A stretch of 64,000 nucleotides of DNA from Limnochordaceae bacterium (GTDB taxonomy: Bacteria > Bacillota > Limnochordia > Limnochordales > DUMU01): assembly GCA_014896305.1 (NCBI GenBank), contig JADBKQ010000001.1, positions 124,001-188,000 on the forward strand, given 5' to 3'. The translations under genes and the position numbers were made by a program. The first letter of the stretch is position 1. Each line of letters opens with the position of its first letter. This document shows, piece after piece, positions 1 through 64,000 of the stretch. Under the pieces are notes generated by a model, which did not search any database, had not been told where the DNA came from, and was given only the letters and a program-made list of their open reading frames with translations.

Positions 1-202
1 AGCCACCATTGAGCACCTCGTCGATGCTGTTGTCGATGACCTCAAAGAAAAGGTGGTGGAGGCCATGAGTGTCGGTGGAGCCGATGTACATGCCTGGACG
101 CTTGCGGACAGCCTCAAGACCCTCCAGAATTTGAATCTGGTTTGCTCCGTAGACGCCATCCCCCGCCGCTTGTCCTTCTTTCTTTTGGACGGCCAACGAC
201 AC
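1..202 (-). CDS. gyrB: DNA gyrase subunit B, N-terminal fragment
   Basis: Only the first ~67 codons are in the window; the gene runs off the left edge. The reverse-strand translation contains the GyrB N-terminus '[17 protein letters not shown]' and '[13 protein letters not shown]', the start of the GHKL ATPase domain including the magnesium/ATP-binding Asn region. GyrB is the ATPase subunit of the type II topoisomerase that introduces negative supercoils. The start is either GTG at 202 or TTG at 196. The TTG sits about 7 nt behind a GAGGTGG ribosome site, so it may be the true start. The gene lies downstream of remB on the same strand, as in Bacillus. It is absent from the ORF track because it is truncated. 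Confidence 0.95.
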
Positions 203-330
203 ACCACCTCACCACAGACCGATTCGTCCTGGAAAAAGAGCACTGGCGCCGGACGGGGTGTACGATTTGCCCGTAACCCCCCCGTCCCAAACGCGCAACA
301 TTATGATGGTACCCTTTCGCCCCCAGGCTG

Positions 331-651
331 TCAATTCAAGCGCCCGTTCGTCGCCCGCTGGGGACGGCTCCGCTCGCCGGCTTCGGCCACTGGCTCCAGC
401 CACTCCGAATCGCCCACGACAAGGCCTCGCGCCTTTAACGTGGCCGGAGCCACGGGGCACCCATACGCCCGATCTGCCAGGATCACGTACGAGTTGATCC
501 GCAGGGGGTCGACGATGATCAGCCGGCCCTCTGACCGCTGCCGCTGCAAATAGGCCTGTGTCTGGCTGGGCAACCGCCCCTCGTGTGCATCGATGATGGC
601 GATCACCTCAGACAATGGCACCAGGACATCTCCGCCAAGATGAAGATACAG
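331..651 (-). CDS. remB: RemB/YaaB-type DUF370 DNA-binding protein
   Basis: The product matches the RemA/RemB (DUF370) family, small DNA-binding regulators of matrix genes, and sits in the recF-gyrB interval where Bacillus has yaaB (remB). Typical family features are visible: 'VIAIIDAH', a basic central segment and 'SYVILADRAYGCPVAPATLKARG'. The ORF track starts at GTG 621, which cuts off the conserved N-terminal strand. Reading upstream in frame gives 'LYLHLGGDVLVPLSE', which aligns with the family start 'MYIHLGDD', and places the first codon at CTG 651-649, preceded by a G-rich AGGGGGTGGGG tract. A non-standard CTG start is therefore likely. The ~30-residue C-terminal tail is longer than in Bacillus RemB. 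Confidence 0.8.
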   Translation of the reverse strand: MYLHLGGDVLVPLSEVIAIIDAHEGRLPSQTQAYLQRQRSEGRLIIVDPLRINSYVILADRAYGCPVAPATLKARGLVVGDSEWLEPVAEAGERSRPQRATNGRLN

Positions 652-682
652 AGTACCCCACCCCCTGTCTGTCGAATGGGGT

Positions 683-1873
683 CTATTCCATTCGAGGAAA
701 TTCCATCCTGCCGTCCGTTACGCGCAAAACGAGGTCGTCTAATCCTCCCTTTGGATCGTCTGCCTGCAGGGTACGCAAAAGCTCCGGCTCTGCCGTGGTG
801 ATCCAAACCTGAGTTGGGGACGGAATCGTCCGCAGGAACCGCTGCCTGCGGTCGGGATCCAACTCCGACAACACGTCGTCTAGCAAGAAGACCGGCCAGC
901 GTCCCGTCTGTTGCTCCAGAAAGCAGACTTCTGCCAGTTTCAGCGCCAGTACCGCGCTGCGTTGCTGTCCCTGTGAACCAAAAGTTCGCAGGTCAACCCG
1001 GCCGCTCATGACTCGCAGATCGTCTCGCTGGGGACCTACGAGAGTCATCCCCCGTCGCCACTCCAAATCGGCAACGGCCTCCAACCTGCGCTCCAGCCAG
1101 TGCCGTAACGTTACCCAGTCCTGACTGTTTTCCACTTCCGCCACAGGTGTGGCCGCTGGCACCGCCTCCGACTCGTACGCGAGGGTGAATGGCTCCGATG
1201 AGCCAGCAATCTGCTGGTAGGCCTGGGCTGCGGCCTTCGCCAGATGAGATACGGCCCACAGACGCCGTTCCCACAAGCGAGCCGCGCTTTCCAAGAACAC
1301 GTCCGTAAACGTTTCCAGCAGCTGACTCCGGGCCCGTCCGGCCCCGGCAGCGGCTGCCTGTTGCAGGATGTGGTTTCGCTGCGCCAGCACTCTCTGATAT
1401 CGCTGCAGGTGGTGCCGGTAATACGAGCTGGCTTGAGACAAAAGCTCATCCAGGAACTGGCGCCGTTCCTGCGGACCCCCTTTGATCAAAAACAGGGTAT
1501 CGGGCGTGAACACCACGGCCGAAAAGAAGCCACGCAACTCCCGTGCAGCAACGGCCGTCGCATTCACCCGTACCTGCCGGCGGCTCGCCCCTCCTCCATC
1601 GGCGTGCGCCTGGGTTGCGATGGTGACCTCGGCCGGCCCGTCCTCTCTCTCTACTTCCAGTCTGACCCGGTAACCGCTCTGTCCCCAGCGAATCATCTCG
1701 CGATCCCGGGCGGTCCGAAAAGAGCTACCAGTCAGGCCAAGGTAGATCGCCTCCAGCAGGTTGGTCTTGCCCTGTCCGTTCTCCCCCAGGAGAACCACCC
1801 GCCGCGCATCACACGCAACGTGCAGTTGTGGGTAATTACGGAAATCCTCCAGCTGAACTTCACGTACCCGCAC
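683..1873 (-). CDS. recF: DNA replication and repair protein RecF
   Basis: RecF is an SMC-like ATPase that helps load RecA at single-strand gaps and stalled forks. The Walker A motif 'LGENGQGKTNLL' lies near residue 30, the ABC signature region is 'FGSQGQQRSAVLALKLAE', and Walker B is 'PVFLLDDVLSELD'. The ORF track extends to 1897, but GTG at 1873 begins 'VRVREVQLEDFRNY', the canonical RecF N-terminus, and gives a normal ~396-residue protein. The start overlaps the end of rlbA by 14 bp, indicating translational coupling in the dnaN-rlbA-recF-remB-gyrB operon. The gene ends in ATGGAATAG about 30 bp before remB. Confidence 0.95.
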   Translation of the reverse strand: MRVREVQLEDFRNYPQLHVACDARRVVLLGENGQGKTNLLEAIYLGLTGSSFRTARDREMIRWGQSGYRVRLEVEREDGPAEVTIATQAHADGGGASRRQVRVNATAVAARELRGFFSAVVFTPDTLFLIKGGPQERRQFLDELLSQASSYYRHHLQRYQRVLAQRNHILQQAAAAGAGRARSQLLETFTDVFLESAARLWERRLWAVSHLAKAAAQAYQQIAGSSEPFTLAYESEAVPAATPVAEVENSQDWVTLRHWLERRLEAVADLEWRRGMTLVGPQRDDLRVMSGRVDLRTFGSQGQQRSAVLALKLAEVCFLEQQTGRWPVFLLDDVLSELDPDRRQRFLRTIPSPTQVWITTAEPELLRTLQADDPKGGLDDLVLRVTDGRMEFPRME

Positions 1874-2096
1874 GGTCGCTCCCAGACTCCGCCACACAGC
1901 GATACGTCGTGGCCCCTATACGGATCTCGTCGCCCGGATGCAGTTTTCGTCCCCGGCGGTTCTCGGGTTGCCCGTTTACCTCGACTTTCTGTTGGGCAAG
2001 GAACGCGGGGACCTGCCCTCCGGTAACCACCAGCCCCAGCCTCTTCAGCATCTGGCCAAGCGTGATCCAATCGCCATGAACCGGTACGTCTGTCAC
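1860..2096 (-). CDS. rlbA: S4-domain RNA-binding protein (YaaA/RlbA)
   Basis: A 78-residue protein built almost entirely of one S4 RNA-binding fold: 'ITLGQMLKRLGLVVTGGQVPAFL', then 'VEVNGQPENRRGRKLHPGDEI'. This is the small S4 protein encoded between dnaN and recF in most Bacillota; in Bacillus it is linked to ribosome biogenesis. Length and position match the family. It overlaps recF by 14 bp and lies 25 bp downstream of dnaN on the same strand, so it is part of the replication operon. No catalytic domain is attached, so this is not a pseudouridine synthase. Confidence 0.9.
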   Translation of the reverse strand: MTDVPVHGDWITLGQMLKRLGLVVTGGQVPAFLAQQKVEVNGQPENRRGRKLHPGDEIRIGATTYRCVAESGSDRAGT

Positions 2097-2121
2097 GGTA
2101 CCCCCTGCCTTCCACCCGAGG

Positions 2122-3240
2122 CTAACTGGTGCGGACTGGCATCATGACACACAGATAGCTATTATCCTCTTCTGGCCGTAGGGTGCCCGGGCTGAGCGCA
2201 CTGTCCAGCCCCAACACGACGTTTTCGCTGGTGAGTGCTTTGAGCACATCTGAAAGAAAACGGGCCTGGTAGGCTGTTTGAAAGGGATTGTCCGTGTAGT
2301 TGATGGCCAGCTCCTCCACCACTTTCCCGACGTCGGCCTCCTGAGCGGTCAGTCGCAGTAACCCTGACTCCAATTGAAGGACAACAAAGGCTGGCCCGGT
2401 CCGGGAAACGAGCGCCGCCCGTTCCACCGCTGCCAGTAGCGGTTCCCGGGGTAGCACCACGGAGAGCCGCTGGTTCAACGGCATCGCCTGGCGGTAAAGG
2501 GGGAATTGCCCTTCCACCAGGCGAGTGGTGAGGCAAAACCCGCCCCAGGAGAAGACTGATTGACGGCGGTCCATTTCCACCGAGATCAGTTCAGCCGGTT
2601 CGTCTGCCGGTGAACGACCTAGCTCCGCCATGGCCCGGGCTGGCACAATCACGGCCATCTCCTGGGCGGGGGCGGACTCTTCTTCTTCCCAGGGATGCCG
2701 CGCCAGCGAGAGGCGGTTGCCGTCAGTGGCCACCAGACGCAGCTCGTCCGCAGCCGCCTCCACCAAAATGCCCGTGAGGAAAGGTCGGCTCGGGTCATTG
2801 GAGACGGCAAAGATCGTGCGCCGGATCATCTCCTGGAAAACTTTGCGTTTCACACTCCATTTGACCGGTTCCTCCGGTGCCGTCAGAGATGGGAAGTCAT
2901 CTCCCGGCTGAAAACGCATGGACAGGTGCGAACTGCCGCAGACCAGGTCGACCTGGCCTTCGTCCTGGGCGTGAGACAGTTGCACCTCTCCGGGTGGAAA
3001 CCGGCGAATCACCTGGCTCAGAAGCCTGGCTTCCAAGACCACGTCTCCAGGTTCCTCTACCTGGGCGGGGATAGTGGTTTCGAGCGAAAGCTCGAGGTCA
3101 GTGGCATTCAACTGCAGCTGGCCGGTGGTGGCCCGCAGTCGAATACCAGCCAGTAAAGGCAGGGTATCCCGGACAGAGACAGCTCGTTCTACAGCCGATA
3201 TGGCGCTAACTAAACGGTCGCGCGGTACTTGCAGGCGCAA
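2122..3240 (-). CDS. dnaN: DNA polymerase III subunit beta (sliding clamp)
   Basis: A 372-residue beta clamp with the three repeated clamp domains. It starts 'MRLQVPRDRLVSAISAVERAV' and ends with the conserved 'EEDNSYLCVMMPVR' segment that shapes the partner-peptide pocket. The dimeric ring tethers DNA polymerase and recruits many proteins with clamp-binding motifs. The start codon is TTG at 3240, preceded by AAGGGAT at a 4-nt spacing. The gene lies 544 bp downstream of dnaA on the same strand, an unusually large gap that also contains DnaA-box-like sites. Confidence 0.97.
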   Translation of the reverse strand: MRLQVPRDRLVSAISAVERAVSVRDTLPLLAGIRLRATTGQLQLNATDLELSLETTIPAQVEEPGDVVLEARLLSQVIRRFPPGEVQLSHAQDEGQVDLVCGSSHLSMRFQPGDDFPSLTAPEEPVKWSVKRKVFQEMIRRTIFAVSNDPSRPFLTGILVEAAADELRLVATDGNRLSLARHPWEEEESAPAQEMAVIVPARAMAELGRSPADEPAELISVEMDRRQSVFSWGGFCLTTRLVEGQFPLYRQAMPLNQRLSVVLPREPLLAAVERAALVSRTGPAFVVLQLESGLLRLTAQEADVGKVVEELAINYTDNPFQTAYQARFLSDVLKALTSENVVLGLDSALSPGTLRPEEDNSYLCVMMPVRTS

Positions 3241-3784
3241 CGGTATCCCTTCTTTCCACGACCCAAGTATACCGTGAGAAAGTTGGCTTTGACGGTGCGG
3301 ATTCCTGCCTCAGGAAAAATCGGGCCGTGGCGTAGCTCGCGGGTGCACGCAAGATGCATTGGCTGCTTGCCGCTACGTCGGCAGGGTAGTTGAGGGCAGG
3401 CAGAGTGCGGATAGTGGGGCTGTGGGTCGGGCGGCCCAAGAGGTGCGAGAGGGCGCGCTTGACTGGGTAAGTGGGTGGACAGGGGGAGAGGAGGAGGTAG
3501 GGGAGGTGAAGGAACCTATGACAACTACGACCGGAGAAGGACCCGTAGGGCGGGGGAAAATGTGGATCCGTGGGGGATAATGTGCTAAAGTGCCGAGCGC
3601 AACAGAGTTCCGGAAAAGATGACGGGGGAGAGACCTCCGGCTGGGCTTGTGGATAATGGGTGGACCCTCTGAGGAAGTCGTGGGAAGGCGAGCGGCGAAC
3701 CGCGCAAAAGGGGAAAAGAGCAGGATCCACCCACAAAGGATCCACAGGCGCAATGTGAAGGAGCAGAGGGAGCGGAGCGCTCCG
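3241..3784. other. dnaA-dnaN intergenic region, probable second half of oriC
   Basis: This 544-bp gap has no convincing gene; the ORF-track reading frames here are low-complexity antisense. One perfect DnaA box (TGTGGATAA) lies at 3648-3656. Near-matches (TGTGGATCC near 3561, GGATCCACA near 3740, a GGGGGATAA element near 3572) are nearby. The sequence is purine-rich on the plus strand. In Bacillus the second DnaA-box cluster and the unwinding element sit between dnaA and dnaN, so this is probably the corresponding oriC part. It should also hold the dnaN promoter, which I could not place with confidence. Confidence 0.65.
3648..3656 (-). promoter_or_regulatory. DnaA box
   Basis: TGTGGATAA on the plus strand is the exact reverse complement of the consensus DnaA box TTATCCACA. 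It lies in the dnaA-dnaN gap, with weaker matches on either side. Confidence 0.75.
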
Positions 3785-5275
3785 TCAAGATACCGGCCGG
3801 CGGAGCTGCTCCTTTAAGGACTCGATGACCGTCTTCAGGGACGGATCCTCATGCAAGGCGGTCTCGACACGCTCACAGGCATGCATCACGGTCGTATGAT
3901 CACGGCCGAATTCCGCCCCGATTTGAGGCAGGGAAGCATCGGTCAGTTCCCGGACCAGGAACATCGCCACTTGCCGGGGAAACGCCACGGCCCGACTGCG
4001 GCGCTTGCTACGCAGCTCATCCAGGGAGACGCCGTAATAATCTGCTACCGCTTTCTGGATCGATGCAATCGAGATCCGCGTGGGAGTAGCGCTCACCATA
4101 GGCTTGAGGACCTCTGCCGCCAGTTCCACGGTGAGCGGCCGGGAGGTCAGGGCGGCGTAGGCGATCACCCGGTTGAGAGCGCCCTCCAGCTCCCGGATGT
4201 TCGTCAGGATCTGGCCGGCCAGGTAGGCGATCACGTCGTTGGAAGCGGCGATGTGTTCCATCGAAGCTTTGCGCTTCAAAATGGCCAGGCGGGTCTCATA
4301 GTCTGGGGGGGAGATGTCGGCCATCAGACCCCACTCGAACCGGGAACGCAGCCGTTCCTCAAGGGTGGGGATTTCCTTGGGTGGACGGTCGCTGGAGATG
4401 ACAATCTGCTTGTTGGCCTCGTACAGCGCGTTGAACGTATGGAAGAACTCCTCTTGGGTACTTTCCTTGCCGGCCACGAACTGGATGTCGTCGATGAGCA
4501 GGATGTCCGCCGTCCGATACTTGGCGCGAAACTGCTCCATCTCACGGCGCTGAATGCCGTTGACCAACTCATTGGTGAACTTCTCCGAAGTGACATACAC
4601 CACCCGCAACGAAGGGTGGTGCTCCAGCGTGTGATGCCCGATCGCCTGCATCAAATGGGTTTTGCCTAGACCCACGCCACCATACAGAAAGAGGGGGTTG
4701 TAACTGTGGGCCGGGTCTTCCGCCACGGCCAGGCAGGCCGCGTGGGCAAAGCGATTGCTCCCGCCGACGACAAAAGTATCGAATGTGTACCGCGGGTTGA
4801 GCGCAGCTGCCAGGTCGTCGACGTGGGCCGCGGCACGGGCCGCTGAGCGGGAGCGGGGAGCCGGCGAGGAAGATATCTGAGATTCAGCCATTGCGGCGAT
4901 AGGGGTGCGCGGAGCACGGGCCCGCCGCGAGGGCGAAGGAGCTGTGGCGTCCAGCGAGGTCAAGCGGGTACCTGCCGCAGGAGGGACTGCCGGCGCGGAC
5001 ACGGGGTGGGAGGGGAGTGGCGGCTGTTCGCCGGGCAAAAGGAACTTTACCCTCCAGTCGGCCCCGAGAAGCTCCGCCAGGCAGGTTCGAAGGTGATCTC
5101 GGTAGTGCGCCTCGAGCCAATCCCGGGCAAATTGGTTGGGGATCTCGACGAGAAGGGTGCTACCCTGCACGCCCAGGGGACGCGCTCCCGTCAGCCAGGC
5201 AGAGTACGTTTCAGAATCAAGCTCATTGGCGAGGAGCGCGAGGGTCTGGGTCCATATTGATTCGGCGTCGTGCAT
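3785..5275 (-). CDS. dnaA: Chromosomal replication initiator protein DnaA
   Basis: A 496-residue AAA+ initiator that binds DnaA boxes, melts oriC and recruits the helicase loader. Domain I begins 'SIWTQTLALLANELDSETYSAWL', followed by a Pro/Ala-rich linker. The AAA+ module has Walker A 'GGVGLGKTHLMQAIG' near residue 200 and Walker B 'ILLIDDIQF'. The C-terminal helix-turn-helix carries the DnaA signature 'GRDHTTVMHA'. The ORF track extends to 5470, but ATG 5275 has a GGAGG 7 nt upstream and matches the family N-terminus; the extra upstream codons run through the origin. Autoregulation is likely because DnaA boxes lie directly upstream. Confidence 0.97.
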   Translation of the reverse strand: MHDAESIWTQTLALLANELDSETYSAWLTGARPLGVQGSTLLVEIPNQFARDWLEAHYRDHLRTCLAELLGADWRVKFLLPGEQPPLPSHPVSAPAVPPAAGTRLTSLDATAPSPSRRARAPRTPIAAMAESQISSSPAPRSRSAARAAAHVDDLAAALNPRYTFDTFVVGGSNRFAHAACLAVAEDPAHSYNPLFLYGGVGLGKTHLMQAIGHHTLEHHPSLRVVYVTSEKFTNELVNGIQRREMEQFRAKYRTADILLIDDIQFVAGKESTQEEFFHTFNALYEANKQIVISSDRPPKEIPTLEERLRSRFEWGLMADISPPDYETRLAILKRKASMEHIAASNDVIAYLAGQILTNIRELEGALNRVIAYAALTSRPLTVELAAEVLKPMVSATPTRISIASIQKAVADYYGVSLDELRSKRRSRAVAFPRQVAMFLVRELTDASLPQIGAEFGRDHTTVMHACERVETALHEDPSLKTVIESLKEQLRRPVS

Positions 5276-5660
5276 GGGATGGCCTCCGCAAGTATCTACA
5301 ATTGAATGGGGTAAGCAAAAGACCGCGGCGCAGGATAGACTCCGGCGCACAGTCTTCGGAATATCGAGCATTCGGCGAGGAGGCCAAGCTCTCCTGCCCG
5401 AGGAGAGGGACGAACATACCTTCCGGGCAAACGGATAAGCGGTTGTACACAGAATCAACAAGTTATCCACAGGGCAGAGTCTCGACAGGGAGCGAGGTCC
5501 GGGGGCGGGACAAGGAAAGTCCTGCTTTTATCAGGGAATTTGCTCAGGGGAAACTATCCACAAGGTCTGTGGAGAATGCGTGGGGCGTTGGGGAACCGGA
5601 GGGCGCGGCTGGGCCCCAGACAGGACGAGGGCGGCGAAGCCTGCGGTTTAGAAGGGGCAA
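5276..5660. other. oriC: oriC region with DnaA-box cluster upstream of dnaA
   Basis: Non-coding sequence between the divergent dnaA and rpmH genes. It holds a perfect DnaA box TTATCCACA at 5463-5471 and one-mismatch boxes at 5443-5451 (TTGTACACA), 5554-5562 (CTATCCACA) and 5568-5576 (TGTGGAGAA, opposite orientation), all within about 135 bp. An AT-richer stretch with TTTTATC lies at 5525-5540. Replication genes point left and the ribosomal protein/parAB genes point right, which fits a divergence point for the two replichores. Together with the dnaA-dnaN gap this gives a bipartite origin of the Bacillus type. Confidence 0.8.
5463..5471 (+). promoter_or_regulatory. DnaA box (perfect)
   Basis: TTATCCACA, exact consensus, about 190 bp upstream of the dnaA start. 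It anchors the cluster with the one-mismatch boxes at 5443-5451, 5554-5562 and 5568-5576. Confidence 0.85.
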
Positions 5661-5670
5661 GGTGTGCGAA

Positions 5671-5700
5671 TTGACACCTCTGGAAAGCGAACAGTATAAT
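5671..5700 (+). promoter_or_regulatory. Sigma-A-type promoter of rpmH-rnpA operon
   Basis: A perfect -35 TTGACA (5671-5676) and a perfect -10 TATAAT (5695-5700) are separated by 18 bp. It points right toward rpmH and leaves a leader of about 165 nt. This is the strongest consensus promoter in the window, as expected for a ribosomal protein gene. Confidence 0.9.
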
Positions 5701-5874
5701 CAATCCGCACTGCAGCCGGGTTGGCAGGCCGACAGGGCCGTTTTTTTACGCATCACATCCCCGGAAGCAGCACAGTGTTGGGTTGGTGGCAATGCCAGAA
5801 ATGAAGGAGGGGAGCGGGGACGACGCTCGTGACCGGGCAAGCGGCGGGGGCGAGCGGCGGCTTCCGCAAACAGG

Positions 5875-6018
5875 ATGAAGAGAACGTGGCAGCCCAAGAG
5901 GCGGCGGCGGGTGAGAGTACACGGCTTTCTGCGGCGGATGTCGACACCGGGCGGCCGCAAAGTATTGGCGAGGCGACGGGCGAAGGGGCGGACCCGCCTG
6001 ACCGTAACGGCGGATTGA
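5875..6018 (+). CDS. rpmH: 50S ribosomal protein L34
   Basis: Too short for the ORF track but unmistakable. Translation from ATG 5875 starts '[21 protein letters not shown]', continues '[19 protein letters not shown]' and ends 'LTVTAD', 47 residues. L34 is a small, very basic large-subunit protein. The ATG has only a weak AGG immediately upstream; a much better AGGAGGGG lies at ~5805-5812. The TGA stop overlaps the TTG start assigned to rnpA (ATTGA). The entire gene lies inside an open reading frame that continues in frame into rnpA. Confidence 0.95.
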
Positions 6019-6377
6019 GCCGGTGTGACGTCTATCCATGCCGGTTGACACGGCGACAGGCGTTTCAGAGAGTATATGATAGAGGTCAGCGCAGCAGCGG
6101 TCCGTGGGTAACCGTACGATGGCTGGCTGGACCATGTCCGAATGGGCGGGTAGGCTTTTCTATCTCTCGCAAGGCGGGCAAGGCGGTGGTGCGGAACCGT
6201 CTGCGCCGCCGGCTGCGGGAGATCGTGCGGCAGTTGGCCCGGAGGGGAGAGTGGCCGGGCGGGACCGATGTCGTATTGGTGGCGCGGCCAGGCGCGGCGC
6301 AGGCATCCTTTGAGCAATTGCAGGACAACTTGGAGCGGGTCATGAAATGGGTGAGGCAGGCACGCGCGTCGGAATAG
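6015..6377 (+). CDS. rnpA: Ribonuclease P protein component
   Basis: RnpA is the protein cofactor of RNase P, which matures the 5' ends of tRNAs. The family pattern '[14 protein letters not shown]' and the RNR signature '[19 protein letters not shown]' are clear. I placed the start at TTG 6015, overlapping the rpmH stop, giving a normal 120-residue protein. This TTG has no good ribosome site of its own, so expression by coupling to rpmH is implied. The same frame stays open upstream to GTG 5829, with a further in-frame GTG at 5886. That would give a 182-residue protein and enclose rpmH; see the finding on this overlap. The end overlaps yidD by 31 bp. Confidence 0.9.
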
Positions 6378-6661
6378 GATGGCGCAGGCTATCCTCCGGG
6401 GTAAGTTGGGCTGTGATGATGGCCATCCGTGCTTACCAGCGCGGGATATCGCCGTTTTTGCCACGCAGCTGCCGGTACACTCCCACCTGTTCTGAGTATA
6501 CGTTGCAGGCGGTGGTTCGTTTTGGGGCGGTGCGTGGATTGTGGCTGGGGCTGCGACGGGTAGCCCGCTGCCATCCCTGGCATGAGGGTGGGTATGACCC
6601 GGTGCCAGAGGTATATCCGGCTCGGCGGAGAGAGGTTCTCGCGGTTGGTTTGAAACGTTGA
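6347..6661 (+). CDS. yidD: Membrane protein insertion efficiency factor YidD
   Basis: The YidD signature is present: '[39 protein letters not shown]' (split here: '[18 protein letters not shown]') followed by '[14 protein letters not shown]'. YidD proteins have an amphipathic N-terminal helix and help YidC insert membrane proteins. The three conserved cysteines of the family are visible. The start is uncertain: ATG 6347 overlaps rnpA and gives 104 residues, whereas GTG/ATG codons near 6413-6419 would give a length closer to the usual 70-85. The position between rnpA and yidC is the standard bacterial arrangement. Confidence 0.88.
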
Positions 6662-6834
6662 GGCGATCTGGGGGCGGACGCCGGAGGGCGAACGGATGCG
6701 GTAAGGCAGTTGCGAGCCGAGATCTGTGCGGGGATGCGTGAGACGACTTCCACAGGTGCAGAAGGCGAAGGGGACAGACGAGCCGGCGGCCAGAGGGAGA
6801 AGGTAGGCGGAAGGTTCACGAGAGGAGTAGTGGA

Positions 6835-7479
6835 GTGGGGTACCTTGAAGCAGGAATGCGGTGGATCCTGGAATTTCTGTACTCAGGAACCCATAATTAC
6901 GGGGTCGCAGTCATTCTGCTGACGGTGGCGATCCGGTTTCTCTTGTGGCCGCTGATGACGCCGCAGTTTCGGTCGGCCCTGGCCATGCGAGAGATTCAAC
7001 CTAAGCTAAAGGCAATTCAAGAAAAGTATGGGGATAACCAGGAAGAGCTGCAGAAGCGAACGATGCAGGTGTATAAGGAGCACGGCGTGAACCCCTTTGC
7101 TGGCTGCTTACCCTTGCTGGTTCAGTTGCCTTTCATGTGGGCACTGTGGCGGATGCTGGCGTCCTACCCATTCAGTGGGGGATTTCTATGGCTGTCGAGC
7201 CTGACGCATGCAGACCCGTATTACATTCTGCCCATCTTGTCCGGGGTGACCACGTGGTTGCAGTCGTGGCTGGGAGGAGCGGCGTCGGACCCGACCAGCA
7301 AGAGCATGACCGTCGTCATGCCCTTGGTTCTGACGTGGATTACGACCACACTGCCGGCGGGGGTTTCCATCTACTGGGTGACGAGCAACCTTTTCGGGAT
7401 CGGCCAGCAATGGGCTGTCACCCGATCTTTTCTTAAGAGGCGACGGGCCGGCCAGGAGGGAGGCAGGGCACGGGCATGA
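6835..7479 (+). CDS. yidC: Membrane protein insertase YidC/SpoIIIJ
   Basis: A 214-residue YidC/Oxa1/Alb3 insertase. The first transmembrane helix, 'ILEFLYSGTHNYGVAVILLT', carries the conserved Arg in 'TVAIRFLLWPL'. The cytoplasmic hairpin 'IQPKLKAIQEKYGDNQEELQ' and 'GVNPFAGCLPLLVQLP' follow, then three further helices and a basic tail. There is no signal peptide or lipobox cysteine, unlike Bacillus SpoIIIJ; shorter forms of this kind occur in other Bacillota. The GTG start at 6835 has GAGGAG 7 nt upstream. Its stop overlaps jag by 4 bp (ATGA). The 173-bp gap before it shows no gene. Confidence 0.95.
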   Translation: MGYLEAGMRWILEFLYSGTHNYGVAVILLTVAIRFLLWPLMTPQFRSALAMREIQPKLKAIQEKYGDNQEELQKRTMQVYKEHGVNPFAGCLPLLVQLPFMWALWRMLASYPFSGGFLWLSSLTHADPYYILPILSGVTTWLQSWLGGAASDPTSKSMTVVMPLVLTWITTTLPAGVSIYWVTSNLFGIGQQWAVTRSFLKRRRAGQEGGRARA

Positions 7480-8297
7480 ACGAAGAAGAAGGACACCGAT
7501 CAGCAGTTCCTCGTAGCCTGGAGATGACCGGCAGGACGGTGGACGAAGCGGTCATTGCTGCCCTAGAAGAGTTGGGGGTCGAGTCGGATGAGGTCAAAGT
7601 GGAGGTCATCGGGGAAGGGTCACGGGGCCTTTTTGGGCTCGGTGGACGTTACGTCAAGGTACGAGTGACCGAGGTTGACCAGAAAGAACGCTGGATGCGG
7701 CGGGGACGCCGGTTCCTAGAGGAGGTGGTACAGGGCATAGGCGTGGACCTGTCGGTTGACGGGCGGGTGCAGGCAGACGGGTCCATCTTCTACGACTTAC
7801 GGGGGAGCCGCGCCGGTTTGTTGATCGGGCGGCGGGGACAAACCCTCGACGCTTTGCAGTTGCTGGTACGACAGGTCGTCTCCAAGGTAGCCGGGGAGCG
7901 GGTACGAGTGCTGTTGGACGCGGAGGGATACCGGCAGCGTCGGGCGATGAGCCTGAGTAATCTGGCCCGGCGCGTGGCGCAGGAGGTACGGCAGACGGGA
8001 CGCCCGGTGACCATGGAGCCGATGAACGCGGCAGAGCGGCGAATCGTGCACGTGACGTTAAGTGAGGATCCGAGCGTGGAGACGCACAGTGAGGGAAAGG
8101 ATCCCTTTCGGCGAGTGGTGGTTACGCCGGCGCAGACAGACCGGGCGGAGGAAGGAACCGGGACGCCGGCGCGCAGTTCAGCCAGAGCTGTCGGGGAGAA
8201 TGGAAGCGACGGGCAGCCAGGCCGTTCGGATTCAGAAGCAGCGTCGGATTTTTCGGAGGACGTTCAAGATCGGAGTGAGGCGGATCCGCGCGGGTAA
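7476..8297 (+). CDS. khpB: RNA-binding protein KhpB/Jag
   Basis: Jag/KhpB (EloR in streptococci) is a cytoplasmic RNA-binding protein linked to cell elongation and encoded after yidC. Domain order is typical. A Jag-N domain ('TVDEAVIAALEELGVESDEV' and 'GSRGLFGLGGRYVKVRV') is followed by a KH domain with 'GLLIGRRGQTLDALQLLV'. An R3H domain follows with 'NAAERRIVHVTLSEDPSVETHSEG'. The C-terminal ~65 residues are acidic and Ser/Gln-rich and probably disordered. Translation is coupled to yidC through the 4-bp overlap. In many Bacillota mnmE and mnmG follow; here a terminator and rsmG follow instead. Confidence 0.93.
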   Translation: MNEEEGHRSAVPRSLEMTGRTVDEAVIAALEELGVESDEVKVEVIGEGSRGLFGLGGRYVKVRVTEVDQKERWMRRGRRFLEEVVQGIGVDLSVDGRVQADGSIFYDLRGSRAGLLIGRRGQTLDALQLLVRQVVSKVAGERVRVLLDAEGYRQRRAMSLSNLARRVAQEVRQTGRPVTMEPMNAAERRIVHVTLSEDPSVETHSEGKDPFRRVVVTPAQTDRAEEGTGTPARSSARAVGENGSDGQPGRSDSEAASDFSEDVQDRSEADPRG

Positions 8298-8350
8298 AAC
8301 AGATGCATCAAGAGGGGAAGGGCGTGGGATTGTCCCGGAGTGGGGAAGAA

Positions 8351-8380
8351 AGCGTGCTGAGGTGGCACGCTTTTTTGTTG
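8351..8380 (+). terminator. Intrinsic terminator after jag
   Basis: Stem GCGTGC/GCACGC (8352-8357 with 8365-8370), a 7-nt loop and a downstream TTTTTTGTT tract. It ends the rpmH-rnpA-yidD-yidC-jag operon, just upstream of rsmG. Confidence 0.85.
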
Positions 8381-8428
8381 CCGGCGCTGGGCGGCGCTGT
8401 GGCGGACGGCGTGCAGGGGGGTGAGCGG

Positions 8429-9262
8429 ATGGGGTGGGGTAGGCAAGAAATCGAGAGATTTCGGCGGGCACTTCGGGAGGGGTTGCAGCAGCTGGAACTC
8501 GACTTGACGGATATGACGGTGGAGATCATGGTGGAATATGCTATAACATTAGCTTCTGCCCAGGAAGAGCAAAATCTTACAGCTCTGCGGGAGCCGGAGC
8601 AAGTAGCGTGGAAGCACTTCGTTGACTCTCTGATGGGGTGGAAGGTCTTCCGCCAGTGGGAGGAAGACAAGCAAGTGCCTCGGAATCAGCCCGGGGGGCA
8701 ATGCCAGGCTGAGAGCGAGCGCTGGTTGGCTGACCTGGGCGCGGGGGCAGGGTTTCCCGGCGTGGTATGGGCTATCGTGGGCGACTGGCATTGCCTGGAG
8801 ATCGAAGCGGAGGGGCGAAAAGCGGAGTTCATCGAGGGGTTACGTGGGCTGGTCGGCCCCGGGCGACTGCAGGTTTGGCATGGGAGAGCCGAGGAGGCTG
8901 GACGGCAGGAGGAATGGCGGGAGCGGTTTGACGTGGTGGTGGCCCGGGCGCTGGCCCGATTGGACGTGGTGGCGGAGTATGGGCTGCCTTTGTTGCGATT
9001 GGGGGGAGGGTTGGTCGCTTACAAGGGACCTGAGGGCCCCGACGAGGTTCAGTGGGTCGGGCCGGAGGTTCGGGGGCGTCTGGGCGGTGGGGAGGCAAAG
9101 GTGTTCCGGTGTGGGCTGCCGGGCGACTGGGGGAGAAGAAGCATCGTTATTCTTGAAAAGGTGGGACATTGCGAGGAATTGTACCCGCGGCGAGTGGGTA
9201 TTCCCGAAAAACGGCCCCTGGGCGGTAGTAGGAGAAGAACAGGGGGTGGCGAAGGGAAATAG
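8429..9262 (+). CDS. rsmG: 16S rRNA (guanine527-N7)-methyltransferase RsmG
   Basis: RsmG (GidB) methylates G527 of 16S rRNA using S-adenosylmethionine. The family N-terminal helical segment 'EEQNLTALREPEQVAWKHFVDSL' precedes the SAM-binding motif 'LADLGAGAGFPGVVWAIV'. Further family blocks are 'VVARALARLDVVAEYGLPLL' and 'GGGLVAYKGP'. The ORF track starts at 8303, but ATG 8429 has AGGGGGGTGA immediately upstream and the terminator at 8351-8380 lies before it, so 8429 is the better start (277 residues). It is somewhat longer than the usual ~240 because of a charged insertion (residues ~80-100) and a basic tail. Confidence 0.92.
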   Translation: MGWGRQEIERFRRALREGLQQLELDLTDMTVEIMVEYAITLASAQEEQNLTALREPEQVAWKHFVDSLMGWKVFRQWEEDKQVPRNQPGGQCQAESERWLADLGAGAGFPGVVWAIVGDWHCLEIEAEGRKAEFIEGLRGLVGPGRLQVWHGRAEEAGRQEEWRERFDVVVARALARLDVVAEYGLPLLRLGGGLVAYKGPEGPDEVQWVGPEVRGRLGGGEAKVFRCGLPGDWGRRSIVILEKVGHCEELYPRRVGIPEKRPLGGSRRRTGGGEGK

Positions 9263-9294
9263 GACCGATTCGGACAGGGAAGTGAGGTGCGGCG

Positions 9295-10335
9295 ATGCGG
9301 CTAGGAGACTTCCTACGCTCCCACCCGCAAGCGCGCCGGTCGGGGGTGGAGGCGTCCAAAGGGTCCCCTGCGCCGGCAGAGACGCCCGCCCGGGGCGCAG
9401 GAGGCGCCCAAGAGTTGGGGCAAGAGGCCGAAGCCCGGGATGGAGGGGCCGGCCTGGTGGAGAAGGAACGGCCAAGTGACGGCGAAGAACGAGTAGTCCT
9501 GCTTCCGATCAGCGAGATTCGACGGGGGACATGGCAACCGCGCCACGAGTTCGACGACGAGGATTTGGAGCAGCTAGCCCGCTCCATCGCTGCCCAGGGT
9601 TTGGTCTCTCCGGTCCTGGTGAGGCCGTGGTCGGGTGGCGGGTACGAGCTGGTGGCTGGGGAGCGCCGCTTTCGAGCCTGCCAGCGACTGGGCTGGACGC
9701 ACATCCCGGCGGTGGTGCGGCAGCTCAGCGATCAGGCGGCGGCGGAAGGAGCGCTGGTGGAGAACGTTCAGCGGGCGGACCTGCATTTTCTGGAGGAAGC
9801 CCGCGCGTACCGGCGGCTGATGGAGGAATTCGGCCTGACGCAAGAGCAGGTGGCTGAGCGGGTAGGCAAGAGCCAGCCTGCCGTAGCCAACCGGCTGCGG
9901 CTGCTGAGGCTGAGTGAGCGGGTTCAGGAGGCGATCTGTCAGGCGGGGTTGGGGGAGCGTCAGGCCCGGGCATTGTTAGCGCTGGAGACCGAAGAGGCTC
10001 AGCTGGCCATGGTGGAGCGGATCGAACGCGATCACCTGAGCAGCGAGCAAGTGGAGAAGATTGTGGGGGCGGGGCGGGTAAGAGCCAAGAAGGCGGGACG
10101 CCGGGGCACCGGAGCTCAGGACGCCGAGGGGCGCCACATCATTCGCTGGCTTCAGGATTTACGCCCGTTTCGGAACTCGCTGCGGGAGTTGGTGGCGGCG
10201 TTGCGACAGACGGGAGTAACAGTGGAATTGGAAGAGAGCCAGTCCGATCAGGAGTACCGGGCCGTGATCCGGGTGGATCATGGGCAGCCTGGGGCCCAGG
10301 TGAGTCGGCAGGAGGAGCGTCAATCGATTGGGTGA
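9295..10335 (+). CDS. noc: ParB-family nucleoid occlusion protein Noc
   Basis: The first of two ParB-family proteins in tandem with parA, as in Bacillus where Noc precedes Soj. The ParB/Srx CTPase fold shows 'VVLLPISEIRRGTWQPRHEF', 'GLVSPVLVRP' and the CTP-binding 'AGERRFRACQRLGW', then 'ENVQRADLHFLEEA'. The helix-turn-helix 'LTQEQVAERVGKSQPAVANRL' follows. It has an unusual Ala/Gly/Glu-rich N-terminal extension of about 60 residues. Noc in Bacillus binds NBS sites and the membrane and blocks division over the nucleoid. Assignment as Noc rather than a second Spo0J rests on gene order. Its stop overlaps the parA start by 8 bp. Confidence 0.85.
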   Translation: MRLGDFLRSHPQARRSGVEASKGSPAPAETPARGAGGAQELGQEAEARDGGAGLVEKERPSDGEERVVLLPISEIRRGTWQPRHEFDDEDLEQLARSIAAQGLVSPVLVRPWSGGGYELVAGERRFRACQRLGWTHIPAVVRQLSDQAAAEGALVENVQRADLHFLEEARAYRRLMEEFGLTQEQVAERVGKSQPAVANRLRLLRLSERVQEAICQAGLGERQARALLALETEEAQLAMVERIERDHLSSEQVEKIVGAGRVRAKKAGRRGTGAQDAEGRHIIRWLQDLRPFRNSLRELVAALRQTGVTVELEESQSDQEYRAVIRVDHGQPGAQVSRQEERQSIG

Positions 10336-11140
10336 AGTGTTGGCCATTGTGAATCAAAAGGGTGGGGTGGGCAAAAGCACGACGGCCGTCAATTTAGCGG
10401 CCTGCCTGGCGGAGGCTGGCGCCCATGTGTTGCTGGTGGACATGGATCCGCAGGCGAATGCCACCAGTGGCCTGGGGATCGAGCGGCAGCAGTTGAAACG
10501 GTCCATTTATGATTGCCTGATTAGGGGCGAGCCTGTTTCAGAGGCCATGCTCAAAGACGTGGCTTTGCCGGGCCTGGACGTGTTGCCGGCCACCATCGAC
10601 CTGGCCGGTGCGGAGGTTGAGCTGGTTTCCGTCTTCTCTCGGGAATATCGGCTGCGGCAGGCGTTGGATAGCTTGGAAAACGAGTACCGGTTTATCCTGG
10701 TGGATTCCCCGCCGTCGTTGGGCCTACTGACCATCAACTCGCTCGCAGCCGCAAGTGGGGCGCTCATCCCGATCCAGTGCGAGTATTACGCGCTGGAAGG
10801 GGTCAGCCAATTGATGCGGACGGTCGAGATGGTGCAACGCCATCTAAACCGACAGCTTACGATACGTGGCGTCGTGCTGACGATGTACGATAGCCGGACG
10901 AAGCTTTCAGATGAGGTGAGCCGTTCGGTGCGGGAAGTGTTTGGCGAAAGGGTGTTCCATTCCGTCATCCCAAGGAACGTGCGACTGAGTGAGGCCCCCA
11001 GTTTTGGCCAGCCGATCATTCAGTATGACGGGGCTTCTCGAGGGGCGGAGGCGTACCGGGCCCTGGCGCAGGAACTGCTGGGTGGAGCCGCCAATCAGCG
11101 GGAGGGGGCTCACACGGGTACGGGAGCGGGGGGTCAATGA
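10328..11140 (+). CDS. parA: Chromosome partitioning ATPase ParA/Soj
   Basis: A 270-residue Walker-type ATPase with the deviant Walker A 'NQKGGVGKSTTAVNLAACL' near residue 9, 'LLVDMDPQANATSGLG', and 'YRFILVDSPPSLGLLTINSL'. Soj dimers bind DNA non-specifically. They act with Spo0J in origin segregation and DnaA control. The TTG start at 10328 lies inside the end of noc, so translation is coupled. The C-terminus overlaps parB by 4 bp (ATGA). No long N-terminal HTH is present, consistent with a chromosomal (type Ib-like) ParA. Confidence 0.95.
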   Translation: MGEVLAIVNQKGGVGKSTTAVNLAACLAEAGAHVLLVDMDPQANATSGLGIERQQLKRSIYDCLIRGEPVSEAMLKDVALPGLDVLPATIDLAGAEVELVSVFSREYRLRQALDSLENEYRFILVDSPPSLGLLTINSLAAASGALIPIQCEYYALEGVSQLMRTVEMVQRHLNRQLTIRGVVLTMYDSRTKLSDEVSRSVREVFGERVFHSVIPRNVRLSEAPSFGQPIIQYDGASRGAEAYRALAQELLGGAANQREGAHTGTGAGGQ

Positions 11141-12045
11141 TGGCTCGCCAGGCGTTGGGGAGGGGCTTGCAGGCGCTGATGGGCAGTGAAGCGGTCAGCG
11201 CAGGAGCACAGGAAATTGATATCGACAGAGTGACTCCCAGCGGGTATCAGGCAAGGACCGAGATCGATCCGGAAGCACTTAATGAGCTGGCGGAATCCAT
11301 TCGGTTGCACGGGGTAGTTCAGCCGATTGTAGTCCGGCCCCGCGGGGACGGCTATGAGCTGGTGGTCGGCGAGCGGAGGTGGCGCGCGGCCCAGCTGGCA
11401 GGACTGCGGACCATCCCGGCCGTGGTGCGGGAGCTCGACGAGCGGTCCACTATGGAGTTGGGTCTGATCGAGAACCTGCAGCGGGAGGATTTGAATGTTC
11501 TGGACGAAGCAGAAGCATACCGTCGTCTGATGGAGGAGTTCGGACTGACCCAGGAGCAGGTAGCCAGTGCGGTGGGTAAGAAGCGCTCCAGCGTGGCGAA
11601 CGCCTTGCGGCTGTTGAGCCTCTCAGCCCGGGTGAAGGAACTGGTACGCAGCGGCAAACTTGGGGCCGGACATGCGAAGGTGCTGGCCGGGCTTGAGTCA
11701 GAGCGGGAGCAGCTGGTCCTGGCCCAGGCGGTGGTGGAGCGAGGTTGGAGCGTAAGGCAACTGGAAGACACTGTGCGGCGGCGCAAGAGTGTCAGAGGAA
11801 CCCACACGGGGGGTAGGGCGGAGGAAGGCGCGTCGAACGAGGAGAGCAGTGCCTTGCCGGCTGACATCAAGGAAGTCGTGGAAGCGTTGCAGCGTTTCTT
11901 GGGGACCAAGGTCCGTTGCCGCCCGGGGAAGCAAAAGAGCGTTCTTGAAATCGAGTATTACGGGGAAGAGGACCTGCGCCGCATTCTGGAAAGAGTGGCT
12001 GCCCAATTGGGTGGTCGGGGCGGCGTAGATGATGTGCCGTTTTAG
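11137..12045 (+). CDS. parB: Chromosome partitioning protein ParB/Spo0J
   Basis: A 302-residue ParB. N-terminal 'RQALGRGLQALMG' is the ParA-stimulating peptide. The CTPase domain has 'IDIDRVTPSGYQARTEIDPE' and 'VVGERRWRAAQLAGL'. The middle HTH domain is 'LTQEQVASAVGKKRSSVANAL', and the C-terminal dimerisation domain is 'KVRCRPGKQKSVLEIEYYGE'. It loads at parS as a CTP-dependent clamp and recruits SMC. A perfect parS palindrome lies 7 bp after its stop codon. It shares strong similarity with Noc upstream, suggesting ancient duplication. Confidence 0.95.
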   Translation: MMARQALGRGLQALMGSEAVSAGAQEIDIDRVTPSGYQARTEIDPEALNELAESIRLHGVVQPIVVRPRGDGYELVVGERRWRAAQLAGLRTIPAVVRELDERSTMELGLIENLQREDLNVLDEAEAYRRLMEEFGLTQEQVASAVGKKRSSVANALRLLSLSARVKELVRSGKLGAGHAKVLAGLESEREQLVLAQAVVERGWSVRQLEDTVRRRKSVRGTHTGGRAEEGASNEESSALPADIKEVVEALQRFLGTKVRCRPGKQKSVLEIEYYGEEDLRRILERVAAQLGGRGGVDDVPF

Positions 12046-12051
12046 CCGCAA

Positions 12052-12067
12052 TGTTCCACGTGGAACA
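12052..12067. promoter_or_regulatory. parS: parS centromere site
   Basis: TGTTCCACGTGGAACA is a perfect 16-bp palindrome. It matches the bacterial parS consensus (TGTTNCACGTGAAACA) at all but one base. It lies 7 bp past parB, close to oriC, as expected for an origin-proximal Spo0J loading site. No second copy was seen in the window. Confidence 0.95.
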
Positions 12068-12162
12068 GTGGCATGGACGATAAGAAAGACGCCGAGGCAT
12101 AAAAGGGGGGAACGGCCCACCCGCACCACGGCCCGCGCAGGCCGGAGGGGTGGCCAGGGACG

Positions 12163-13317
12163 ATGTTGGGTACAACTACCCCGAGTTCGGCCCGGATGGA
12201 TCCCGTTCAGTCCCTCCGCATCCAAGACCGAGTACGATTGGTCGCCTCCTCGCCCCTTCACCGCGGGGTCTATGAGACGACCATTCTCGGCATACAGTCA
12301 GGGAAGCTCCGGGTCGCTCTGCCTCAAGACCAGGGAAAGTTCGTCTTCATTCCCGTGGGTACTACGGTCCAGCTTCTGACCGCCGACGGGCAGCCATCCA
12401 CCCTCTGGCGGGTCATCGACCGCCAGGGAGGTGAACGGCGCAGCCTTGTCTTGTCGCCGCCCACATGCCCAGCCAGCGAGCCCTTCCCGCTTCCCCGGAG
12501 CCGGGTACTGGCAGTTTCCAGCGGCAAAGGAGGAGTCGGCAAGAGTGTGCTTGCCCTCAACCTGGCCCTGGGGCTGGCCGATCTGGGGCGGAAGGTCTGC
12601 CTGATCGATGCTGACCTTGGCACTGCCAATCTGGATGTCCTCCTCAACCTTGCTCCTCGCTACAGCCTGGAAGATGTGGTGCGCGGCGGTCGTGCCCTGC
12701 CGGAAGTCCTGGTACAAGGACCGGGGGGAATTCAGATCCTGCCTGGGGCGTCGGCAGTAGAGGAATTGGCGGATCTGGCAGAATCCCATTTCCGGAAGCT
12801 GTACTCCCAGCTCTCCGAGTTGGACACCCTGGCGGACACCCTCGTGATCGACACCGGAGCGGGGCTTTCCCGGCGAGTCACCAGTTTCTTACTGGCTGCG
12901 GGGGAAACCATTCTGGTTACGACTCCCGAGCCCCATGCCATCACCGACGCATACGCTCTCCTGAAGGTCTTGATGAGCCATCGTCACACGGCTGCTATTC
13001 ACCTCGTGGTCGCAATGTGCAAAAACCACGAGGAAGGTAGCGCGGTGGCGGAAAAGATGATGTTCGCGGCCCGCCGGTTCTTGGACGTAGACCTGGACTT
13101 TCTCGGCGCATTTCCCTTCGACCCCGCAGTTCCGGCATCCGTCCGGCAGCAGCGCCCGCTCTTTCTCAGCTATCCACACAGCCGGGCCTCCCAGGCCATT
13201 AGAAGTTTAGCGGCTCGCTTGTTGCGGCTCCAGGCTGATCCCACCCTGTCCTCGCCCCTGTCCCGCTTCCTTCAGCGCTTGCGCGAAGCGGGAGCTCTCG
13301 CTCGTTTTCGTGATTGA
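12163..13317 (+). CDS. MinD/FlhG-like ATPase with N-terminal PilZN-like domain
   Basis: Residues ~120-384 form a MinD/FlhG-type ATPase: 'AVSSGKGGVGKSVLALNLAL', 'VCLIDADLGTANLDVLLNL', 'LVIDTGAGLSRRVTSFLLAA' and 'TTPEPHAITDAYALLKVL'. This is close to the YlxH/FlhG family that controls flagellar number. The first ~110 residues ('IQDRVRLVASSPLHRGVYET', 'GKFVFIPVGTTVQLLTADGQ', 'LWRVIDRQGG') look like the beta-rich YcgR-type N-terminal (PilZN) domain rather than the usual FlhG N-terminal motif. The start is ATG 12163 or ATG 12193. No flagellar genes are nearby; the neighbour is parB/parS. A chromosome- or pole-related role is possible. Confidence 0.75.
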   Translation: MLGTTTPSSARMDPVQSLRIQDRVRLVASSPLHRGVYETTILGIQSGKLRVALPQDQGKFVFIPVGTTVQLLTADGQPSTLWRVIDRQGGERRSLVLSPPTCPASEPFPLPRSRVLAVSSGKGGVGKSVLALNLALGLADLGRKVCLIDADLGTANLDVLLNLAPRYSLEDVVRGGRALPEVLVQGPGGIQILPGASAVEELADLAESHFRKLYSQLSELDTLADTLVIDTGAGLSRRVTSFLLAAGETILVTTPEPHAITDAYALLKVLMSHRHTAAIHLVVAMCKNHEEGSAVAEKMMFAARRFLDVDLDFLGAFPFDPAVPASVRQQRPLFLSYPHSRASQAIRSLAARLLRLQADPTLSSPLSRFLQRLREAGALARFRD

Positions 13318-13420
13318 ATCTCCCTCTATTTACCCACACTACTCCCGGGAGGCAGGCTCGCGGCCAAGGGGATCTACCGAGCTAAACCCTTCCGAGGGAG
13401 GAAGGAAAGGAGAGGTCGGG

Positions 13421-13663
13421 ATGAACCAACGGCGCGTCGCTCTCGACGATAAACTGGAGTACCTGCGACGTTCCTTACAGCAGAACGGCTACCAAGTGGT
13501 CGGACTGACCGACGGCTTGAGGACGGCCGATGCGGTCGTCATCAGCGGCATGAACCGTAACCTCACCGGCGCGCAAGATATCCGCGTAGACGCTCCGGTC
13601 GTCGATGCAGACGGCAAGACGCCAGACGAAGTTCTGGCGGCGTTAGCCGAACGCCTCAGCTAA
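13421..13663 (+). CDS. UPF0180 family protein (YkuS-like)
   Basis: An 80-residue protein resembling the YkuS/UPF0180 family: 'LEYLRRSLQQNGYQVVGLTD', 'ADAVVISGMNRNLTGAQDI' and 'PVVDADGKTPDEVLAAL'. The function of the family is unknown; it is restricted to Gram-positive spore formers and relatives. The ORF track begins at 13310, but ATG 13421 has AAAGGAGAGG upstream and gives the family length. The 3' end overlaps the 3' end of the convergent yyaC by 4 bp. Confidence 0.8.
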   Translation: MNQRRVALDDKLEYLRRSLQQNGYQVVGLTDGLRTADAVVISGMNRNLTGAQDIRVDAPVVDADGKTPDEVLAALAERLS

Positions 13664-14409
13664 GGAGTACCTGCCGACTGACGCGGCGGGACGGACCCGG
13701 GCCAGGCAAGATCCTGTCCTCCCGCCGCCTCCAACGTTGCCACACCCGGGAGTGATCGCACGGAACCTGACAGACTCGGCTCGCCTCGCTCGGCTCCCGC
13801 CCAGGACCCCTCGAAGCCAACCCCCGCTGCCTCCAACAGCGCCATTCCAATCACCTCGGCCATGCGGGCGACGAGATGCAAGCGGGTGTTCTGCAGCACA
13901 AAGTATTCCATGAAGCCCCCAACGTTGACGACGCCAACCAGGTGAATATCGCCAACAGGGGGCAAGTTCTTATTCACTCCCGTCCCGGGGTGCAGGGGGC
14001 CGAGCCGCAGAGACACCGTACCGACATGACTGGCCTGGCCCAGACAGGCATCCACGGCAATCACCGCATGTCCCGAGGCCTCCTCCAGGTGGCCAAGGAC
14101 CTCTACCAGATTGGTGGCGTGAACGGGAAGCTCCAGTGTCCCGAAAACACGTAGCTGGGGAGGAGCATAGCGACGCAGATAATCACCGACGAGTGGCCCA
14201 AGCGCGTCCCCGGTAGAGCGGTCAGTGCCGACGCAAACGACCGTCCAGGGCTGGCGGGCCAGTCCCATCTCCAACAGGCTGAAACGAATGGCCTCGGCTA
14301 ACCGCCGCGAAGCTACTGGCTCCTGGTAATGAACCCGAACCACCGGGGAGCTCAGGCTGTTGCCATCCGCGGGAAAACGTTCATTCGGCCAGTGAACACT
14401 TGACGCCAT
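13660..14409 (-). CDS. yyaC: Sporulation protein YyaC (DUF1256)
   Basis: YyaC proteins resemble the germination protease GPR fold and are sporulation-associated in Bacillus, where the gene also lies close to spo0J. Recognisable blocks are 'VCVGTDRSTGDALGPLVGDY', 'PVHATNLVEVLGHLEEA', 'VIAVDACLGQASHVGTVSLR' and 'NVGGFMEYFVLQNTRL'. The Asp residues of these motifs match those of the GPR/HybD-like family. The ATG at 14409 has GAGGAGG upstream. The protein is ~40 residues longer than Bacillus YyaC through a Gly/Ser-rich C-terminal tail. Substrate and exact role are not established. Confidence 0.88.
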   Translation of the reverse strand: MASSVHWPNERFPADGNSLSSPVVRVHYQEPVASRRLAEAIRFSLLEMGLARQPWTVVCVGTDRSTGDALGPLVGDYLRRYAPPQLRVFGTLELPVHATNLVEVLGHLEEASGHAVIAVDACLGQASHVGTVSLRLGPLHPGTGVNKNLPPVGDIHLVGVVNVGGFMEYFVLQNTRLHLVARMAEVIGMALLEAAGVGFEGSWAGAERGEPSLSGSVRSLPGVATLEAAGGQDLAWPGSVPPRQSAGTP

Positions 14410-14608
14410 GGGACCTCCTCACATCGGGAATGGGTAGTAGGAGCGCGCATGCACCAACAGGATATGCAGGAGGATCGCCCCCGATACGCACCCGTTCCCT
14501 CCGGTGCAGAGGAAGAACCCCTCTGGCCGGAGAAGAGGAGAAGAGTTCCGGAGAGGAGCCGGAGTCAAAGAAGCTTCTTGGTTCTCACAATGGGAAAGGA
14601 ATGCCGCC

Positions 14609-15835
14609 ATGGGGTTGCTGGAGTATCAGGCAAAGGGTCTGCTGGCCTCCGCAGGGATCGCCGTTCCCGCCGGACGGGTCGCGACCACCGTCACCGAGGC
14701 CGTGGCAGCTGCTCAGCAGGTAGGCCTGCCGGTCGCAGTCAAGGCCCAAGTGCCCACTGGTGGCCGGGGTAAAGCGGGAGGGATAGCTCTAGCCCGCTCG
14801 GTCTCAGAAGTCGAGGCCGCCGCTCAGAGGATCCTCCGCCTTTCGATCGGTGGCTTTCCCGTTCAGGCCCTCCTGATCGAGCGGGCCTGGGCGGGGGAAA
14901 TCTCTGACGCCACTCGCCAGCTGGAGTGGTACGCTGCTGTCACGTTGGACCGGCACGAGCAAAGCCTCGTCGCGTTGTTTTCCACCGCCGGTGGCGTGGA
15001 CGTCGAAGTGGTTTCCCGCCAGACGCCCTGGCGGATGCTGCGGCTTCCCGTCGCCGCCACGGGATCCTGGTGGCCGTTTCAGGGCCGGGAACTGGTGGCC
15101 CGGGCCAAGATCGAGACTTGCTGGACACAGCCCTTGAATCGCCTCTTCGCTGCCATGGTTAACCTGGCGTACAGAGAGGATGCACTTCTTGTCGAGATCA
15201 ACCCGCTTTTTCCCGCACCGTCCGGCGAACTATGGGCCCTGGATGCCAAGATTGAACGGGACGAAGCGGCCTTCTTCCGCCACGATCAACCCCCCGGTGC
15301 GGTCACACCCCCCCTAGACTGGACCACCCTAGCCCGGGAGGTCTCCCGCCTGCCAGAGGCACAGGTAGCCGCCGTCCTGGAGAACCGGGCCCGGCAAGCG
15401 GGGCTGGCTTACGTTCGCCTGACGGGAGACATCGGGATCATCGGTAACGGTGCCGGGCTGGTGATGGCCACCGTGGACGCAGTCCAGAGGCTGGGCGGAA
15501 GGCCAGCGGATTTCTTAGATGTGGGTGGAGGAGCCCGGCGCGAACGGGTACAAGATGCCTTGCAGCTGGTGGCAGCCGATCCCCAGGTACGCGTAATCCT
15601 CGTGAACGTGCTGGGCGGGATCACCCGCGCAGACGAGGTGGCGGCGGGCATCCTGGCCGCTACCGGCACTCTGGCCGAACGAGGCCGCCGTCTTCCCTTG
15701 GTGGTGCGCCTGGCTGGCAACCGGTCTGAGGAAGGACGGGCGTTGTTGAGCCGGTCGGTAACGGGGGCGGGGGGGCCTATTCACGTGGCCTCCAGTCTGA
15801 CGCAGGCGGTGCAGCTCGCCATCGAGACCGCCTAG
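14609..15835 (+). CDS. sucC: Succinyl-CoA synthetase (ADP/GDP-forming) beta-like subunit
   Basis: A 408-residue ATP-grasp acyl-CoA synthetase subunit. The start 'MGLLEYQAKGLLASAGIAVP', the nucleotide-binding 'VKAQVPTGGRGKAGGI' and the C-terminal CoA-ligase block 'GNGAGLVMATVDAVQRLGG' with 'ADFLDVGGGARRERV' identify it. The ORF track starts at 14504, but ATG 14609 has AAAGGA upstream and matches the family N-terminus. The sequence departs from canonical SucC in several places ('RLTGDIGIIGNGAG' rather than 'LDGNIGCMVNGAG'). Other acyl-CoA ligases of the family, such as malate-CoA ligase, are possible. It forms an operon with the alpha-subunit gene 26 bp downstream. Confidence 0.85.
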   Translation: MGLLEYQAKGLLASAGIAVPAGRVATTVTEAVAAAQQVGLPVAVKAQVPTGGRGKAGGIALARSVSEVEAAAQRILRLSIGGFPVQALLIERAWAGEISDATRQLEWYAAVTLDRHEQSLVALFSTAGGVDVEVVSRQTPWRMLRLPVAATGSWWPFQGRELVARAKIETCWTQPLNRLFAAMVNLAYREDALLVEINPLFPAPSGELWALDAKIERDEAAFFRHDQPPGAVTPPLDWTTLAREVSRLPEAQVAAVLENRARQAGLAYVRLTGDIGIIGNGAGLVMATVDAVQRLGGRPADFLDVGGGARRERVQDALQLVAADPQVRVILVNVLGGITRADEVAAGILAATGTLAERGRRLPLVVRLAGNRSEEGRALLSRSVTGAGGPIHVASSLTQAVQLAIETA

Positions 15836-15861
15836 GGCGATTCTGCCGGAGGGGGAGGACC

Positions 15862-16737
15862 GTGGGTGTACTGGTACGGCGAGATTCTCGCATCCTGGTT
15901 CAAGGGATCACCGGCCGGGAGGGGCGTTTTCACACCGCCCGGATGCTCGCTTATGGTTCACAGGTTGTGGCTGGCGTCACGCCAGGCAAGGGCGGCTTGA
16001 CGGTCGAAGGAGTGCCTGTATTCGAAACCGTATCGGAGGCCCGTGCCCAGACCCACGCGGACGTGTCCGTCGTCTTCGTACCTGCCCCGCACGCGGCAGA
16101 CGCAGTGGCGGAGGCAGCTGCAGCCGGCCTCTCCTTGGTGATCTGTATCACGGAAGGAGTCCCGATCTTGGACACGGTACGCGTGGTGGCATGGTGCCGC
16201 CAGCATGGGACCCGGCTGATTGGGCCGAACTGCCCCGGGATCATCGTGCCGGGCCAGACGTTGGCCGGGATTCTGCCCGGAGAGATGTTCCGTCCCGGGC
16301 CGGTGGCTGTCCTGTCGCGCAGCGGGACGCTTGCATATGAAGTAGCCGCGGCCCTGGGCGACGAAGGACTCGGGCAGTCGACTTGCATTGGGGTCGGCGG
16401 GGACCCAGTCATTGGTACCCGCTTCACCGATTTACTGCCTTTGGTAGCGGCAGACCCTGCTACCGAGGCCATCGTTCTCATCGGGGAAATTGGCGGCCAA
16501 GATGAGAACGAGGCGGCTGCGATGCTACCCGCACTGGGCAGACCAGTCTTTGCCCTGTTGGCTGGGACTGCAGCCCCGGCCGGGAAACGGATGGGACACG
16601 CCGGGGCGATCATCTCCCGCCCGCAGGAAACCGTTTCTGCCAAAACCGCCGCTCTGCGTGCAGCCGGCGCCACGGTTTGCTCTAGTCCCGAAGAATTAGC
16701 CCAAGCGGTTGCGGCTCGTTTACGTGTCACCAGCTGA
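15862..16737 (+). CDS. sucD: Succinyl-CoA synthetase alpha-like subunit
   Basis: A 291-residue alpha subunit with the CoA-binding Rossmann domain 'VQGITGREGRFHTARMLAYG' and the NGIGVGGDPV-type motif 'CIGVGGDPVIGTRFTDLLPL'. The catalytic phosphohistidine loop 'KRMGHAGAIIS' is present. The intact histidine implies an active phosphoryl-transfer mechanism. The GTG start at 15862 is preceded by GGAGGGGGAGG. With the preceding gene it should form an alpha-beta enzyme interconverting succinate (or a related dicarboxylate) and its CoA thioester with ATP/GTP. Confidence 0.88.
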   Translation: MGVLVRRDSRILVQGITGREGRFHTARMLAYGSQVVAGVTPGKGGLTVEGVPVFETVSEARAQTHADVSVVFVPAPHAADAVAEAAAAGLSLVICITEGVPILDTVRVVAWCRQHGTRLIGPNCPGIIVPGQTLAGILPGEMFRPGPVAVLSRSGTLAYEVAAALGDEGLGQSTCIGVGGDPVIGTRFTDLLPLVAADPATEAIVLIGEIGGQDENEAAAMLPALGRPVFALLAGTAAPAGKRMGHAGAIISRPQETVSAKTAALRAAGATVCSSPEELAQAVAARLRVTS

Positions 16738-16834
16738 TCATGCGTGCTTCCCGTGCGTCCGCTTCAGGCCCAGGCGCCGCCTGCCCGACGGCCTGCCCCG
16801 GGAAGCCTGTCTCGGTTGGCTGCCAGCGCCCCCG

Positions 16835-17887
16835 CTACACCAACTGTACCTTGAGCGCATCCATCACGGTCTGAATCGGGTTGCCCAGGGTTGCCTTGTC
16901 GCTCCCGGCAAAAAGCAACGCTACGGCCTCCCGTCTTTCGTTCACAATGAGTGCTCCCGAATCGCCGGGTTCGCTCAGCCGGCTAAACAGGAACTGGTGT
17001 TCGAACTCTGCCGATTGCTCTCCGTAACCAACCTCCATCCGGACGTCGAGACCGAGCAGGCGGCCACTCGTGACCCCACTGGAGCGCCCGCTCTTGAACA
17101 CCCGTTCTCCCAGGTTGGGCCGGGCCACTCCAGTCACCCGCCCGATCCCCAGAATTTCCGGGGAAATGTCGTCCGGATTGACAGGAGCTGCCAAGGCGGC
17201 ATCAACTGTATTAACGGGCACTTCGTTGGAGGCAAGGCGCAGCCCAAAGGCGGCCAGGATCCGCTGCAGCCCACGCAGTAGCGGGGAGAGTGAAACAGGG
17301 TCGTTCACGCTGAGCAACGGTGCGAACTCGACCAGGCGGGCGATGGTATCGGCTCCGGTAACCCCGCCATCGTAGGTTCCCGGCTGAAGAATCGCATCGC
17401 CCCGGCGCGCCCGCCCATCTCGCCCATTGCTGGCGTTGGCCAAAACGTGGTTATTGGAGAGGATGTACCGAACTCCCTGACGCTCGACCACCGCTCCAAA
17501 CGTACCGGCCGTAACAAGGTAGTGACCTAGGGAGACCCCAGGTGGCGCCGGACGAACTTTTCGAAGACGGGTCGGGTCGCCTGAAGAAGGCCCCTGTGGC
17601 GTAACCGGGTGATCCTTCCCGGAGAACTCCAACAAGCGTACGTCGCCCACCTCCACTACGTCGGTGGGCATCCCGTCGATGTGGGACTCGACCCTCTCCG
17701 AGTGCGCCAGGTTCCCCAACGGCTCCTTCTTGCGCACAAAGACCAGCACAGCGACTTGCGAGGTGGGCTGACCCTGGGTCAACTTCAGCCCGACACCGCT
17801 GCCGACAACGTTGCTCTTCCGTCGCAGGTAACTTGAGCTATGCGCGTGAGCCCGCAGAAACTGGGCCAGGTCATTCTGGTCGGACAC
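16835..17887 (-). CDS. Trypsin-like serine protease family protein
   Basis: A protein of about 350 residues with a chymotrypsin-like catalytic triad visible in order. His is in 'RYILSNNHVLANASN', Asp in 'NTVDAALAAPV', and Ser in 'EPGDSGALIVNERREAVALL'. The fold is of the intracellular trypsin-like type found in many thermophilic Bacillota. There is no signal peptide from GTG 17887, which has GGGGGAT upstream. The ORF track extends to TTG 17968 with a basic, weakly hydrophobic 27-residue addition but no ribosome site. Substrate unknown. It is transcribed toward sucD and preceded by a 32-codon ORF with a strong ribosome site. Confidence 0.8.
   Translation of the reverse strand: MSDQNDLAQFLRAHAHSSSYLRRKSNVVGSGVGLKLTQGQPTSQVAVLVFVRKKEPLGNLAHSERVESHIDGMPTDVVEVGDVRLLEFSGKDHPVTPQGPSSGDPTRLRKVRPAPPGVSLGHYLVTAGTFGAVVERQGVRYILSNNHVLANASNGRDGRARRGDAILQPGTYDGGVTGADTIARLVEFAPLLSVNDPVSLSPLLRGLQRILAAFGLRLASNEVPVNTVDAALAAPVNPDDISPEILGIGRVTGVARPNLGERVFKSGRSSGVTSGRLLGLDVRMEVGYGEQSAEFEHQFLFSRLSEPGDSGALIVNERREAVALLFAGSDKATLGNPIQTVMDALKVQLV
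17154..17167. promoter_or_regulatory. Noc-binding-site-like palindrome
   Basis: ATTTCCGGGGAAAT differs by one base from the Bacillus Noc-binding site consensus ATTTCCCGGGAAAT. It lies inside the protease gene about 7 kb from noc. A single near-match could be chance. Confidence 0.3.
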
Positions 17888-18001
17888 CTCTGATCCCCCC
17901 ACCCGCTGGTTGCTCCCGGGGCGACGCCGGAACCGGCCGGCCCAGACTGCGCCGATCAGGACAGTCAACGAAATGGCAGAGGGGGCCGGCGAATACGGTA
18001 A

Positions 18002-18100
18002 CTATCCGCGCGTGCGGCCCGGCAGACGCCAGACGGCAAACAGGGTCTGTTTGCGCCAGCGTAGAATAGGACTGAGCAGTAGCTTGAGGAGACGTTCCAT
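18002..18100 (-). CDS. Small ORF (32 aa), possible leader or small membrane-associated peptide
   Basis: An ATG at 18100, preceded by GCAGGAGGGG at ideal spacing, opens 32 codons ending in TAG at 18002. The peptide begins 'MERLLKLLLSPILRWRKQTL' and is basic and amphipathic. It ends 115 nt before the preferred start of the protease gene on the same strand (or 33 nt before the longer start). A possible -10 TATACT lies upstream near 18138. I do not recognise it; support is the strong ribosome site only. Confidence 0.4.
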   Translation of the reverse strand: MERLLKLLLSPILRWRKQTLFAVWRLPGRTRG

Positions 18101-18265
18101 GCCGTTCCCCTCCTGCGGCACCCGATGTCGCTACAGTATATCGGGGGGACGGATAGGAGGTTCCTAGCCTACCGGCCCACTTCTGTAGCCAGCAGGCCAG
18201 CCGCCTGGGTCTCGAGCGCGTCAGCGCGGACGGGCAGCCGCATAGCGGCTGCGGTTCAAAAAGGG

Positions 18266-19543
18266 GTGGTCACGACGGACCTAAAGGCCCTTCACCAGAG
18301 CCCGCTTCACGAAGCACATCAGCGAGCAGGAGCGAAGTTCGCGGAGTTTGCGGGTTGGAGCATGCCAGTCCAGTACCAGGGGATTCTCCAGGAACATGAG
18401 GCGGTCCGCCAGCGGGCAGGGGTATTTGATCTCAGCCATATGGGAGAGTTTCTTTTTGCCGGCGAAACAGCAGCCCGCTTTTTGTCCTGGAGCGTGACCA
18501 ACGACCCAGTGCGGCTCCACAGGGGGCAAGCTCAGTATGCCTGTATATGCACGCCTGCTGGCGGGGTTGTGGATGACATCGTGATCTATCGGCTCCCCGA
18601 TCCCCCGGCTACCCAGCCTTTGCCTGCCTGGACCAGGCCATTGGCCGCAGCTGGCATAGCGGTCCCGACCCACCAGGACTCCGAGGGCAGATGGGCCGAG
18701 GGCGAGCCCGTGTACCTGGTGGTGGTGAATGCGGCCAACCGTGATAAAGACGCCAGATGGTGGCAGGCGCTGGCGCTAGGCAAGATCTCCCTACCTCTAG
18801 ATGACACCCTGCCCGGAGGCGATTTCCGGCTCGGCCCATGGCCCCTCGATGTGAGCGACCAAGTGGCCAACGTTGCGATCCAGGGGCCAAAAGCGGAACA
18901 AATCCTCCGGAGCGTGGCCACGATATCAGTTCCCTGGGAGAGCCTGCGGTACTATTGGTCCAGTTGGGGCAGAGTACAGGATGTGCCTGCGCTGGTCGCT
19001 CGCACGGGCTATACCGGAGAGGATGGCTTTGAGCTCTACGTCGATAGCTCGTTGGTGTCGTTCGTCTGGGAGACTCTCCTGGCAGCAGGTCGTCCCTCAG
19101 GACTAGTCCCTGCGGGTCTTGGCGCCCGTGATACCCTCAGGACGGAGATGCGGTATGCCCTCTACGGTCATGAACTGGACGAGAGCACAACCCCCCTGGA
19201 GGCGGGCTTGGACTGGGTGGTGAAGTATGCCAAGGGCCCGTTCGTGGGGCGAACCGCGCTGGTTCAACAGAAACGGGCAGGGGTGCCGCGTCAGCTGGTA
19301 GGCCTGGTAATGGAGGACCGGTCGATCCCACGGGCCGAGAACCTGGTGAAAGCGGGGGGAGTCGTTGTCGGAAGGACAACCAGTGGAGGATTTTCGCCCT
19401 CGTTAGCGAAAGGCGTTGCGTTAGCCTATGTTCCAGTCGCTTACGCGCCGGTAGGTACCTTCTTATCCGTGGAAATCCGGCAGCAGGATCACCCTGCCCG
19501 GGTGGCAAAGACCCCCCTGGTCACGCCCCACATTCACCACTAG
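18266..19543 (+). CDS. gcvT: Glycine cleavage system T protein (aminomethyltransferase)
   Basis: GcvT transfers the methylene group from the lipoyl-bound aminomethyl intermediate to tetrahydrofolate, releasing ammonia. Family blocks include 'GWSMPVQYQGILQEHEAVRQ', 'GVFDLSHMGEFLFAG', 'ALVARTGYTGEDGFELYV' and 'GLGARDTLRTEMRYALYGHE'. The ORF track starts at 18125, but homology begins at 'LKALHQSPLHEAHQRAGAKF', so GTG 18266 is preferred; its ribosome site is poor and this start is uncertain. A ~35-residue insertion near residue 110 ('RLPDPPATQPLPAWTRPLAA') is unusual. It is the first gene of gcvT-gcvH-gcvPA-gcvPB-lipM. Confidence 0.93.
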   Translation: MVTTDLKALHQSPLHEAHQRAGAKFAEFAGWSMPVQYQGILQEHEAVRQRAGVFDLSHMGEFLFAGETAARFLSWSVTNDPVRLHRGQAQYACICTPAGGVVDDIVIYRLPDPPATQPLPAWTRPLAAAGIAVPTHQDSEGRWAEGEPVYLVVVNAANRDKDARWWQALALGKISLPLDDTLPGGDFRLGPWPLDVSDQVANVAIQGPKAEQILRSVATISVPWESLRYYWSSWGRVQDVPALVARTGYTGEDGFELYVDSSLVSFVWETLLAAGRPSGLVPAGLGARDTLRTEMRYALYGHELDESTTPLEAGLDWVVKYAKGPFVGRTALVQQKRAGVPRQLVGLVMEDRSIPRAENLVKAGGVVVGRTTSGGFSPSLAKGVALAYVPVAYAPVGTFLSVEIRQQDHPARVAKTPLVTPHIHH

Positions 19544-19594
19544 TTCGCCTGCCGGCCTGGAACGCAAGCCAAACCATGGGGAGGAGATTCACGA

Positions 19595-19987
19595 ATGGCC
19601 GCCTATCCGCAGGAATATCGCTACAGCAAAGAACACGAATGGGTAAAGGTGTCGGGAAACAAGGCCCGCATCGGTATCACGGATTACGCCCAGCAGGAGC
19701 TGGGAGATGTCGTTTTTGTGGACCTGCCTTCTGTAGGGGATACCATTACGGCTGGCCAGCCGTTCGCCGTGGTGGAGTCCGTGAAGTCCGTCTCGGACGT
19801 GTATGCTCCCGTTTCGGGAGAGATCGTGGCCGTCAATGACCATCTTTCCGACAGCCCGGAGCTGATCAACCAGTCCCCTCACGACGAGGGTTGGATCTGC
19901 GAGGTTGAGATGAGCAACCCTGCCGAGGTGGACGAACTGATGACCGCGGATGAGTATCAGGCCTCAGTGAAATCTGAGGCGGAGTGA
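19595..19987 (+). CDS. gcvH: Glycine cleavage system H protein
   Basis: A 130-residue lipoyl carrier protein that shuttles the aminomethyl group between the P, T and L proteins. The lipoylated lysine lies in 'VVESVKSVSDVYAPVSGEIV'. The start 'YRYSKEHEWVKVSGNKARIG' and 'ITDYAQQELGDVVFVDLP' are typical. The ATG has GGGGAGGAG upstream. In Bacillus-type lipoate metabolism GcvH is also the first octanoyl acceptor from LipM, whose gene lies in this operon. Confidence 0.96.
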   Translation: MAAYPQEYRYSKEHEWVKVSGNKARIGITDYAQQELGDVVFVDLPSVGDTITAGQPFAVVESVKSVSDVYAPVSGEIVAVNDHLSDSPELINQSPHDEGWICEVEMSNPAEVDELMTADEYQASVKSEAE

Positions 19988-20049
19988 GGCCGCCTGCATC
20001 CTGGGTTGTGCTATACCAACCTTACTCGCACCCCCAAGGAGGCCGAGAG

Positions 20050-21411
20050 ATGTCCTACCTGCCGCACACTGCGAGTGAACGAGAACGGATGTTGGCCGCG
20101 TTGGGGTGTCGCGAGATAGATGAACTCTTTACGGACATTCCACCCCGGCTCCGTTGCCCGCAGGATCTGGGCCTGCCGCCGCCCCTGCGAGAGAATGAAC
20201 TCTGGCAGCTGGCCCGAAGCTTGGCCGACCGCAACCAGGACCTCGACCACCTGTGCTGTTTTCGGGGAGCCGGCGCGTATGACCGCTTCATTCCCGCCGC
20301 AGTGGCAGCCCTGGCCAATCGAGCGGAGTTCTTGACGGCGTACACTCCCTACCAGGCGGAAGTCAGCCAGGGTGAACTGCAAGCCATGTGGGAGTACCAG
20401 TCCCTCATCTGCAACCTCACCGGGCTCGATGTCGCCAACTCATCGATGTACGACGGCGCCAGTGCGCTTGCAGAAGCCGTGCTTCTGGCCACTGGCGTCA
20501 CTGGGCGCACCACCGTCCTTGTCTCCGAAGCGCTGCATCCGGAGTATCGCCAGGTGGTGGAGACCTACGGCGCTGCGCGCGGGGTGACGGTAGAGACTCT
20601 CCCGGCCGAGCAGGGCTGTACCCGCTCCCGGGAGACCGCTTCCTTGACCGAGCGCAAGCAGCCTGCCGCGGTCGTCCTGCAGTCACCCAACTTCTTCGGT
20701 ATTCTCGAGGAAGATACCCGGGCCATTGGAGAATTTGCTCACGCCCATGGGGGACTGCTGATCCTGGTCGTGGATCCCATCAGCCTGGCCATCGTCGCCT
20801 CCCCCGGTGAACTCGGCGCCGATCTGGCGGTCGGCTCCGGCCAGGGGCTAGGCTCGCCCCTGGCGTTCGGCGGGCCCTACTTCGGCTTTCTGGCTGCCCG
20901 CCAGGAGTTTCTGCGCCGGTTGCCGGGGCGCATCGTGGGAGAAACGGTGGACAGCCAGGGTCGGCGCGGCTTCGTTCTGGCCCTGCAAACCCGTGAACAG
21001 CACATCCGCCGTGAGAAGGCGACTTCGAACATCTGCACCAACCACGCGCTGGGCGCGTTGGCGGCTGCCGTCTATTTGAGTCTACTGGGACCTGCCGGCC
21101 TGACGGAAGTGGCAACGGCGTGCTGGCGGAATGCCCATTATCTCGCTGAGCGCCTGGGCCGGCTCAGGGGAGTGGAGCTCCTCTTTCCGAGTGCCCCATT
21201 CTTCCAGGAGTTTGTTCTGCGGTTGCCGGGCCGCAACCCGGAAGAGGTAGACCAGGCGTTTTTGCGCCAAGGGTTCCTTGGCCCGCTGCCGCTCTCCCGC
21301 CTCCTGTCCGACCCGAAATGGCAGGACACCTACTTGGTATGCGCTACCGAGTCCCGTACCCGCGAGGAGATCGACCGCTTCATCCAGGTTACACAGGAGA
21401 TGGTGGCATGA
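20050..21411 (+). CDS. gcvPA: Glycine dehydrogenase (decarboxylating) subunit 1
   Basis: The N-terminal half of the split PLP-dependent P protein, which decarboxylates glycine onto the lipoyl arm of GcvH. The start 'MSYLPHTASERERMLAALGC' and 'FRGAGAYDRFIPAAVAALAN', 'YTPYQAEVSQGELQAMWEYQ' are family signatures. The ORF track begins at 19984, but ATG 20050 has AAGGAGG upstream and fits the family start (453 residues). The stop overlaps gcvPB by 4 bp (ATGA), giving equal translation of the two partner subunits. Confidence 0.96.
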   Translation: MSYLPHTASERERMLAALGCREIDELFTDIPPRLRCPQDLGLPPPLRENELWQLARSLADRNQDLDHLCCFRGAGAYDRFIPAAVAALANRAEFLTAYTPYQAEVSQGELQAMWEYQSLICNLTGLDVANSSMYDGASALAEAVLLATGVTGRTTVLVSEALHPEYRQVVETYGAARGVTVETLPAEQGCTRSRETASLTERKQPAAVVLQSPNFFGILEEDTRAIGEFAHAHGGLLILVVDPISLAIVASPGELGADLAVGSGQGLGSPLAFGGPYFGFLAARQEFLRRLPGRIVGETVDSQGRRGFVLALQTREQHIRREKATSNICTNHALGALAAAVYLSLLGPAGLTEVATACWRNAHYLAERLGRLRGVELLFPSAPFFQEFVLRLPGRNPEEVDQAFLRQGFLGPLPLSRLLSDPKWQDTYLVCATESRTREEIDRFIQVTQEMVA

Positions 21412-22946
21412 GCTCGACCAACCAGGGCGCTGACGGAGCGTACCCTCTCCTCTTTGAACGTTCCGTCCCCGGTCGCCGCGGGGTACTGCCACCGGCGACC
21501 ACTGTTCCGGTCGCCTGGAATCCAGAGCGGTTGCCGGCCTCTTTGCGACGAGCCCGGGCCCCCCTCCTGCCCGAACTGTCCGAGCTCGATGTCGTTCGCC
21601 ACTACAGTGGCCTGTCCCAGCGCAATTGGGGTGTGGATCTGGGCTTCTACCCCTTGGGCTCGTGTACCATGAAGTACAACCCCAAAGTGAACGAGGCGAT
21701 TGCCGCCCTTCCGGGATGGCAACGCCTGCACCCCTATCAGCCGGAACAGACCGTACAGGGGGCGCTGCAGATTCTCTTCGAACTGGAGCGGGATCTGTGC
21801 GCTCTGACCGGGATGGCCCAGGCGACTCTTCAGCCGTCCGCCGGAGCTCAGGCCGAGCTTTTGGGACTGCTACTCATCCGTGCGCATCACCAGCACCATG
21901 ATCCCGCCCACGCCGCACGCCGGCGTCAAATCATCGTCCCCGATTCCGCTCATGGTACAAACCCAGCTAGCGCCGCCGCCGCCGGGTACGAGGTGGTCCA
22001 GGTTCGCTCCAATGACCGGGGACTGGTGGACGTGAAGCACCTGAAGGAGCTAGTGGGACCTCAGACAGCCGGTCTCATGCTGACCAACCCCAACACACTG
22101 GGCTTGTTCGAAGAGGACATCGAGACCATTGCTGAGATCATTCATGCGGCCGGCGGGCTCCTCTATTACGACGGCGCAAACCTCAACGCGATCGTCGGCA
22201 TCGTGCGACCCGCAGACATGGGATTTGACATTGTCCACCTCAACCTGCACAAGACATTCTCTACACCGCACGGCGGTGGTGGGCCGGGAGCTGGCGTGAT
22301 AGCGGTCACCCCGCCATTGGCTCCGTTCTTGCCTGGCCCCAGGGTAGAGTACGATGCAGCCAAGAACCAATACCACTGGCGTGCAGCAGGCCCGTGGACC
22401 GTCGGCCGGCTGCGGGAGTTTTACGGCAACTTCGGGGTCTTGCTGCGAGCCTGGGCGTACATTCGCAGCTTAGGAGCGGAGGGGCTGCGAGAAGTAGCCC
22501 GCACGGCGGTGCTGAACGCCAACTACTGCCGTGCCAAGCTGCAAGATTGCCTGGAGGTCCCTTACGCCGATCGCCCGTGTAAGCACGAGTTCGTGGCTAG
22601 TGCCCGGGAGGTGCACCGTCGAACCGGCCTGCACGCCCAGGATCTGGCCAAGGGCTTGCTGGACCGGGGCTTCCATGCTCCCACCGTCGCTTTTCCTTTG
22701 ATCGTGGAGGAAGCGCTGATGTGTGAGCCGACGGAGACGGAGTCACTGCAGACACTGGACGCTTTTGTTGATGCCTTGCAGCAGGTGGTCCACCTGGCTT
22801 ACACTCAGCCCGATGAACTGCGCACTGCTCCTCACCGGGCCCCGGTGGGCCGGCTGGACGAGGTACTGGCCAATCGACATCTCAAGTTACGTTGGCTGCC
22901 AGACCCACCGGCTACAGGACCAACTGCCGAGGGGCCAACGCCGTAG
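21408..22946 (+). CDS. gcvPB: Glycine dehydrogenase (decarboxylating) subunit 2
   Basis: The C-terminal half of the split glycine dehydrogenase, carrying the PLP lysine in 'IVHLNLHKTFSTPHGGGGPG'. Other blocks are 'FYPLGSCTMKYNPKVNEAIA', 'PDSAHGTNPASAAAAGYEVV' and 'NPNTLGLFEEDIETIAEIIH'. It should pair with GcvPA as an alpha2beta2 enzyme. ATG 21408 overlaps the gcvPA stop; the ORF-track extension to 21318 lies inside gcvPA. Length (512) is slightly above the family mean owing to a Pro/Thr-rich tail. Confidence 0.96.
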   Translation: MSSTNQGADGAYPLLFERSVPGRRGVLPPATTVPVAWNPERLPASLRRARAPLLPELSELDVVRHYSGLSQRNWGVDLGFYPLGSCTMKYNPKVNEAIAALPGWQRLHPYQPEQTVQGALQILFELERDLCALTGMAQATLQPSAGAQAELLGLLLIRAHHQHHDPAHAARRRQIIVPDSAHGTNPASAAAAGYEVVQVRSNDRGLVDVKHLKELVGPQTAGLMLTNPNTLGLFEEDIETIAEIIHAAGGLLYYDGANLNAIVGIVRPADMGFDIVHLNLHKTFSTPHGGGGPGAGVIAVTPPLAPFLPGPRVEYDAAKNQYHWRAAGPWTVGRLREFYGNFGVLLRAWAYIRSLGAEGLREVARTAVLNANYCRAKLQDCLEVPYADRPCKHEFVASAREVHRRTGLHAQDLAKGLLDRGFHAPTVAFPLIVEEALMCEPTETESLQTLDAFVDALQQVVHLAYTQPDELRTAPHRAPVGRLDEVLANRHLKLRWLPDPPATGPTAEGPTP

Positions 22947-22957
22947 TCGGGGGGGCG

Positions 22958-23821
22958 ATGAAACGAATGCTGTCAGGCGGCGCAAGCTTTGGTTCCTGGC
23001 GCTTGCTTTGGCATGGGCCTGCCCGGGGCAGCTGGAACATGGCCGTTGACGAGGCGCTGCTGGAAGAGGTTGGCGCCCACCGTTCACCGCCTACCTTGCG
23101 CCTGTATGCTTGGTCTCCCCCAGCGCTTTCCCTGGGAGCGCATCAAGATGCGGCCGCGGTGGTCAACCACTCAGCCCTGGACGCGGCGGGAGTGGACCTG
23201 GTCCGGCGACCCACGGGCGGCCGTGCGGTCCTGCACGATGCCGAGGTCACTTACAGTGTAACGTTACCGCTGGATGATCCCAGCCTGCCGGCAGGCGTGC
23301 TCGGTTCGTACCGCTATCTCAGCGGAGCTCTGGCCGCTGGGTTGAGACGCCTGGGCCTTCGCGCAGGATTGAAGGCGTGGGAAGGAAGCGCCACAGGACG
23401 CTCGCCAGCTTGCTTTGCTGCTCCGTCCTGGTATGAGCTGGTGGTTGGACGCCGGAAGCTGGTAGGTAGCGCTCAGCTCCGCCGCCAGCGGGCGTTGCTG
23501 CAGCATGGGTCGATTCTGTTGCGTCTGGATGTCGGTCGTTTGCTCAGCCTCTTACGCTGGCCCGACGAGACCGCGCGCCAGCGGGAGAACGCGAGATTGC
23601 TGGAACAAGCCGGGGCTTTGGAACCTCTCCTCGGACGTTCCCTATGCTGGGAGGAGGTTGCCACGGCGGTGGCTGCCGGCTTTGGCGAGCAGCTCGGGGT
23701 GACCCTTGCCCGGGGCGAATTCACCGTGGAAGAACAGAAGCAGGCCGAATGGTTGGACCGGCACAAGTATTCTACAGCGGCGTGGACATGGGAACGGGCC
23801 GTTCCCGGTGACCAGGAATGA
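22958..23821 (+). CDS. lipM: Octanoyltransferase LipM
   Basis: A biotin/lipoate A/B ligase-fold protein. 'RRPTGGRAVLHDAEVTYSV' is the substrate-binding motif, and 'SPACFAAPSWYELVV' contains the catalytic cysteine typical of LipM, which transfers octanoyl from ACP to GcvH. It lacks a C-terminal ATP-dependent ligase accessory domain. Placement directly after gcvPB and in the same operon as gcvH supports this role. ATG 22958 has a GGGGGG tract upstream; the ORF-track start at 22892 lies in the end of gcvPB. Its stop overlaps pheA (ATGA). Confidence 0.85.
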   Translation: MKRMLSGGASFGSWRLLWHGPARGSWNMAVDEALLEEVGAHRSPPTLRLYAWSPPALSLGAHQDAAAVVNHSALDAAGVDLVRRPTGGRAVLHDAEVTYSVTLPLDDPSLPAGVLGSYRYLSGALAAGLRRLGLRAGLKAWEGSATGRSPACFAAPSWYELVVGRRKLVGSAQLRRQRALLQHGSILLRLDVGRLLSLLRWPDETARQRENARLLEQAGALEPLLGRSLCWEEVATAVAAGFGEQLGVTLARGEFTVEEQKQAEWLDRHKYSTAAWTWERAVPGDQE

Positions 23822-24840
23822 ATGAACCGGCCTCCCCAAGCACCTCCTCCGGTATGATCACGGGGTTGAACCGGCTGGCCTACCTCGGCCCCCCGGGCAC
23901 GTTCAGCCAGGCTGCCGCCTTGTCGTATCTGGAAGCATTCCAGGCGGAGCTAGGGTCGACCACCCGGGTGTCATTGGTACCATACCAGCACATTGAAGAT
24001 GTTCTCACGGCGGTGGCCAGGCAAGAGGTGGAAGAAGGAGTCGTCCCCCTGGAGAATTCACTCGAGGGATCGGTCGCCCTCGTGCTCGACTGCCTGCGCG
24101 ATGAACCGCGGCTGCGGCTCCGAGCTGAAATTGTGGTTCCCGTCGAACAGGCGCTGATGGGGCTGCCTACCACGGTGTGGGAACGGGTCCGCCGGGTGAT
24201 CTCTCATCCGCAGGCTCTGGCGCAATGCCGCAATTACTTACGTACCCACCTACCCCAGGCCGAGTGGGTGACGAGCAGCAGTACCGCCGCGGCCGCCGCC
24301 AGCGTGGCGCAGGCGGGGGATCCGACACAGGTGGCCATCGCCCCTCATGTGGCTGCCGCCGTCCACGGGCTTACCATCCTGAAGGCCCCTGTACAGGATC
24401 GGCCGAATAACGCCACCCGTTTCGTGATCGTCGGGCGGACGGACCGGGCCCCCACCGGGCGGGACAAGACTTCGCTCATCCTGCGCCCGGGTGTCGACCG
24501 TCCTGGGCTGTTGCATGCACTGTTGGGAGAGTTCGCCCGTTACGGTATCAATTTGAGCCGGATCGAAAGTCGGCCGGCCCGTCGGCGGCTGGGGGAGTAT
24601 GATTTCTTCATAGATTGTGCTGGCCACCGCCTGGAGCCGCCCCTATGCTGGGCACTGGCGAGCCTGGCCCACCAGGAAGTCTGTGTGCAAGTATTGGGCT
24701 CTTATCCTCAGTGGCCATTGGCGAAGGCGGAGGCGGGGACAGTGGGTCGACTGGCGGTGGACGATTCCCGGACAGCAGTCGGAGAAGTGGCGCAAGCGGC
24801 AGAGGAGGGGGAGGGCGATGAGGACGACGGCTCTGGCTAG
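23818..24840 (+). CDS. pheA: Prephenate dehydratase
   Basis: A monofunctional prephenate dehydratase that makes phenylpyruvate for phenylalanine synthesis. The catalytic domain shows 'LAYLGPPGTFSQAAALSYLE', 'VVPLENSLEGSVALVLDCL' and the catalytic Thr in 'RPNNATRFVIVGRTD'. The ACT domain follows with 'RPGLLHALLGEFARYGINLS' and the phenylalanine-binding ESR motif 'RIESRPARRRLGEYDFFIDC', so feedback inhibition is expected. There is no chorismate mutase domain. It overlaps lipM by 4 bp and mscS by 23 bp. Confidence 0.95.
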   Translation: MNEPASPSTSSGMITGLNRLAYLGPPGTFSQAAALSYLEAFQAELGSTTRVSLVPYQHIEDVLTAVARQEVEEGVVPLENSLEGSVALVLDCLRDEPRLRLRAEIVVPVEQALMGLPTTVWERVRRVISHPQALAQCRNYLRTHLPQAEWVTSSSTAAAAASVAQAGDPTQVAIAPHVAAAVHGLTILKAPVQDRPNNATRFVIVGRTDRAPTGRDKTSLILRPGVDRPGLLHALLGEFARYGINLSRIESRPARRRLGEYDFFIDCAGHRLEPPLCWALASLAHQEVCVQVLGSYPQWPLAKAEAGTVGRLAVDDSRTAVGEVAQAAEEGEGDEDDGSG

Positions 24841-25825
24841 TGCTCTGGGGCAGTTCACGGACTGGTTTGCCTGGGACAGGCTGGCGGGGCTGGTGCGCGT
24901 GGCGGCCTCCATCGCCCTGGTCGTGGTGGGGGTTGCCCTGGCCATCCGTCTCGCCGATATCCTGGTCACCCGCGCGTTGCGGCCCAAACCCGGGGAGGAC
25001 CAGCGGCGGCGGATGGACGAACGGCGCTTGCGGACGCTGGCCACTCTCATCCAAAGCTGCATACGGTATGTGTTCTACTTCGTTGGCGGCCTCACCATTC
25101 TGCAGCTTTTCAATGTGCCCATTACCTCGGTACTGGCCACGGCAGGGATCGGCGGATTGGCGTTGGGATTTGGCGCCCAAAGTTTGGTACGGGATGTGAT
25201 CACAGGGTTTTTCTTAGTCTTCGAGGGGCAGTTTGGTGTCGGGGATTACATCCAGGCAGCTGGGGTGGAAGGCATCGTCGAGGAGATGGGACTGCGGGTG
25301 ACCCGCATTCGGGACTTTGGTGGTCAGCTCCACATCATTCCGAACGGGCAGATCACCCAGGTCACCAACTTCATGGGTTCAGGCATGCGGGTCATGTTCG
25401 AAGTGGGCATTTCGTATGAAGCGGATGTGGACCGGGCCATGCAGGTGCTGCAGGAGCGGTTGGACCAATTGGCCGCCCATCAGACTGAGGTGCTGGGAGA
25501 GGTACTGATCGTGGAAGGGCCCAAAGTCTTGGGGGTTTCCGCCCTATCTGACTCTTCGGTCAGTCTCTTGATCTGGGCCAAGGCAAAACCGATGGGACAG
25601 TGGCAGGTGGAGCGGGAGTTGCGGAAGGCGTGCAAGCAGGCGCTGGAACAGGCGGGCATCAGCATACCGTACCCTCATGTGCATCTCGTCTGGGACGAGA
25701 CGTCTCACGGCCCGGTGCCGCTGCGGATCCTTTCAGGGGGACCGGCGGCGTCTGCCGGGGTGTCACCATCCTCTGAAGGCGTGAGCTGGACAGCAGGAGG
25801 GTCTGGCAGCGAGCGGAAGGCTTAG
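24818..25825 (+). CDS. mscS: Small-conductance mechanosensitive channel (MscS family)
   Basis: A 335-residue MscS channel that releases solutes on hypo-osmotic shock. Three N-terminal transmembrane helices are visible. The pore-lining TM3 is '[20 protein letters not shown]' followed by '[16 protein letters not shown]'. The beta domain has '[20 protein letters not shown]', and the tail is Ser/Gly-rich. The ORF track begins at 24617 inside pheA; ATG 24818 follows GGAGGGGGAGGG and begins before the first helix. The series mscS-DUF951-ychF is conserved in Bacillota. Confidence 0.93.
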
Positions 25826-25862
25826 CTGCACGGCGGAGGTTGAACGGGAAGACGGGGATGAC

Positions 25863-26087
25863 GTGCAGATGAATCCACACCAGTACTTTCTGGGCGACGT
25901 GGTCCGCTTACGGAAACCTCATCCCTGTGGGAGCACGGACTGGGAGGTATTGCGGACGGGCATGGATTTCCGCATTCGTTGCCTGGGGTGCGGCCGGGTC
26001 GTTCTGTTGCCTCGCCCGCGGTTCGAACGGGAGGTCAAGCAGGTGATCAAACGGCAGATCTCCAGCGAAGAGTCGGAAGGGCGGTGA
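25863..26087 (+). CDS. DUF951 domain protein (YyzM-like)
   Basis: A 72-74-residue protein with the DUF951 pattern: '[20 protein letters not shown]', '[20 protein letters not shown]' and '[11 protein letters not shown]'. The conserved cysteines (CG...CLGC) may bind a metal. The family is almost always encoded directly upstream of ychF in Bacillota, as here. Function unknown. The start is GTG 25863 or ATG 25869. The stop overlaps the ychF GTG (GTGA), so the two are translationally coupled. Confidence 0.88.
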
Positions 26088-27226
26088 CCAAGACGACACA
26101 ATTGGCAGCTGGGATCGTAGGCTTGCCCAATGCGGGGAAGTCTACCCTCTTCAATGTGCTGACCCACGCTGGGGCAGAGGTAGCGAGCTACCCGTTTTGT
26201 ACCATCGATCCCAACCAGGGGGTCGTGCCGATTCCTGACCCCATGTTGGACAAGTTGGCAGCGTTGCTGCAGCCGGAAAAGGTCACGCCAGCAACGATCC
26301 GCTTTGTCGATATCGCCGGTCTGGTCAAGAACGCCAGCAAAGGAGAGGGTCTGGGCAACCAGTTTTTGGGCCACATTCGGGAGGTAGACGCTCTAGTGCA
26401 TGTAGTACGCTGTTTCCATGACCCCGATGTGACGCACATCTATGGCGACCTTGACCCCAAGCGGGATGCGCAGATCGTAGAGACCGAATTGTTGCTGGCG
26501 GACGTTCAGACGGTGGAGCGGAGGATGGAAAAGGCGGAGCGGCAGGCGAAAAGCCACACTCCTCAGGCAGAGCGGGAGAAACGACTTCTCGAGCAACTCC
26601 TGCAACACCTGAACCAGGGGCGGGCGGCACGCCAGTTCGTTCAGACGTTCTCCCAGCCCAGTGAACAGGAGCAGGCTGCTGCCCTGGTGGCGGAGCTATT
26701 CTTGTTGACGGCCAGGAGGATGGTATACGTTGCCAACATGGATGAAGACGAGTTTGCCGCCTGGCATACCGGTACGCCGAGCCAGCAGTATGAAGCGTTG
26801 GCCGCGCACGCCCGTGAACAAGGAGCGGTGGTCGTCCCCATTGATGCTGCCTTTGAGCAGATGCTCGATGACTTGAGCGAAGAAGAGGCGCAGGAGTTCC
26901 TGCAGGAGATGGGGATGGAGCAAACCGGCCTGCGGCGCTTGCTAGCGGCGGTGCTGGATGTGCTCGAGCTGATTCCGTTCTACACCGTCAAAGGGGTCGA
27001 GACCCGTAGCTGGCTGGTGCGAAAAGGAACGACCGCGCCGGAAGCCGCAGGTCAGATCCACTCGGACATGGAACGGGGGTTCATTCGGGCCGAGGTGGTG
27101 CCCGCGGAGCAGCTGCTGGCAGCAGGCAGCTTTGCGGCCGCCCGGGAGCGGGGTTGGGTGCGTTCGGAGGGACGGGATTACGTGGTCCAGGCAGGCGACG
27201 TGGTCCTCTTCCGGTTTAACGTGTGA
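26084..27226 (+). CDS. ychF: Redox-regulated ATPase YchF
   Basis: A universally conserved OBG-family P-loop protein that prefers ATP and associates with ribosomes. Motifs are G1 '[20 protein letters not shown]', G3 '[20 protein letters not shown]', and the NMDE motif '[11 protein letters not shown]' in place of NKxD, which explains ATP preference. The C-terminal TGS domain contains '[20 protein letters not shown]' and ends '[12 protein letters not shown]'. GTG 26084 overlaps the DUF951 stop; the ORF-track start at 25979 lies inside DUF951. Confidence 0.96.
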
Positions 27227-27284
27227 ACGGGGGTCTATCCCTGGTAACCTGGGTGAACGTAGAAAAAGGAGAGTGCTGAGGTAG

Positions 27285-27977
27285 ATGGAAGAGAAGCGGG
27301 TAAATCCGCCGGCAGGCAGTTCAGCCAGGATGGCGGGAGTTGCAACCCGCGCTGGCCACCCCGGAGCAGGAGGCGACCTTCCCTCGCGGGAGGCAGCCTG
27401 GCAGCTCGTCTGCGAGTGGGTACAGAGTGATTCGTTGCGCAAACATCTGCTGGCGGTGGAAGCCGCGATGCGCCGAATGGCCGAGCGAGCCGGGGGCGAC
27501 CCGGACCGTTGGGGGCTGGCCGGGTTGGTTCACGATCTGGATTGGGAGCGTTACCCGACCCGGGAGGATCACCCCTACCGGGGCGTGGAGGCGTTGCGTC
27601 AGGCAGGCTTCCCTGAGGACATCGTGCATGCGGTGCTCGCCCATGCGGATTACACCGGGACGGCGAGGGAGTCGGACATGGATCGCGCCCTTTACGCCGT
27701 GGATGAACTGACGGGCTTGATCACTGCGGCGGCTCTGGTCCGGCCGGATCACTCCCTACGGACGCTGGAAGTGAAGTCGGTCGTAAAGAAGATGAAGGAA
27801 AAGCGGTTCGCTGCCGGGGTGGATCGGCAAACGATCGAGGTGGGGGCGCAGGAGTTGGGGCTGACCGTACCGGAGTTGACGGCTGAGGCTCTGGCTGCCA
27901 TGCAGGGGATAGCAGACCAACTGGGGTTGGCGGGGGAGCCGGGGCAGCCAGCCGAAAAAACAGTTACAAGCTCTTGA
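27285..27977 (+). CDS. HD-domain hydrolase
   Basis: A 230-residue protein with a single HD phosphohydrolase domain. His is in 'SLRKHLLAVEAAMRRMAERA', the HD pair in 'WGLAGLVHDLDWERYPTRED', and downstream His/Asp in 'VHAVLAHADYTGTARESDMD' with 'ALYAVDELTGLITAAALVRP'. This resembles the HDIG-type proteins of unknown substrate common in Bacillota. The first ~35 residues are low complexity. It lies 58 bp after ychF. The 3' end overlaps the convergent kinase gene by 14 bp. Confidence 0.85.
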   Translation: MEEKRVNPPAGSSARMAGVATRAGHPGAGGDLPSREAAWQLVCEWVQSDSLRKHLLAVEAAMRRMAERAGGDPDRWGLAGLVHDLDWERYPTREDHPYRGVEALRQAGFPEDIVHAVLAHADYTGTARESDMDRALYAVDELTGLITAAALVRPDHSLRTLEVKSVVKKMKEKRFAAGVDRQTIEVGAQELGLTVPELTAEALAAMQGIADQLGLAGEPGQPAEKTVTSS

Positions 27978-28794
27978 TGGCGGGCAGTCGAACGTAGGCG
28001 GTTGCTCCGCGGTGCGGGCGGTTGAACAGCCGCAGGTAACCTGAGGCTTGTGAAAGAACGCGGTGGGCGAGTTTTAGCCCCCAGCCGTGTCCTCCCGGGC
28101 GGGAGCTTCCGGCGTCGACGGAGTTGGGGCGGAAGGGACGTTCCAGCAGCCAGCTGGGGACACCCGGGCCTTCGTCTTCGATCCAAAGGTGGCAGTGGGC
28201 TCCCAGTTGGGCCAGACGCAGGCGGACGGCAGAGCCGGGCGGGCTGAACTGAACGGCGTTGCGCACGAGGCAGACCAGGGCTTCAGTCAGCAAGGGTAGG
28301 CTTCCCTCCACCCAGCATTCATTGCCTGCCCATTGCTGCACTTCGAAGCGGATTCTGCGGGCGGCGGCCTCACCGCCCAGCCTATCTTGTACCTCCTGCA
28401 GAACTTTCTCCAGGGCGCAGGGCTGGGCTGGCGGGTGGCGCAACTGCTCGTACAGCAGGGGCCAAACGCGGGCGCGGCGTTGCAACTGATCCACCTGGTC
28501 TTCGAGGCGGCGCAACCACTGCCAGGCCGCCTCCGAGTGATCGCTGTGATCAGGTGTCGCCGAAGGGGGGAGGTATGGCCGTGGTTCTTCAGCGGAGGCA
28601 GCTTCTGCCGGCTCGCGGGCGAGAGAGGTACGCAGGAGCTGTAACAACGCTCTGGTAACGGCGAGCTCGTTGAGCAGTTCGTGCGTGAGAAGTGGTACCA
28701 ACCATGGTTCCGGAGAGGACGACAGCGACGAGTCCACGGCGTCAACGAAGGCCGAGAAGCTGTGCGGCCGGCAAAAGCGAGTGGGTCTCCTCAC
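27964..28794 (-). CDS. Orphan soluble sensor histidine kinase (Spo0B-like dimerisation segment)
   Basis: Residues ~20-60 carry an H-box-like segment 'LLTHELLNELAVTRALLQLL'. The HATPase domain has the N box 'ALVCLVRNAVQFSPPGSAVR', G1 'WIEDEGPGVPSW' and G2 'GGHGWGLKLAHRVL'. There are no transmembrane helices and no sensor domain, and no response regulator is adjacent. The H-box is followed by a ~35-residue low-complexity insert rich in Ala, Glu and Ser. GTG 28794 is preferred because AAGGGGG lies 8 nt upstream; the ORF track extends to TTG 28854. In a spore former, candidates include a phosphorelay kinase or phosphotransferase; the partner is unknown. Confidence 0.75.
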   Translation of the reverse strand: MRRPTRFCRPHSFSAFVDAVDSSLSSSPEPWLVPLLTHELLNELAVTRALLQLLRTSLAREPAEAASAEEPRPYLPPSATPDHSDHSEAAWQWLRRLEDQVDQLQRRARVWPLLYEQLRHPPAQPCALEKVLQEVQDRLGGEAAARRIRFEVQQWAGNECWVEGSLPLLTEALVCLVRNAVQFSPPGSAVRLRLAQLGAHCHLWIEDEGPGVPSWLLERPFRPNSVDAGSSRPGGHGWGLKLAHRVLSQASGYLRLFNRPHRGATAYVRLPAIKSL

Positions 28795-28963
28795 GACGAT
28801 CGCCCCCTTGCCGCAGAATGAAGTGGGAACGACAAACGACCTTCGTACCAGCAATGCCCTGATATTCGCTGGCTGTATACCAACTCCTTTATTCGCGGGT
28901 CATGAGACTTATCGAGGAAATTGCGAAAACAATAAGGGATATCGAAAGGGGGACATCGTTTAT

Positions 28964-29338
28964 ATGGAATCAGAAAAGGCTTCGGGCGCGGGTAACAGCC
29001 CGCAACGGCTGACCCTGGAAGCGTGGGCTTCTTCATCGCCCGCCTCGGGCAGCCCAGAGGAGTCCAAGAACAAGATCGTCGTAACTGTGCTGGGCAAAGA
29101 TCGCATCGGCATCATCGCTAGGGTTACTGGAGTGCTGGCTCAACACCACGTCAACATCCTGGACATTAGCCAGACCATTTTCGGTGAACTTTTCTCCATG
29201 ACTCTCATTGGGGACATCGGGCGAGCGGATATACCCTTCGTGGAGTTGAAGCGGGAACTTGTGGCCGCCGGGCAAGAGTTAGGGGTTCGGGTACTGATAC
29301 AGCGGCAAGAGGTGTTCGAACGTATGCATCGCCCCTGA
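28964..29338 (+). CDS. ACT-domain protein (UPF0237 family)
   Basis: A 124-residue protein consisting of a ~35-residue Ser/Pro-rich N-terminus and one ACT domain: 'IVVTVLGKDRIGIIARVTGV', 'VNILDISQTIFGELFSMTLI'. The family is normally encoded next to UPF0210 (DUF711), as here, suggesting the ACT domain senses a ligand for that enzyme-like protein. The start at ATG 28964 is uncertain; GGGGG lies ~13 nt upstream. The preceding ~170 bp is AT-richer than its surroundings and separates it from the divergent kinase gene. Confidence 0.82.
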   Translation: MESEKASGAGNSPQRLTLEAWASSSPASGSPEESKNKIVVTVLGKDRIGIIARVTGVLAQHHVNILDISQTIFGELFSMTLIGDIGRADIPFVELKRELVAAGQELGVRVLIQRQEVFERMHRP

Positions 29339-29412
29339 TAGACTCATGAACGGGTTTACCGATCTATTATGTATTATGGCGGTTATGAACGGCCGAAAGG
29401 ACGGTTGGCATC

Positions 29413-30804
29413 GTGCCCTTTACGACACAAGAGATCTTGGAGACCATCCGTATGGTCGAGGTGGAGCACTTTGACATCCGTACAGTCACCCTGGGTATCA
29501 GCCTGCGGGAGTGTGCAACACCGGATGCCAAGGCGCTCAGCGCCAACGTATACGAGAAAGTGGTCCGCATTGCGTCACGGCTCGTGCCGGTGGCTCAGGA
29601 GGTGCAAGACGAGTTCGGTATCCCCATCATCAATCAACGGATATCGGTCACTCCCGTAGCCCTGGTGGTGGAACCGGCCGTGGTAGCCGCCGGCAGCTCG
29701 GCAGCCGCCCAGGAGATCCTCGTCGAGGTGGCACGCGCTCTGGACCGCGCCGCGGCTGAGGTGGGGGTCAATTTCATCGGGGGCTTCTCGGCTCTGGTGG
29801 ACAAAGGCTGCACTCCTGCCGACTGGGCTCTCATCGAGTCACTGCCAGCTGCTCTGGCGTCCACGAACCGGCTTTGCGCCTCGGTCAACGCAGCTAGCAC
29901 TCGTGCCGGGCTCAACATGGATGTTATCGCCCGTCTGGGTACGATCATCCAGCAGATTGCTCGGGCAACGGCAGACCGCGGGGGGAGTGGTTGTGCCCGG
30001 TTCGTTGTTTTCGCCAACATGCCAGGAGACAACCCCTTCATGGCTGGCGCTGTCCACGGCCTCGGCGAGCCGGAAATAGCCCTAAACGTAGGGATCAGCG
30101 GGCCGGGAGTCGTCCTGGAGGCGATACGACGTCTCGGCAAAAACCGGCCTCTGCAAGAGGTGGCCGAAACGATCAAGCGGACCGCGTTTAAAATCACCCG
30201 CGCCGGCGAGCTGGTGGGTCGCGAGGTGGCAGCCCGCTTGGGGGTGCCTTTCGGCATTCTAGATCTGTCGCTGGCCCCCACCCCCGAAGTGGGGGATTCG
30301 GTGGCCGAGATCCTGGAAGCCATTGGAGTGGACGTGGTTGGAGCCCCAGGGACGACCGCCGCTCTAGCATTGCTCAATGATGCCGTCAAAAAGGGTGGGG
30401 CCATGGCCTCCACCTCAGTGGGGGGCCTCAGCGGTGCGTTCATCCCGGTAACCGAAGACGCCGGCATGGTCGCGGGGGTCGCCCGGGGCGCGCTTGGGTT
30501 GGAGAAGCTGGAGGCGATGACCTCCGTCTGCTCGGTTGGCCTCGACATGATTCCGCTGCCCGGAGACACGCCGGCGCATACCCTGGTGGGGATTTTGGCC
30601 GACGAGCTCAGCATTGGGGTGATCAACCACAAGACGACGGCGGTCCGAGTCATCCCGGTGCCAGGCAAGAAAGCTGGCGAGCGGGTAGACTTTGGTGGAC
30701 TCCTGGGCGGTGGACCCATCCTGCCGGTGTCGGCTTTTGGCTGCAACGTGTTGGCGCAGCGGGGCGGCCGGATTCCGGCGCCGCTGCAAAGCTTGCGTAA
30801 CTAG
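29413..30804 (+). CDS. UPF0210 (DUF711, PFL-like) family protein
   Basis: A 463-residue protein of the UPF0210 family: '[20 protein letters not shown]', '[20 protein letters not shown]', '[20 protein letters not shown]' and '[20 protein letters not shown]'. The family has a glycyl-radical-enzyme-like barrel, but its reaction is not established. The GTG start at 29413 has AAAGGA upstream. It forms a two-gene unit with the ACT protein. A strong inverted repeat lies 63 bp after the stop. Confidence 0.9.
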
Positions 30805-30866
30805 CAAAGCCGCTACAATCGGACGGAAAGAACCGGAGTCCGTATGGGCTGGCTATTCGCTCCCAT

Positions 30867-30901
30867 GAGCCGCCAATCCGCATTGAAGCGATTGGCGGCT
30901 C
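30867..30901 (+). terminator. Inverted repeat, possible terminator after UPF0210 gene
   Basis: GAGCCGCCAAT pairs perfectly with ATTGGCGGCTC across a 13-nt loop. A TTTTTT run occurs only ~22 nt downstream of the stem, so it is not a classical intrinsic terminator. A processing or regulatory role is equally possible. Confidence 0.45.
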
Positions 30902-31039
30902 ACGTCCTTGCATCTCCCTCAATTTTTTCTACTTTCCCCGTTTTTCCGCCTATGCAAGGGGCGGCTCGGTGCTTATAATGATCCCAGCCTTGTCACAACC
31001 GTGCACCGGAGACTGGGCAGCCTGAAGGTGGAGGCGAGG

Positions 31040-31081
31040 ATGGGCGTGTCGCCGATCGCTGCCCGACCACCATCCGAGTAG
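31040..31081 (+). CDS. Possible 13-aa leader peptide upstream of decarboxylase
   Basis: ATG 31040 with GGTGGAGG at good spacing encodes 'MGVSPIAARPPSE' and stops 47 nt before the decarboxylase ATG. It lies downstream of the TATAAT at 30974. The peptide does not contain a run of arginine or lysine codons, so classical attenuation is not obvious. Low confidence. Confidence 0.25.
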   Translation: MGVSPIAARPPSE

Positions 31082-31128
31082 CGGCGCAGACTGGTAATTC
31101 AGGACAGACAGGGTGGGATCGTTCTACC

Positions 31129-32730
31129 ATGTCGACGGTGGTCTCTTCTCGGACCTTCGGGCTCCCCAGTGCACCGGCGGCGGAGGCTGCGACCTCGCCG
31201 GAGCAGGACCGGATGCCCTTGCTGGAGGCAAACCGGGCTTATCAAGAAGCCCACATCGCTCGTTTCCACACTCCTGGACACAAGGGCGGGGCCGGAGCGC
31301 CAGCTCCTTTGCGGGAGATGCTGGGTCCGGCACTGCTCTACGATGCCTGTGACGAAGTACAGGCGCCGGAATTGGGCCAGGACTGGGACGAAGCGATGGA
31401 TCAGGCGGAGGAGTTGGCGGCTCAGTTCTATCGCACCAACCACACATTTTTCCTGGTCAATGGGACGACTTCCGGGATTCAGGCCATGCTGCTGGCCGCG
31501 GCCGGTCCAGGGGAGGAAGTGATTCTCCCCCGGGATGCCCACTGGTCCGCCGTGAGTGCTCTCATTCTGAGCGGTGCGCACCCAGTTTTGTTGCCGACGC
31601 CGTACGATTGGGAGTTGGGAGTGCCAGGGATTCCCGAGCCCGAGGCGTATGCCCAGGCCTTGCAGGAGCATCCCAACGCCAAAGCCGTCTTCTTGATCAA
31701 CCCTAACTACTACGGCGTGGCTGGTCGGGTTTACGATATCGCCCGCATTGCCCATGAGGCGGGAATCCCCCTTCTGGTGGATGAGGCACATGGGCCGCAT
31801 CTGCGCTTCCACCCGGATCTGCCGCCCAGCGCCCTGGACGCCGAGGCCGACGGCGTGGCGCAGTCCATGCATAAGTTGCTGGGTGCTATGACCCAAGCGT
31901 CCCTGCTTCATGTGCAGGGAGGCCGGTTGCCCTGGTCTCGTGTGGCTGCGGCCCTGCGCCTGGTGACCAGCACCAGCCCGAACCCGCTTCTATGCATCTC
32001 TCTGGACGCGGCCCGCTGGCAAATGGCCAGGTATGGACGGGGGCTGGTTGCCCGCACCCTGGAACTGGCCCGACAGGTCCGTGTCCAGCTGGCTTCCATT
32101 CCCGGGCTGAAGCTGTGGGGACGGGAAGCGATGAGACGTCCCGGCTACCATGACCTGGATCTGACCAAGGTCATCGTCGACGTGTCGGAGCTGGGGATCA
32201 CCGGCTTCGAGGCGGAGCGGCGTTTGCGTGAGTACGGCGTTCAGGTGGAGTTGTCGGACCTGACCCACGTTTTGGCGTTGATCACCATTGGTGATACGGC
32301 AGAGTCAATCGCGCGCCTGGTCGGTGCATTCCAGCGCCTGGCGGCCGAAGCGCCCGCCCGGGTCAGCGGACCGTTTCACACGCTGCCCCTCGACGCAAAA
32401 GGACCGGCCAGGGCGTCTGGTTCACCCCTGGCCTTGTTGCGACCGGATGCTCGTTTCCTGCCCGTACCCGAAGCGGTGATGTCGCCGCGGGACGCGTTTT
32501 TCGCGCCATCAGAGTGGCTCGGGTGGGATCGAGCGGTAGGCCGTGTCGCGGCGGAGTGGATCGCTCCTTATCCGCCAGGGATTCCCGTGATAACTCCGGG
32601 TGAACGGGTTACCCCCGAGGTAGCGCAGGCAGTACACATTTGGGTGAAGGCCGGAGCCCATCTGCGTACCTTCTCTCCCGGCAGCGATGGGCGGCAAGGT
32701 ATTCGGGTGGTGGCTGATGAGTCATTGTAA
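31129..32730 (+). CDS. Orn/Lys/Arg decarboxylase family protein (SpeA/YaaO-like)
   Basis: A 533-residue PLP-dependent fold-type I decarboxylase. Family blocks are 'ARFHTPGHKGGAG', 'TFFLVNGTTSGIQAMLLAAA', 'IPLLVDEAHGPHLRFHPDLP' and the PLP lysine in 'AQSMHKLLGAMTQASLLH'. The C-terminal Orn/DC_C domain has 'EWIAPYPPGIPVITPGERV'. In Bacillus the equivalent gene, speA/yaaO (arginine decarboxylase), also sits directly upstream of tmk; arginine, lysine or ornithine as substrate cannot be decided from sequence. Its ribosome site is weak. A terminator follows about 60 bp after the stop. Confidence 0.9.
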   Translation: MSTVVSSRTFGLPSAPAAEAATSPEQDRMPLLEANRAYQEAHIARFHTPGHKGGAGAPAPLREMLGPALLYDACDEVQAPELGQDWDEAMDQAEELAAQFYRTNHTFFLVNGTTSGIQAMLLAAAGPGEEVILPRDAHWSAVSALILSGAHPVLLPTPYDWELGVPGIPEPEAYAQALQEHPNAKAVFLINPNYYGVAGRVYDIARIAHEAGIPLLVDEAHGPHLRFHPDLPPSALDAEADGVAQSMHKLLGAMTQASLLHVQGGRLPWSRVAAALRLVTSTSPNPLLCISLDAARWQMARYGRGLVARTLELARQVRVQLASIPGLKLWGREAMRRPGYHDLDLTKVIVDVSELGITGFEAERRLREYGVQVELSDLTHVLALITIGDTAESIARLVGAFQRLAAEAPARVSGPFHTLPLDAKGPARASGSPLALLRPDARFLPVPEAVMSPRDAFFAPSEWLGWDRAVGRVAAEWIAPYPPGIPVITPGERVTPEVAQAVHIWVKAGAHLRTFSPGSDGRQGIRVVADESL

Positions 32731-32743
32731 TAAGCGGAGAAGC

Positions 32744-32770
32744 CCACAGGCTAGCTCAGGCTAGCTGTGG
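32744..32770 (+). repeat. Imperfect inverted repeat with GCTAGC palindromes
   Basis: CCACAGGCTAGC and GCTAGCTGTGG form a hairpin with one bulged G. The AGGCTAGCT unit is also repeated directly. It lies between the decarboxylase stop and the terminator; function unknown. Confidence 0.5.
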
Positions 32771-32788
32771 AGATTTGGAGGTCCAAGG

Positions 32789-32830
32789 GTGGGGGATGGG
32801 GCGGCAACCATCCCCCAGTCCTTTTTTCGT
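32789..32830 (+). terminator. Intrinsic terminator after decarboxylase gene
   Basis: TGGGGGATGG pairs with CCATCCCCCA around an 8-nt loop, followed within 4 nt by TTTTTT. Strong rho-independent terminator separating the decarboxylase from tmk. Confidence 0.9.
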
Positions 32831-32937
32831 TTTGTTGCAGACGGCCGCAAGCCTACGTCCTCTGGGGAATCCCGCCCAAGCAGGAGACCCTCGTTCAGTG
32901 CCGAACTGGATAGAATCCCGGGCAGGAGGCGTCACGC

Positions 32938-33654
32938 TTGTCTGCGTTCATCACGATCGAGGGAATCGACGGGTCAGGGAAGAGTACGCAGACGGCCCGC
33001 TTGGCTCAGCGTCTGCGGAGGCTGGCACCGGAGGTGGTGGTCAGCCGTGAACCGGGCGGCTCGCCGCTGGGCGAAGCGTTACGCACCCTCTTGCTGGCAC
33101 GTGACCGCCCCATTGACCCCCGGGCGGAAGCCTTGCTGTTGGCGGCGGCCCGGGCAGACCACGTGCAGACGCTGATTCGCCCTGCTTTGTCCCGTGACGC
33201 CATAGTGGTGGTCGATCGCTTCGTCGACTCGAGTTTGGCCTACCAGGGCTACGGATTGGGACTCGGCGTGGAGTGGGTGTTACAAATCAACCGCTTTGCC
33301 CTGGCTACCACTCTCCCGCCCCCGGCAACAGGGCCGGCATCCGAGCAGGCGGCGGAGTGCTGGCCGGATCTAACCGTCCTGCTCGATCTGCCGGTCGTGG
33401 TGGCCCAAGAGCGCTTTCGCCAGGAAGGCAGGGATCCCGATCGGGTAGAAGCCCGGGGAACGGCGTATCTGGAGCGGGTGCGTGAGGGGTACCTTCAACT
33501 GGCTGAACGGTGGCCGCAGCGGATCTCTACAGTGCCGGCACAAGGGGACAAGCACGAGGTGGAGTCCGCCATCTGGCAGGCCGTGTTGCAGCGATGGCCC
33601 CAATGGGCCTCACTGGCGTCAGGCACTGAAGCCGAGGGGGGGACACCACTATGA
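32938..33654 (+). CDS. tmk: Thymidylate kinase
   Basis: Phosphorylates dTMP to dTDP. The P-loop 'ITIEGIDGSGKSTQTARLAQ', the DRX-type motif 'VVVDRFVDSSLAYQGYGLGL' and the substrate region 'VVSREPGGSPLGEALR' are intact. At 238 residues it is longer than usual (~210) because of an insertion before 'DLTVLLDLPVVVAQERFRQE'. The TTG start at 32938 has GGAGGCG upstream. It overlaps darA by 4 bp, preserving the Bacillus tmk-yaaQ pair. Confidence 0.95.
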   Translation: MSAFITIEGIDGSGKSTQTARLAQRLRRLAPEVVVSREPGGSPLGEALRTLLLARDRPIDPRAEALLLAAARADHVQTLIRPALSRDAIVVVDRFVDSSLAYQGYGLGLGVEWVLQINRFALATTLPPPATGPASEQAAECWPDLTVLLDLPVVVAQERFRQEGRDPDRVEARGTAYLERVREGYLQLAERWPQRISTVPAQGDKHEVESAIWQAVLQRWPQWASLASGTEAEGGTPL

Positions 33655-34004
33655 AGCTCATGTTGTGCATCATTCAAGACCAGGATGCCCCGGCAGTCCT
33701 GGATGGCTTGCGCCAAAGCGGGCTCAGTGCAACCAAGTTGGCCAGTACCGGCGGGTTCTTACGGCAAGGCAACACCACTTTAGTTCTGGGCGTGAACGAA
33801 ACCCAGGTAGACGAGGTGTTGGCCATTCTCAAAAACTCCTGCCGTCCCCGGGGAGCGGCGGCTTCCAATCCGGGCAACCAGGCTTGGGGTACCGCTCCGT
33901 CTGAAGCGGGTACGGATGGGAATCGCCCGACGGGAGAACGGCCACGGAGGGTGGGCGGCGCCATCGTGTTCGTGCTTAATGTGGCCCGATTCGACAGGGT
34001 TTGA
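33651..34004 (+). CDS. darA: PII-like cyclic-di-AMP receptor DarA
   Basis: A 117-residue member of the DUF970/DarA family, PII-like trimers that bind c-di-AMP. 'KLMLCIIQDQDAPAVLDGLR', 'ATKLASTGGFLRQGNTTLVL' and 'VGGAIVFVLNVARFDRV' match; 'STGGFLRQGNTTL' carries the nucleotide-binding loop residues. The middle loop is lengthened by a Gly/Asn/Pro-rich stretch. The position after tmk is as in Bacillus (yaaQ). No enzyme is associated; its downstream partner is unknown in the family. Confidence 0.9.
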   Translation: MKLMLCIIQDQDAPAVLDGLRQSGLSATKLASTGGFLRQGNTTLVLGVNETQVDEVLAILKNSCRPRGAAASNPGNQAWGTAPSEAGTDGNRPTGERPRRVGGAIVFVLNVARFDRV

Positions 34005-34121
34005 CGGGGCGAACGCGGGCCCGGCGGCGAGGAGCATTTTGTCCACGAATTTGCTACAATTCTAGTGTTGACCTTCCCGCTGCCTGGTTGGGAAGGCTTC
34101 AGGGAGGCGAGGGCTAGGGTC

Positions 34122-35168
34122 ATGCTGGAAGTGCCGCAAGTACTCGGGCAGGAGCGAGTGCGCCGCCTGCTGGGTTTGGCGCTCCGGCACGGACGGTTTC
34201 CGCAGGCGCTCTTGATCGCCGGCCCGGCGGGGATCGGCAAACGGGCGCTAGGAAGGCAATTGGCGGCCGCACTACTCTGTTCCCATCCGGCGGAGGATGG
34301 GTGGGGCTGTGGCCGGTGCCGCTCCTGCCGGGCGGTGGCCTCCGGCGCTCATCCTGACCTCCATTGGCTGGAGGCCGACCCCAACACAAAGTTGACGCTG
34401 GAAGCCGTCCGCCCGTGGCATACCCAGGCCAGTGGCCTGACGCCCGCCTGGGGGGAGCGGGTGGTGGGAGTGGTAGTGCCGGCCGAGGAGCTGACGGAAG
34501 CAGCCCAAAATAGCCTGTTGAAGGTGATCGAAGAGCCTCCGCCGACTGTAACGTGGCTTTTGCTTACCGCCAACCCGGCGGCGTTGCTGGCCACGATCCG
34601 TTCTCGCTGCCAACTGGTGCAGCTCGATCCGGTACCGGCTCGAACCATTGCCGATTGGTTGGTCTCCGCCCAGCAGCAGGAGCCTTCCCGAGCCCAGGAG
34701 ATTGCCCGGCTGGCCGCCGGACGCCCTGGGGTGGCCCTCGAGTGGGTACAGGACTCCAGGGCTGAATCGCTGCGCCAGGAGGTGAGCCAGGTACTGATGC
34801 AGATGGGCCGGGGCCGGGCAGCAGAGCTTTTGGAGGTGGCCCGCGCCTGGAGCGAAGCGGGTGACCACCTGGCCCGCCGCCTGGAGCTTCTGGCGTTGGG
34901 GTGGCGGGACCTGGTAGTCGTGCAAGCGTGGGAGCAGGGCGCGGCGCAGCATGGCCAGGATCAGGGGAAAAACTGCCAGCCCCCTGTGCCGTTGTACTTT
35001 CCGGAGTTGCGCCCGGCGCCCCAGGCAACGACGCTGGTGTCGGCCGGTCGGTTACTGGCCTGTGCCAGTCGGGCTCTTGCGCTAGCGCGGCAACTCAGCA
35101 TCTGGGGGAGCGCCCGGCTCCAATTGGAAGCCCTGCTGGTGGAGGCGGAGACGGCCTGGAAGGGGTAA
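34122..35168 (+). CDS. holB: DNA polymerase III subunit delta prime
   Basis: The clamp-loader delta-prime subunit, a AAA+ protein without ATPase activity of its own. The N-terminal 'VLGQERVRRLLGLALRHGRF', 'LLIAGPAGIGKRALGRQLAA', a zinc-binding cysteine cluster 'GWGCGRCRSCRAVASG', and the SRC motif in 'LLATIRSRCQLVQL' are visible. ATG 34122 gives 348 residues and matches the family start better than the ORF-track 34065. Bacillus has yaaR between yaaQ and holB; it is absent here. Confidence 0.93.
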   Translation: MLEVPQVLGQERVRRLLGLALRHGRFPQALLIAGPAGIGKRALGRQLAAALLCSHPAEDGWGCGRCRSCRAVASGAHPDLHWLEADPNTKLTLEAVRPWHTQASGLTPAWGERVVGVVVPAEELTEAAQNSLLKVIEEPPPTVTWLLLTANPAALLATIRSRCQLVQLDPVPARTIADWLVSAQQQEPSRAQEIARLAAGRPGVALEWVQDSRAESLRQEVSQVLMQMGRGRAAELLEVARAWSEAGDHLARRLELLALGWRDLVVVQAWEQGAAQHGQDQGKNCQPPVPLYFPELRPAPQATTLVSAGRLLACASRALALARQLSIWGSARLQLEALLVEAETAWKG

Positions 35169-35173
35169 AGAGC

Positions 35174-36349
35174 TTGTCGGAAGCCAAACAGGTTAACATG
35201 ATTCCAGTCGTGGGCGTTCGATTTGGCCACGACTGTCGAATATCGTATTGTGATCCGAAAGACCTGGCATTGGATCGCGGGATGCGGGTGGTGGTCGAGA
35301 CGCCCCAGGGTGAGCAGTTGGGAACGGTGATCGTGCCCACCCGCTGGTGGCCGGAGGACGCTGTGGCCGACCGGCTGCTCCGCGTCGTAAGGGTTGCCAA
35401 TGATCAGGACGAAGAGAGGGCTCGGCAGGCCAATGAGCAGGCGAGTCAAGCGCGCGCGTATGCCCAAGAGAGAATCGCGGCGTTGGGCTTGCCCATGCGG
35501 CTGGTCGATGTGGAGTGGACGCTGGACCAGAGCAAGGTGACCTTCTATTTCGTGGCCGACGGCCGGGTAGACTTCCGTGAGCTGGTTCACCAGTTGACCG
35601 AGTATCTGCATTGCCGCGTCGAGCTTCGCCAGATTGGCGCCCGTGACCACGCCCGCATACTCGGGGGACTGGGTCCGTGCGGTCGGCCCTTGTGCTGCGT
35701 CTCGTTCCTGCGGGAATTTGCTCCGGTGTCCATTCGCATGGCGAAGGACCAGAACCTGGTGTTAAACCCGGGGCGGATCTCGGGTATGTGTGGGCGGCTC
35801 ATGTGCTGCCTGCGGTATGAGGAAGAGACCGACCAGCCCGGTGACGAAGCCAACGGGGAGGAAAACGGCTCACAGACGGGTGAAGCCCAGGAAAAGGGCG
35901 CCGCGCCCCCGGAGGGGGAGCCGGGTCAAGAGCTGCTGGGCAAAGGCGAAGGAAAAAGAGAGGCGGAGCTGAACGGAGGCGGTTGCCGCCGGGAAGAGTC
36001 ATGTCGTTGCCCGTGGGCGATGGCGCACCTGCCAGAAGCCGCTCGAGACAAAAGCAAACCGCTACCGTCCCCCCGCCCCTCGGGGAAGGCGAGGACGGCG
36101 GCGAGGATTGCATCGGCAGGGTCAGAAACAGGGCAAGAGCCGGCTGGCCCAGATGCTACCGCCCCCGCTGGCGGTCGATCCACGAGTCCTGGGCGTCCGG
36201 CGGGCCATCGGTCACGGCGGATGGGGCAAGGAGTGGCAGCCGCACCGTCGCCCTCGTCGCCGCCCCGCTCCCGGCAAGAGCCGGCAGCCAAACGGGCGGC
36301 CGCCACGAGCAAACCCCACAGGCGCAGAAAGGGGCCGAATGTGGCGTGA
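35174..36349 (+). CDS. ricT: PSP1-domain protein YaaT (RicT)
   Basis: The N-terminal ~230 residues match YaaT/RicT: 'IPVVGVRFGHDCRISYCDPK', 'ALGLPMRLVDVEWTLDQSKV' and 'ARILGGLGPCGRPLCCVSFL'. 'GRISGMCGRLMCCLRYEEET' completes the cysteine set that in Bacillus helps hold Fe-S clusters in the RicAFT complex acting on RNA processing and sporulation. The C-terminal ~150 residues are low complexity and basic/acidic, much longer than in Bacillus YaaT (~275 aa total), and include an extra 'CRREESCRCPW' motif. TTG 35174 has AAGGGG upstream; ATG 35198 is an alternative. The end overlaps rsmI. Confidence 0.92.
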   Translation: MSEAKQVNMIPVVGVRFGHDCRISYCDPKDLALDRGMRVVVETPQGEQLGTVIVPTRWWPEDAVADRLLRVVRVANDQDEERARQANEQASQARAYAQERIAALGLPMRLVDVEWTLDQSKVTFYFVADGRVDFRELVHQLTEYLHCRVELRQIGARDHARILGGLGPCGRPLCCVSFLREFAPVSIRMAKDQNLVLNPGRISGMCGRLMCCLRYEEETDQPGDEANGEENGSQTGEAQEKGAAPPEGEPGQELLGKGEGKREAELNGGGCRREESCRCPWAMAHLPEAARDKSKPLPSPRPSGKARTAARIASAGSETGQEPAGPDATAPAGGRSTSPGRPAGHRSRRMGQGVAAAPSPSSPPRSRQEPAAKRAAATSKPHRRRKGPNVA

Positions 36350-37341
36350 GCTCAGCCCCTGCACCAGCACCGGGGACACTATACGTCTGTGGGACACCCA
36401 TTGGGAATCTGGAGGATTCCAGCCGGCGCCTGTTGAGCACATTGGCGCAGGTGAACTGGATCGCTGCAGAAGACACACGCCAGACGCGCAAGCTGCTGGC
36501 CCATTTCGACATTCACACGCCGCTTGTCGCCTACCATGAGCATAACCGGGCACGACAAGAACCGGTGCTGATCGCCCGGCTTTTGGCCGGTGAGTCAGGG
36601 GCGTTGGTCACCGATGCCGGCATGCCGGCCATCTCTGACCCTGGGCAGAGTCTGGTAAACGCGGCGCATCGAGCGGGAGTCCCGGTGCGGGTGGTCCCCG
36701 GCCCTTCAGCGGTTACGGCTGCGCTGGCCATCTCCGGACTAGCCAGCGAACGCTGGTGCTTCGAGGGCTTTCTCCCTCGCCAGAGCAAGCTACGGCAAGA
36801 GCGGCTGGAGCAGCTCCGCCGCGAGGCGCGCACCATCGTCTTGTTTGAGGCGCCTCACCGTGTGCAGGAGACTCTGGCCGAGTTGGCAGCGGTGCTGGGG
36901 GATCGCCAAGTGGCCGTAGTGCGCGAGTTGACCAAGCAGTTTGAAGAGTGCCGGCGAGCCTCTCTTTCCCAGCTGGCCCGGGAATGGCAACAGGAGCCGG
37001 CGAGAGGCGAGTTCGTGCTGGTGATCGCCCCACCCGTACAGGGACAGCCGTTCTCCCCTGCACAGGATACCGGGGAGACGATCGCAGCGGAGGACGAGCC
37101 CGTCTATCGTGCCACCGTGGCGGCCTTGCAAGCGCAAGGGTGGAGCCGTTCTCAGGCGATTCGCAGGGTGGCTCAGCGGTTCGGCCTCTCTCGTGACGAG
37201 TTGTATGCCAGGTTGTACGGGCAGCGAAAGCCGTCCTCGGCAGACGAGCCTGGCGGGATGAGAGACTGGGAAGACACGAACCCCGGCGAGAAGGAGGGAA
37301 ACACGTCTCCTGCCACCGGGGCTCGAGCCAACGTCCCGTAA
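36346..37341 (+). CDS. rsmI: 16S rRNA (cytidine1402-2'-O)-methyltransferase RsmI
   Basis: RsmI 2'-O-methylates C1402 of 16S rRNA with RsmH. The tetrapyrrole-methylase fold shows 'LYVCGTPIGNLEDSSRRLLS', 'ALVTDAGMPAISDPGQSLVN', 'VVPGPSAVTAALAISGLA' and 'RWCFEGFLPRQSKLRQERL'. The ORF track starts at 35983 inside ricT; GTG 36346 overlaps the ricT stop (GTGA) and begins 9 residues before the domain. The C-terminal extension contains 'GLSRDELYARLYGQRKP', typical of longer Bacillota RsmI. Confidence 0.95.
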   Translation: MSSAPAPAPGTLYVCGTPIGNLEDSSRRLLSTLAQVNWIAAEDTRQTRKLLAHFDIHTPLVAYHEHNRARQEPVLIARLLAGESGALVTDAGMPAISDPGQSLVNAAHRAGVPVRVVPGPSAVTAALAISGLASERWCFEGFLPRQSKLRQERLEQLRREARTIVLFEAPHRVQETLAELAAVLGDRQVAVVRELTKQFEECRRASLSQLAREWQQEPARGEFVLVIAPPVQGQPFSPAQDTGETIAAEDEPVYRATVAALQAQGWSRSQAIRRVAQRFGLSRDELYARLYGQRKPSSADEPGGMRDWEDTNPGEKEGNTSPATGARANVP

Positions 37342-37379
37342 AGGAGGGCAAAAGTGCAGGGATAGGGCGGGCAAGAGGG

Positions 37380-37625
37380 CTACGAAGCGTTTTGCATGGC
37401 CTTCCAGCATTCGCCGCAGATGTTTTTGTCCTTGAAAACCCGAATGTCATCAGCGCTTCCACAAAAGATGCAGGCGGGTTCGTACTTCTTGAGAACGATC
37501 ATCTCGCCCTCGACGTAAATTTCCAGGGCGTCCTTCTGCCCGATTTGCAGGGTACGACGCAGCTCAATCGGGATGACGACCCGGCCCAGGTCGTCGACCT
37601 TCCGTACGATACCGGTCGATTTCAT
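37380..37625 (-). CDS. abrB: Transition-state regulator AbrB
   Basis: An 81-residue AbrB/SpoVT-family regulator. The swapped-hairpin N-domain 'MKSTGIVRKVDDLGRVVIPI' with 'LRRTLQIGQKDALEIYVEGE' is nearly identical to Bacillus AbrB. The C-terminal half contains a CxxC...CxxC-like arrangement ('ACIFCGSADDIRVF' and 'NICGECWKA'), which may bind zinc and is seen in AbrB from clostridia and deep Bacillota. ATG 37625 has GAGGAGG upstream; the ORF track starts 10 codons earlier. A sigma-A promoter and tandem Spo0A-box-like sites lie directly upstream, suggesting Spo0A repression as in Bacillus. Confidence 0.93.
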   Translation of the reverse strand: MKSTGIVRKVDDLGRVVIPIELRRTLQIGQKDALEIYVEGEMIVLKKYEPACIFCGSADDIRVFKDKNICGECWKAMQNAS

Positions 37626-37637
37626 TGGCACTACCTC

Positions 37638-37654
37638 CTCGACACCGTTCGACA
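37638..37654 (-). promoter_or_regulatory. Tandem Spo0A-box-like sequences in abrB leader
   Basis: On the minus strand TGTCGAA is followed 10 bp later (start to start) by TGTCGAG. The 0A-box core is TGNCGAA. They lie about +10 to +27 from the predicted transcription start, the same place and spacing class as the abrB 0A boxes of Bacillus. Confidence 0.6.
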
Positions 37655-37670
37655 CTGGCGACCCAGGCCA

Positions 37671-37700
37671 AGTATACTAATATTTCCAGTCCCACGTCAA
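37671..37700 (-). promoter_or_regulatory. Sigma-A-type promoter of abrB
   Basis: Minus strand TTGACG (37700-37695), an 18-bp spacer, TATACT (37676-37671). The predicted start is near 37664, about 40 nt before the abrB ATG. Confidence 0.8.
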
Positions 37701-37751
37701 TCCCTGCCAGGGAAACTTGTGGGGATTTTGTCAGAAAGGAAGACCCTTCTC

Positions 37752-38513
37752 ATGAGGCTTACCATTCTAGGTGCGACCAGCCCCGTTCCCGGTCCTGGAG
37801 AGGCAAACCCCGGCTACCTCCTCGAGACGAATGGAGAGCGATGGTTGCTGGACTGTGGGTCCGGCGTCATCTCCCGCCTGCAGCGATACGTTCCCCTGAG
37901 CCAGCTGAATGGTTGTCTTATTACCCACTTCCACCCCGATCACATAGCGGATCTTTGGACGTTGTCGTTTGGCCTTGGACGCCTCTTCCTGGCCGGGCAA
38001 CGAGAGGAGCGGTTCCCCATCTACGTGCCACCTGGATACGCCACAGTCTTTTGGGAGCTTACCGACCGCGTCGGTGGGTTTTCCTCCCTATTTCGTTCGT
38101 TCCTGGATCTTACCGAGTATCGCCCGCACAGCACATGGCTGCTGGGACGAACTGTAGCCGAGTTCTACCCTACAGGACATCCTCTGGCAGCCCACGCCAT
38201 CCGCCTGGAGGGAGATCGGAGTCTGTGCTACTCGGGCGATGCTACGCTGCATGGTGAACTCGTGGCCGCCGCTGCCCATGTCGATCTCCTGCTCTGTGAG
38301 GCCGGCGCCCCCGACGCGGCACAGGCCGAAGAGACACATCATCTGACGGCTACCATGGCGGCACAGGTGGCCGCGGAGGCCGGAGTGGGAGAGTTGGCCC
38401 TCACCCACTTTCTGAGTGGGGAGGATCGACAGGCGAAGGTACACGAGGCGGCCCGCCTTTTCTCTGGTCGCTGCCGTGCAGTGCGGGAAGATGATGTGAT
38501 CGCTCTCGCCTAG
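37752..38513 (+). CDS. MBL-fold metallo-hydrolase (RNase Z-like)
   Basis: A 253-residue metallo-beta-lactamase-fold protein. Metal ligands are 'CLITHFHPDHIADL' (HxHxDH), 'GHPLAAHAIRLEG', 'SLCYSGDATLHGELVAAA' (Asp bridging residue) and 'LALTHFLSGEDRQ'. The arrangement resembles RNase Z-like and arylsulfatase-like members acting on phosphodiesters, but it is not recognisably RNase Z (no exosite). ATG 37752 has AGAAAGGA upstream; the ORF track runs back through abrB. It is divergent from abrB and convergent with the DUF3084 gene. Confidence 0.88.
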   Translation: MRLTILGATSPVPGPGEANPGYLLETNGERWLLDCGSGVISRLQRYVPLSQLNGCLITHFHPDHIADLWTLSFGLGRLFLAGQREERFPIYVPPGYATVFWELTDRVGGFSSLFRSFLDLTEYRPHSTWLLGRTVAEFYPTGHPLAAHAIRLEGDRSLCYSGDATLHGELVAAAAHVDLLLCEAGAPDAAQAEETHHLTATMAAQVAAEAGVGELALTHFLSGEDRQAKVHEAARLFSGRCRAVREDDVIALA

Positions 38514-38553
38514 CCAGGCAGAAACCCCTGGCGATGGTCCCGCGCCATCAGCA

Positions 38554-39879
38554 CTACTGGCTAGGTGCCACCACGAATCCCAGGCGGATGGGCCCGGCCG
38601 TCCAAATATCCGCAGCTGCCTGCACATCCACGCGTGCCGGGCCTTTGATCTGGGCTACCCGGTTCATCGCCGAGAAAACTTGGTCCAGGTCAAAAGCGGC
38701 TCCATGGGCGGGCAGAAGAAGGCCTTGTTCGCGAGCCAACTCCTCCAGGCGGCGGGATACGGCGGCGTAGAGCGTCTCAAACACGGCCGCTTCGCTTTGA
38801 CGCCCATCCACCGTCACACTCAACAGCTGTTGACCTGCCTGGAAAAGGCGACGGTTCACGATCAAAGAGAAGTCTACAGAGGCGGGTTCTCCTTGGAGGG
38901 AATTAGCTACGGAGTAAATCTGTACGACGACGCTGGAAACGTCGGGCCGGCTCATGATCGCGGCTGTCACCCTGTCCAGAATCTCATCCAGGCTGAGAAT
39001 GCGGGGGGTGGGCGGCTGCGCCCCGTTTTGCGACTCGATGGAGAGGACGTTGAGGAGCAGGATATTGCCGTCGGCGTTGGGAGCGGCTCCTCGGCGTTGG
39101 GCCTCTTGCGCTGCCCACTTCAACAAATACTCCAGGAACTGGCGCACCCACTCTTTTCCGCGCTGAGGTGTGGCGACACCATAGACAAGAGGTTCACCGG
39201 CCTTGATGGCCACATTGCCTTCACGGAAGTCGACAAAATACTTGTACAGGTCACCGAACAGGCGGGAACTATACTGTTGCAGATTGCCCATGCGGTCCGT
39301 CAGCTGGGCAATCTGGCTCTGCAAGCTGGCCCGCTGCTTCTCGAGGGCACTCTTTTGGGCAAGCAATGTTTTCCGTTCGTCGGCCAGCTCGGCAATCTCT
39401 TTTTGGGCCGCCTTGGCCGAGGCCTGCAACTGGGCGTTCGTTCGTTCCAGCTCGGCCTGGTTTTGGGTCAGTTGAGCAATATGCTGGTCCAGTTGGCGGA
39501 TGGACTCATGAGCCAGGGCCAGCTGCTGTTGGGTCTTGGTCAAATCGCTCCGACTGTATGAAAGGGTGGCCTGCAGTTTGCGCAGCTCTTCGGATCGAAT
39601 CTGCCGGTCGGACTCGAGTGAGGCGATGGTCTGGCGGATCTTCTCCATGCCGAAAAGGGCCGTCCGGGCATCCTGGGAGATGGCGGCTACGCCCAGGACC
39701 GTGCCCAGGGCAATCAAGCCGCCTGTGAGCACCGCCACCACGACCGAGGTATACTTGGGACGCAGCCCCAGCAGGGATAGTCGTCCCCGCCCCACCGCCC
39801 GCCCGATCCGGTCACCGGCCCAGGCGACCAAAGCGCCCAGGACAAACATGGTCGGGATCACCCAGAAACCGAAGAGCAC
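38554..39879 (-). CDS. DUF3084 membrane-anchored coiled-coil protein
   Basis: A 441-residue protein. Two N-terminal transmembrane helices ('WVIPTMFVLGALVAWAGD' and 'VVVAVLTGGLIALGTVLGVA') are followed by a long coiled coil rich in Gln, Ala and Leu (about residues 65-210). A C-terminal globular domain has 'GEPLVYGVATPQRGKEWVRQ' and 'DVSSVVVQIYSVANSLQGEP'. This layout is that of DUF3084, a family of unknown function known from cyanobacteria and some Bacillota. The ORF track extends to 40128, but GTG 39879 has AGGAGGGA 9 nt upstream and begins the first helix. Confidence 0.85.
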   Translation of the reverse strand: MLFGFWVIPTMFVLGALVAWAGDRIGRAVGRGRLSLLGLRPKYTSVVVAVLTGGLIALGTVLGVAAISQDARTALFGMEKIRQTIASLESDRQIRSEELRKLQATLSYSRSDLTKTQQQLALAHESIRQLDQHIAQLTQNQAELERTNAQLQASAKAAQKEIAELADERKTLLAQKSALEKQRASLQSQIAQLTDRMGNLQQYSSRLFGDLYKYFVDFREGNVAIKAGEPLVYGVATPQRGKEWVRQFLEYLLKWAAQEAQRRGAAPNADGNILLLNVLSIESQNGAQPPTPRILSLDEILDRVTAAIMSRPDVSSVVVQIYSVANSLQGEPASVDFSLIVNRRLFQAGQQLLSVTVDGRQSEAAVFETLYAAVSRRLEELAREQGLLLPAHGAAFDLDQVFSAMNRVAQIKGPARVDVQAAADIWTAGPIRLGFVVAPSQ

Positions 39880-40074
39880 CCTGTCACTTCCCTCCTGTGG
39901 GTCAAACCGGGCCAAACGCAGTACTTCTCGTTGACGACCTTGTTTTCCTCGTTTGCCGAGAGGCGGTTGGGCAGCAACAGAATGGGAAAGGTAGTAAGCT
40001 GAACTATGACCAGTCCACGTGAGCCACTCCATCCCTGCCGGGCAGATCCGGAATCTCATGGCGGAGCTGAGGGA

Positions 40075-40944
40075 ATGGATAGAGAGCCCTCCGCTCCTTC
40101 TGCCCTGTGGATCGACAGCCATTGCCATCTCAATGATGAGTCATTTGCGTCGGATCTGGAGACTGTCTGGGCCCGTGCTTGCGAAGCCGGGGTTGTGCAA
40201 GCCATCGTGCCGGGCTACGACGTGGCTTCCTCACGTCGTGCCCTGGCCCTCGCCCGCCAGCTCCCTCGCGCCCTGTTTGCAGCCGTAGCGATTCATCCGG
40301 ATCAAGCCGATCAGGTAACCGACACCGACTGGGCTGAGCTTACGGACCTGACCAGGCAACCTGAGGTGGTGGCGATTGGGGAGACGGGGCTCGACTTTCA
40401 TTACCCTACCCCTTCCCGCCAGGCTCAAATGGACCTCTTTCAGCGTCATCTTGAGCTCGCCGTGCAACTGAGGCTGCCCGTCATCGTTCACAGCCGGGAG
40501 GCGGAGGACGAGACCCTCCGGCTGTTGCGGAAGGCTGGCTGGAGCACCACCGCAGCCCCGGCCCCGGGTTGCCAGGTAATCCTGCATTGCTTCATGGGCA
40601 GCGAAGCTTACGCCCGGGAGGCACTGGCGTTGGGTTGCATGATCTCTTTGTCGGGAGCGTTGACCTTTCGCAAACTGGAGGCCTTGCGGGAACTGGTCAG
40701 CCGTCTTCCAGGGGGACGGCTGCTGGTGGAGACAGACGCCCCCTACCTGGCCCCGGAACCCTACCGGGGGCGTCGGAACGAACCGGCATGGGTCGCTCTG
40801 GTTGGCCAACGACTGGCCGCGGTGCGGGGCGAAGACGTGCAGGCGATGAGCCGGCAGCTATGCGAGAATACTCGCCGGGCGTTTCGCCTGCCGCCAGCTC
40901 CCGCTCAGACATTAGGCGTGCCCAAGGTCATTCTCCCTGGGTGA
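40075..40944 (+). CDS. tatD: TatD-family metal-dependent deoxyribonuclease
   Basis: A TIM-barrel hydrolase with the TatD metal ligands: 'WIDSHCHLNDESFASDLETV' (HxH), 'VAIGETGLDFHYP' (Glu), 'LPVIVHSREAEDETLRLL', 'QVILHCFMGSEAYAREAL' and 'LLVETDAPYLAPEPYRGRRN'. TatD enzymes are 3'-5' DNases/RNases in repair and turnover. In Bacillus tatD (yabD) follows abrB and metS; metS is not here. ATG 40075 with GGAG 8 nt upstream is preferred over 40006. The 3' end overlaps the convergent nucleotidyltransferase gene by 17 bp. Confidence 0.93.
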   Translation: MDREPSAPSALWIDSHCHLNDESFASDLETVWARACEAGVVQAIVPGYDVASSRRALALARQLPRALFAAVAIHPDQADQVTDTDWAELTDLTRQPEVVAIGETGLDFHYPTPSRQAQMDLFQRHLELAVQLRLPVIVHSREAEDETLRLLRKAGWSTTAAPAPGCQVILHCFMGSEAYAREALALGCMISLSGALTFRKLEALRELVSRLPGGRLLVETDAPYLAPEPYRGRRNEPAWVALVGQRLAAVRGEDVQAMSRQLCENTRRAFRLPPAPAQTLGVPKVILPG

Positions 40945-41926
40945 ACCCGCCGATACGGATTTCAGACGAATCACCAATGTTGAGGCTGGTAAACGAGCCG
41001 GCGACGACCGCATGTTCACCCACCAGCGAGTCAGAAAGCACCACGTTTTCTACCCGGCAGCCCTCGTTGAGGATGCTCTCCCGCACAATGCTGTGACGGA
41101 CAATTACGTCGTCGCCAATCGAGACGTAGGGGCCGATCACGGAGTTCTCCAGCTGAGCGCTGGGGGCGATGGACACTGGCGGGATGACGATGTTCTTCCC
41201 GGGAGGATAGGGGTGGCCGTTTTCTGCCAGCAACACATGATTGGTGGTGAGCAGCGTCTGTGGGTTTCCACAGTCGTACCATTCGTCGACAGGGAACGTG
41301 TCCCACTCGTCTCCGGCTTCAATCATGTGTTGGAGCCCATCGGTCAGCTGGTACTCGCCTTTGACCCGCTGGTCCCGGCGGATGACTTCATCCAGGGCAG
41401 CGATCAGGCGATCTGGGTGTTGCACATAGTACAGGCCAACGATCGCGAGGTTGCTGGTAGGATGAGCTGGCTTTTCCACCAGTCGACGGATCCGGTGGTG
41501 CTCGTCCAGCTCGACGATGCCGAATTTCGTAGGGTCGTCCACGGGCCGGACTCCCAGGGCACTCACCTTTCCGGCGAGGACAGGGGCCAGCTTGGCGCGG
41601 AAGATGGTGTCGCCCAGGACGATGAGCACGGGCTCATCCAGATGTAGAGCGGACTGGGCCAGGTAGACTGCGTGGCCCAGACCCAGGCGCTCTTGCTGCT
41701 CCACGAAACGGACTTTCAGGCCGTAATGCGAGGACACATACTGGACGATTTTATCTCCCAGGTAGCCAACGACCAGGACGACTTCGTCGATGCCCAGGGG
41801 GATCAGTTCATCGAGGATGTGGCCGAGAATGGGTTTGCCTGCGACCGGAACCAGGGCCTTGGGAAGCGTGTGCGTATGGGGCCGCAGGCGCGTACCGACG
41901 CCCGCAACAGGTAAGAGAGCCTGCAT
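40928..41926 (-). CDS. Sugar-phosphate nucleotidyltransferase with left-handed beta-helix
   Basis: A 332-residue protein. The GT-A-like nucleotidyltransferase domain begins 'QALLPVAGVGTRLRPHTHTL' with the signature 'PKALVPVAGKPILGHILDEL', followed by 'LIVLGDTIFRAKLAPV'. A C-terminal hexapeptide beta-helix follows ('SIAPSAQLENSVIGPYVSIG', 'VIVRHSIVRESILNEGCRVE'). It resembles glucose-1-phosphate thymidylyl/UTP-type transferases (RfbA/RmlA-long, GalU-like); the sugar and nucleotide are not certain. ATG 41926 has GGAGGG upstream. A role in cell-surface glycan precursors is probable. Confidence 0.85.
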   Translation of the reverse strand: MQALLPVAGVGTRLRPHTHTLPKALVPVAGKPILGHILDELIPLGIDEVVLVVGYLGDKIVQYVSSHYGLKVRFVEQQERLGLGHAVYLAQSALHLDEPVLIVLGDTIFRAKLAPVLAGKVSALGVRPVDDPTKFGIVELDEHHRIRRLVEKPAHPTSNLAIVGLYYVQHPDRLIAALDEVIRRDQRVKGEYQLTDGLQHMIEAGDEWDTFPVDEWYDCGNPQTLLTTNHVLLAENGHPYPPGKNIVIPPVSIAPSAQLENSVIGPYVSIGDDVIVRHSIVRESILNEGCRVENVVLSDSLVGEHAVVAGSFTSLNIGDSSEIRIGGFTQGE

Positions 41927-42103
41927 GAACAACCCTCCATCTGATTCGCAGCGCTGGGGTACTACGGCTATGATACCATGCCTGGCCAGGGCCTATGCTG
42001 CCTGAACCGGAAGGGAGGGGTTGGGGAAGTCACCTACCCGGGATTCTGGTACAATCGCTGCGTGGGTGTACGCCCGCAGTACCAATGGGGAGAAGGGACG
42101 CGG

Positions 42104-43393
42104 ATGCCAACCCTGGCTGTTGTCGGTGTGCAGTGGGGAGACGAGGGAAAGGGGAAGGTCACCGACTACCTGGCGGCTCAAGCCGACTTCGTGGTTCGTT
42201 ACCAAGGGGGGGCCAATGCAGGGCATACAGTGGTTCATCGAGGCCAGCAGTTTCAGTTGCACTTGGTGCCATCCGGCATCTTGTATCCGGGGACGATCTG
42301 CCTCATCGGTAATGGCGTTGTCATCGACCCCGAGCAGCTGATCCACGAGCTGGAAGACCTGGAGCAGCGGAAGATTGACACTCGCTCACTATTCATTAGC
42401 GACCGGGCTCATGTGATCATGCCCTACCACAAAGAGCAGGACCGTCTGGAAGAGGAACGCCGGGGAGCGGGTCGCATCGGTACCACAGGCCGCGGCATCG
42501 GGCCCTGCTATGCGGACAAGGTGGCCCGTTACGGCATCCGGATGGTGGACCTTCTGGACAGGCAAAGCCTGGAGACGGTGCTGCGGCGGGTACTGCCGTT
42601 CAAGAACGCCCTCCTGCAGTCGGTCTTCCACCATCCCGGTTTCGACGCCGAGCAGCTGGCGGAGCAATATCTGCGCTATGGTGAACAGCTGCGGGAGCGG
42701 ATCGTGGATACAGTGACGCTGGTCAACGAGGCGGCGGAGAACGGGAAGCGAGTCCTATTCGAGGGCGCGCAGGGGACGCTGTTGGATATCGACTTCGGCA
42801 CGTATCCGTTCGTGACTTCGTCTTCGCCAACGGCGGGCGGCGTGAGCACCGGAACCGGCCTGGGACCGACCCGGTTGCAGCGGGTTGTGGGCGTCAGCAA
42901 GGCGTACGCCACCAGGGTAGGGGAGGGACCATTTCCGTCCGAGGAGAAGGGGACTGCAGCCGAGCAGTGGCTGCGGGAGCGCGGGCACGAGTACGGCACG
43001 ACGACCGGCCGTCCCCGTCGCTGCGGCTGGTTCGACGCCGTGGTGGCCCGGTACGCGGTGCGGGTGAACGGGGTCACCGGCTTGGCGATTACGAAATTGG
43101 ACGTGCTGGACGGGCTGGAGAAAGTCAAGGTGTGCGTAGGGTACCGCTATCAGGGACAGGTGCGGCGCTCGTTTCCTACGGACTTGCGGCTGCTGGCAGA
43201 ATGCGAGCCAGTCTGGCAGGAGTTTCCCGGCTGGGAGGCGACCCGGACGGCCACTCGCTATGATGAGCTTCCCTCGCAGGCTCAGCAGTACCTGAAGGCC
43301 ATTGCGGAGTTGGCGGGAGCCCCCGTGGCACTGGTTTCCGTCGGTAACGAACGGGAAGCGACCATTGTGGTCGAGCCTGATCTTCTGTTCTAA
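42104..43393 (+). CDS. purA: Adenylosuccinate synthetase
   Basis: Catalyses GTP-dependent formation of adenylosuccinate from IMP and aspartate. The start 'MPTLAVVGVQWGDEGKGKVT' contains the catalytic Asp of the P-loop-like motif. 'QGGANAGHTVVHRGQQFQLH', 'GTTGRGIGPCYADKVARYGI' and 'EGAQGTLLDIDFGTYPFVTS' are conserved. ATG 42104 with a GGGGAGAAGGGA site matches the family start (429 residues); the ORF track runs back to 41978. A TACAAT element lies near 42050 in the upstream gap. A terminator follows. Confidence 0.97.
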   Translation: MPTLAVVGVQWGDEGKGKVTDYLAAQADFVVRYQGGANAGHTVVHRGQQFQLHLVPSGILYPGTICLIGNGVVIDPEQLIHELEDLEQRKIDTRSLFISDRAHVIMPYHKEQDRLEEERRGAGRIGTTGRGIGPCYADKVARYGIRMVDLLDRQSLETVLRRVLPFKNALLQSVFHHPGFDAEQLAEQYLRYGEQLRERIVDTVTLVNEAAENGKRVLFEGAQGTLLDIDFGTYPFVTSSSPTAGGVSTGTGLGPTRLQRVVGVSKAYATRVGEGPFPSEEKGTAAEQWLRERGHEYGTTTGRPRRCGWFDAVVARYAVRVNGVTGLAITKLDVLDGLEKVKVCVGYRYQGQVRRSFPTDLRLLAECEPVWQEFPGWEATRTATRYDELPSQAQQYLKAIAELAGAPVALVSVGNEREATIVVEPDLLF

Positions 43394-43445
43394 ATCGAAA
43401 TCGTTCCAAATGTACACCGGGAGAGAAGCTCCTTCGCCCGACCGT

Positions 43446-43465
43446 AGCCCGGGCCGGGCTTTTTG
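43446..43465 (+). terminator. Intrinsic terminator after purA
   Basis: AGCCCG pairs with CGGGCT around a GGC(C) loop, followed directly by TTTTTG, about 50 bp past the purA stop. Confidence 0.85.
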
Positions 43466-43549
43466 TGTCGTTAGTCACCTATGAGGATTTGAAACACGGC
43501 TGGGGGTTGCCCCCCGCTCCCCCGGCCTTGCTGGCTGGCCCTGGTCAAG

Positions 43550-43578
43550 TTGACCACGAGGCCGGTTTATGTTAACCT
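43550..43578 (+). promoter_or_regulatory. Probable promoter of tRNA-Glu
   Basis: TTGACC (43550-43555), 17-bp spacer, TAACCT (43573-43578). The -35 is good and the -10 weak; the start would be only a few bases before the tRNA. Confidence 0.45.
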
Positions 43579-43588
43579 CAATCGGTGA

Positions 43589-43664
43589 GCCGCCATCGTC
43601 TAGGGGCCTAGGACATCGCCCTTTCAAGGCGGAAACACGGGTTCGAATCCCGTTGGCGGTACCA
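43589..43664 (+). tRNA. tRNA-Glu (TTC)
   Basis: Acceptor GCCGCCA/TGGCGGT pairs over 7 bp, the T-loop is GTTCGAATC, and CCA is encoded. The anticodon loop CTTTCAA gives anticodon TTC. First of five clustered tRNAs. Confidence 0.97.
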
Positions 43665-43679
43665 GGAAGCCCCGATGCC

Positions 43680-43709
43680 TTTACAAACGGGATAGTGGTA
43701 CGGTACAAT
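43680..43709 (+). promoter_or_regulatory. Probable promoter of tRNA-Val
   Basis: TTTACA (43680-43685), 18-bp spacer, TACAAT (43704-43709), 28 bp before the tRNA. It suggests separate transcription from tRNA-Glu. Confidence 0.65.
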
Positions 43710-43737
43710 GTTGTCGTCCGACGACACCAAGGGCGAC

Positions 43738-43814
43738 GGGCGCATAGCTCAGTTGGTTAGAGCGCTGCGTTCACATCGCAGAGGTCGAAGGTTCGAGTCC
43801 TTCTGCGCCCACCA
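43738..43814 (+). tRNA. tRNA-Val (CAC)
   Basis: Acceptor GGGCGCA/TGCGCCC, T-loop GTTCGAGTC, encoded CCA. The anticodon loop TTCACAT gives anticodon CAC, reading the GTG codon. Confidence 0.97.
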
Positions 43815-43828
43815 TAGGTTGTGTGCGA

Positions 43829-43903
43829 GCGGATGTAGCTCAGCGGTAGAGCATCGGCTTCCCAAGCCGAGGGCCGCGGGTTCAAATCCCGTCATCCGCT
43901 CCA
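43829..43903 (+). tRNA. tRNA-Gly (CCC)
   Basis: Acceptor GCGGATG/CATCCGC, T-loop GTTCAAATC, encoded CCA. The anticodon loop TTCCCAA gives anticodon CCC, reading GGG. Confidence 0.97.
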
Positions 43904-43936
43904 TTTTCTTGTTCGTTATGGCTCGATGGTGGCGGG

Positions 43937-44011
43937 GCTGGCGTGGCTCAGTGGTAGAGCAGCGCACTCGTAATGCGCAGGTCGTGGGTTCGACTCCCAC
44001 CGCCAGCTCCA
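43937..44011 (+). tRNA. tRNA-Thr (CGT)
   Basis: Acceptor GCTGGCG/CGCCAGC, T-loop GTTCGACTC, encoded CCA. The anticodon loop CTCGTAA gives anticodon CGT, reading ACG. Confidence 0.97.
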
Positions 44012-44044
44012 TCTTTGTCTCTCCTGGCTCGCCGGATGGAAGAC

Positions 44045-44073
44045 TTGCTGGGTAGATCGGGACAGAGTATAAT
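44045..44073 (+). promoter_or_regulatory. Promoter of tRNA-Arg
   Basis: TTGCTG (44045-44050), exactly 17 bp, then TATAAT (44068-44073), 18 bp before the tRNA. Confidence 0.8.
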
Positions 44074-44091
44074 ACAAGTGACAGCGGATGT

Positions 44092-44166
<75 letters not shown>

Positions 44167-44289
44167 TTTTTGTACTCGTGATGATGGGGGCCGCTGGCTG
44201 GATCTGCTCGGGGGAGCTACGCCAGCGGCTTTGTTGTACCCTTGGAGTGTCCTCAGGCAAGGTTCCCGAGGAGCGACAGGGAGGTAGAG

Positions 44290-45531
44290 ATGGGCATGCG
44301 GATCCTGCTTGCGTTGGATAAATTCCGGGGCTCACTGGACGCGGCGCAGGCAGGCCGGGAATTGGCCCGCGGCATCGCCCGGGCCTGGCCGCACGCCGAC
44401 TGCCGGGTGCTCCCTATGGCCGATGGCGGCGAGGGTACGGTGGAAGCCGTGTTGAGCAGCGTGGGCGGAAGATGGATCCCGGTGCAGGTCCATGACCCCC
44501 TGGGCCGACCACGCACGTCCGGTTACGCCTGGCTGGGGCAGGAGACGGCCCTGGTCGAGATGGCGCAAGCGTCCGGCCTGGCCTTGCTGGATCCGGCGGA
44601 GCGGTCTCCTCTGCAGACCAGCAGCCGGGGAACGGGCGAACTGCTGGCCGCGGCGGTGGCAGCGGGGGCCAAGAGAGTCGTACTGGCTGTTGGTGGTTCG
44701 GCGACCGTCGACGGTGGCGCCGGCTTGCTGGTGGGCCTGGGTTGCCGGCTGTGGGACAAGGATGGGCGGGAACTGGACGGCAGCGGTGGGTCGCTGGGTG
44801 AGGTCAGCCGGCTTGACTTGCAGCCGGCGGTGGAAAGACTGTGCCAGGTAGAGGTGGAAATTGCTTCGGATGTGACCCATCCCCTTCTCGGCGTCCAGGG
44901 AGCTGCCCGGGTGTTCGCTCCGCAGAAAGGGGCCACGCCGCAACAGGTGGTCCAGCTGGAGGTAAACTTGGCCCATTGGGCGCAGATGCTTCGGAACGCG
45001 GGCGGCCCGGCGGATCTGGGCACTCGTCCAGGGACGGGAGCGGCCGGGGGAGTAGCGGCAGCCCTGCTGTCCGTCGCACGCCATGTGCAGGTGGTGTCCG
45101 GCGTTGAATGGGTCGCCCAGGCGGTCCGCCTGGACGAGGCTATTCAGTGGGCGGATCTCGTCATCACTGGCGAGGGCCGTCTGGACGAGCAGACGGCCGG
45201 CGGGAAAGTAGTGGCTGGCGTGGGCCGCCATGCGCGTCGGCTGGGACGCCCAGTGGTGGCCATCGTCGGGACGATCGGCGGTGGGTGGCAGGCAGATCCG
45301 GTCCGGCTGCGCGACGCCTGCGGACTTCTGGCAGAGGCGAGCATTCTACCGGAACCGATGGAGCTATCGGTGGCAATGACCAGAACCCCGGAGCTCCTGG
45401 CTGCCGCGGGTGAGCGAATGGCCCGCTGGCTGGAGGTCGGGATATCGTTGGGCAAGCCGGGAAGCCGGCAGCCTGCCGACGAGAGCACTTGCTCCGCGCG
45501 GCAAGGGTTTGGGCAGGCCGCTGGAGAATGA
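44290..45531 (+). CDS. Glycerate kinase (GlxK/GarK family)
   Basis: A 413-residue glycerate kinase of the GarK/GlxK family, normally producing 2-phosphoglycerate. 'RILLALDKFRGSLDAAQAGR', 'CRVLPMADGGEGTVEAVLSS', 'VVLAVGGSATVDGGAGLLVG' and 'ADLVITGEGRLDEQTAGGKV' are the family blocks. ATG 44290 has GGGAGG upstream; the ORF track begins at 44242. A ~25-residue Ser/Gln tail is extra. The next gene is a TIM-barrel isomerase-like protein, so the pair may handle glycerate/hydroxypyruvate or a sugar acid. Confidence 0.93.
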   Translation: MGMRILLALDKFRGSLDAAQAGRELARGIARAWPHADCRVLPMADGGEGTVEAVLSSVGGRWIPVQVHDPLGRPRTSGYAWLGQETALVEMAQASGLALLDPAERSPLQTSSRGTGELLAAAVAAGAKRVVLAVGGSATVDGGAGLLVGLGCRLWDKDGRELDGSGGSLGEVSRLDLQPAVERLCQVEVEIASDVTHPLLGVQGAARVFAPQKGATPQQVVQLEVNLAHWAQMLRNAGGPADLGTRPGTGAAGGVAAALLSVARHVQVVSGVEWVAQAVRLDEAIQWADLVITGEGRLDEQTAGGKVVAGVGRHARRLGRPVVAIVGTIGGGWQADPVRLRDACGLLAEASILPEPMELSVAMTRTPELLAAAGERMARWLEVGISLGKPGSRQPADESTCSARQGFGQAAGE

Positions 45532-45629
45532 ATGGGGTCAGTTCCCATGGGGGGTGGCCCACGGGTCTCGCCGGACAAGGTTACTGCAGGCTCGATTCGC
45601 AAGGACGTTCAAGGAGGGACGGTGTTTCG

Positions 45630-46601
45630 ATGAAGATCGGTGTCTTTACAGTTCTGTTCAGGGAGCTCTCGTTTCCCGAAATGTTGGCGAAAGTGAAATC
45701 GTTCGGGATCGAAGCGGTCGAAATCGGCTGCGGCGGCTATCCCGGCAAGTCTCACTGCGATCCGGCCGATCTCCTGGCCCACCCCGACAAGCTGGCCACG
45801 TGGAAAAGCCAACTGGCGGACTCCGGGCTGGATCTGGTAGCCCTCAGTTGCCATGGTAATCCGCTTCACCCGCGCCCCGAGGTAGCCCAGAGCTACCATA
45901 ACGATTGGCGGAATGCAGTCTTGCTCGCCGAGAAGCTGGGGGTCAAGACACTGGTTGGCTTCTCGGGTTGCCCGGGGGACTCTGACCGCTCCACCAACCC
46001 CAACTGGGTCACCTGTGCCTGGCCCCCTGATTACCTCGAGATTCTGAACTGGCAATGGCAAGAGAAACTGATTCCCTATTGGACGAAGGAAGCCGCTTTT
46101 GCCAAGGATCACGGCATAGAACGGATTGCCTTCGAGATGCATCCGGGCTTTTGCGTGTATAACCCCAGCACTTTGCTGCAGCTACGGCAAGCGGTGGGGC
46201 CGATCATTGGGGCGAATGTTGACCCCAGCCACCTCTTCTGGCAAGGGGTCGACCTGGTAGCCGCCATTCGCCGGCTAGGTGAGGCTGGGGCGATCTACCA
46301 CTTCCACGCCAAAGACACTTACCTGGATCCTCTCAACTACAAGGTCAACGGCATGCTGGACGCCACGCCGTACACTCAGATCCCGCAGCGCTCCTGGACC
46401 TTCCGCAGCCTGGGCTATGGCCATGACGTGAAGGTCTGGAAGGACATTGTGACGGCGTTGCGTACGGTAGGGTACGACGGAGTTCTCAGTATCGAACACG
46501 AGGACGCCATGGCGTCCATCGAGGAAGGGCTGCGGAAAGCGGTGGCCGTGCTCCAGGAGGCTGTCCTCCGCGACCCGCCGGCTACGGCTTGGTGGGCTTA
46601 A
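45630..46601 (+). CDS. Sugar phosphate isomerase/epimerase-like TIM-barrel protein
   Basis: A 323-residue AP-endonuclease-2/xylose-isomerase-like TIM barrel. 'MKIGVFTVLFRELSFPEMLA', 'GIEAVEIGCGGYPGKSHCDP', metal-binding 'RIAFEMHPGFCVYNPSTLLQ', 'GANVDPSHLFWQGVDLVAAI', 'IYHFHAKDTYLDP' and 'GVLSIEHEDAMASIEEGL' are typical, with Glu, Asp, His and Glu metal ligands present. The substrate cannot be told. ATG 45630 has AAGGAGGG upstream. It may be coupled in function with the glycerate kinase. The 3' end overlaps the convergent gene by 20 bp. Confidence 0.88.
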   Translation: MKIGVFTVLFRELSFPEMLAKVKSFGIEAVEIGCGGYPGKSHCDPADLLAHPDKLATWKSQLADSGLDLVALSCHGNPLHPRPEVAQSYHNDWRNAVLLAEKLGVKTLVGFSGCPGDSDRSTNPNWVTCAWPPDYLEILNWQWQEKLIPYWTKEAAFAKDHGIERIAFEMHPGFCVYNPSTLLQLRQAVGPIIGANVDPSHLFWQGVDLVAAIRRLGEAGAIYHFHAKDTYLDPLNYKVNGMLDATPYTQIPQRSWTFRSLGYGHDVKVWKDIVTALRTVGYDGVLSIEHEDAMASIEEGLRKAVAVLQEAVLRDPPATAWWA

Positions 46602-47028
46602 CCTGATAAGGGAGAGAGGGTGGGGCGGGTTCCAACGCCAGGAGCCAGTAGTGGCGGCGATGGTACCGCCCTACCTCCAGCGCACGGTGGCGGATGAGGT
46701 AGTACACGCGGTTGTCTGCGTCCACTTCATAGCAGTGGTTATGCCACTCGTCCCACCAATCCCGGCGGATGCGGGTAATGCGATGGAGTTGGGGTGCGAG
46801 GCCCGTGTCAAGTTCCCAAAACACTACAGGCACGGGCGGTTTCACGCCCACGCGGAAACCCACTGCGATGCGCCGTCGGCGCAGATTACGATCGTTGCAG
46901 GAAGCCAGATGACAGGGCACGGCCCCGGCCGTCTCTTCCTGGCGCTCGATCACCCGCCGGCGGTAGATCACGGGGGAGTGGGCGGACCGCTGCGAAGAGG
47001 TTAGCTCGTCAGGCTGCTGATTGGTCAT
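46582..47028 (-). CDS. Unrecognised protein, Trp/His/Arg-rich C-terminal half
   Basis: A ~148-residue protein that I do not recognise. The C-terminal half is dense in aromatic and charged residues: 'FWELDTGLAPQLHRITRIRR', 'DWWDEWHNHCYEVDADNRVY' and 'YYLIRHRALEVGRYHRRHYW', a pattern of beta-strands that suggests a compact nucleic-acid- or nucleotide-binding fold. The N-terminal ~50 residues are polar. ATG 47028 with GGTGAGG upstream is preferred over TTG 47049. It overlaps the convergent TIM-barrel gene by 20 bp and is divergent from folD. No function is proposed. Confidence 0.65.
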   Translation of the reverse strand: MTNQQPDELTSSQRSAHSPVIYRRRVIERQEETAGAVPCHLASCNDRNLRRRRIAVGFRVGVKPPVPVVFWELDTGLAPQLHRITRIRRDWWDEWHNHCYEVDADNRVYYLIRHRALEVGRYHRRHYWLLALEPAPPSLPYQVKPTKP

Positions 47029-47183
47029 GAGCTCCCTCACCTTGCTCAAACATCCTCGCCCAGGCGAAATTCGAGGCCAAGCGACGCGTTCCTTCCCTTG
47101 ATCAGGGGAGATCTGTTAGGAAATCCGATCGTTCCCAATGAGTGTCTCGTAACAAACCGGTTGGGCCTAGGAGGCGGCAGTAG

Positions 47184-48116
47184 ATGGCTCAGGCGCAGCT
47201 TTTGGATGGCGCGGCACTGGCTTGCCAGGTGCGGCGACAGATTCGGCAGCAGGTAACCGAAATGCAGGCAGCGGTAGGGCGGACTCCCGGGTTGGCTGTC
47301 ATCCTGGTAGGTGACGACCCGGCTTCCCAGATTTATGTGCGCAATAAGGAGAAAGCCTGCACGCAGGTGGGAATCCTTTCCCTATCACGCCGTTTTCCGG
47401 CGGATGTGTCCCGTTCGGAGCTTTTCGAGGCCATCCGGCAGTTCAACGACGATCCTCGAGTAGACGGGATCCTGGTCCAGCTGCCGCTGCCCCAGCCGGA
47501 GTGGGAGATGGATGCTATCGCCAGCATCGATCCGGGGAAGGATGTGGACGGGTTTCACCCGCTCAATGCCGGCCGTTTACTGGAAGGGGTCCCCGGCTTT
47601 TTGTCATGCACTCCAGCGGGGATTCTCTATCTACTTCGCCATGCCGGGGTGGAGTTGGTCGGACGCCGGGCGGTCGTGGTGGGCCGTAGCAACATCGTGG
47701 GCAAACCAGCAGCCCTGCTACTTCTTCGCGAACATGCCACGGTGACAGTGGCCCACTCCCGTACTCGCGATCTGGCTGCGGTATGCCGGGAGGCGGAGGT
47801 GCTGGTGGTGGCAGCCGGGCATGCCCATCTGATCGGTGCTGACGCTATCCGACCAGGGGCGGCGGTGGTGGATGTGGGAATGAACCGGACTCCGGAGGGC
47901 CTGGTGGGGGATGTGGACTTTGCCGCGGTATCGCAAGTGGCCGGGTGGATTACCCCCGTCCCCGGAGGCGTAGGGCCGATGACCATCGCCATGTTGCTGC
48001 TCAACACCTTGTTGGCCGCTCGCTGGCATACCGGGCTCGATGCCGAGTTGCGCTCACCGCTGGAGTTTCTGGCGGAAAGAGGCAGGGAGGACGGAGACTC
48101 TCGTCCTCCCTGCTGA
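47184..48116 (+). CDS. folD: Bifunctional methylene-THF dehydrogenase/cyclohydrolase FolD
   Basis: Interconverts 5,10-methylene-THF, 5,10-methenyl-THF and 10-formyl-THF. The catalytic Tyr and Lys are in 'SQIYVRNKEKACTQVGI'. 'GILVQLPLPQ', 'DVDGFHPLNAGRLLEGVPGF', the NADP Rossmann motif 'VVVGRSNIVGKPAALLLL' and 'VVDVGMNRTPEGLVGDVDF' are all present. ATG 47184 has TAGGAGG upstream. It links to the glycine cleavage system, which produces methylene-THF, though the genes are not in one operon. A 12-bp hairpin overlaps its last codons. Confidence 0.96.
   Translation: MAQAQLLDGAALACQVRRQIRQQVTEMQAAVGRTPGLAVILVGDDPASQIYVRNKEKACTQVGILSLSRRFPADVSRSELFEAIRQFNDDPRVDGILVQLPLPQPEWEMDAIASIDPGKDVDGFHPLNAGRLLEGVPGFLSCTPAGILYLLRHAGVELVGRRAVVVGRSNIVGKPAALLLLREHATVTVAHSRTRDLAAVCREAEVLVVAAGHAHLIGADAIRPGAAVVDVGMNRTPEGLVGDVDFAAVSQVAGWITPVPGGVGPMTIAMLLLNTLLAARWHTGLDAELRSPLEFLAERGREDGDSRPPC
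48082..48113. terminator. Perfect 12-bp hairpin at folD 3' end, possible bidirectional terminator
   Basis: GCAGGGAGGACG pairs with CGTCCTCCCTGC around an 8-nt loop, inside the last folD codons. Neither side has a long T-run; on the minus strand it is followed by CTCTTTCC, so it may end transcription of the convergent repeat-protein gene. Confidence 0.5.
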
Positions 48117-48168
48117 CCGGAGGCTTCGATCGAGCGGTCCAGTGGCCGGCGCGATGCGAGCCTGAAGG

Positions 48169-48576
48169 TTACTGGGAAGCCCCAGGCTTCTGCAAGTTCT
48201 GGGAAGTCTTGTAGAAGCGCTGAGCTTCGGTGTTACCTGCCTGGGCCGCCTGTTGATAGGAGCTACCGGCCGTTCCAGGAGAGGCGGCTGTTTCGAACGC
48301 GGTGGGCTTACCAGCAGCGCCCGCTCCTCCCCGGGCGGCTTGACCCATTCCCGTCTGTGCCGAACCGGCCTGGGAGTACATGCTTGCACCGCTCGGCGTC
48401 TGGTAGGCTGACTGTCCCGGCTGCCGGCCGCCCAGTTCGCTAGCGGTTTCGTAGAACCGGGAGGCCTCTTGGGCGCCGCCTAGCGCTGCTGCTTGAGCCG
48501 GATTCTGCGTCCCAGCCTGGCCTGCCTGGGTCCCATACTGAAAGGCTAGAGTCCGACGGCGATTGCGATTTGCCAT
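48169..48576 (-). CDS. Low-complexity Ala/Gln/Gly-rich repeat protein, candidate spore (SASP-like) protein
   Basis: A 135-residue protein starting 'MANRNRRRTLAFQYGTQAGQ'. It contains two copies of a motif, 'EASRFYETASELGGRQPG' and 'EAQRFYKTSQNLQKPG', separated by an Ala/Gly/Gln/Ser-rich linker with 'TAFETAASPG'. The composition and the FxxET elements recall gamma-type small acid-soluble spore proteins (FASETN repeats), but the match is loose and I am not sure. No signal peptide or membrane helix is present. The ATG has GAGGAGG about 10 nt upstream. It is divergent from the dnaD-type gene. Confidence 0.6.
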   Translation of the reverse strand: MANRNRRRTLAFQYGTQAGQAGTQNPAQAAALGGAQEASRFYETASELGGRQPGQSAYQTPSGASMYSQAGSAQTGMGQAARGGAGAAGKPTAFETAASPGTAGSSYQQAAQAGNTEAQRFYKTSQNLQKPGASQ

Positions 48577-48728
48577 GCCGTCTCGCGCCTCCTCTTGGTT
48601 GATGCCCCGACCCGGGGTTCAGTAGTAGGGTTGCCCAAAGGGATAGGCATAACTCTGACCAGGCTCGTCCTCAATCTACCGGGGGAGCTAGGTCCGATCC
48701 AGACGCCTCTGGAACCTCTTCTGTCGGG

Positions 48729-48758
48729 TTGACATGGCAGTGTAGCCATCCGTAGCAT
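48729..48758 (+). promoter_or_regulatory. Probable sigma-A promoter of dnaD-dnaI operon
   Basis: TTGACA (48729-48734), 18-bp spacer, TAGCAT (48753-48758), about 35 bp before the TTG start. Confidence 0.65.
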
Positions 48759-48793
48759 CAACACAGATCTGGTCGGCAAAGGAGGGACTTTCC

Positions 48794-50050
48794 TTGGCGG
48801 TAGACTCTGGACTAGGTGTGCCCATTGGTATCCTGGCCGCCCACAGCCTGTCAGCGGCGGCGCGACTGGTATATACCTGGCTCTTCGCCCAGGGGCTGGC
48901 CAGCCGGGGCGAGGGGCGGGTGACTGCCGACCAGGCAACCAGAGCGTTGGGACTGCCGGCCGAAGATGTGGAAACTGCGTTGAATCAGTTAGAGGATTTC
49001 GGCGTCATCCGCCTGTCATTGGAGGGAGCTTCTGACGCCGATCTCTCCGCTTCTGCCGGGGCAGCTGTGCCCTCTCCCGTGCAAGCGCCAGCAGCTCGAC
49101 AGCTGGTGATCGCCTATGAGTTGACGCCGTTGGAGGATATCGACTGGACCTTGCTGGGAGCGGCTCAGGCCGTTGCCGAATGGGCTGCTCCGGTGTTGGC
49201 ACCGGTTGCCGCCACAACCGATCCTTCTGCTCCCAGTGAACACGTTCTCGACGCCGAAACGCCCATATCAACGGTGGGTGAACCAACGCCTCCGCCTGGA
49301 GCAGAGGTCATCCGGGGCACGCCCGACCGGCTACTCACCCTAGATCAAAGGGTTCAAAAGTACGGCCTCGAACCAGTTCTAGCCCATATCTATCAGAAGA
49401 TCGGGCCTGCCTTCACGCCGGAGATGGTCCAGATGCTGGTGGGATGGGCGGAAGAGGACTCTTTCCACTTTCCGCCCGCGGTCATCCGCCTCATCGTAGA
49501 GGAGTGCGCCAACCGGGGAAAGCTGCATCCCAAGTATATGCAGAAAGTGGCGGAAGGCTGGTACGCTCAGGGAGTTCGGACGGTGCACCAGGCGCAGGAG
49601 ATGGTGGCCCGCCAATCGGAGCGAAACCGGCTCTACCAGGCGATTTGCCGTCGCCTGAACCTGGCCCGGCGCCTGACCCAGGACGAAATGGACCTCTGCC
49701 GGAAGTGGGTGGATGATTGGGGCTTCTCGGAAGAGGCAGTGTTGGCCGCTTGCGGCGAGACCGTGAAGACAACCTCCCCTAGCTTCCGCTACATTGACGC
49801 TGTACTGGAGGCCTGGTATGAACGGCGGCGCACGGCGGGTGGACAGGCCGGCGATGCCCCTGTTCCAGCTGGCCATGCAGCCACCGTCGAAAAGGGGCAG
49901 GTGCTGGTCCTGCCCCATCCAGCCAGCCGGCCCCGTTCCAGGGCTATCCCCGACGATCAGGAGAAGCGTCGCCGCCAGGATTACTGGGGCGCGTACCAGC
50001 GAATGATTGGGACCCCGGCCCGTTCTACTGGTTCGACAGGGGAGCATTGA
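48794..50050 (+). CDS. DnaD/DnaB-like replication initiation protein
   Basis: A 418-residue protein. The N-terminal winged-helix ('LSAAARLVYTWLFAQGLASR', 'QATRALGLPAEDVETALNQL') is followed by a Pro/Ala-rich linker and two DnaB_2/DnaD-type helical domains. The first is 'VLAHIYQKIGPAFTPEMVQM', 'SFHFPPAVIRLIVEECANRG'; the second is 'LYQAICRRLNLARRLTQDEM', 'FRYIDAVLEAWYERRR'. Primosomal DnaB and DnaD of Bacillus act with DnaI to load the replicative helicase. The TTG start has AAAGGAGGG upstream. It lies 1 bp before dnaI, which supports this role. A C-terminal region of ~70 residues is basic and probably disordered. Confidence 0.87.
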   Translation: MAVDSGLGVPIGILAAHSLSAAARLVYTWLFAQGLASRGEGRVTADQATRALGLPAEDVETALNQLEDFGVIRLSLEGASDADLSASAGAAVPSPVQAPAARQLVIAYELTPLEDIDWTLLGAAQAVAEWAAPVLAPVAATTDPSAPSEHVLDAETPISTVGEPTPPPGAEVIRGTPDRLLTLDQRVQKYGLEPVLAHIYQKIGPAFTPEMVQMLVGWAEEDSFHFPPAVIRLIVEECANRGKLHPKYMQKVAEGWYAQGVRTVHQAQEMVARQSERNRLYQAICRRLNLARRLTQDEMDLCRKWVDDWGFSEEAVLAACGETVKTTSPSFRYIDAVLEAWYERRRTAGGQAGDAPVPAGHAATVEKGQVLVLPHPASRPRSRAIPDDQEKRRRQDYWGAYQRMIGTPARSTGSTGEH

Positions 50051-50051
50051 G

Positions 50052-50963
50052 ATGGCGTCCAACCCCGAGAAAGAGATTCGTCTGCCAGCCGGCCTCAAGG
50101 AGTATTACGAGACGCGACTGCCGGAGCTGCGCCGGTACGGGTTCGACGAATCGATGTACCGCCGTTACGAGCAGGAATTCCTGATTTTGTGGCGGGATGC
50201 CCAAGCTTGCCGCCAGTGCCACAGCCGGGCCGGCTGCCGGGCTACCACGCCCGGGCATCCGCTTCAGATTCACGAGGAGGGAGTCCGCCTGTACGGCGAA
50301 CCGGCTTTTGCCGTGGCTCCCTGCGCACGGGAGCTGGCCCGGCGCGAGCAGGCCTGGCTGCAGACGGCGATCCGTTCAGCCCGGCTGCGGCGGACCGACC
50401 TGCAGCAGACGTTTGCCAATTTCCGGGTGACAGAGCAGAACCGGACCGTATATGAGGCTTGCCTGAATTACGCCCGCACCTACCAACCGAGGCAGACTAC
50501 GTTCGGCATCGTCTTGACTGGACCCGTGGGAACGGGCAAGACGCACCTGGCCTGCGCCATTCTCAACGAATTACGACAGCGGCGCATCGGCGGGCTGCTC
50601 AAGGTCGATGTGGCGGAGCTGCTGGGCGAGATGAGGGCGGTGGTGACGCAAGGGGCATCCACTTTCCCTTTGATGGAGGCAGCCAAGGAAGCGGAGCTGC
50701 TCGTCCTCGACGACCTGGGACAGGAGTACCAGACCGAATGGACCCGTACCACGGTGGGCGAGTTGATCAACGCTCGCTATGCGGATCGTCGGCCGATGGT
50801 GATCACCACCAATCTGGACCTAGAGGCACTCTCCCGTCTGTTCACGGAGAGGGTCTCCTCGCGGCTGTTGGGCATGAGCCAGGTGTTGGTGCTGGAGGGG
50901 GATGACTACCGGATCCTCCAGCACCGGCACCTGGTTCACCGGATCGACCAGAGCCGCGCTTAG
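50052..50963 (+). CDS. dnaI: Primosomal helicase loader DnaI
   Basis: A 303-residue AAA+ helicase loader. The N-terminal helicase-binding part contains a zinc cluster 'ACRQCHSRAGCRATT' with a further Cys in 'AVAPCARELARRE'. The AAA+ module has Walker A 'IVLTGPVGTGKTHLACAILN', Walker B 'AELLVLDDLGQEYQTEW', sensor 1 'MVITTNLDLEALS' and Arg finger region 'RVSSRLLGMSQVL'. ATG 50052 follows AGGGGAG and starts 1 bp after the DnaD-like gene. The 3' end overlaps the convergent ferritin-like gene by 4 bp. Confidence 0.93.
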   Translation: MASNPEKEIRLPAGLKEYYETRLPELRRYGFDESMYRRYEQEFLILWRDAQACRQCHSRAGCRATTPGHPLQIHEEGVRLYGEPAFAVAPCARELARREQAWLQTAIRSARLRRTDLQQTFANFRVTEQNRTVYEACLNYARTYQPRQTTFGIVLTGPVGTGKTHLACAILNELRQRRIGGLLKVDVAELLGEMRAVVTQGASTFPLMEAAKEAELLVLDDLGQEYQTEWTRTTVGELINARYADRRPMVITTNLDLEALSRLFTERVSSRLLGMSQVLVLEGDDYRILQHRHLVHRIDQSRA

Positions 50964-51196
50964 CGGCCAGATTCGCTTTGGGAGTACGGCTGGGCGTTGT
51001 CCCACATCAACTGCATCATGGCCTTCAGCGTGAACCAGGTACGGGCGTGCCCGTATTCATCCCCCATGATGCTCAGGGTGATCAACCGCAGCTCGTCGTC
51101 GGGCAGGTCCCGTGCCAGCAGGGCATACTCCGAGACTGCACTCAGTTCGTCGTGGATGGCGGAAGAGATCCGCTGCTCGATTTCCCGATCCTGCAT
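50960..51196 (-). CDS. Ferritin-like two-helix mini-protein
   Basis: A 78-residue protein predicted to form two long helices: 'EIEQRISSAIHDELSAVSEY' and 'LRLITLSIMGDEYGHARTWF'. The Glu residues and the ExxH (EYGH) motif are those of half of a rubrerythrin/ferritin-like four-helix bundle, so it could dimerise around a di-metal site. Similar short proteins in spore formers are sometimes coat- or germination-associated, but no direct evidence is visible here. The ATG has ACGGAGGTGAT, a near-perfect ribosome site, upstream. Confidence 0.75.
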   Translation of the reverse strand: MQDREIEQRISSAIHDELSAVSEYALLARDLPDDELRLITLSIMGDEYGHARTWFTLKAMMQLMWDNAQPYSQSESGR

Positions 51197-51244
51197 GATT
51201 CATCACCTCCGTAGGAATGGCCTCGTACGGGTAGCGGTCGTCGT

Positions 51245-51703
51245 CTAATCAGGCGGAAATGGTTTCCACGTCAGCGAGCTGGCCGGCGTCGGAGAGGGCC
51301 GAGATGGTGGTGGCCCAGGCGCTGGTTCAGCGAAATGAGGTGGCGGCGGTGCCACAGACGGTGGAGCAGAATGAGGTGGTGGGGCGGCGACGGTTTCTTT
51401 TGTGATGAATGGAGCTCGGCCCAGCGGTTCGCTCCAGGGTGGTACCAAGGATTGCCCTTCCCGATACCGCCGAGCCGTCTCGCTGATCCTCTGAGCCAGC
51501 TCCTGTTCCTGGGATGCCACCTCTTCGACCAGTTGCGCCGTGATGCCCCACCGGGGGTCGCCGTTTGCGACCCTGCGCAACTGCTGACTCAACTCTTGCC
51601 AGCGCGAGCTGCGTTCGGCACTCTGCCGGGCCAAGGCAACCAGACGGGCAGCAATCTCCTCACGGCCGGTAAGCCCCGCGATGAAGGGGGCCGTTGTGCC
51701 CAC
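51245..51703 (-). CDS. Unrecognised helical protein with proline-rich tail
   Basis: A 152-residue protein. The N-terminal ~95 residues are helical and charged ('REEIAARLVALARQSAERSS', 'QLVEEVASQEQELAQRISET'); the last ~50 residues are Pro/Ala/Ser-rich ('APPSVAPPPPHFAEPAPGPP'). No signal peptide, no membrane helix, no cysteine. The GTG start at 51703 has GGGGGAAAG upstream. It lies 48 bp upstream of the ferritin-like gene on the same strand, so the two may be co-transcribed. Function unknown. Confidence 0.65.
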   Translation of the reverse strand: MGTTAPFIAGLTGREEIAARLVALARQSAERSSRWQELSQQLRRVANGDPRWGITAQLVEEVASQEQELAQRISETARRYREGQSLVPPWSEPLGRAPFITKETVAAPPPHSAPPSVAPPPPHFAEPAPGPPPSRPSPTPASSLTWKPFPPD

Positions 51704-51877
51704 GTTCTTTCCCCCTTGCCGGTTTCGCCGTGGCCTTCCACGGCTGGGCGTATCCCCCTGACCCCTTGCGTCCCTTGCTCCGGACCCTTCTTGTCAGGAT
51801 GCGGCTCAAGCACAGTCTATGGGGAGCGGCAGCGTTTGCTCTCCCCCTGCGGCCCCACTCTGTCCGGACCGGGGTGG

Positions 51878-51947
51878 AAGAGACCCTCGGTGGCAGCGGG
51901 GGCAGGGTTCACCGGATAGAGGGCGGGAGAGTACGTGAGGGTCTCTT
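51878..51947. repeat. 11-bp perfect inverted repeat with 48-nt loop
   Basis: AAGAGACCCTC (51878-51888) and GAGGGTCTCTT (51937-51947) can pair exactly. The enclosed sequence is GC-rich and could form further stems. Confidence 0.75.
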
Positions 51948-52016
51948 TCGCCCCAGAAGAGGGGTAAAGGAAGAAGGAGGACGACCGTGGGTAGCGAATA
52001 CATCACATGCGCCTTT

Positions 52017-52038
52017 CCGAGCCCGCATAGCGGCTCGG
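52017..52038. repeat. CCGAGCC/GGCTCGG hairpin
   Basis: A 7-bp perfect stem with an 8-nt loop. No T-run follows on either strand, so a terminator function is unlikely. Confidence 0.55.
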
Positions 52039-52119
52039 GTCAGCATCGTCTTGTCCCTTCTCGCCCGGAGCAATCTCGCGTGGCGGTGCTGCGGGAAGGC
52101 ACAAGTGACAAGTGGATAC

Positions 52120-52385
52120 GGGCAAAAGGTGCCTCTCATGCCCATGGGATGAGGCCGAAAGCCGATCCGCGCCAGGCGAGGCGGCTGTTCACCAGGGTAA
52201 GCGAGAGGAGAATAGGGAAGTAGGAGCAGTGGGAGCATCCGTCGCCCCCACCGCAAACCTCGCGGGCCCGCCACTGTACCCGGCGACCCCCCATGACCAC
52301 TGGCCTGACGACAGGCTGGGAAGGAGAAGGGGAGGAAACGGCAGATGCATCGCCGGAGCCAGGAGACCTGCCTTTTGCCTGCACC
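52120..52385 (+). ncRNA. Cobalamin (AdoCbl) riboswitch
   Basis: The conserved core elements appear in order. The 5' AAAAGGTGCC entry is near 52125, followed by AATAGGGAA near 52213 and GCCACTGT near 52270. CCACTGGCCTGACGAC and GGGAAGGAGAAGG are near 52300-52330. The B12 box AGCCAGGAGACCTGCC lies at 52357-52372. It precedes a BtuFCD-type operon, with an intrinsic terminator ~130 nt downstream, so cobalamin binding probably causes premature termination. Exact ends are approximate. Confidence 0.93.
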
Positions 52386-52500
52386 AAGTCCCTCGCGGAA
52401 AGGGGATGGTGTGCGACTCGATGACATCGAGCCGGCGCTGGCTGTGTCCTGTCGCGTTCCTGCAGCGGGCAGAGCCAGGCGGCGGTATGTGGTCGTCTCG

Positions 52501-52525
52501 TCCACCCATCCGGGTGGATTTTTTG
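52501..52525 (+). terminator. Intrinsic terminator controlled by the cobalamin riboswitch
   Basis: TCCACCC pairs with GGGTGGA around ATCC(C), followed by TTTTTTG. It lies between the B12 box and btuF and is the likely expression platform. Confidence 0.88.
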
Positions 52526-52554
52526 TTGCCTTCCTTGCCTGGCTTTGACCACCC

Positions 52555-52582
52555 GGACAGTGGACAGCGGACAGTGGACAGG
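52555..52582 (+). repeat. Four tandem 7-bp repeats GGACAGN
   Basis: GGACAGT GGACAGC GGACAGT GGACAGG in direct succession between the riboswitch terminator and btuF. A simple repeat that could vary in copy number. Confidence 0.85.
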
Positions 52583-52643
52583 CTGTTCAAGAGTAGCACG
52601 GGTGCGTTGGACTGGACAGGAGATTGACGAGGAGGTTGATCCA

Positions 52644-53669
52644 ATGCGGTTCATGTTCACGATGGGAAGGAAGATTCGCCACTTGCAGGCAGTCTGGGAG
52701 CGACGTGGGCAGGCTACAGACAAGGGTGGCGGGGGTTGGCGCTTCGGGCTCGCCATCGGGGCCCTGGGGATCATCATCGCAGCCAGTGCCATGTCCCTGC
52801 CGATGTACGTGCCGGTGGCAACCGCGGCCACGGCCGATCAGGCCGCTGCCGCTCCACAGTTTCCGGTGCAAATGGTCGATGCGACCGGCCAGAATGTCAC
52901 CTTGAAAGCGGCTCCCCACCGGATTATCACTCTTGCCCCTAGCCTGACGGAGATGGCCTACGCCCTTGGGCTGGGGCAGGAGCTGGTAGCGGTCAGCGCG
53001 TACAGCGATTATCCTCCTGAGGCCAAGAGCCTGCCCGTGGTGGGAGACGCCTTCTCTCTCAGCTACGAGAAGCTCCTGGCCTATCAGCCCGATCTCGTGC
53101 TGGCGGATGAGACGCTCCAACCCCAGGCGGCGGCCCGCCTGCGGCAGCTGGGGGTTACCGTCTTTGTAGTCGCTCCGAAGACCCTGCCCGATGTGCTGTC
53201 TACCCTGCGGCAGCTGGGGCAACTGACTGGCCGGGCCGCGACCGCAGACCGTCTCGTGGCCTCGCTGCAGGCGCGAATCCGGGCGGTGGAAGAGAAGGTG
53301 GCCCGGCTTCCTGCCACCGACCGTCCCCGGGTCTACGTCGAGATCTGGAACAACCCCTTGATGACCGCCGGTCCCGGCAGTTTCCTCGATGAACTGATTC
53401 GGCTGGCGGGGGGCGTCAATGTGGCCGCCGGCACAGGTCAGGCTTGGCCCCAGATTAGTGCCGAGCTGATCCTGGCCGCCAATCCGGATGTCATCCTGCT
53501 GACCATCAAGGACAAGGAAGAGGTGCTCAAGCGCCCAGGCTGGTCCTCCCTGAACGCCGTGCGCCGTGGGCGTGTGTACGAGGTAGTGCCGGACACTTAC
53601 GTGCGGACTGGTCCTCGTTTGGTAGATGCGCTGGAGTCGCTCTTTGCGCTTTTGCATCCCGAGCAATAG
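52644..53669 (+). CDS. btuF: Cobalamin-type ABC transporter substrate-binding protein
   Basis: A class III (two-lobe) binding protein of the BtuF/FhuD type: 'RIITLAPSLTEMAYALGLGQ', 'LVAVSAYSDYPPEAKSLPVV', 'LLAYQPDLVLADETLQPQAA' and 'RPRVYVEIWNNPLMTAGPGS'. The N-terminus has a 30-residue basic lead, then a hydrophobic helix 'FGLAIGALGIIIAASAM' and 'ATAATADQAAAA'. There is no lipobox cysteine, unlike most Gram-positive binding proteins. It may be anchored by an uncleaved helix or cleaved after AxA. ATG 52644 has AGGAGG 8 nt upstream. The upstream riboswitch points to cobalamin or a corrinoid precursor. Confidence 0.9.
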   Translation: MRFMFTMGRKIRHLQAVWERRGQATDKGGGGWRFGLAIGALGIIIAASAMSLPMYVPVATAATADQAAAAPQFPVQMVDATGQNVTLKAAPHRIITLAPSLTEMAYALGLGQELVAVSAYSDYPPEAKSLPVVGDAFSLSYEKLLAYQPDLVLADETLQPQAAARLRQLGVTVFVVAPKTLPDVLSTLRQLGQLTGRAATADRLVASLQARIRAVEEKVARLPATDRPRVYVEIWNNPLMTAGPGSFLDELIRLAGGVNVAAGTGQAWPQISAELILAANPDVILLTIKDKEEVLKRPGWSSLNAVRRGRVYEVVPDTYVRTGPRLVDALESLFALLHPEQ

Positions 53670-53690
53670 AAAAGACGTGGCGAGGAGATC

Positions 53691-54725
53691 ATGCCAGGAT
53701 TGAAATCAGGGCCAGAGAGTGCCAGCCGGTTCCGCTGGATGCTGTGGGGAAGCGGCTTGCTCCTGGCCGTGCTGGGAGCGACGGCGGCTGCGCTGGGGCC
53801 GGTCGCCGTTCCACTCCCGCAACTGCTGAACATTCTGCTGCACCCCCGGGGCTCTGCCGCTCCCGAATACCTGCAGACCATTGTCTGGCAAATCCGCCTG
53901 CCCCGAGTGTTGCTGGCCATGGAGGTGGGAGCGGCCCTGAGCCTGGCTGGCGTTACCTACCAGGGCCTTTTCCGCAACCCGCTCGCCGACCCCTACGTTC
54001 TGGGCGTGTCATCGGGGGCGGCGCTGGGGGCAACCCTGGCGGTCGTCTGGAGGCATTGGGGTGGGCCCTCCGGAGCATGGGTCTTGCCTGCCCTGGCGTT
54101 TGCCGGGGCGCTGTTTACCACGGCCGTAGTCTACCTGCTGGGCCAACAGGGACGTCGCTTGCCGCTCACCGGTCTATTGCTGGCGGGGGTGGCGGTCAGC
54201 GCCATGAGTAGCGCCCTGGTCTCCGCCCTGTTGATCTTTGCGGGCCAAAGCATGCAAGAGGTGGTCTACTGGATGATGGGGTCACTCAACGGCCGGGGCT
54301 GGCCAGAAGTGGTTTCGATCCTCCCTTTCCTGGCCGGTGGGTCTGCCATCCTGGCAGTGTCTGCACGCCCCCTGGATCTGTTCCTCGCAGGAGAAGAACG
54401 GGCACAAGCTTTAGGATTGCCCGTCGAAGCCACCAAGTTACTGCTGCTAACTTCCGGCGCCCTGCTAGCGGCGGCTGCCGTGGCGACCAGCGGGGTCATT
54501 GGTTTTGCGGGGTTGATCATTCCCCACGCCGCCCGTCTGCTGGTCGGCCCGGCCCACCGTCGACTTCTTCCGGCGGCTGCCTTGCTGGGAGCGGCTTTCC
54601 TCCTGGCCACGGATACCGTGGCCAGGCTGATGGTTCAGCCAGTGGAGTTGCCTATCGGCGTCATCACGGCGGTCTGCGGCAGCCCGTTCTTCCTCTGGCT
54701 GTTGCGTCGGCAAGCGGCACGATAG
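53691..54725 (+). CDS. btuC: Cobalamin-type ABC transporter permease
   Basis: A FecCD/BtuC-family permease with about 9-10 transmembrane helices. 'VWQIRLPRVLLAMEVGAALS', 'GVTYQGLFRNPLADPYVLGV', 'GVIGFAGLIIPHAARLLVGP' and 'LPIGVITAVCGSPFFLWLLR' are hallmark segments, including the coupling helix contacting the ATPase. The ATG has GAGGAG upstream and lies 21 bp after btuF. It forms the membrane channel of the vitamin B12-type importer. Confidence 0.95.
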   Translation: MPGLKSGPESASRFRWMLWGSGLLLAVLGATAAALGPVAVPLPQLLNILLHPRGSAAPEYLQTIVWQIRLPRVLLAMEVGAALSLAGVTYQGLFRNPLADPYVLGVSSGAALGATLAVVWRHWGGPSGAWVLPALAFAGALFTTAVVYLLGQQGRRLPLTGLLLAGVAVSAMSSALVSALLIFAGQSMQEVVYWMMGSLNGRGWPEVVSILPFLAGGSAILAVSARPLDLFLAGEERAQALGLPVEATKLLLLTSGALLAAAAVATSGVIGFAGLIIPHAARLLVGPAHRRLLPAAALLGAAFLLATDTVARLMVQPVELPIGVITAVCGSPFFLWLLRRQAAR

Positions 54726-54761
54726 CACGCTGCCCTCCATGGGGAAGAGAGGGGGAAGACA

Positions 54762-55682
54762 GTGGTGACACTTTCTGATGACGCTCGGCTGCCTCGCCCC
54801 CTGCTCGAGGTGGACGACGTGAGCGTGGTACGGGGTGGCTCCGTGGTCCTCGAGAACGTCAGCCTGTCGGTTCAACCGTCAGAGCTGCTAGGGGTGATCG
54901 GGCCGAACGGAGCCGGTAAGTCTACCCTGCTGCAGGCGATGGCGGGCTTGTTGCCGCACTCGACCGGGTCCGTCCGGTTTGCCGGAGAACCCATCGAAGG
55001 CTGGCCCCGCCGGCGGCTGGCACGGCGGTTGGCGCTGGTCGGGCAGGCGACGGGATGGTCGTTTGCGTTACCAATCCGGGAGGTGGTAGCGCTGGGGCGC
55101 TACCCCTACCAGCCCTGGTGGGGAGGCGAATCTCCTGTCGACCGGCAGGCAGTGCAGGATGCCTTGGCCTGGACGAACCTGACGGAGTTGGCCGCCCGGC
55201 CAGTGACGGCAGTGAGCGGAGGGGAGGCCCAGCGAGTTTTGCTGGCGCAAGCATTGGCCCAAATCTGGCAGCCCGGCGATAGCAGGTCTGAGCCCGAGAC
55301 GCCGCCCGTCCTTCTACTGGACGAGCCCACTGCCCATCTCGATCTGGGCTATCAGGTTGGCTTCTTTTCCTTGTGGAGGCAGATCCAGACCCGCCTGCGG
55401 GCGGCCATCGTCGTTGTCCTGCATGATCTCAACCTGGCCGGCCGGTTCTGCGATCGCCTGTTGCTCCTGTCCCAGGGGCATGTCGTGGACTGGGGCCGTC
55501 CTGAGCAGGTGCTACAACGAGAGCAGCTGGAACGAGTCTATGGGACACCCTTGTGGGTGGGGCACATAGTGGAGAACCATCCTGGCGACCCAGGGGCGGT
55601 GGGGCAGGCCAGCCCGCAAAGATCAGCGGGAATACCAGTCGTGTTGCCAGCCCCGCCTGGGGCATGTCATGGCAGAGTCTGA
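54762..55682 (+). CDS. btuD: Cobalamin-type ABC transporter ATP-binding protein
   Basis: ATPase of the importer. Walker A 'GVIGPNGAGKSTLLQAMAGL', the signature 'AVSGGEAQRVLLAQALAQIW', Walker B 'PPVLLLDEPTAHLDLGYQVG' and the H-loop 'AIVVVLHDLNLAGRFCDRLL' are intact. The start is GTG 54762 or GTG 54765, with AGGGGGAAG upstream. The C-terminal ~40 residues are Gly/Pro-rich. The 3' end overlaps the convergent dipeptidase gene by 16 bp. Confidence 0.95.
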   Translation: MVTLSDDARLPRPLLEVDDVSVVRGGSVVLENVSLSVQPSELLGVIGPNGAGKSTLLQAMAGLLPHSTGSVRFAGEPIEGWPRRRLARRLALVGQATGWSFALPIREVVALGRYPYQPWWGGESPVDRQAVQDALAWTNLTELAARPVTAVSGGEAQRVLLAQALAQIWQPGDSRSEPETPPVLLLDEPTAHLDLGYQVGFFSLWRQIQTRLRAAIVVVLHDLNLAGRFCDRLLLLSQGHVVDWGRPEQVLQREQLERVYGTPLWVGHIVENHPGDPGAVGQASPQRSAGIPVVLPAPPGACHGRV

Positions 55683-56716
55683 GCAAAAACACGAAGGAAA
55701 TTGCCACCCAGAATGTCCTCTACGTCTTCAGGGCGATATCCGTGAGCCAGGAGCGCCTCCGTCAGCAGCGGGAGGTGGGAGACATCAGGCAACTCTACGG
55801 GGGTCTTACTGATACCGTCGAAGTCCGACCCAAGACCGACGTGTTCAGGACCGACCAGGTCAACGATATGGTCGATGTGTCGCACGATGTCCTCGATCCG
55901 GGCAGGCAATTGTTGCGCGTCGGGCCTCAAGAAAGCCGGCAAGAAATTGATCCCCATCACCCCGTCGTGTTGGGCCAACGCCTGGATCTGAGCATCGGTC
56001 AAGTTGCGGGGGTGGTTGCAGATCACGCGGCAGTTGGAATGCGAGGCAATCAAGGGACCCGAGTAGACCTCCAGCGCGTCCCAAAAGCCCCGGTTTGAGA
56101 GGTGAGAGACGTCCAGCACCATTCCCAACTTGGTCATCCGCTGAACGACCTGCCGACCCAGGCGGGTGAGCCCGCCGCCCGCTTCGGCTTCCTCCACCCC
56201 GTCTGCCAGCTCGTTGCGGCCGTTCCAGGTCAGCCCCAGCAGCCGGATTCCCAGCTGGAAGAAGAGGTCCAGCAGCTCGAGGCTGCCGGCCAGTGGTTCA
56301 CCCCCTTCCAACGAAAGTAGGGCTGCCACCTGCCCGCAGCCCGGCCGGCCCACCCGTTGCAGATCGGAACGGGAGCGAACCAGCCAGAGGCGAGGAGTAT
56401 GCACCACTTCTCGGTAGAAGGAGTCGATCAGGCGGAGCGCCTGGCGGGTAGCAGCCAGATGACCGGCAGCCGAAGGGTCTACCCAAATCGGAAAAACTTG
56501 CAGGTCGACGCCTCCAGCCAGGAGACGAGGAATATCCACATGGCCTTCCCGGCTCTGTTCCCATAGATGGCGGCGACCGGCCAGAACGTCCTGCAAGGTA
56601 TCGGCGTGTGCATCCACTACCACCGCCTGGCGGTGGAGGGCGGCAGCGGTTGGTGATATGGAGCGTTCAGAAGTTTGAACTACCGTAAAAAAGCCTTCTT
56701 TCCAGTTTGTACTCAT
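55667..56716 (-). CDS. Membrane dipeptidase family (M19) metallopeptidase
   Basis: A 349-residue renal-dipeptidase-like enzyme with a binuclear zinc site. Ligands are His and Asp in 'VVVDAHADTLQDVLAG', Glu in 'ALLSLEGGEPLAGSLELL', and His in 'DVSHLSNRGFWDALEV' and 'PLIASHSNCRVICNHPRNLT'. 'EHVGLGSDFDGISKTPVELP' is also typical. No signal peptide, so it is probably cytoplasmic. Family members act on L,D- or D-amino acid dipeptides. The start at ATG 56716 has only a weak ribosome site. Confidence 0.92.
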   Translation of the reverse strand: MSTNWKEGFFTVVQTSERSISPTAAALHRQAVVVDAHADTLQDVLAGRRHLWEQSREGHVDIPRLLAGGVDLQVFPIWVDPSAAGHLAATRQALRLIDSFYREVVHTPRLWLVRSRSDLQRVGRPGCGQVAALLSLEGGEPLAGSLELLDLFFQLGIRLLGLTWNGRNELADGVEEAEAGGGLTRLGRQVVQRMTKLGMVLDVSHLSNRGFWDALEVYSGPLIASHSNCRVICNHPRNLTDAQIQALAQHDGVMGINFLPAFLRPDAQQLPARIEDIVRHIDHIVDLVGPEHVGLGSDFDGISKTPVELPDVSHLPLLTEALLAHGYRPEDVEDILGGNFLRVFAQTLP

Positions 56717-56903
56717 TTACCGTCCGAGACTCACATCCTGGTATGGTACTCCTGCGTGTACGACACACATAGCCAGTATAGTCCTTACGATGCCGGCGTT
56801 CGTCTTTGTCACACAGAGGGTCTCAGGTTGGAATCCGCCGGAACGGGCCACACTGATAGCAGATTTATGGTGGAAGCATGTGAGCAAGGACGGGGGAATT
56901 CGG

Positions 56904-58145
56904 ATGGGCGAGCCGCAGGAGCATGATCGCAGCCGCAGTTTGCGCCGTCCCTTCCGGACGGCGATCACCTGGGTCGTAATCGGGTTGGCCTTGCTGGTAC
57001 TGGCTAGCCCCATTTCATGGAGACTATGGGCCACTCTCCCCGGCCTGCGGGCGATGGCGACCCCCTGGTCGCCCGATGCGCTGCAGGACCGCGTCGTACG
57101 AGTGGCCGACCAGGTCAGTGCTTCGGTGGTTAAAGTAACGACCACTTCCGAGACCTACATGGACAACTTCTTTCTCCAAATTCCACAGGAGATGCAGGGA
57201 CATGGCTCGGGGGTGATCTTTGACCCAGCCGGCCTGGTGCTGACGAACAACCATGTGATTGCAGACGCCAAGCAAATCCGGGTGTTCCTCAACGACGGGC
57301 GCCACTTCCGGGGGCGGATCCGGGGAGCTGACCCCTGGACGGATTTGGCCGTAGTTCAACTGGAACCTGAACCGGGCACTCCGCCGGCGCCGGGCGTCTC
57401 TGCCAGGACGCCCTTCCCTGTGGCGCGGATGGGGGACTCGGCCAAGATCAAAGTAGGGCAATTCGTCGTGGCGATTGGGAACCCGTTTCAGTATGATTAT
57501 TCGGTCACCTTTGGCGTGATCAGCGCGCTCAACCGCGATCTGCCGGTGGTGCCGGAAGGTACGGGCGTGCCGCCGACTCCCGGCGGCCCCCAGGCCCCCA
57601 ATCCCTCACCGCCGCCTGGCGTGAACGTATCCTCTATCCCGGTCTACCTGCAAGGACTGATTCAGACAGACGCCTCGATCAACCCGGGCAACAGTGGTGG
57701 CCCCCTGGTCGACGTGGATGGGCATGTCATTGGAATTACCAGTGCTATTCTTCGCCCGATCGAGGGGATCACCCCCAATATCGGTTTTGCCATTCCGATC
57801 AACAATGCCCTCAAAGTAGCTCGCCAGCTTCTCGAAAAAGGGCGAGTGCTGCGGTTGGGGGTCCTCAGCGGTACGCTGGACGCCCGGGTCGCTGCCGACT
57901 TGTCCAAGATGCTGAAACGGTCACTTCCCGTGCAGACGGGGGCGTATGTTCTGCAGCTGATCCCGGATACTCCGGCGACCCGCATGGGCTTGCAACCGGG
58001 CGATATCATCGTGGGGTTGAACGGGGAGCCGGTCGATTCGGCAGAAAAACTGGCCGGCCTCGTGGAGAAGGCCGGGTTCGGTGCGACGGTGCGGGTCGAG
58101 TACTATCGTGGACCTGAGCGATTCACCGCTACGGCTACCTTGTAG
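56904..58145 (+). CDS. htrA: HtrA/DegP-like membrane-anchored serine protease
   Basis: A 413-residue HtrA. The N-terminal anchor is 'AITWVVIGLALLVLASPISW', followed by the protease domain with His in 'GLVLTNNHVIADAKQIRVFL', Asp in 'ADPWTDLAVVQLE' and Ser in 'INPGNSGGPLVDVDGHVIGI'. One C-terminal PDZ domain contains 'RMGLQPGDIIVGLNGEPVDS'. A proline-rich loop ('PPTPGGPQAPNPSPPPG') is inserted between Asp and Ser. ATG 56904 follows GGGGGA; the ORF track starts 38 codons earlier. It should degrade or refold misfolded exported proteins. Confidence 0.94.
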   Translation: MGEPQEHDRSRSLRRPFRTAITWVVIGLALLVLASPISWRLWATLPGLRAMATPWSPDALQDRVVRVADQVSASVVKVTTTSETYMDNFFLQIPQEMQGHGSGVIFDPAGLVLTNNHVIADAKQIRVFLNDGRHFRGRIRGADPWTDLAVVQLEPEPGTPPAPGVSARTPFPVARMGDSAKIKVGQFVVAIGNPFQYDYSVTFGVISALNRDLPVVPEGTGVPPTPGGPQAPNPSPPPGVNVSSIPVYLQGLIQTDASINPGNSGGPLVDVDGHVIGITSAILRPIEGITPNIGFAIPINNALKVARQLLEKGRVLRLGVLSGTLDARVAADLSKMLKRSLPVQTGAYVLQLIPDTPATRMGLQPGDIIVGLNGEPVDSAEKLAGLVEKAGFGATVRVEYYRGPERFTATATL

Positions 58146-58318
58146 GCTGCAAAAGGCCTTCCTGATCCTGGGCGGGAAAGGTCCGGTCGCTGGCAGTTAC
58201 GGCGGTTCGCGCCACCGCTTGGCTTGTGGTCGACACCGGCGTCATAGTAGAATCGGGCCATGCCGGACCCGGCGAACCTGTTAGAAAAACGCCCGGCCCA
58301 GCGTTAGGAGGAGCCCGC

Positions 58319-59791
58319 TTGACGGCTTGTCTGTCGACACGGTCACCCCAACCCCGCCCGGTGAAGGACGAGCATGACGAGCATGGTCCGGGCATTCCGG
58401 CCCCGCCTGTGCCGGCTGCTGCCGATCTCGCTTCGGCGACGCGGGCCGACCCGGTCCTGGCCCGCAACCACCGTCTCAACGTCCTGAATGGGTCGGTGGC
58501 CATCGTCGCCATCAACCTGAGCGTTTCGTTTTACGCCATCTACGCCCAGCGTCTGGGTGCCTCCACCACCCAGATCGCTCTTCTGACGGCCCTGCCAGCG
58601 GTGGTGATGGCTCTGGCCTTCCTGCCCGCCGCGGCGTGGCTGGAGAAAACGTTTCAAAAGCGCCGGCTTATCGCTGTTGTACTCGCGATCACCCGGGTGC
58701 TGGTGGCCACCCTGGCGCTGGTGCCCATCTTTCCGCCGGTAGTGGCCAGCTGGCTGGTCGTAGCGATCGTCGCGCTAGATGCACTGCCGGGAGCCGTTAT
58801 CACGGTGGGCTGGCAGTCTTACATGGGCGAGATCTTCCCCTCCAACTTGCGAGCCCAGCTCTTCGCTGTGCGCAACTGGTGGATGGGCTGGTCGGGGATG
58901 ATCGCGGTCCTGGTCGCGGGGGTGGCCATCGATGCGCTGCCATTTCCCTTAGGCTACCAGCTCACCTTCATCGCGTCCGCCTTAGCGGGCCTCGTCGAAA
59001 CTTATTTCTTCTATGCTCTGCGTGAACCCGCATCGACCACTCAGCAGCGGGCTTCGCCAAAACGAACCCGGGCGGCGGTAGGCCCTGAAACCTTCGCCCC
59101 GAGCCGCCTGGCATCGCGCCTGCGCTCAGTGAAAGGAGAATGGGAGCGCCTGCGTCAGAATCCAGCGTACGCGCGTTTCCTCGTAGCGGTTTTTCTCTTT
59201 CACGTCGGATGGATGGCGCTCTGGCCGGTGTTCACTGTGTATAAGCTGGAGACGCTGCACGCAAACAATACCTGGATGAGTATATCGGTGGTTACGTCCA
59301 GCCTCGGCTCGATCTTTACCTACCGGTGGTGGTCATGCCGTTCCAGCGATCGGGGGAACCATTGGGTGATAGCGGTGACAGCACTGGCATTGACGGCCGT
59401 GCCAGCGGCCTGGGTCGCCTTTGCCCGCACCTTGACCGTAGCGGCTTTGCTGGACGGGTTAGGCGGCATCGTCGTGGGCGGATTCAACTTGGCCGTTTTC
59501 AACTCTGTTCTCGACCTGGCCGACGCCAACCGGCGAGCGACGGACATCGCCTATTTCAACATCCTGGTTCAAATGGCGGGTTTTCTCTCGCCCCTGGCCG
59601 GAATGTATCTGTACAACCGATGGGGGTTTGCCGCCGCCATGCTGACGTTTGCTACAGTGCGAGCGGCTGGTACGGCGCTGCTATGGAAATTGGGAACCTA
59701 CCACGGCAAGGAGGCCGCGGCTTTCCGCCGGCAGCACGGGTTGGGGTGTACGGCCCACTCGTCTAATAGTGATATGGTTCTCCCCGGATGA
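58319..59791 (+). CDS. Major facilitator superfamily transporter
   Basis: A 490-residue membrane protein with about 11-12 hydrophobic helices. Examples are 'LNGSVAIVAINLSVSFYAIY', 'IALLTALPAVVMALAFLPAA', 'VIAVTALALTAVPAAWVAFA' and 'GFLSPLAGMYLYNRWGFAAA'. The N-terminal ~60 residues are polar. The central cytoplasmic loop (about residues 235-285) is basic. The TTG start at 58319 has TTAGGAGGAG upstream. Substrate unknown; the sequence resembles MFS members annotated as of unknown specificity in Bacillota. The 3' end overlaps the convergent rlmH by 29 bp. Confidence 0.82.
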   Translation: MTACLSTRSPQPRPVKDEHDEHGPGIPAPPVPAAADLASATRADPVLARNHRLNVLNGSVAIVAINLSVSFYAIYAQRLGASTTQIALLTALPAVVMALAFLPAAAWLEKTFQKRRLIAVVLAITRVLVATLALVPIFPPVVASWLVVAIVALDALPGAVITVGWQSYMGEIFPSNLRAQLFAVRNWWMGWSGMIAVLVAGVAIDALPFPLGYQLTFIASALAGLVETYFFYALREPASTTQQRASPKRTRAAVGPETFAPSRLASRLRSVKGEWERLRQNPAYARFLVAVFLFHVGWMALWPVFTVYKLETLHANNTWMSISVVTSSLGSIFTYRWWSCRSSDRGNHWVIAVTALALTAVPAAWVAFARTLTVAALLDGLGGIVVGGFNLAVFNSVLDLADANRRATDIAYFNILVQMAGFLSPLAGMYLYNRWGFAAAMLTFATVRAAGTALLWKLGTYHGKEAAAFRRQHGLGCTAHSSNSDMVLPG

Positions 59792-60242
59792 TTCGAAAGG
59801 CCCGGTAAAGCTGCTCCATCAGGACGAGGGCGGCCAACTCGTGGGCAAAGGTGAGCCGGGAAAGCGAGAGCTGTTGGGTGCTGACAGCGACGAGCGAAGG
59901 ATGCAGGCCGAGCGTGCCGCCGATCACAAAGGCCAGGCGTTGTCCTGACTGCTCCCACCAATCCTTCAGGTGACGGGCGAATTCCAGCGTGTCATATGCG
60001 GGTCCGCCGGGGGTGAGGGCGATCAGCCAGGCCTGTTGCGGTTGGTGAAGGCGGAGGCGCTCTGCCTCTCGGGCCTGGATTCGCTCGCTCCCAGACGGCG
60101 TAACGTGCGCTGGGAGGGGTTCAGGGCGGACCGCCTGCAGGTGAAAGCGGGCGGAGGCAGACAGCCGGCGGGCATACTCCTCCACCCCCTCTTTATAGAA
60201 CCCTCGCAGTGGACCGACGGTGGTCAACCATATGTCCGGCAT
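59763..60242 (-). CDS. rlmH: 23S rRNA (pseudouridine1915-N3)-methyltransferase RlmH
   Basis: A 159-residue SPOUT methyltransferase. 'DIWLTTVGPLRGFYKEGVEE', 'AWLIALTPGGPAYDTLEFAR', the knot motif 'RLAFVIGGTLGLHPSLVAVS' and the C-terminal 'LVLMEQLYRAFRIIRGEPYH' ending HY are diagnostic. The ORF track begins at 60341, but ATG 60242 gives the standard length. It methylates pseudouridine 1915 in helix 69 of 23S rRNA. The last 29 bp overlap the MFS gene. Confidence 0.96.
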   Translation of the reverse strand: MPDIWLTTVGPLRGFYKEGVEEYARRLSASARFHLQAVRPEPLPAHVTPSGSERIQAREAERLRLHQPQQAWLIALTPGGPAYDTLEFARHLKDWWEQSGQRLAFVIGGTLGLHPSLVAVSTQQLSLSRLTFAHELAALVLMEQLYRAFRIIRGEPYHY

Positions 60243-60290
60243 CCGGCCTCGACCTCTACTCTTTCCCACCGGCCAGGAGATAGCCGGTGT

Positions 60291-60319
60291 TTGTCGAACT
60301 CCTGTCCAGTTTCTATATA
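60291..60319 (+). promoter_or_regulatory. Probable promoter of rex
   Basis: TTGTCG (60291-60296), 17-bp spacer, TATATA (60314-60319). The -35 overlaps TTTGTCGAA (60290-60298), which fits the Spo0A-box consensus, though such 7-9-mers also occur by chance. Confidence 0.55.
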
Positions 60320-60426
60320 TCCCATGGCCTGGACTGCGCACCGGCCGGCGTCACCCGCGTCTTGCACCTCGCAGATGCGCCCGGTCGCCAGGGAGCCAGG
60401 CGGGATGAGCGAAATGGGGGAGCGGT

Positions 60427-61095
60427 ATGCGGACGGCAAAGATCAGCGATGCAGTGGTCAGGCGTCTGCCCCTGTACCTGCGCATCCTCGACCAGCTGGC
60501 GGTTCACGAGGGTCCGGATGCCAGCCTCTCCTCACAAGAGTTGGGCGAGCGAGCCGGCGTCTCCCCTGCCCTGGTACGGAAGGATTTGGCCTGGTTTGGC
60601 GAGTTTGGCAAGCAGGGCGTGGGTTACGACGTGCAGTACCTTCGGACGGCTCTGCGGAAAATCCTTCATCTGGACAAGGAAATCCGGATCGCTTTGGCCG
60701 GCGTAGGCAATTTGGGGTTGGCCCTGGCTCGCTATCACCGCCGCCGTTATCTTTCTGAACCGGAGTTCCATTTGCACATCGTGGCTCTTTTTGACAATGA
60801 TCCGGCGAAATGGGGAGAAGAGATCGATGGGGTACCCATTACCCCCATGTCCCAGATGCCAGAGATGGTTCGCCGCCTGGGAATTCGTATGGGGATCATC
60901 ACGGTGCCTGCTGAGGCCGCTCAGGAGGTGGCCAACCAGATGGTACGATCAGGAGTGAGGTTGATCCTCAACTTTGCTCCCGCTACTCTGTCGTTGCCGG
61001 AACATGTACACGTGGCCACTGCCGACCTCAGTGTGGAGCTGCAACGTCTGTCATACTATTTGGACGAAGACGAGGCCAGCCCCGTTCCTCACTAG
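60427..61095 (+). CDS. rex: Redox-sensing transcriptional repressor Rex
   Basis: A 222-residue NADH/NAD+ sensor. The winged helix 'RRLPLYLRILDQLAVHEGPD', 'SSQELGERAGVSPALVRKDL' and 'AWFGEFGKQGVGYDVQYL' precede the Rossmann domain 'RIALAGVGNLGLALARYHRR' and 'GIRMGIITVPAEAAQEVANQ'. Rex represses fermentative and respiratory genes until NADH rises. ATG 60427 has GGGGGAG upstream. No palindromic Rex operator was seen upstream of its own gene. Confidence 0.96.
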   Translation: MRTAKISDAVVRRLPLYLRILDQLAVHEGPDASLSSQELGERAGVSPALVRKDLAWFGEFGKQGVGYDVQYLRTALRKILHLDKEIRIALAGVGNLGLALARYHRRRYLSEPEFHLHIVALFDNDPAKWGEEIDGVPITPMSQMPEMVRRLGIRMGIITVPAEAAQEVANQMVRSGVRLILNFAPATLSLPEHVHVATADLSVELQRLSYYLDEDEASPVPH

Positions 61096-61114
61096 GAAAC
61101 GCAAGGAGTCAGAC

Positions 61115-61148
61115 TTGCCCGTGTGTATCTGCACGGGCCTCCGGGCAA
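61115..61148 (+). promoter_or_regulatory. Alternative hairpins between rex and polyprenyl synthase gene
   Basis: GCCCGTG (61117-61123) pairs with CACGGGC (61132-61138). The overlapping TTGCCCG (61115-61121) can instead pair with CGGGCAA (61142-61148). The two structures exclude each other. No T-run follows. Confidence 0.4.
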
Positions 61149-61208
61149 CCTTGTGTAATGTGCCAGGGGATGGTAGCATCGGAGTCAGAGGTGTAAAGAG
61201 GTGGGGTC

Positions 61209-62201
61209 ATGGCCAAGGATATCCAGCGCTTTTCCCTTCCCTCCCGGACGCTGATTTCTCGTATCGAGGAAGAGTTGGAAAGCGTATTGCGCAGCGAAGA
61301 CGCGGTGGCGGAGATCGGGGTTCACCTGTGGAGAAGCGGGGGCAAACGCCTGCGTCCGCTGCTCACTTTTTTGTCGGCTCAGCTCTTTTGCCCTGGGGAT
61401 GAGGTCATGCTACAGCCGGTGCTGCGGGTGGCCGCTGCTACCGAGCTGGTGCACATGGCCACGCTGGTTCACGATGACATTCTGGACGAAGCATCGTTTC
61501 GCCGGGGCTACCCTACCGTAAGCGCGTTGTGGGGAGACCAGACCGCAGTACTGGCAGGGGACGCCCTGCTCGCGCGGGCGTTGGTATTGTTGGCGGACAA
61601 CGCGCCGCAGATCGTGGTCCGGTGGATGTCGCAAATGGTCTACGACATGTGTGAGGGCGAAGTTTACCAGCAACAGACCCGTTTCAACCTGCAACAGACA
61701 GAGGAGACCTACCGCCTTCGCATCGAAAAGAAGACAGGCCGCTTTTTGGCGGCCTGCTGCCAAGCGGGCGCGTTCATGGGTGGCGCCACGGCGGAGCAGG
61801 TGGAGACAGCCCGGCAATTTGGTTTGCACCTGGGGCTGGCGTTTCAGATAACCGACGACGTCCTGGATATCGACGGAGACCCAGAGCTAATGGGTAAGCC
61901 AGTCGGCAGTGACCTGGCCGAAGGAATCTTGACCTTGCCGGTGCTGCGTGCGCTCCAGGTCGACAAGGGGGAACCGCCGTTGGCCCAGCTGCTCCGCCCT
62001 GATACCGATCTGCATTTGCGGCCAGACCATGTCCAGGAGATCCTGGCGCGAGTGCGAAAGACCGACGGCGTGTCATACACCCTGCGGCAGGTGGAAAGCG
62101 AGCTACGCCTGGCGCAGCAGTATCTGCAAGCGTTACCGGAGGGAGAGGCCCGAGACCAGCTGACCGCATTGTTGGGGCAGATGGGTCACCGACGAACGTA
62201 G
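61209..62201 (+). CDS. Polyprenyl (heptaprenyl-type) diphosphate synthase
   Basis: A 330-residue trans-isoprenyl diphosphate synthase. The first Asp-rich motif is in 'MATLVHDDILDEASFRRGYP', the second in 'GLAFQITDDVLDIDGDPELM', with 'WRSGGKRLRPLLTFLSAQLF' upstream. It resembles the catalytic subunit HepT of menaquinone side-chain synthesis. No hepS or ubiE gene is nearby, so the chain length is not certain. ATG 61209 has AGAGGTGGGG upstream. Confidence 0.92.
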   Translation: MAKDIQRFSLPSRTLISRIEEELESVLRSEDAVAEIGVHLWRSGGKRLRPLLTFLSAQLFCPGDEVMLQPVLRVAAATELVHMATLVHDDILDEASFRRGYPTVSALWGDQTAVLAGDALLARALVLLADNAPQIVVRWMSQMVYDMCEGEVYQQQTRFNLQQTEETYRLRIEKKTGRFLAACCQAGAFMGGATAEQVETARQFGLHLGLAFQITDDVLDIDGDPELMGKPVGSDLAEGILTLPVLRALQVDKGEPPLAQLLRPDTDLHLRPDHVQEILARVRKTDGVSYTLRQVESELRLAQQYLQALPEGEARDQLTALLGQMGHRRT

Positions 62202-62258
62202 CCCCGGCAGAGCACGGCTGGGCCGGGACGCCCGCATCAACAAAGGGGGATGGTACGA

Positions 62259-63278
62259 ATGGACGACACAGGCGGACGCACCTTCACGGCTCCCGGCCCT
62301 GGGCCAGTTCCTGGCTGGAGAATCGCCGGCTGGTTACGGAAGTGGCCGCTGGCGCTGGTGATCGTCTTAGGCATCTGGTTTTTCGTTCCCGGCTCAGGGC
62401 TCTGGTATACTGTACCAGCCGCCCTCCAGGGTCGTGTGTATACGCTGGGGGCACCCGGGCCCATTGCCGACCCCGGTTTGCATTTCAAGCTTCCCTCACC
62501 GATTCAGACCGTACGACTCTTTCCTCACACGCGGGTGGATACCATCCAGGTGGGGTTTGCTACACAGCCGCCGACTCGAGACGCGCAGACGTTGGGCTAT
62601 ACATCGGGCATCAACTACGTTTTGACCAACGACCAGAACCTGCTGCATGTGGAGTATACGGTGCAGTACACATATCCCGAGTCCTGGAAGCAATGGGAGA
62701 ACATCGAGGACTTCGGGGCGCTGATTCGCGGAGCCGCTGAGGCGGCTATGCGCTCCACGGTGGCCAGCCACAGTGTGGACGAAGTGTTGACGACGCAGAA
62801 GGACGTGGTCCAACGGGAGGCGCAAGCACACTTGCAGGAGCTGCTGAAAGCGGTGGACGCCGGGGTTCAGGTTTTCAACGTGCAGCTACAATCCGTGGCG
62901 CCTCCTGAACCGGTGCGCGATGCGTTTGCCGAAGTGCAGAACGCGATCGAGACCCGCTCCACGTTGGTGAACCAGGCACAGGCCTACCAAAACGCCAAGC
63001 TGGCCGAGGCGCAGGGAGAGGTGGCCAAGGTTATTGCGGAAGGGGAGGCTTATGCAGCAGAGCGCGTAAACAAAGCGCAAGGAGACGCCGCTCGGTTTAA
63101 CCAGCTCTACGAAGAGTATCGCAAGTCCCCCGACGTAACACGGGAACGGCTCTACAACGAGATGCTCCAGCAAGTGCTTCCCAGTGTCAAGGAGATCTAC
63201 ATCACGGATAGCCATGGGGTTTTGCAGCAGTTGAAGCTGGGCCAGAGCGGCGGCCAAGGAACCGGGTCGGGAGGTTGA
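62259..63278 (+). CDS. hflK: HflK-like stomatin/prohibitin membrane protein
   Basis: A 339-residue SPFH-domain protein. One N-terminal helix 'WPLALVIVLGIWFFVPG' is followed by the SPFH domain ('GPIADPGLHFKLPSPIQTVR', 'LLHVEYTVQYTYPESW') and a coiled-coil ('KLAEAQGEVAKVIAEGEAYA'). HflK with HflC forms a cage around FtsH in proteobacteria; the pair is less usual in Bacillota. ATG 62259 has AAAGGGGG 9 nt upstream and is preferred over ATG 62250. The gene lies 4 bp before hflC. Confidence 0.9.
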   Translation: MDDTGGRTFTAPGPGPVPGWRIAGWLRKWPLALVIVLGIWFFVPGSGLWYTVPAALQGRVYTLGAPGPIADPGLHFKLPSPIQTVRLFPHTRVDTIQVGFATQPPTRDAQTLGYTSGINYVLTNDQNLLHVEYTVQYTYPESWKQWENIEDFGALIRGAAEAAMRSTVASHSVDEVLTTQKDVVQREAQAHLQELLKAVDAGVQVFNVQLQSVAPPEPVRDAFAEVQNAIETRSTLVNQAQAYQNAKLAEAQGEVAKVIAEGEAYAAERVNKAQGDAARFNQLYEEYRKSPDVTRERLYNEMLQQVLPSVKEIYITDSHGVLQQLKLGQSGGQGTGSGG

Positions 63279-63282
63279 GCCA

Positions 63283-64000
63283 ATGCGTAGATGGATAGTG
63301 ACCGGGGTTGTCATCATCCTGGCTATCATCCTGGTCTCGTCGGCGTTGTTTACCACCAACCCGCGCACGCAAGCGGTGGTGCTTCAGTTCGGCGACCCGG
63401 TTCGTTCGGTGCAGGCGGCGGGGCCGCACATGAAGGTGCCGTTCATTGAGACAGTCCAGTTGCTCCCGAAGACCGTACTGTTTCTCAACGCGCAGCCAGA
63501 AGAGGCCATCTCTCTTGACAAGCGCACCGTGATCGCCGACTACTATGTCGTCTGGCGGATCAAGAATCCGATGCTGTTCGTCAAGACCATGGGAACCGTG
63601 GCCAAGTCCTTGATTCAGCTGGATGACATCGTGTTTAGTTCGGTCCGCCAAGAGATCAGCAGGACGAGCTTTGACGAGCTGATCGTCGCCCGCAGGGAGA
63701 TGACCAACCATATCGTTTCGGACGCGGCGCCGAAGTTGGAACGGTACGGGATTGATCTGCTCGACGTCGAGTTCGTACGGCTGGAATTGCCCCAGCAGAA
63801 CCAGCAAGCCGTCTTTGAACGGATGCGCTCCGAGCGGGATCGCATCGCGCAGCAAGAGAAAGCTCAAGGGACCGCACAGGGGACGAGCATTCGGGCCGAT
63901 ACCGATCGGCAGGTGGCCACCATGGTGGCCGTGGCGAAACGGCAAGCCCAGGAGATCATGGGGAAAGCGGACGCGGAGGCGACCCGTATCTATGCCCAGG
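63283..64000 (+). CDS. hflC: HflC-like protein, 5' part (runs off right edge)
   Basis: Missing from the ORF track because it is open at the window edge. From ATG 63283 (GGGAGG upstream) the translation is 'MRRWIVTGVVIILAIILVSS', then 'RTQAVVLQFGDPVRSVQAAG', 'PHMKVPFIETVQLLPKT', and 'TSFDELIVARREMTNHIVSD'. It continues to 'KADAEATRIYAQ' at the end. This is HflC: one membrane helix, SPFH domain and start of the coiled coil, ~239 residues visible. It is co-transcribed with hflK. Confidence 0.93.
   Translation, partial: MRRWIVTGVVIILAIILVSSALFTTNPRTQAVVLQFGDPVRSVQAAGPHMKVPFIETVQLLPKTVLFLNAQPEEAISLDKRTVIADYYVVWRIKNPMLFVKTMGTVAKSLIQLDDIVFSSVRQEISRTSFDELIVARREMTNHIVSDAAPKLERYGIDLLDVEFVRLELPQQNQQAVFERMRSERDRIAQQEKAQGTAQGTSIRADTDRQVATMVAVAKRQAQEIMGKADAEATRIYAQ

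Follow-up and report, generated by a model that had tools for sequence, protein, structure and literature searches.

Tandem Spo0A boxes in the abrB leader of a Limnochordia bacterium and the patchy recurrence of their layout across the Bacillota

The leader of an abrB gene in the window, that is, the whole 64,000-nt stretch of DNA analysed here, carries two 0A boxes in tandem just downstream of a sigma-A-type promoter (Table 1). Judged from its sequence, this site is very probably a Bacillus-type Spo0A operator, which would block RNA polymerase when Spo0A is phosphorylated. Outside Bacillus, a link between Spo0A and abrB had in principle been reported before, in Clostridium (PMC8102284, PMC9871927). 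What this analysis usefully adds is how widely, and how patchily, the tandem-box layout is distributed. Most work on the Spo0A-AbrB switch has concerned Bacillus and a few Clostridium, and a phylum-wide layout, with losses in the presence or absence of Spo0A, makes its age and rewiring testable across families by binding and expression.

Table 1. Elements of the abrB locus in the window and the two Spo0A genes of the same genome.
Feature	Position	Strand	Description
abrB	37383..37625 (ATG 37625-37623; stop 37380-37382)	-	AbrB, 81 aa; swapped-hairpin domain and Cys-rich C-terminus
-35 TTGACG	37695..37700	-	promoter scan; TTGAC conserved phylum-wide
TGGAA in -35/-10 spacer	37684..37688	-	candidate AbrB auto-operator half-site
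-10 TATACT	37671..37676	-	promoter scan; 18-nt spacer from -35
0A box 1 TGTCGAA	37648..37654	-	perfect consensus; begins 16 nt past -10
0A box 2 TGTCGAG	37638..37644	-	6/7 consensus; CGG between boxes
Shine-Dalgarno GGAGG	37634..37638	-	one base common to box 2
Spo0A type A	L001:1471-2358	-	receiver and Spo0A_C; canonical DNA-reading helix
Spo0A type B	L002:877-1866	+	receiver and Spo0A_C; changed helix VEAAIRNAI

The TTGACG-18-TATACT promoter that the initial annotation had placed ahead of abrB was found with all its elements on the minus strand, and a promoter scan recovers the same site. With +1 taken 7 nt after the -10, at the assumed position 37664, the boxes span +11 to +17 and +21 to +27, and the annotated pair (TGTCGAA and TGTCGAG, 10 bp apart, at about +10 to +27) holds in both coordinates and spacing. 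Bases G2, C4 and G5 are intact in the two boxes; in TGTCGAA these are the bases that Spo0A contacts, and the C. difficile protein binds PabrB of B. subtilis through them (PMC3485338). Box 2 does overlap the ribosome site, as was also annotated, but only slightly, because the last G of box 2 is the first G of GGAGG and only this base is common to both, or three bases if the Shine-Dalgarno sequence is read as GAGGAGG. This overlap is a short trait of the window's family and not of the ancestral layout. A search of the abrB leader for RNA structure or a riboswitch gave a fold z of 0.18 and no Rfam match, and this candidate was dropped.

The product of the gene begins MKSTGIVRKV..., a start that is kept as [MVL]KSTG, and most relatives are 50-81% identical to it. 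NCBIfam and Pfam profiles assign the AbrB/MazE swapped-hairpin fold to the protein, and its score with the SpoVT model lies far under the SpoVT cut-off. Longer AbrB paralogues elsewhere in the same genome, open frames of 198 and 234 aa, look like the SpoVT type.

As in B. subtilis abrB, a sigma-A-type promoter is followed just downstream by tandem same-strand 0A boxes 10 bp apart, and the gene product is AbrB; rsmI and tatD-like genes lie nearby, as in B. subtilis. Unlike in B. subtilis, box 2 of the window touches the Shine-Dalgarno sequence, AbrB has a Cys-rich C-terminus and the genome encodes two Spo0A paralogues. The boxes are also nearer to the start codon, at -29, than in Bacilli, where leaders with boxes mostly have them at -43 to -78. 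By analogy, during growth RNA polymerase would transcribe abrB from the sigma-A-type promoter. A phosphorylated Spo0A dimer would then sit head-to-tail on both boxes, on one helix face and about one turn apart, and stop the polymerase as it initiates or shortly afterwards; the AbrB level would drop and AbrB-repressed genes would be freed. The window site has every sequence element required for such Bacillus-like action, and the action itself, with binding, phosphorylation dependence, repression and a downstream AbrB regulon in this organism, is what we infer.

In B. subtilis, Spo0A at abrB represses without preventing polymerase binding, an action described as a roadblock from downstream boxes (PMC12090719, citing Greene and Spiegelman 1996), and deletion of the box leaves abrB derepressed (PMC9160880). 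In Clostridium, too, 0A boxes have been reported ahead of abrB, as have mutations that hit them (PMC8102284, PMC9871927): point changes in this box recur in degenerate C. beijerinckii strains that no longer make solvents or spores. These papers give TGTCGAA upstream of the abrB homologues CAC0310 of C. acetobutylicum and Cbei_4885 of C. beijerinckii, like in the window. However, the passages concerned discuss a single 0A box, whereas the window, from another class, has a perfect and a 6/7 box in tandem.

The initial annotation had named a motif search of orthologous abrB leaders as a check, with non-conservation speaking against its reading. We took as leaders the DNA directly upstream of AbrB starts located by tblastn, sampled 108 of them from genomes across the phylum that have Spo0A, in most cases a single genome per family, and scored both boxes together out of 14, with a threshold of at least 11/14 at 10-bp spacing. 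Tandem boxes were found in 70 of the 108 leaders, with 52 scoring at least 12 and 30 at least 13, where dinucleotide shuffling gives expectations of 0.22, 0.02 and 0 for the three thresholds. Real flanking segments reach 11 in 56/13817 cases (0.4%) and 13 in 1/13817. The reverse-complement motif, used as a control in the phylum leaders, gave 0 at spacing 10, and other spacings from 7 to 30 gave at most 5 leaders at threshold 12 and 1 at threshold 13. Box 1 most often starts 15-16 nt downstream of the -10 (28 leaders; 16 nt in the window). In the phylum consensus box 1 hardly departs from TGTCGAA and box 2 reads TGTNGAA, the window having C at position 4 in both. Among Bacilli leaders, 34/49 score at least 11/14, with TGTCGAAtaaTGACGAA as an example of the same layout. 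This also provides a rule of position by which this Spo0A target could be recognised in uncultured spore-formers, with boxes lying about 15 nt past the -10, often just before the Shine-Dalgarno sequence.

Within the class Limnochordia, the threshold of 11/14 is reached by 11 of the 27 relatives, all with their boxes between -28 and -37 relative to the start codon; these are members of families f1 (the window's own), f3, f6 and f9. Boxes are thus kept in 4/11 class families and in 2/4 of the window's own order. The other seven (f2, f4, f5, f7, f10, f12 and f13) have an abrB leader without tandem boxes, none convincing being found within 200 nt, yet all have Spo0A_C genes. Five class genomes have boxes of 14/14 and two of 13/14; perfect 14/14 boxes are present in the Limnochorda-like relatives, and Limnochorda pilosa has been described as a spore-former (PMC7924749). 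The recurrence of the layout in Bacilli, Clostridia-like families and Limnochordia therefore fits an ancient Spo0A-AbrB link, as the annotation had proposed, but its distribution is patchy in the window's own class and order. Most likely, the tandem-box layout is older than the divergence of Bacilli, Clostridia and Limnochordia, and several Limnochordia families have since lost it.

Could the tandem be a product of chance in a GC-rich leader? Single TGTCGAR heptamers do occur at chance level in the window (14 found, 14.2 expected). At up to one mismatch, the tandem has one match in the window against 0.2 expected, and this match is perfect; the perfect TGTCGA-N4-TGTCGA pattern has one copy on both strands of the 2.56-Mb genome (58 contigs, 92% complete), which is the abrB leader. 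This sole perfect match lies where Bacillus abrB would predict it, in the expected orientation and spacing, and the arrangement recurs across families, so that chance is already refuted by conservation and its probability is close to nil. When up to two mismatches are allowed, the genome shows no excess of tandems (130, with 175 for a reversed control pattern). Hence a large Spo0A regulon signalled by an excess of near-tandems was rejected, and the weight rests only on the perfect site in its position. The boxes could also be vestigial, with Spo0A control of abrB decaying and box 2 kept mainly as a Shine-Dalgarno sequence. The boxes of the nearest relatives are indeed slightly degraded (TGTCGAC/TGTCGAG in G002, TGTCGAC/CGTCGAG in G001), two sister families lack boxes, and box 2 ends in G within the family, as a pull towards GAGGAGG would predict. 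However, both TGTCGA contact cores are intact in the window's genome, and within the family the stretch from the -10 to the boxes is unalignable while TGTCGA-M-CGG-YGTCGAG is retained, so that the intervening CGG is conserved although the upstream linker diverged. We consider decay unlikely.

The identity of the protein that would read the boxes was weighed in the same way. Both Spo0A proteins of the window's genome exceed the TIGR02875 cut-off (219.6 against 200 for type A). Directly before type A lies a spoIVB-like gene (251.7 bits, under the model cut-off of 305, E 1e-74), a neighbour that type A shares with Bacillus spo0A. The type A recognition helix, RVERSMRHAIEMAWTRGN, is conserved with respect to RVERAIRHAIEVAWSRGN in the 1LQ1 chain; the acidic pocket of type A, as judged by eye, lacks one Asp (ADP for DDN) but still has the Asp that is phosphorylated as well as the Thr and Lys. 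In a short tree of low resolution, in which three rows are badly extracted, type B falls into a cluster of its own that spans the class. A reading in which type B or another response regulator, and not the spoIVB-linked Spo0A, binds the boxes would draw on the better receiver match of type B and on the presence of two Spo0A_C proteins in nearly every class genome searched. Against it, VEAAIRNAI replaces VERAIRHAI in the type B recognition helix, while the type A helix matches that in the solved structure of the Spo0A DNA-binding domain. We hold this assignment to be slightly less probable even than decay of the boxes; type A is the likely reader of the abrB boxes. As a side observation, families f2, f4 and f5, which lost the boxes and kept Spo0A, have Met, Val or Tyr in place of the conserved Trp after the helix. 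A tie between box loss and change of this residue (the W of HAIExAW) was tried and rejected: the box-less f10, f12 and f13 keep W, and the link therefore allows no firm conclusion.

The presence of boxes was also compared with that of Spo0A, using 13 sampled genomes with abrB and no Spo0A_C match. Among those at least 95% complete, the tandem is present in 0/7, against 70/108 of the leaders from genomes with Spo0A (Fisher p = 0.001), kinship being handled in these counts only by taking mostly different families. Over all 13, boxes are present in 5/13 and the association is weaker (p = 0.08): boxes remain in five of the six genomes under 95% completeness, and as these five are 61-93% complete, their spo0A genes could have been missed or recently lost. 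Two contrasts within families show a score of 13 with Spo0A and 9 without (f52), and of 11 with and 8 without (f23).

A second conserved element lies in the core promoter itself. Across the phylum, abrB promoters have the consensus TTGACTTTTA-N-TGGAA-N4-TGGTAT-N-AT. About 40% of leaders contain a pair of TGGNA at spacing 4-5, and other spacings are hardly ever seen; such pairs were counted in 42/98 abrB promoters, and TTGAC-N5-7-TGGNA in 75/98, both against 0/54 background promoter-like sites. For B. subtilis AbrB, the reported consensus is a bipartite TGGNA 4-5 bp apart (PMC8552724), and B. subtilis abrB is autorepressed (PMC4366234). TGGNA-N4/5-TGGNA within abrB promoters is thus a candidate AbrB auto-operator, proposed from motif content. 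Its second half could partly be just an extended -10 (TGNTATNAT); the first TGGAA is unexplained by sigma-A. In the window, TGGAA is followed by AGTATACT, and therefore only the first half of the element is kept.

On the opposite strand, TCGACA-18-TATACT (37649-37678, +) resembles a divergent promoter facing a metallo-beta-lactamase-fold gene at 37752-38513. It would share the abrB -10 within AGTATACT, which is perfectly palindromic, and its -35 would lie on 0A box 1. Its spacing is lost in G001, as judged by eye; it is therefore probably due to chance and was set aside.

The two modules of the abrB promoter can be found apart: sister family f2 kept TGGAA and lost the boxes, and class family f9 kept the boxes and lost TGGAA. 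We give an even chance to a Bacillota ancestor whose abrB core promoter had both an AbrB auto-operator, in the -35/-10 spacer and extended -10, and, at about +10, a tandem of Spo0A boxes. The full double-negative sporulation switch would in that case be older than the divergence of Bacilli, Clostridia and Limnochordia, and its modules would have been lost independently.
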